Shown: positions 1 through 10,166 of the stretch, piece after piece
Layout of the letters: each line of letters starts with the position of its first letter
Position numbering within the stretch: position 1 is the stretch's first letter
Assembly: GCA_951800855.1 (NCBI GenBank)
Contig: CATOLC010000024.1
Location: forward strand, 1-10,166
Direction of reading: 5' to 3'
DNA: 10,166 nt
Origin: an uncultured Ruminococcus sp.
GTDB taxonomy: Bacteria; Bacillota; Clostridia; Oscillospirales; Acutalibacteraceae
Program-made: the position numbers and the translations under genes
The notes under the pieces: generated by a model
Seen by the model: the letters and a program-made list of their open reading frames with translations, nothing else
Told to the model about the DNA's origin: nothing
Database searches by the model: none

Positions 1-1101
1 GCCTTGCCGGCTTATGATTCGAGAAGTTTCCCGATTCATAATTTAAGGCTGAAAGATACTTCAAATACTAGTCAATCAATCCAAACAAATGCAGAATTTA
101 CGAAAATAAGGGCAATAAATGTGCCGACGAGCAGCGAATATTACCTTATGGTGCAAGGTAGCTCAAGTGGCACAAACTGGGCTTATTCTACAAAAATTAC
201 AGACGGCAAGGCAATGCTCCAAACTTCGGATCTTTCAAATGTTGCGAGCATTTCGAGCTTCGAAAATACTAAAGTTTGGCTCGAAAAAGCAAGCACGGAA
301 ACCGACGGCCAGCTCCTTTACGCCTCCGCGCTAACTACGATTAGCTCTTCAACCGACAAATTCGATGACAAAGCCCCTTGTGTTAAATCAGTCACTTTTA
401 CGCACCAAAAAGACGGCAAGCAGGAAACTTACACCCCTGGAAATTGGGCAACAAATCCCCCCATTACCGTGACCTATAACGTAGAAGACCTCGCCGGCAC
501 AGGTGTAACCCCGTCGGGCATTGACGCCGACAGTTACCAGATTTCCTTAGACGGCGGCACGAGTTATTCCAAAGCCACCGATAGCATTGATGGTGTCGAG
601 GTTCTAAGTCGAACTGAGAGCGAGCTCCAGCTTAAAGTCACTAAAGAAGGGCAGTTTAGGCTAAAAATCCGGGTGCAGGATAAAGAAGGCAACTGCTTTA
701 CCGAGTCGGAAATTAATAGCCTGAACATTGATATGACGCCCCCAGCACCCGTAAAAATCACCTCTCCGGAAGGGGACACGTGGCTAAAGACTAAAACCCC
801 GACTATCTCCGGCACGGGAGAAAAAGGCTGTACCGTTCATATAAAAGAAGGCGACACGATTTTGGGAAGCCCCGAAGTCAGCGAGGACGGCACTTGGCAG
901 TTGACTTTGGACCCGCTCGCTGAGTGGATACACAGGCTTACAATAACTCAGACAGACCCCGCAGGACAGACCTCAAATCCAGCGAAAATCAACTTTATAA
1001 TAAGCACAGAAGGCTTTGCCGGTAAAATCGTTATCACAGACGACGCCCGAGTTTACTGGATCCGACCGGGCGATAAGAGTGTATTTAAATTCCTGCATTA
1101 A
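1..1101 (+). CDS. Ig-like domain surface/secreted protein, C-terminal part (5' end outside window)
   Basis: The frame is open from the first base, so the true start lies upstream; the TTG at position 4 has no ribosome binding site and is not a credible start. About 366 residues are visible. The best-defined unit (about residues 247-335) begins TPPAPVKITSPEG and contains PTISGTGEKGCTV, DGTWQLTLDPL and TDPAGQTSNPA. This is the pattern of bacterial Ig-like domains found in tandem in large adhesins. A looser Ig-like unit precedes it (about 125-245, with TPPITVTYN-like, LDGGTSY and VQDKEGN segments). The first 120 residues are beta-rich but not assigned. The C-terminus has no LPXTG motif, membrane segment or SLH domain, so the anchoring mode is unknown. 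Ser, Thr, Asp and Gly are abundant, as in extracellular proteins. GC content is clearly higher than in neighbouring genes, near 60% over parts of 480-780. Adhesion is inferred from domain type only. Confidence 0.75.
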   Translation, partial: ALPAYDSRSFPIHNLRLKDTSNTSQSIQTNAEFTKIRAINVPTSSEYYLMVQGSSSGTNWAYSTKITDGKAMLQTSDLSNVASISSFENTKVWLEKASTETDGQLLYASALTTISSSTDKFDDKAPCVKSVTFTHQKDGKQETYTPGNWATNPPITVTYNVEDLAGTGVTPSGIDADSYQISLDGGTSYSKATDSIDGVEVLSRTESELQLKVTKEGQFRLKIRVQDKEGNCFTESEINSLNIDMTPPAPVKITSPEGDTWLKTKTPTISGTGEKGCTVHIKEGDTILGSPEVSEDGTWQLTLDPLAEWIHRLTITQTDPAGQTSNPAKINFIISTEGFAGKIVITDDARVYWIRPGDKSVFKFLH

Positions 1102-1144
1102 CTTATATTTTATCGTATGTAAAAATTACTATGCTCTAAAAATT

Positions 1145-1177
1145 CTTCCTGCGTAATTTTATGCGTAGGAAGTTTTT
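1145..1177 (+). terminator. Rho-independent terminator of the Ig-like protein gene
   Basis: An 11-bp stem (1145-1155 with 1162-1172, two G-U pairs) and a six-base loop ATTTTA are followed directly by TTTTTGTT. It lies 43 bases after the stop codon of the Ig-like gene and separates it from the nrdR operon. Confidence 0.88.
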
Positions 1178-1220
1178 GTTGGCTATACGGGAGTGCAAAA
1201 TAGATAGGAAATGGGTCAAA

Positions 1221-1239
1221 TTAGTCACGAGGTGATTAG
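1221..1239. repeat. Short imperfect inverted repeat upstream of nrdR
   Basis: TTAGTCAC (1221-1228) and GTGATTAG (1232-1239) can pair over eight positions, two of them G-T, around GAG. It sits about 55 bases upstream of the nrdR -35 box. It could be a weak operator or a remnant hairpin; it does not look like the NrdR box of class Ia-III ribonucleotide reductase promoters. Nothing else is evident between the terminator and the promoter. Confidence 0.25.
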
Positions 1240-1292
1240 GTTTTACTCTTTACCTTTCACTATACTTTCTTTGCTGCTCTATATACGAAATA

Positions 1293-1321
1293 TTTACATT
1301 GTTTATTTTATTTGATAAAAT
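1293..1321 (+). promoter_or_regulatory. Sigma-A-type promoter of nrdR-glnN
   Basis: TTTACA (1293-1298), a 17-base spacer and TAAAAT (1316-1321), with an extended -10 TG (TGA before TAAAAT). The expected transcription start is near 1328. That leaves a 5' leader of roughly 30 bases before the TTG at 1360 and rules out the upstream TTG at 1312, which lies inside the promoter. Confidence 0.7.
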
Positions 1322-1349
1322 TAATTATTAAATTTATAGAAAAACAGGC

Positions 1350-1354
1350 AGGTG
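1350..1354 (+). promoter_or_regulatory. Ribosome binding site fixing the nrdR TTG start
   Basis: AGGTG ends five bases before the TTG at 1360. This placement makes the protein begin MRCPYC, the usual NrdR N-terminus, although there is no ATG. Confidence 0.75.
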
Positions 1355-1359
1355 ATAAT

Positions 1360-1821
1360 TTGAGGTGCCCATATTGTAACTCAGAAGACAGCAGAGTCCT
1401 TGAATCTAGAGCAGCAGAAGAGGGAAAAAGCGTTAGAAGACGCAGAGAATGTATAAAATGTTTAAGACGTTTTACCACATTTGAATATGTTGAAATGGTA
1501 CCGCTTTTAGTTATAAAAAGAGATGGATCGCGTGAAATTTTTTCTAGAAAAAAACTTTTAGAAGGAATACTCAAAGCATGTGAAAAACGACCGGTACCTA
1601 TAGAAGAGATAGAAAAATTAGTAAATAAAATAGAATTATATTTTCAAAATTCCTCAGAAAAAGAAATTCCCTCTGGATTTATAGGAGAGAAAGTGATGGA
1701 TGAGCTTAAGTATTTGGATGAGGTTGCCTACATAAGATTTGCATCAATTTATAGAGAATTTAAAGACATAAACTCTTTTATGGAAGAAGCGAAAAAATTT
1801 TTAGGTGAAATAAAAAATTAG
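1360..1821 (+). CDS. nrdR: Transcriptional repressor NrdR
   Basis: This is a 153-residue protein of the usual NrdR length. NrdR is a nucleotide-sensing repressor of ribonucleotide reductase genes; it binds NrdR boxes in a form set by the ATP/dATP state. The N-terminal zinc ribbon is complete: Cys3 and Cys6 (CPYC), and Cys31 and Cys34 (CIKC), with the basic RRRREC segment and RRFTTFE between ribbon and cone. The ATP-cone follows at about residues 48-138 (PLLVIKRDGSREIFSRKKL near its start, VAYIRFASIYREF near its end). The start is TTG, chosen from the ribosome binding site, the promoter position and the family N-terminus. glnN follows after 8 bases, so the two are probably co-transcribed. No ribonucleotide reductase gene is in the window, so its targets lie elsewhere. 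Confidence 0.96.
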   Translation: MRCPYCNSEDSRVLESRAAEEGKSVRRRRECIKCLRRFTTFEYVEMVPLLVIKRDGSREIFSRKKLLEGILKACEKRPVPIEEIEKLVNKIELYFQNSSEKEIPSGFIGEKVMDELKYLDEVAYIRFASIYREFKDINSFMEEAKKFLGEIKN

Positions 1822-1829
1822 ATGCGGGG

Positions 1830-3944
1830 ATGGTTGAATTGAATAGAAAAAATATAAAAGACATTACAAAAATTTTTGGGGAAATGGTGTTTGATGACAA
1901 TGTAATGCAAGAAAGACTCCCTAAAGAAGTCTATGCAAATTTTAAAGACGCAGTTGACACTTGTAGTGAGCTAAGCAGTGATGTTGCGGAGTCTATCGCC
2001 ATGGCAATGAAAGACTGGGCAATTGAACATGGAGCAACCCATTTTACCCACTGGTTCCAGCCTATGACAGGTGTTACCGCCGAAAAACATGATAGTTTTA
2101 TAAGTTTTGACAGTAGCGGTAGAGCAATTATGGGCTTTTCTGGAAAAGACCTTATTAAAGGTGAACCTGATGCATCAAGTTTTCCGTCAGGAGGTCTTCG
2201 AGCAACCTTTGAAGCACGAGGATATACTGCATGGGACCCCACATCATATGCTTTTGTAAAAGACGGCACTTTGTGTATCCCCACGGTCTTTTGTTCATAT
2301 GGGGGAGAAACTCTGGACAAAAAAACTCCTCTTCTTCGTTCTCTTAGAGAGCTTAATAAGCAAGCACTCCGAATACTCAAACTGTTCGGAATAGACGATG
2401 CAAAAAGAGTTTTTGCAAGTGTAGGAGTGGAACAAGAATACTTCCTTTTGGATAGGAAAATGGTGCAAAATAGAAAAGATTTGCTTAATTGTGGCCGCAC
2501 CCTTTTTGGAGCAAAACCGATAAAAGGACAGGATTTGGGCGACCATTATTTCGGATGTTTAAAGCCAAAAATTTCAGAATTTATGAAAGATTTGGATGAA
2601 GAACTTTGGCGTTTAGGAGTCCCAGCAAAAACAGAGCATAATGAAGTTGCTCCGGCACAGCATGAGTTAGCTCAAATACACACTCATGCAAACACAGCTA
2701 CAGACCAAAATCAGATTACTATGGAAGTTTTAAAAAATGTTGCAGAAAGATATGATATGGTATGTTTGCTGCATGAAAAACCATTTGAAGGAATAAATGG
2801 AAGCGGTAAGCACAATAATTGGTCTTTGCAGACAGACACTGGTGTAAATCTTTTTGAACCTGGAAACTCTCCGGAGGAAAATGCTCAGTTTTTACTTTTT
2901 TTATGTGCATTTATAAGAGGTGTGGACAAATACCCTGAACTGTTGAGAATTTCGGTCGCAAGTGCCGGAAATGACTGTAGACTAGGAGCTCAAGAGGCCC
3001 CACCCGCTATAATTTCTGTATTTGTAGGGGAAGAACTTATGGAAATTTTAGAGGCTATAGAAAACGGCATAAGATATGATCGCCACGAAAGTTATATTTT
3101 TGAAACGGGAATTGATATATTGCCTAAATTCCCCAAAGACACCACTGATAGAAACAGAACTTCCCCGCTTGCTTTTACTGGAAATAAATTTGAATTCAGG
3201 ATGCCGGGTTCGAGTGAATCTGTATCCGGTGCAAATATGATGATAAACACTATTATGGCTGATGAATTAGAGTATTTTGCAAATAAGCTTGAAAATTGTA
3301 ATGATTTTCAAGGAGAACTTCGTAAATTGCTTGCGGAAACCATAAAAAATCATAAAAAAATAATTTTTAACGGCAATAATTACTCTAAAAAATGGAAGGA
3401 AGAAGCAGAAAAAAGAGGGTTGCCAAACCTAATAACAATGGCAGATGCCATTCCTCATTACTTAGACAGGAAAAATATTGACCTATTTGAGCGACGTAGA
3501 ATTTTTTCTGAAAAAGAGCTGCGCTCAAGATGTGAAATACAGATGGAAAATTACTTTAAAATCTTAAAAATTGAGGCTAAAACAATGCTCGAGATGGCTA
3601 CAAGAGAAATTATTCCAGCTATCACGAAGTATATATATCATTTGTCCACTTGTATAAACGAATATAGAAAAGCTAGACCTAATCAAGAAAAAAGTGTAAT
3701 GGAAAAAATGCTGGAAAAGCTTGCGGGTATTCTTGAGGAAACAGACATTGCTACAACTGAACTGAAAGAAATACTAACAAATATACCTCCAAAAAAGCAA
3801 GGAAAAGAGATAGGGCAGTATTGCAAAAATAAAATCATACCCGGGATGAATAAACTCAGGGGAATCGTCGATATTGCTCAGCTAAATATCGCCGAGGAGT
3901 TCTGGCCATTTCCGGATAATTCTAAGCTTCTTTTAAGTGTGTAA
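1830..3944 (+). CDS. glnN: Class III glutamine synthetase
   Basis: This 704-residue enzyme should make glutamine from glutamate, ammonia and ATP in the cytoplasm. Its length and motifs are those of class III (GlnN), which is much longer than the roughly 450-residue class I enzyme and is common in Bacteroidota, cyanobacteria and Clostridia. Visible motifs are FTHWFQPMTG (72-81), GVEQEYFLLD (199-208), EHNEVAPAQHE (269-279), NGSGKHNNWS (323-332), RLGAQEAPPAIISVF (384-398) and DRNRTSPLAFTGNKFEFR (440-457). The catalytic core with metal- and ATP-binding residues is therefore intact. The remaining 240 residues form the helical, class-specific C-terminal part. The ATG follows nrdR by 8 bases and is preceded only by a poor GGGG-type site, suggesting translation coupled to nrdR. 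No GlnR site, T-box or glutamine riboswitch was seen upstream, and no clear terminator follows. Confidence 0.97.
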   Translation: MVELNRKNIKDITKIFGEMVFDDNVMQERLPKEVYANFKDAVDTCSELSSDVAESIAMAMKDWAIEHGATHFTHWFQPMTGVTAEKHDSFISFDSSGRAIMGFSGKDLIKGEPDASSFPSGGLRATFEARGYTAWDPTSYAFVKDGTLCIPTVFCSYGGETLDKKTPLLRSLRELNKQALRILKLFGIDDAKRVFASVGVEQEYFLLDRKMVQNRKDLLNCGRTLFGAKPIKGQDLGDHYFGCLKPKISEFMKDLDEELWRLGVPAKTEHNEVAPAQHELAQIHTHANTATDQNQITMEVLKNVAERYDMVCLLHEKPFEGINGSGKHNNWSLQTDTGVNLFEPGNSPEENAQFLLFLCAFIRGVDKYPELLRISVASAGNDCRLGAQEAPPAIISVFVGEELMEILEAIENGIRYDRHESYIFETGIDILPKFPKDTTDRNRTSPLAFTGNKFEFRMPGSSESVSGANMMINTIMADELEYFANKLENCNDFQGELRKLLAETIKNHKKIIFNGNNYSKKWKEEAEKRGLPNLITMADAIPHYLDRKNIDLFERRRIFSEKELRSRCEIQMENYFKILKIEAKTMLEMATREIIPAITKYIYHLSTCINEYRKARPNQEKSVMEKMLEKLAGILEETDIATTELKEILTNIPPKKQGKEIGQYCKNKIIPGMNKLRGIVDIAQLNIAEEFWPFPDNSKLLLSV

Positions 3945-4111
3945 ATACTAATTTTAAGTTCATTTATGTTTTTCTATACTATTTATTTTTGTGTGCATAA
4001 TGTGTAAGCATTATAGCCAATTGCGTAAAAATATGTAGACTGTTTATCGAAGGCTAGAGATAATCTATTTATTTGTTTACACTTTGTCTAAAAAGAGGGA
4101 TTTTAATTTTT

Positions 4112-5086
4112 ATGGAGATTAAAAAAGAAAAAACAAGTTTTTTTACCAATAAATTTATTGTAATGGCAACTGCAATTTTATGTACTGCATTATGGGGAAA
4201 TATGATTCCAGCAATAAAAGTCGGATGTGACCTTTTAGGCGTGAATCCGGAAGACACTGCTTCAGAAATTCTTTTTGCGGGATTTTGTTTTACTCTTTCA
4301 GGACTTTATACTATTTTTGTTTCCTGTTTAAGGGAAAATAGATTGGTTCTTCCTCAGAAAAAATTACTATTGGATACATTTGTGTTAGGCTTTGTCCAAA
4401 CTACTTTACAGTATGTTTTTTTATATATGGGTATTCCAAATACAAGCGGGTTTAATTCGTGTATAATTTCATCAAGTGGGACACTTCTTATAGTAATTCT
4501 ATCCCATTTTATATACAAAGATGATAAAATTGATTTTAGAAAAAGTATAGGATGTTTTCTGGGACTTTTAGGTGTTCTCGTGCTGAACTTAGGCTCATTT
4601 TTTGAAATTTCCCCAATATTTACATTTAAAGGCGAAGGTATGATATTTTTATCTACTTTGACTTTTGTTTTCACCACTCCTTTATGCAAAAAACTTTCAC
4701 AGCATGAAAAACCAGAGGTTTTTACAGGATATAGCTTTTTAATCGGAGGTATAATTTTACTTTTTTTAGGTTTTTTCCAAGGAGGTATGATTGTCTTAAC
4801 ACTAAAAGGCTTATTAATGCTTCTGTACTTATCAGCTGCTGCGGCTATATCTGGGGCACTTTGGAATTACCTTTTGGAGTACAATAAAGTATCTGAGGTT
4901 ACAATATATAATTTCCTTGTTCCAATATTTGGAACGATTTCAGCAGGCATAATGCTAAACGAAAATATATTTGAAATAACAAACTTAATCGCGTTAATTT
5001 TGATATGTTCAGGTATTTACTTTGTTAGTGAAAAAGTTGATTTGTTTAAACTAAAACGTAAAAATAAGGCAGAAAAAACTATTTGA
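4112..5086 (+). CDS. EamA/DMT-superfamily transporter
   Basis: This is a 324-residue, strongly hydrophobic protein with about ten predicted membrane helices in two halves (about residues 15-150 and 165-310), the duplicated layout of EamA drug/metabolite transporters. Segments such as ATAILCTALWGNMIPAIK in helix 1 and the closing VSEVTIYNFLVPIFGTISAG with LIALILICSGIYFV are typical of the family; the second half usually carries a Pro near the end of its penultimate helices, as here. The tail is basic (KLKRKNK), fitting a cytosolic C-terminus. The substrate cannot be told. The ATG at 4112 is chosen because AGAGGGA lies 11 bases upstream; a TTG at 4073 lacks such a site. The preceding 167 bases after glnN show no convincing terminator or promoter, so read-through from glnN is possible. 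ogg follows after 10 bases. Confidence 0.88.
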   Translation: MEIKKEKTSFFTNKFIVMATAILCTALWGNMIPAIKVGCDLLGVNPEDTASEILFAGFCFTLSGLYTIFVSCLRENRLVLPQKKLLLDTFVLGFVQTTLQYVFLYMGIPNTSGFNSCIISSSGTLLIVILSHFIYKDDKIDFRKSIGCFLGLLGVLVLNLGSFFEISPIFTFKGEGMIFLSTLTFVFTTPLCKKLSQHEKPEVFTGYSFLIGGIILLFLGFFQGGMIVLTLKGLLMLLYLSAAAAISGALWNYLLEYNKVSEVTIYNFLVPIFGTISAGIMLNENIFEITNLIALILICSGIYFVSEKVDLFKLKRKNKAEKTI

Positions 5087-5088
5087 GG
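5085..5088 (+). promoter_or_regulatory. Ribosome binding site choosing the ogg start
   Basis: GAGG overlaps the stop codon of the transporter gene. It lies 8 bases before the ATG at 5097 but only 2 bases before the ATG at 5091, so 5097 is the better start. The overlap implies coupled translation of the two genes. Confidence 0.6.
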
Positions 5089-5096
5089 ATATGCTA

Positions 5097-5909
5097 ATGA
5101 ATAAAATTAAAATTCAAGATTATGAGAAATTCAGTTTAGAGGAAACGTTCGAATGTGGTCAGTGTTTCCGATGGAACAAGGAAAATTCAGGGTACCGAGG
5201 TATAGTTTCAGATAGTGATGTTTTTGTATATTATGAAGGAAATAATCTTATTATAGAAGGTGCAAAAGAAAATCAATATGAATTCTGGATAAAATACTTC
5301 GATTTAGATAGAGATTATTCTAAAATAAGGCAAACGTTAACAGAAATTGACCCCACTTTAAAAAAGGCAGTTGAATCTTGCTCCGGGATAAGAATTTTAA
5401 GACAAGAACCTTGGGAAGCCCTTTGCTCTTTTATCATTTCGCAAAATAATAATATCCCAAGAATAAAAGGAATAATCCATAGACTTTGTGAAAATTTTGG
5501 AGAAAAAATAAGCGAGAAAGCATTTTCATTTCCTTCAGCCGAAGTTATTTCTTCTCTCACTGAAGATGATTTTGCAGCAATACGAAGCGGGTTCCGTGCT
5601 AAGTATATTATTGATGCAGCAAAAAAAGTTTCAAATGGGGAAATTAACTTGGAACACTTAAAAACTATACCTATTTTTAAAGCGAGAGAAGAACTTAAAA
5701 AGATTAAGGGGGTAGGCCCTAAGGTAGCTGAATGCACGATTCTTTATGGATTTCATAGGCTAGAAGCGTTTCCCGTTGATGTTTGGATGAAACGCATAAT
5801 GGAGACTTATTTCCCGGGGAAAACTGCGGATATATTCGGAAAGTATGCCGGAATTGCACAGCAATATTTATTTCACTACATAAGGACAAATGGTACTGCA
5901 AAAAAATGA
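5097..5909 (+). CDS. ogg: 8-oxoguanine DNA glycosylase/AP lyase (OGG1 type)
   Basis: A 270-residue base-excision-repair enzyme that removes 8-oxoguanine from DNA and can cut the resulting abasic site. The N-terminal OGG domain holds the FxLExTFxCGQCFRW-like segment (about 12-26). The helix-hairpin-helix/GPD part has LKKIKGVGPKVAEC with catalytic Lys209 and PVDVWMKR with Asp228; these correspond to human OGG1 Lys249 and Asp268. The segment SQNNNIPRIKG (115-125) matches human SSNNNIARITG, and SGFRAKY (164-170) matches the human GYRARY loop. It is close in type to the Clostridium acetobutylicum enzyme and shorter than human OGG1 (345 residues). The gene shares an operon with the transporter upstream and ends just before a hairpin serving mainly the opposite strand. 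The family call is firm; the base-opposite preference is inference. Confidence 0.95.
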   Translation: MNKIKIQDYEKFSLEETFECGQCFRWNKENSGYRGIVSDSDVFVYYEGNNLIIEGAKENQYEFWIKYFDLDRDYSKIRQTLTEIDPTLKKAVESCSGIRILRQEPWEALCSFIISQNNNIPRIKGIIHRLCENFGEKISEKAFSFPSAEVISSLTEDDFAAIRSGFRAKYIIDAAKKVSNGEINLEHLKTIPIFKAREELKKIKGVGPKVAECTILYGFHRLEAFPVDVWMKRIMETYFPGKTADIFGKYAGIAQQYLFHYIRTNGTAKK

Positions 5910-5913
5910 AACT

Positions 5914-5948
5914 AAAAAACTATCTCTACGAACATACGCTCGTAGAGA
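5914..5948 (-). terminator. Rho-independent terminator between convergent genes
   Basis: TCTCTACGA (5923-5931) pairs perfectly with TCGTAGAGA (5940-5948) around an eight-base loop. Read on the minus strand, the stem is followed after three bases by six T (5914-5919). It therefore ends the minus-strand 177-residue gene, whose stop is 21 bases upstream of the stem. On the plus strand the hairpin lies just after ogg but is followed by an AT mix with no T-run, so it would be weak in that direction. Confidence 0.8.
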
Positions 5949-5969
5949 ATTCTATAATATAATTATAAA

Positions 5970-6503
5970 TTATTTAAAGTCAAGTTTAATATCTTTACCT
6001 GCTGTTTTTGCTTCAGAAACTTTTAATACCCAGCCTTTTATCCCCGTTTTACCTTTTGCCAATTTTTTAAAAATTTCTTCTAATATAGTTCTTGTCGTAT
6101 TATCCTTAGTTAACTGGTCATATAATCCATTATCTTTGTAAGGATAGTCTATTAATTTTTGATTAGTCGCACATTTATAGTGGTGGTCATATGCATATGA
6201 AAAGTTCAACCTATCCCAGCCACAAAATTTTTGGGATGTCGGGTCAGTATCCTGTGAATAATAAGTTTGTAGCGCGTTTAGTGGCTGATTATTCAGCTTT
6301 ATATGTTTTAAGATTTTTTTTAAGATTTTCTTACTATATTCGTTGAGATTCCCCCCCCCGGGAGCATAAGTTATAGATGCTTCCAGTAGAATTATTGTAT
6401 AAACCTTATCTACGTTGGGGAGACCAGCATTTTTTCCAAGTTCCAATGGATCAATTTTTATTTCAGCTTCTATATAATTCTCGTTCTGGATTTTACCAGC
6501 CAT
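5970..6503 (-). CDS. Hypothetical protein, 177 residues, with poly-G tract
   Basis: I do not recognise the family. The start at 6503 (MAGKIQNE) is chosen because AAAGGAG lies 9 bases upstream; an in-frame ATG at 6512 abuts that site and is too close. There is no signal peptide or membrane segment, so the protein is probably cytoplasmic. It is rich in Lys, Asn and Tyr, with two Cys (in KFCGWD and YKCATN), an aromatic central part (NFSYAYDHHYK), an amphipathic Lys-Ile-Leu run (YSKKILKKILKHIK) and a C-terminal GIKGWVLKV. Pro48 and Gly49-51 are encoded by CCC and nine consecutive G. It has its own strong promoter and terminator, so it is a single-gene unit, divergent from the radical SAM gene. 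Gene reality is supported by this full set of expression signals; function is unknown. Confidence 0.8.
   Translation of the reverse strand: MAGKIQNENYIEAEIKIDPLELGKNAGLPNVDKVYTIILLEASITYAPGGGNLNEYSKKILKKILKHIKLNNQPLNALQTYYSQDTDPTSQKFCGWDRLNFSYAYDHHYKCATNQKLIDYPYKDNGLYDQLTKDNTTRTILEEIFKKLAKGKTGIKGWVLKVSEAKTAGKDIKLDFK
6351..6359 (-). repeat. Nine-G homopolymer in the coding strand
   Basis: Nine C on the plus strand (nine G in the coding strand) encode Gly49-51 of the 177-residue protein and are preceded by CCC. Gain of one G gives a TAG six codons past the tract (GAA TCT CAA CGA ATA TAG). Loss of one G gives a TAA ten codons past the last full GGG triplet. Either slip therefore switches the protein off. 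Confidence 0.9.
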
Positions 6504-6512
6504 AATATACAT

Positions 6513-6519
6513 CTCCTTT
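6513..6519 (-). promoter_or_regulatory. Ribosome binding site of the 177-residue gene
   Basis: AAAGGAG on the minus strand lies directly against one ATG (6512) and 9 bases from the next in-frame ATG (6503), favouring 6503 as start. Confidence 0.8.
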
Positions 6520-6537
6520 AATATATTTTACAAGAAT

Positions 6538-6566
6538 AATATATCACATTTGCATAAATATATCAA
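6538..6566 (-). promoter_or_regulatory. Strong sigma-A-type promoter of the 177-residue gene
   Basis: On the minus strand: TTGATA (6566-6561), a 17-base spacer and TATATT (6543-6538), with an extended -10 TGA before the hexamer. The predicted transcription start is near 6531, giving a leader of about 28 bases. Confidence 0.8.
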
Positions 6567-6752
6567 CTTAAATTTTAAAAAAGAATATATTTTGCTATTT
6601 TATTTTTGAAAATGAGAACTATAGTTATTCTATATAACCATAAGTTTAAAAATATCTCCCTGCTTAATCTATCTCACTTTTATTAATCTGGAATCCCTTT
6701 CTTAGTTCAACAAAAAGTAATAATTGGTTTTTACTTAAAATACAAAAAAGTA

Positions 6753-6780
6753 TTGACATTAACATATTTTATGATAAAAT
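6753..6780 (+). promoter_or_regulatory. Sigma-A-type promoter of the radical SAM gene
   Basis: TTGACA (6753-6758), a 16-base spacer and TAAAAT (6775-6780), with extended -10 TGA. The -35 is a perfect consensus. Predicted transcription starts near 6787, about 45 bases before the ATG. Confidence 0.75.
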
Positions 6781-6832
6781 ATATTGTATAATATTAAATA
6801 TGTATAAATTTATCTGGATAGAGGTGGCAATT

Positions 6833-8179
6833 ATGAAATACATTCCACAAACATGCGTTTGGGAGGTAACTATGGGTTGTAATATGCGGTGCGGACACTG
6901 TGGCTCGTCATGTAAAACTGCTTTACCTGGAGAACTTAACACATATGAAGCTTTGGACCTTGCGGATATGATAGCTGATTTAGGGCTTTCATGGGTAACC
7001 TTATCGGGTGGAGAACCTTTAACTCGTAAAGATATACCCCAAATTGTAAAACGTCTTAATGATAATGGAGTAAAGGCCAATATAATAACAAACGGCTGGG
7101 AATTAACAGAAGATATGGCAAATAGTCTTAAAAATGCCGGCGTATCAACTGTAGCTATAAGCCTTGACGGAACAAAAGAGATTCATGATAAAATAAGAAG
7201 ACAAGGGGCTTTTGACAGAGCTAAAAAAGCATTTAAAATTTTAAATAAATTAGGTGTTTACACAGCTAGCATAACAACTATTACTAAAACTAATATAGGA
7301 ATTCTTGAAGATTTAAAACAAGATTTGGTTAAAATGGGAGTAAAGCTTTGGCAAGTTCAGTTAGGACTTCCTATGGGTAATTTTGTCAGTCACCCGGACT
7401 GGATGCTTGAACCTTGCCAAATTAAAGATATAATAGATTTTTGCTATGATGCAGCGTTAGGAGGTGAAATAGAGATACAACCGGCTGATTGCATAGGGTA
7501 TTATGACAAAAAGGCAGAATATGTAAATTCTCTAAGGGGAATCTCAGCTTGGAATGGGTGTAATGCAGGAATCAGAAGCTTTGGAATTCTTCATAATGGA
7601 GATATTTTAGGTTGTACTTCAATTAGAAACAGAAGTTTTATAGAAGGAAATATTAGGGAAAAAAGTTTAAGGGAAATTTGGGAAGACCCTAACTCATTTT
7701 CTTGGAGAAGAGGCTTTTCAAAATGTGACCTTTCCGGGGATTGTGCCTTATGCCGATATGGCAATAAATGTCTTGGTGGCTGTCCAAATACTCGGCTAAC
7801 CACACAAAACTCAATCTATTCGGAGAATTTATTTTGCTCATTCAATTATAAAGTTAAACAATTCAAAACACAGCTTTTAAAGTTCAAAGAGCCCGAATAT
7901 TTAAAGTCTAAAGCCTGCAAATGCTTAAAAAATGGAAGTTATCAGGAAGCCATGCTGCTTTTAACGAGGAGTTTGGAACTGAAAGACGAAGATGAATCTT
8001 TGATACTAAAAAATATTTCAGAATTTCTATGTGAAAATTTAAATTATTTAGAGCTTTTAAGTTATGGTACAGAAAACATCCAAAAAATTTTAGAAAAGTA
8101 TGATTTAAAAGACATATCCGATGTGCTTTTTCAGAAAAATGAAAAAATAAAGTTAAAAGTAGCTAAGAAAAATTTTTAA
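6833..8179 (+). CDS. Radical SAM/SPASM peptide maturase
   Basis: A 448-residue enzyme. The radical SAM core carries CNMRCGHC with Cys16, Cys20 and Cys23 (CX3CX2C) for the SAM-binding 4Fe-4S cluster, and SGGEP (58-62). The SPASM domain is complete: Cys243, GX4C at Gly256/Cys261, the CX2CX5CX3C set Cys304, Cys307, Cys313 and Cys317, and Cys335, ligands for auxiliary clusters. SPASM enzymes commonly install crosslinks or other radical modifications on peptides, and the gene 65 bases downstream encodes a plausible peptide substrate. The core starts almost at residue 1, so no N-terminal RiPP recognition domain is fused. Residues about 350-448 are a helical tail; KSKACKCLKNGSYQEAMLLLTRSLELKDED resembles a TPR-type unit. 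The start at 6833 is supported by GAGGTGG six bases upstream. The modification catalysed cannot be told from sequence; a carbohydrate or enzyme substrate is less likely given the neighbour. Confidence 0.92.
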   Translation: MKYIPQTCVWEVTMGCNMRCGHCGSSCKTALPGELNTYEALDLADMIADLGLSWVTLSGGEPLTRKDIPQIVKRLNDNGVKANIITNGWELTEDMANSLKNAGVSTVAISLDGTKEIHDKIRRQGAFDRAKKAFKILNKLGVYTASITTITKTNIGILEDLKQDLVKMGVKLWQVQLGLPMGNFVSHPDWMLEPCQIKDIIDFCYDAALGGEIEIQPADCIGYYDKKAEYVNSLRGISAWNGCNAGIRSFGILHNGDILGCTSIRNRSFIEGNIREKSLREIWEDPNSFSWRRGFSKCDLSGDCALCRYGNKCLGGCPNTRLTTQNSIYSENLFCSFNYKVKQFKTQLLKFKEPEYLKSKACKCLKNGSYQEAMLLLTRSLELKDEDESLILKNISEFLCENLNYLELLSYGTENIQKILEKYDLKDISDVLFQKNEKIKLKVAKKNF

Positions 8180-8228
8180 TAAGAATGAATTAATATTTTT
8201 GAATAAATAGAATAAAATTTAAATTATA

Positions 8229-8235
8229 AAAGGAG
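8229..8235 (+). promoter_or_regulatory. Strong ribosome binding site of the precursor peptide gene
   Basis: AAAGGAG abuts the ATG at 8236 and lies 9 bases before the in-frame ATG at 8245, so 8245 is taken as start. The site is stronger than that of the radical SAM gene, as expected if more peptide than enzyme is needed. Confidence 0.8.
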
Positions 8236-8244
8236 ATGTTTAAT

Positions 8245-8592
8245 ATGAATAATAAAAACCACTTTGAAGAAATAAACGACAATGCTTTAGGTGAAGGCGT
8301 TGCAGGCGGACGTAGCTGTGAAGGGGAGCATAAAGCTGTGCCACTGTATGGTATTGATAGACCAATTATGCCTAAATATGGAGTCCCAGAGAACAAGGAT
8401 GATAAAAAAGATAACAATGGACAAGCACAGAAACTCCCTGACAATACTTTAGGCGGAGTTGGCGGAGGAATTGGTGCAATAGAAGAAAAACCGGTGGAAT
8501 GTTTTGAAAAAGAGGGCTCTGATACGGAATGTAAAGGTGGTAAGATCCCTCCGATGATGCTGAAATACGGTGTTCCACCAAAAAAGCATTAA
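8245..8592 (+). CDS. Putative RiPP precursor peptide with duplicated KYGVP modules
   Basis: A 115-residue, hydrophilic peptide next to a radical SAM/SPASM maturase. It consists of two similar modules. Module 1: NDNALGEGVAGG (11-22), a Cys-containing stretch (Cys25), then PLYGIDRPIMPKYGVP (33-48). Module 2: PDNTLGGVGGG (65-75), a stretch with Cys86 and Cys96, then PPMMLKYGVPP (102-112). The DNxLG...GG segments resemble the double-glycine leader ends of many bacteriocins and RiPPs, which would put leader-like sequence before each core. A Lys/Asp/Asn-rich linker (50-60) joins the modules. There is no signal peptide or membrane segment. It could instead be a structural or ligand peptide unrelated to the enzyme, but the pairing, repeat layout and strong ribosome binding site favour a modified peptide. 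The product structure and role (antimicrobial, signal, redox or metal binding) are unknown. Confidence 0.75.
   Translation: MNNKNHFEEINDNALGEGVAGGRSCEGEHKAVPLYGIDRPIMPKYGVPENKDDKKDNNGQAQKLPDNTLGGVGGGIGAIEEKPVECFEKEGSDTECKGGKIPPMMLKYGVPPKKH
8275..8580 (+). repeat. Two diverged tandem modules inside the precursor gene
   Basis: Codons 11-48 (8275-8388) and 65-112 (8437-8580) encode the same order of elements: DNxLG with a GG end, a Cys-bearing variable stretch, and a Pro/Met-rich segment ending KYGVP. Codon choice differs between copies (AAATATGGAGTCCCA against AAATACGGTGTTCCA), so the protein motif has been kept while the DNA diverged. Confidence 0.75.
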
Positions 8593-8627
8593 ATAAAAAA
8601 TGACAAAGATTTCCTAAATATTATTCA

Positions 8628-8681
8628 AGAGATGACATTATTTGTTTGAATTTTTCACTTTACAAAATGTCTCTCTTTTTT
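8628..8681 (+). terminator. Probable terminator of the radical SAM-precursor operon
   Basis: AGAGA-T-GACATT (8628-8639) pairs with AATGTCTCTCT (8666-8676), an 11-bp stem with one bulged T and a long loop of 26 bases, followed by five T (8677-8681). It lies 36 bases after the precursor stop. The long loop lowers confidence. Confidence 0.55.
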
Positions 8682-8717
8682 AATTTATTTTGTTGCTAGG
8701 TATCCTTATTTTCAAGA

Positions 8718-8742
8718 TTTAGGATTACTAAAATATCCTAAA
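8718..8742 (-). terminator. Possible weak terminator overlapping the addA stop
   Basis: TTTAGGAT (8718-8725) and ATCCTAAA (8735-8742) form an 8-bp stem around a nine-base loop. The stem overlaps the addA stop codon (8738-8740). On the minus strand it is not followed by a clean T-run, so termination is uncertain. Confidence 0.3.
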
Positions 8743-10166
8743 CTTTTATCTCTTCCCCTATGAAAAGAGAATAAATAAGTAGCTCCTTAACCCTCTCTTC
8801 TTCACAGATTTCAAATGCATATTTATATATATTTAGCTGTTTTGCATATCTATCTCTTAAAATATTTAAATTTTGTACTCTATCGGTTTTATAATCGACA
8901 ATAACAAAACCGTCCTCTTCTTCAAAAACGCAGTCTATTGCTCCCTGAATTATAATTTTATCATCTTCCGAAGCATTCTGAGTATCCATTTCGCCTCCAT
9001 GCACCCCTACTGTGAATCTGTATTCCCTTAAAAGCTTGTTGCTCCTCATGATTCTTTGGCCAAGATTTCCTTTTAAAAATTTAAAAACACTCCTCTTGTC
9101 TATAGCTTTAACTTGAGTATCAGTTAAAAATTTTCCCTTTTGAAGATATTTTAAATGAACATCAAAATCTTTAAGTGCATCTGAATAGTTAGCAAAATGC
9201 AAAAACTCATGAAGTGCTGTTCCTTTTTCAGTAGGGGTTATAGATTTTTCTGCTATAAATGCTGGCCTGGAAACTGCAATATAGTCCTTCCAAACATCTT
9301 CGTGTGCTAATTTAGAGGCAGAAATCTTAGCCGGAGATTTAGTAATCCCTTCATGTAAATATTTAAAATTAAACCTTTTTAATATTTCGGCTGGAAGGAG
9401 TGTATTCTCCGGTTTCTCTTCGTCTTTTTCAAGGCTATTATCCTTATTTTCGGTCTCTTTTAAGGTGTTAGTTATATTAATTTCAAATGCATCTGCGTTC
9501 CTAAGTTTTATATCCGGGTTTTTTAAGTTCTCATATTTATAAATTTTATGGTTTTCATCGCTTAAAAGTGCACAGTTTAAAATCCATATGCCAATATTTG
9601 CAGAATTTCTTACCGCATAAGAATGAATTTTATCACCTTTAAAAATTGAGACTAAACTATTCATCACACTTTTAGTAATATCTTTAACAGAAACTAAAAA
9701 AAATAATTTTTCTTTTGCTCTTGTCATTGCAACATACAAAATCCTTAACTCTTCCGACATATTTTCTCTTTCAATCGATAAATTCACTCCATTTCTTATA
9801 AAATTAGGATATTTTATACTCCCGCTTTCGTCTTTAAGCTTAATCCCTATTCCCAATCTTTCATGGAGCAGCACCTCACCACTCTCTTTATTGAATCCGC
9901 CTGAACATCTCGCAATTATGCAAATAGGAAATTCTAGCCCCTTGGAACGATGGATACTCATAATTTTAACTACATCTGAAGATTCCGAAATTGTACATGC
10001 TGAAGAAAGATTAGCTTCTTTTTCCTTTAGCTTATCTAAAAATTCTATGAATCCAGAAAGTCCCCTATACGATGTCCCGTCATATTTTTTTGCATATTCG
10101 GCAAAAAGCCTGAGGTTTGCAAGGCGAGTTTCTCCATTTGTCATAGAAAGGACAACAGAACTATAA
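8738..10166 (-). CDS. addA: ATP-dependent helicase/nuclease subunit A, C-terminal part
   Basis: About 475 residues of the usual roughly 1200 are visible, and the frame is open to the right edge, so the ATG at 10144 is internal. AddA is the UvrD-type helicase and nuclease subunit of AddAB, the Gram-positive counterpart of RecBCD, which resects double-strand breaks and is regulated by Chi. Visible in order (counted from 10144): GETRLANLRLF near the edge, helicase motif V VVKIMSIHRSKGLEFP (58-73), motif VI EELRILYVAMTRAKEKL (131-147), a charged linker (about 225-250), and the C-terminal RecB-family nuclease with GTALHEF (His312), GAIDCVF (Asp404) and VIVDYKTD (Asp417, Lys419) followed by RYAKQLNIYKYA. 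The catalytic set is complete, so the gene looks functional. addB usually lies upstream, here beyond the window. It is convergent with the peptide locus. Confidence 0.95.
   Translation of the reverse strand, partial: YSSVVLSMTNGETRLANLRLFAEYAKKYDGTSYRGLSGFIEFLDKLKEKEANLSSACTISESSDVVKIMSIHRSKGLEFPICIIARCSGGFNKESGEVLLHERLGIGIKLKDESGSIKYPNFIRNGVNLSIERENMSEELRILYVAMTRAKEKLFFLVSVKDITKSVMNSLVSIFKGDKIHSYAVRNSANIGIWILNCALLSDENHKIYKYENLKNPDIKLRNADAFEINITNTLKETENKDNSLEKDEEKPENTLLPAEILKRFNFKYLHEGITKSPAKISASKLAHEDVWKDYIAVSRPAFIAEKSITPTEKGTALHEFLHFANYSDALKDFDVHLKYLQKGKFLTDTQVKAIDKRSVFKFLKGNLGQRIMRSNKLLREYRFTVGVHGGEMDTQNASEDDKIIIQGAIDCVFEEEDGFVIVDYKTDRVQNLNILRDRYAKQLNIYKYAFEICEEERVKELLIYSLFIGEEIKV

Follow-up and report, generated by a model that had tools for sequence, protein, structure and literature searches.

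Two adjacent plus-strand genes in the window, i.e., the whole stretch of 10,166 nucleotides that was analyzed, encode a radical SAM/SPASM enzyme and a small two-module precursor peptide, and the pair is a real RiPP locus. It is probably a divergent spliceotide system with the sites LYG, KYG, and KYG; splicing was taken as the likeliest reaction because the window sites fit the Xaa-Tyr-Gly pattern and a radical crosslink, proposed in an earlier note on this DNA, was not favored. Splicing is the excision of tyramine, in which most of a tyrosine leaves the backbone with a change of -135.08 Da per site, and the product retains a reactive ketone group, such as protease inhibitors also carry. The chemistry is known and little studied, and we know of no member of the present clade that has been tested. 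The gene pair, the intact cluster motifs, the internal duplication of the peptide, the co-occurrence of enzyme and precursor, and the conservation of X-Tyr-(Gly/Ala) were observed directly.

Gene pair and modular peptide in the window

Both genes have clear ribosome-binding sites and are separated by a gap of 65 bases (Table 1); judged by the shared strand and this gap, they are probably co-transcribed. Of the signals that the earlier note had placed around them, the promoter-like hexamers are present, but such sites are no more frequent in the region (15) than in shuffles (12.0; standard deviation, 3.7), and the probable terminator was not found: none follows the peptide gene, and the sole terminator-like site between 6400 and 8900 is at 6414.

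Table 1. Positions of the enzyme gene, the peptide gene, and their parts in the window
Feature	Positions	Strand	Basis
Promoter-like TTGACA-16-TAAAAT	6753..6780	+	11/12 matches
Radical SAM/SPASM enzyme, 448 aa, proposed PlpX-like splicease	6833..8179	+	Sequence, Pfam, NCBIfam, alignment
CX3CX2C radical SAM motif, C16/C20/C23	6878..6901	+	Sequence; invariant in window enzyme and 14 relatives
WQVQLGLPMGN motif, common to Tyr-Gly-associated SPASM enzymes	7349..7381	+	Alignment, motif comparison
SPASM domain, seven cysteines, C243 to C335	7559..7837	+	Pfam, alignment
All-helical C-terminal domain, residues about 354-448	7892..8176	+	AlphaFold model
Ribosome-binding site of peptide gene, AAGGAG	8230..8235	+	Sequence
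Two-module precursor peptide, 115 aa	8245..8592	+	Start at 8245; internal and five-peptide alignments
Leader 1, residues 1-22, ending ALGEGVAGG	8245..8310	+	Aligned with ELGE(I/L/V)(A/S)GG of L006 and L007 peptides
Site 1, Leu-Tyr-Gly, residues 34-36	8344..8352	+	Sequence
Site 2, Lys-Tyr-Gly, residues 44-46	8374..8382	+	Sequence; Y45 and P48 invariant in 5 aligned peptides
Leader-like segment 2, residues 59-75 (TLGGVGGG)	8419..8469	+	Internal alignment, 0/2000 shuffles
Site 3, Lys-Tyr-Gly, residues 107-109	8563..8571	+	Sequence, internal alignment

The enzyme exceeds the Pfam cut-offs with 91.2 bits for Radical_SAM and 32.6 bits for SPASM, and its CX3CX2C motif, seven-cysteine pattern, and fold all agree with membership among the SPASM radical SAM maturases. 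The CX3CX2C motif and the SPASM cysteines C243, C261, C304, C307, C313, C317, and C335 are invariant in the alignment with 14 relatives, and the description of a complete radical SAM/SPASM enzyme in the earlier note thus holds. Residues 1 to 337 are predicted to adopt the fold of SPASM maturases (e.g., PqqE and SuiB), with low model confidence (pLDDT under 50) at residues 309 to 337. The C-terminal helices have pLDDT values of 76 to 94 in 10-residue blocks over residues 351 to 440 and of 56 for residues 441 to 448. TPR Pfam domains are present in many of the 120 relatives listed.

The peptide had been described as carrying duplicated leader-core segments. Its halves, residues 1 to 58 and 59 to 115, align with a score of 54, which none of 2000 shuffles reached (shuffle maximum, 53), and the duplication is therefore real. 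The first half carries the Tyr-Gly sites LYG and KYG, and the second has kept just one of the two, KYG; the contexts VPLYGIDRP, MPKYGVP, and MLKYGVP match the Xaa-Tyr-Gly pattern and give the enzyme an adjacent precursor of the kind that marks spliceotide systems. G001, a relative from the genus, encodes three individual GG-leader peptides after its enzyme, and the window peptide therefore looks like two GG-leader peptide genes fused; at locus L007, one GG-leader peptide follows the enzyme. The window peptide matched no NCBIfam family and gave only a subthreshold Pfam match, and no Nif11 or nitrile-hydratase leader was found in it with the Pfam and NCBIfam models.

The flanking parts of the window (1 to 5909 and 8738 to 10165) encode an Ig-like domain protein, an NrdR-like regulator, a type III glutamine synthetase, an EamA transporter, an OGG-type glycosylase, and, on the minus strand, the end of a UvrD-like helicase-nuclease; no look-alike of a peptide exporter or leader peptidase was found among these neighbors. 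A minus-strand ORF of 180 aa (5970 to 6512), flanked by the genes for the DNA glycosylase and the radical SAM enzyme, had no Pfam or NCBIfam match.

Co-occurrence with precursors and the conserved unit

The enzyme alignment was scanned against species genomes, which gave 107 relatives, and the best 80 loci of the 107 were kept. A neighbor was counted as precursor-like when it was a same-strand ORF within 3 kb with two or more Y(G/A)..P motifs, or with a GG leader and then one such motif. Precursor-like proteins lay near the enzyme in 72 of these best 80 loci, compared to 8 of 80 with the reversed motif and 1 of 74 loci for ORFs more than 3 kb away; because the criterion was fixed after the data had been looked at and many loci are closely related to one another, the counts are descriptive and carry no formal test. 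The reading of the pair as a RiPP maturase with its precursor, put forward in the earlier note, is strongly supported by this co-occurrence. A preceding cruder test, which asked within 1.5 kb for either at least two YG with a density of 2 per 100 residues or a GG followed by YG, had scored 57 of 80 loci near the enzyme and 22 of 75 far from it; it was replaced because it overlooked Y-A motifs, long proteins, and peptides encoded some 2.6 kb away. From an early precursor listing, in which ORFs were chosen greedily, small real ORFs such as that of L007 had dropped out.

Enzymes regularly lacking such a peptide, which the earlier note had named as evidence against its reading, were mostly not seen. 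No Y(G/A)..P protein was found by the neighbor criterion at L055, L056, L066, L079, L081, and L083. L069 was also scored without a precursor, yet two GG peptides with AYGGP were recognized there by eye, and L021, scored likewise, lies at a contig edge that begins 34 bases before the enzyme. Among the positive loci, the match at L063 is doubtful, and L020 was counted through two overlapping ORFs, one of them across a masked stretch. The exception outside the 80 loci is the enzyme on an Agathobacter rectalis plasmid (L088:3986-5140), which has 52% identity and retains the enzyme motifs, with no fitting Y(G/A)..P ORF within 3 kb. At L060, L061, L067, L070, and L074, the enzyme is followed by a Tyr-Gly leader peptide only after about 2.6 kb, and nearest-gene searches would therefore overlook such precursors.

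From the side of the peptide, a profile matched in 2 of 60 relative genomes (G000 and G001), the same two that hold a close enzyme, and peptides occurring away from any radical SAM gene, the other situation that the earlier note had considered adverse, did not appear among these genomes. Since G000 and G001 supplied four of the five profile rows, the informative part is the absence of the profile from the other 58 genomes. Further listed matches, in G025 and G027, had 31 and 30% identity.

That the peptide is no substrate and lies beside the enzyme by chance is extremely improbable. The peptide matched just itself, of 3 candidates, in a peptide-only search of about 5.8 billion proteins, it has no Pfam match over the cut-off, and the Agathobacter plasmid enzyme does without such a peptide nearby, all of which would be in keeping with an accidental neighbor; against this stand the ratio of near to distant ORFs and the joint presence of peptide and enzyme in the same two of 60 genomes.

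In viral contigs, 58 pattern-matching stretches were found, 0 of which encode a relative, and there was no sign of phage carriage there. In MAGs labeled Fibrobacter (L012-L014, L016, L017, and L019), enzyme and precursor resemble those of Lachnospiraceae, and mislabeling, contamination, or transfer may be responsible.

The earlier note had described a repeated P-x-M-x-KYGVP core and had matched it to no characterized product. The unit conserved in the relatives is instead X-Tyr-(Gly/Ala), in which X varies, and a characterized match exists in the site at which PlpXY splices out tyramine, Xaa-Tyr-Gly. Tyr is followed by Gly at 365 and by Ala at 64 of the 429 sites counted over the window and the 72 loci. 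X is Lys at 239 of 350 sites in chagasin-type precursors and Leu (26), Lys (20), or Ala (10) among 79 sites in the other precursors, the window included. The forms KYG, LYG, MYG, FYG, AYG, KYA, and GYA were seen across the relatives, in some of which Y-A or Y-N replaces Y-G.

The same variation bears on the crosslink of the earlier note, by which a Tyr-Lys or Tyr-Met radical C-C or C-heteroatom bond would form at a fixed spacing, once per module, with a loss of 2 Da. The fold of the enzyme is common to SPASM maturases of different reactions and not diagnostic. In clade precursors, X can also be L, M, F, A, P, E, or G, and no partner residue was seen at a fixed spacing: outside the leader, only K30, Y45, and P48 are invariant in the alignment of five peptides (A4), and no Lys or Met partner was seen to be kept across the relatives. 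A crosslink is therefore considered unlikely, and splicing at X-Tyr-Gly is preferred.

Relatives of the enzyme and the nature of the reaction

The two best NCBIfam models of the window enzyme are TIGR04103 (rSAM_nif11_3 equivalog; 207.1 bits) and TIGR03913 (GDL-motif maturase; 197.7 bits), with scores far under the respective cut-offs of 725 and 591.75 bits, and the same two models lead in all 4 of 4 clade relatives scanned. Both models go with Tyr-Gly peptides in the examples fetched. TIGR04103 is presumably the model behind IPR026482. PlpX is assigned to IPR026482 in the excerpt of a review. Candidate classes that were rejected include the mycofactocin, PQQ, and WgK crosslinking maturases (126.8 of 265, 87.6 of 381, and 114.3 of 650 bits, respectively, each under the NCBIfam cut-off of the family) and the sactipeptides and ranthipeptides, which would call for Cys thioether donors kept in the core: Cys is present in the window peptide but absent from the three precursors of G001.

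The motifs WQxQxxxxMGN, GY(Y/F), and WxGCxAG are present in 24, 25, and 24, respectively, of the 25 clade enzymes compared, which comprise that of the window and those from 24 loci among the 80. The comparison is partly circular for the clade because the locus search used the patterns Q(L/I)GLPMGN and T(C/A)VWE(V/I)TM. For plasmid proteins the comparison is independent of the search patterns; there, the three motifs were found in the enzymes from Nostoc, Aureibacter, Azospirillum, and Agathobacter and were absent from all 7 further SPASM or radical SAM proteins. The L082 enzyme lacks two of the three. A tree of 36 rows, with 24 loci chosen from the 80, places the clade, a TIGR04133 protein, and the trio of TIGR04103/TIGR03913 enzymes at an open fork (94/92) and the comparators on very long branches, and kinship is argued from motifs and model scores because the tree leaves the deeper branching unsettled. 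No spliceotide enzyme was among the best 50 structure matches of each search, which returned the SPASM fold only, and this fold does not discriminate between reactions.

The closest characterized system is PlpX/PlpY of Pleurocapsa sp. PCC 7319, in which, as in the window, a SPASM enzyme stands beside a leader peptide with Xaa-Tyr-Gly; excerpts of PMC10533398 and PMC11002830 give MYG and LYG as the natural Plp sites. Unlike PlpX/PlpY, the window has a short GG leader in place of a Nif11 or nitrile-hydratase type, Lys as X in two of its three sites, a single protein that combines two leader-core modules, no PlpY detected, a helical C-terminal domain, and an enzyme under the TIGR04103 cut-off. 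The splice tags GGPIRPLYGLPI and GYG forms of PMC10533398 resemble the window sites; in the splice-tag table of that paper, the LYG forms displayed are marked as unmodified in FtsZ, whereas modification is given for some GYG forms, and the likeness is therefore weak support and was not counted.

The TIGR04103 enzyme from a plasmid of Nostoc sp. C057 (L087; 853 bits on TIGR04103) is about 32% identical to the window enzyme and shares WQxQxxxxMGN, GYY, and WxGCxAG. It is adjoined by a GG-ending precursor with GGRGSIALYGLPPELF at its end, comprising one LYG site and then LPP, and, unlike the window, by a Nif11 leader in this precursor and a 71-aa ORF directly 3' of the enzyme. This layout appears much like that of the plp cluster as given in the review excerpt.

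The GDL-motif (DUF1843) systems of TIGR03913, exemplified by Azospirillum (L090) and Aureibacter (L089), are linked to the window by the second-best NCBIfam model and the same enzyme motifs; unlike the window peptide, the DUF1843 peptides carry the site at the N-terminus and have no GG leader. The GDL-motif cut-off is missed by the window enzyme and also by that of Aureibacter (534.9 bits). The Azospirillum enzyme, named GDL-motif maturase in its record, adjoins DUF1843 peptides with MLYGG, KPYGV, and PMYMA. In the peptide trios at L089:3168-3881 and L090:3046-3761, five of six DUF1843 peptides have Tyr-Gly or Tyr-Ala near the N-terminus, and these may also be splicing substrates.

This distance from characterized enzymes, together with the Y-A and Y-N variants, leaves some room for another change at Tyr or X, such as epimerization, decarboxylation or side-chain loss, hydroxylation, or backbone cleavage, with X-Tyr-Gly serving as a recognition motif. 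We regard such a modification as improbable, since the common motifs and the model ranking both point to two Tyr-Gly-linked SPASM families, and we retain splicing as the probable reaction.

Partner protein, processing, and chagasin-type precursors

A PlpY-like gene was found neither in the window nor in the 80 loci by tblastn with one query, the 71-aa Nostoc ORF taken as PlpY-like, which itself has no NCBIfam match. Either the clade lacks the need for PlpY, or the partner is too divergent or encoded elsewhere; in the structural model, the helical C-terminal domain is a possible stand-in for PlpY. We infer splicing independent of PlpY, followed by processing, export, and protease inhibition, in these steps. 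The enzyme would bind the precursor via the GG-type leader, and the X-Tyr-Gly sites would be the likely substrates for tyramine excision, leaving ketoamides. A C39-type GG-cutting transporter would then strip off the leader together with the linker and release from the cell one or two short ketoamide peptides, which would most likely inhibit serine or cysteine proteases favoring Lys or Leu before the cut; a Lys-ketoamide would be suited to proteases that cut after Lys. Export by C39 is plausible: C39 peptidase genes were found in 5 of 6 genomes with GG-type peptides versus 8 of 14 control genomes, and the one of the six in which none was found is the genome of the window itself, at 77% completeness.

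Excerpts of PMC11117315 and PMC10373908, which cite Scott et al. 2022, describe splicing as widespread among bacteria and its products as inhibitors of proteases. An inhibitor function is carried over to the window by analogy, because the window peptide has no inhibitor domain. Such a domain occurs in the relatives: of the 73 precursors from the window and the 72 loci, 44 have a chagasin-like domain ahead of the Tyr-(Gly/Ala) tail (profile search, E 1e-5), which fits the protease-inhibitor role reported for spliceotides. PF09394, the Pfam chagasin family of peptidase inhibitors, was over the cut-off in 3 of 10 precursors scanned, and a profile of seven inhibitor-like domains matched solved chains of cysteine-peptidase inhibitor, amoebiasin, and chagasin. 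The Lachnospiraceae-type domain alone had no PDB sequence match and is tied to chagasin only via profile comparison, at 99.4% probability. In the literature searched, no report of chagasin paired with radical SAM was found.

A wider proposal is made tentatively and is possible rather than probable: a large PlpY-free splicease clade in Clostridia, Bacteroidota, and Desulfobacterota whose own helical domain would hold the substrate and which would arm with ketoamides both short secreted GG-leader peptides, as in the window, and chagasin-fold inhibitor proteins with up to about 16 sites, mostly with Lys before the ketone. Gut and sediment bacteria would then possess genetically encoded, post-translationally armed multi-warhead protease inhibitors. 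Should the clade be PlpY-free and tolerate Lys in the X position, it would offer splicing tools that are simpler and inhibitors directed by Lys. The chagasin link in the relatives is a directly testable idea of natural function. In excerpts of the cited papers, RiPPs with beta-amino acids are called extremely rare (PMC10373908) and splicease ketoamides serve protein labeling (PMC10533398). With the chemistry and its wide bacterial spread already in print, the locus counts as a variant, if an interesting one, of a published kind of system, and the clade architecture may or may not be covered already by Scott et al. 2022.

Near the enzyme, in 44 loci, the chagasin-type proteins are about 180 to 415 aa long with up to about 16 X-Tyr-(Gly/Ala) units (e.g., L018:5152-5985, L009:4994-5941, L044:5167-5940, and L050:4673-5920). 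Those with poly KYGYPC or poly xYAAP tails, as in Kineothrix alysoides (L018) and Desulfoluna (L050), share with the window a same-clade enzyme and the X-Tyr-(Gly/Ala) unit; they differ in the folded inhibitor domain and the up to about 16 sites, compared to a GG leader and three sites in the window. At L046, L048, L050, and L053, the tail behind the inhibitor domain consists of xYAAP and not of xYG repeats, which suggests that Ala may replace Gly after Tyr.

A likeness to nitrile-hydratase or Nif11-type leaders was recognized by eye only at L051, L075, L078, and L080, and L082 gave a subthreshold NHase_alpha match (24.7 of 27.2 bits). Tyr-Gly repeats are fused to S-layer homology domains at L031 (Pfam) and L034 (by eye) and to a dockerin domain at L038, and these fusions suggest that the modified tail may be placed at the cell wall or the cellulosome.
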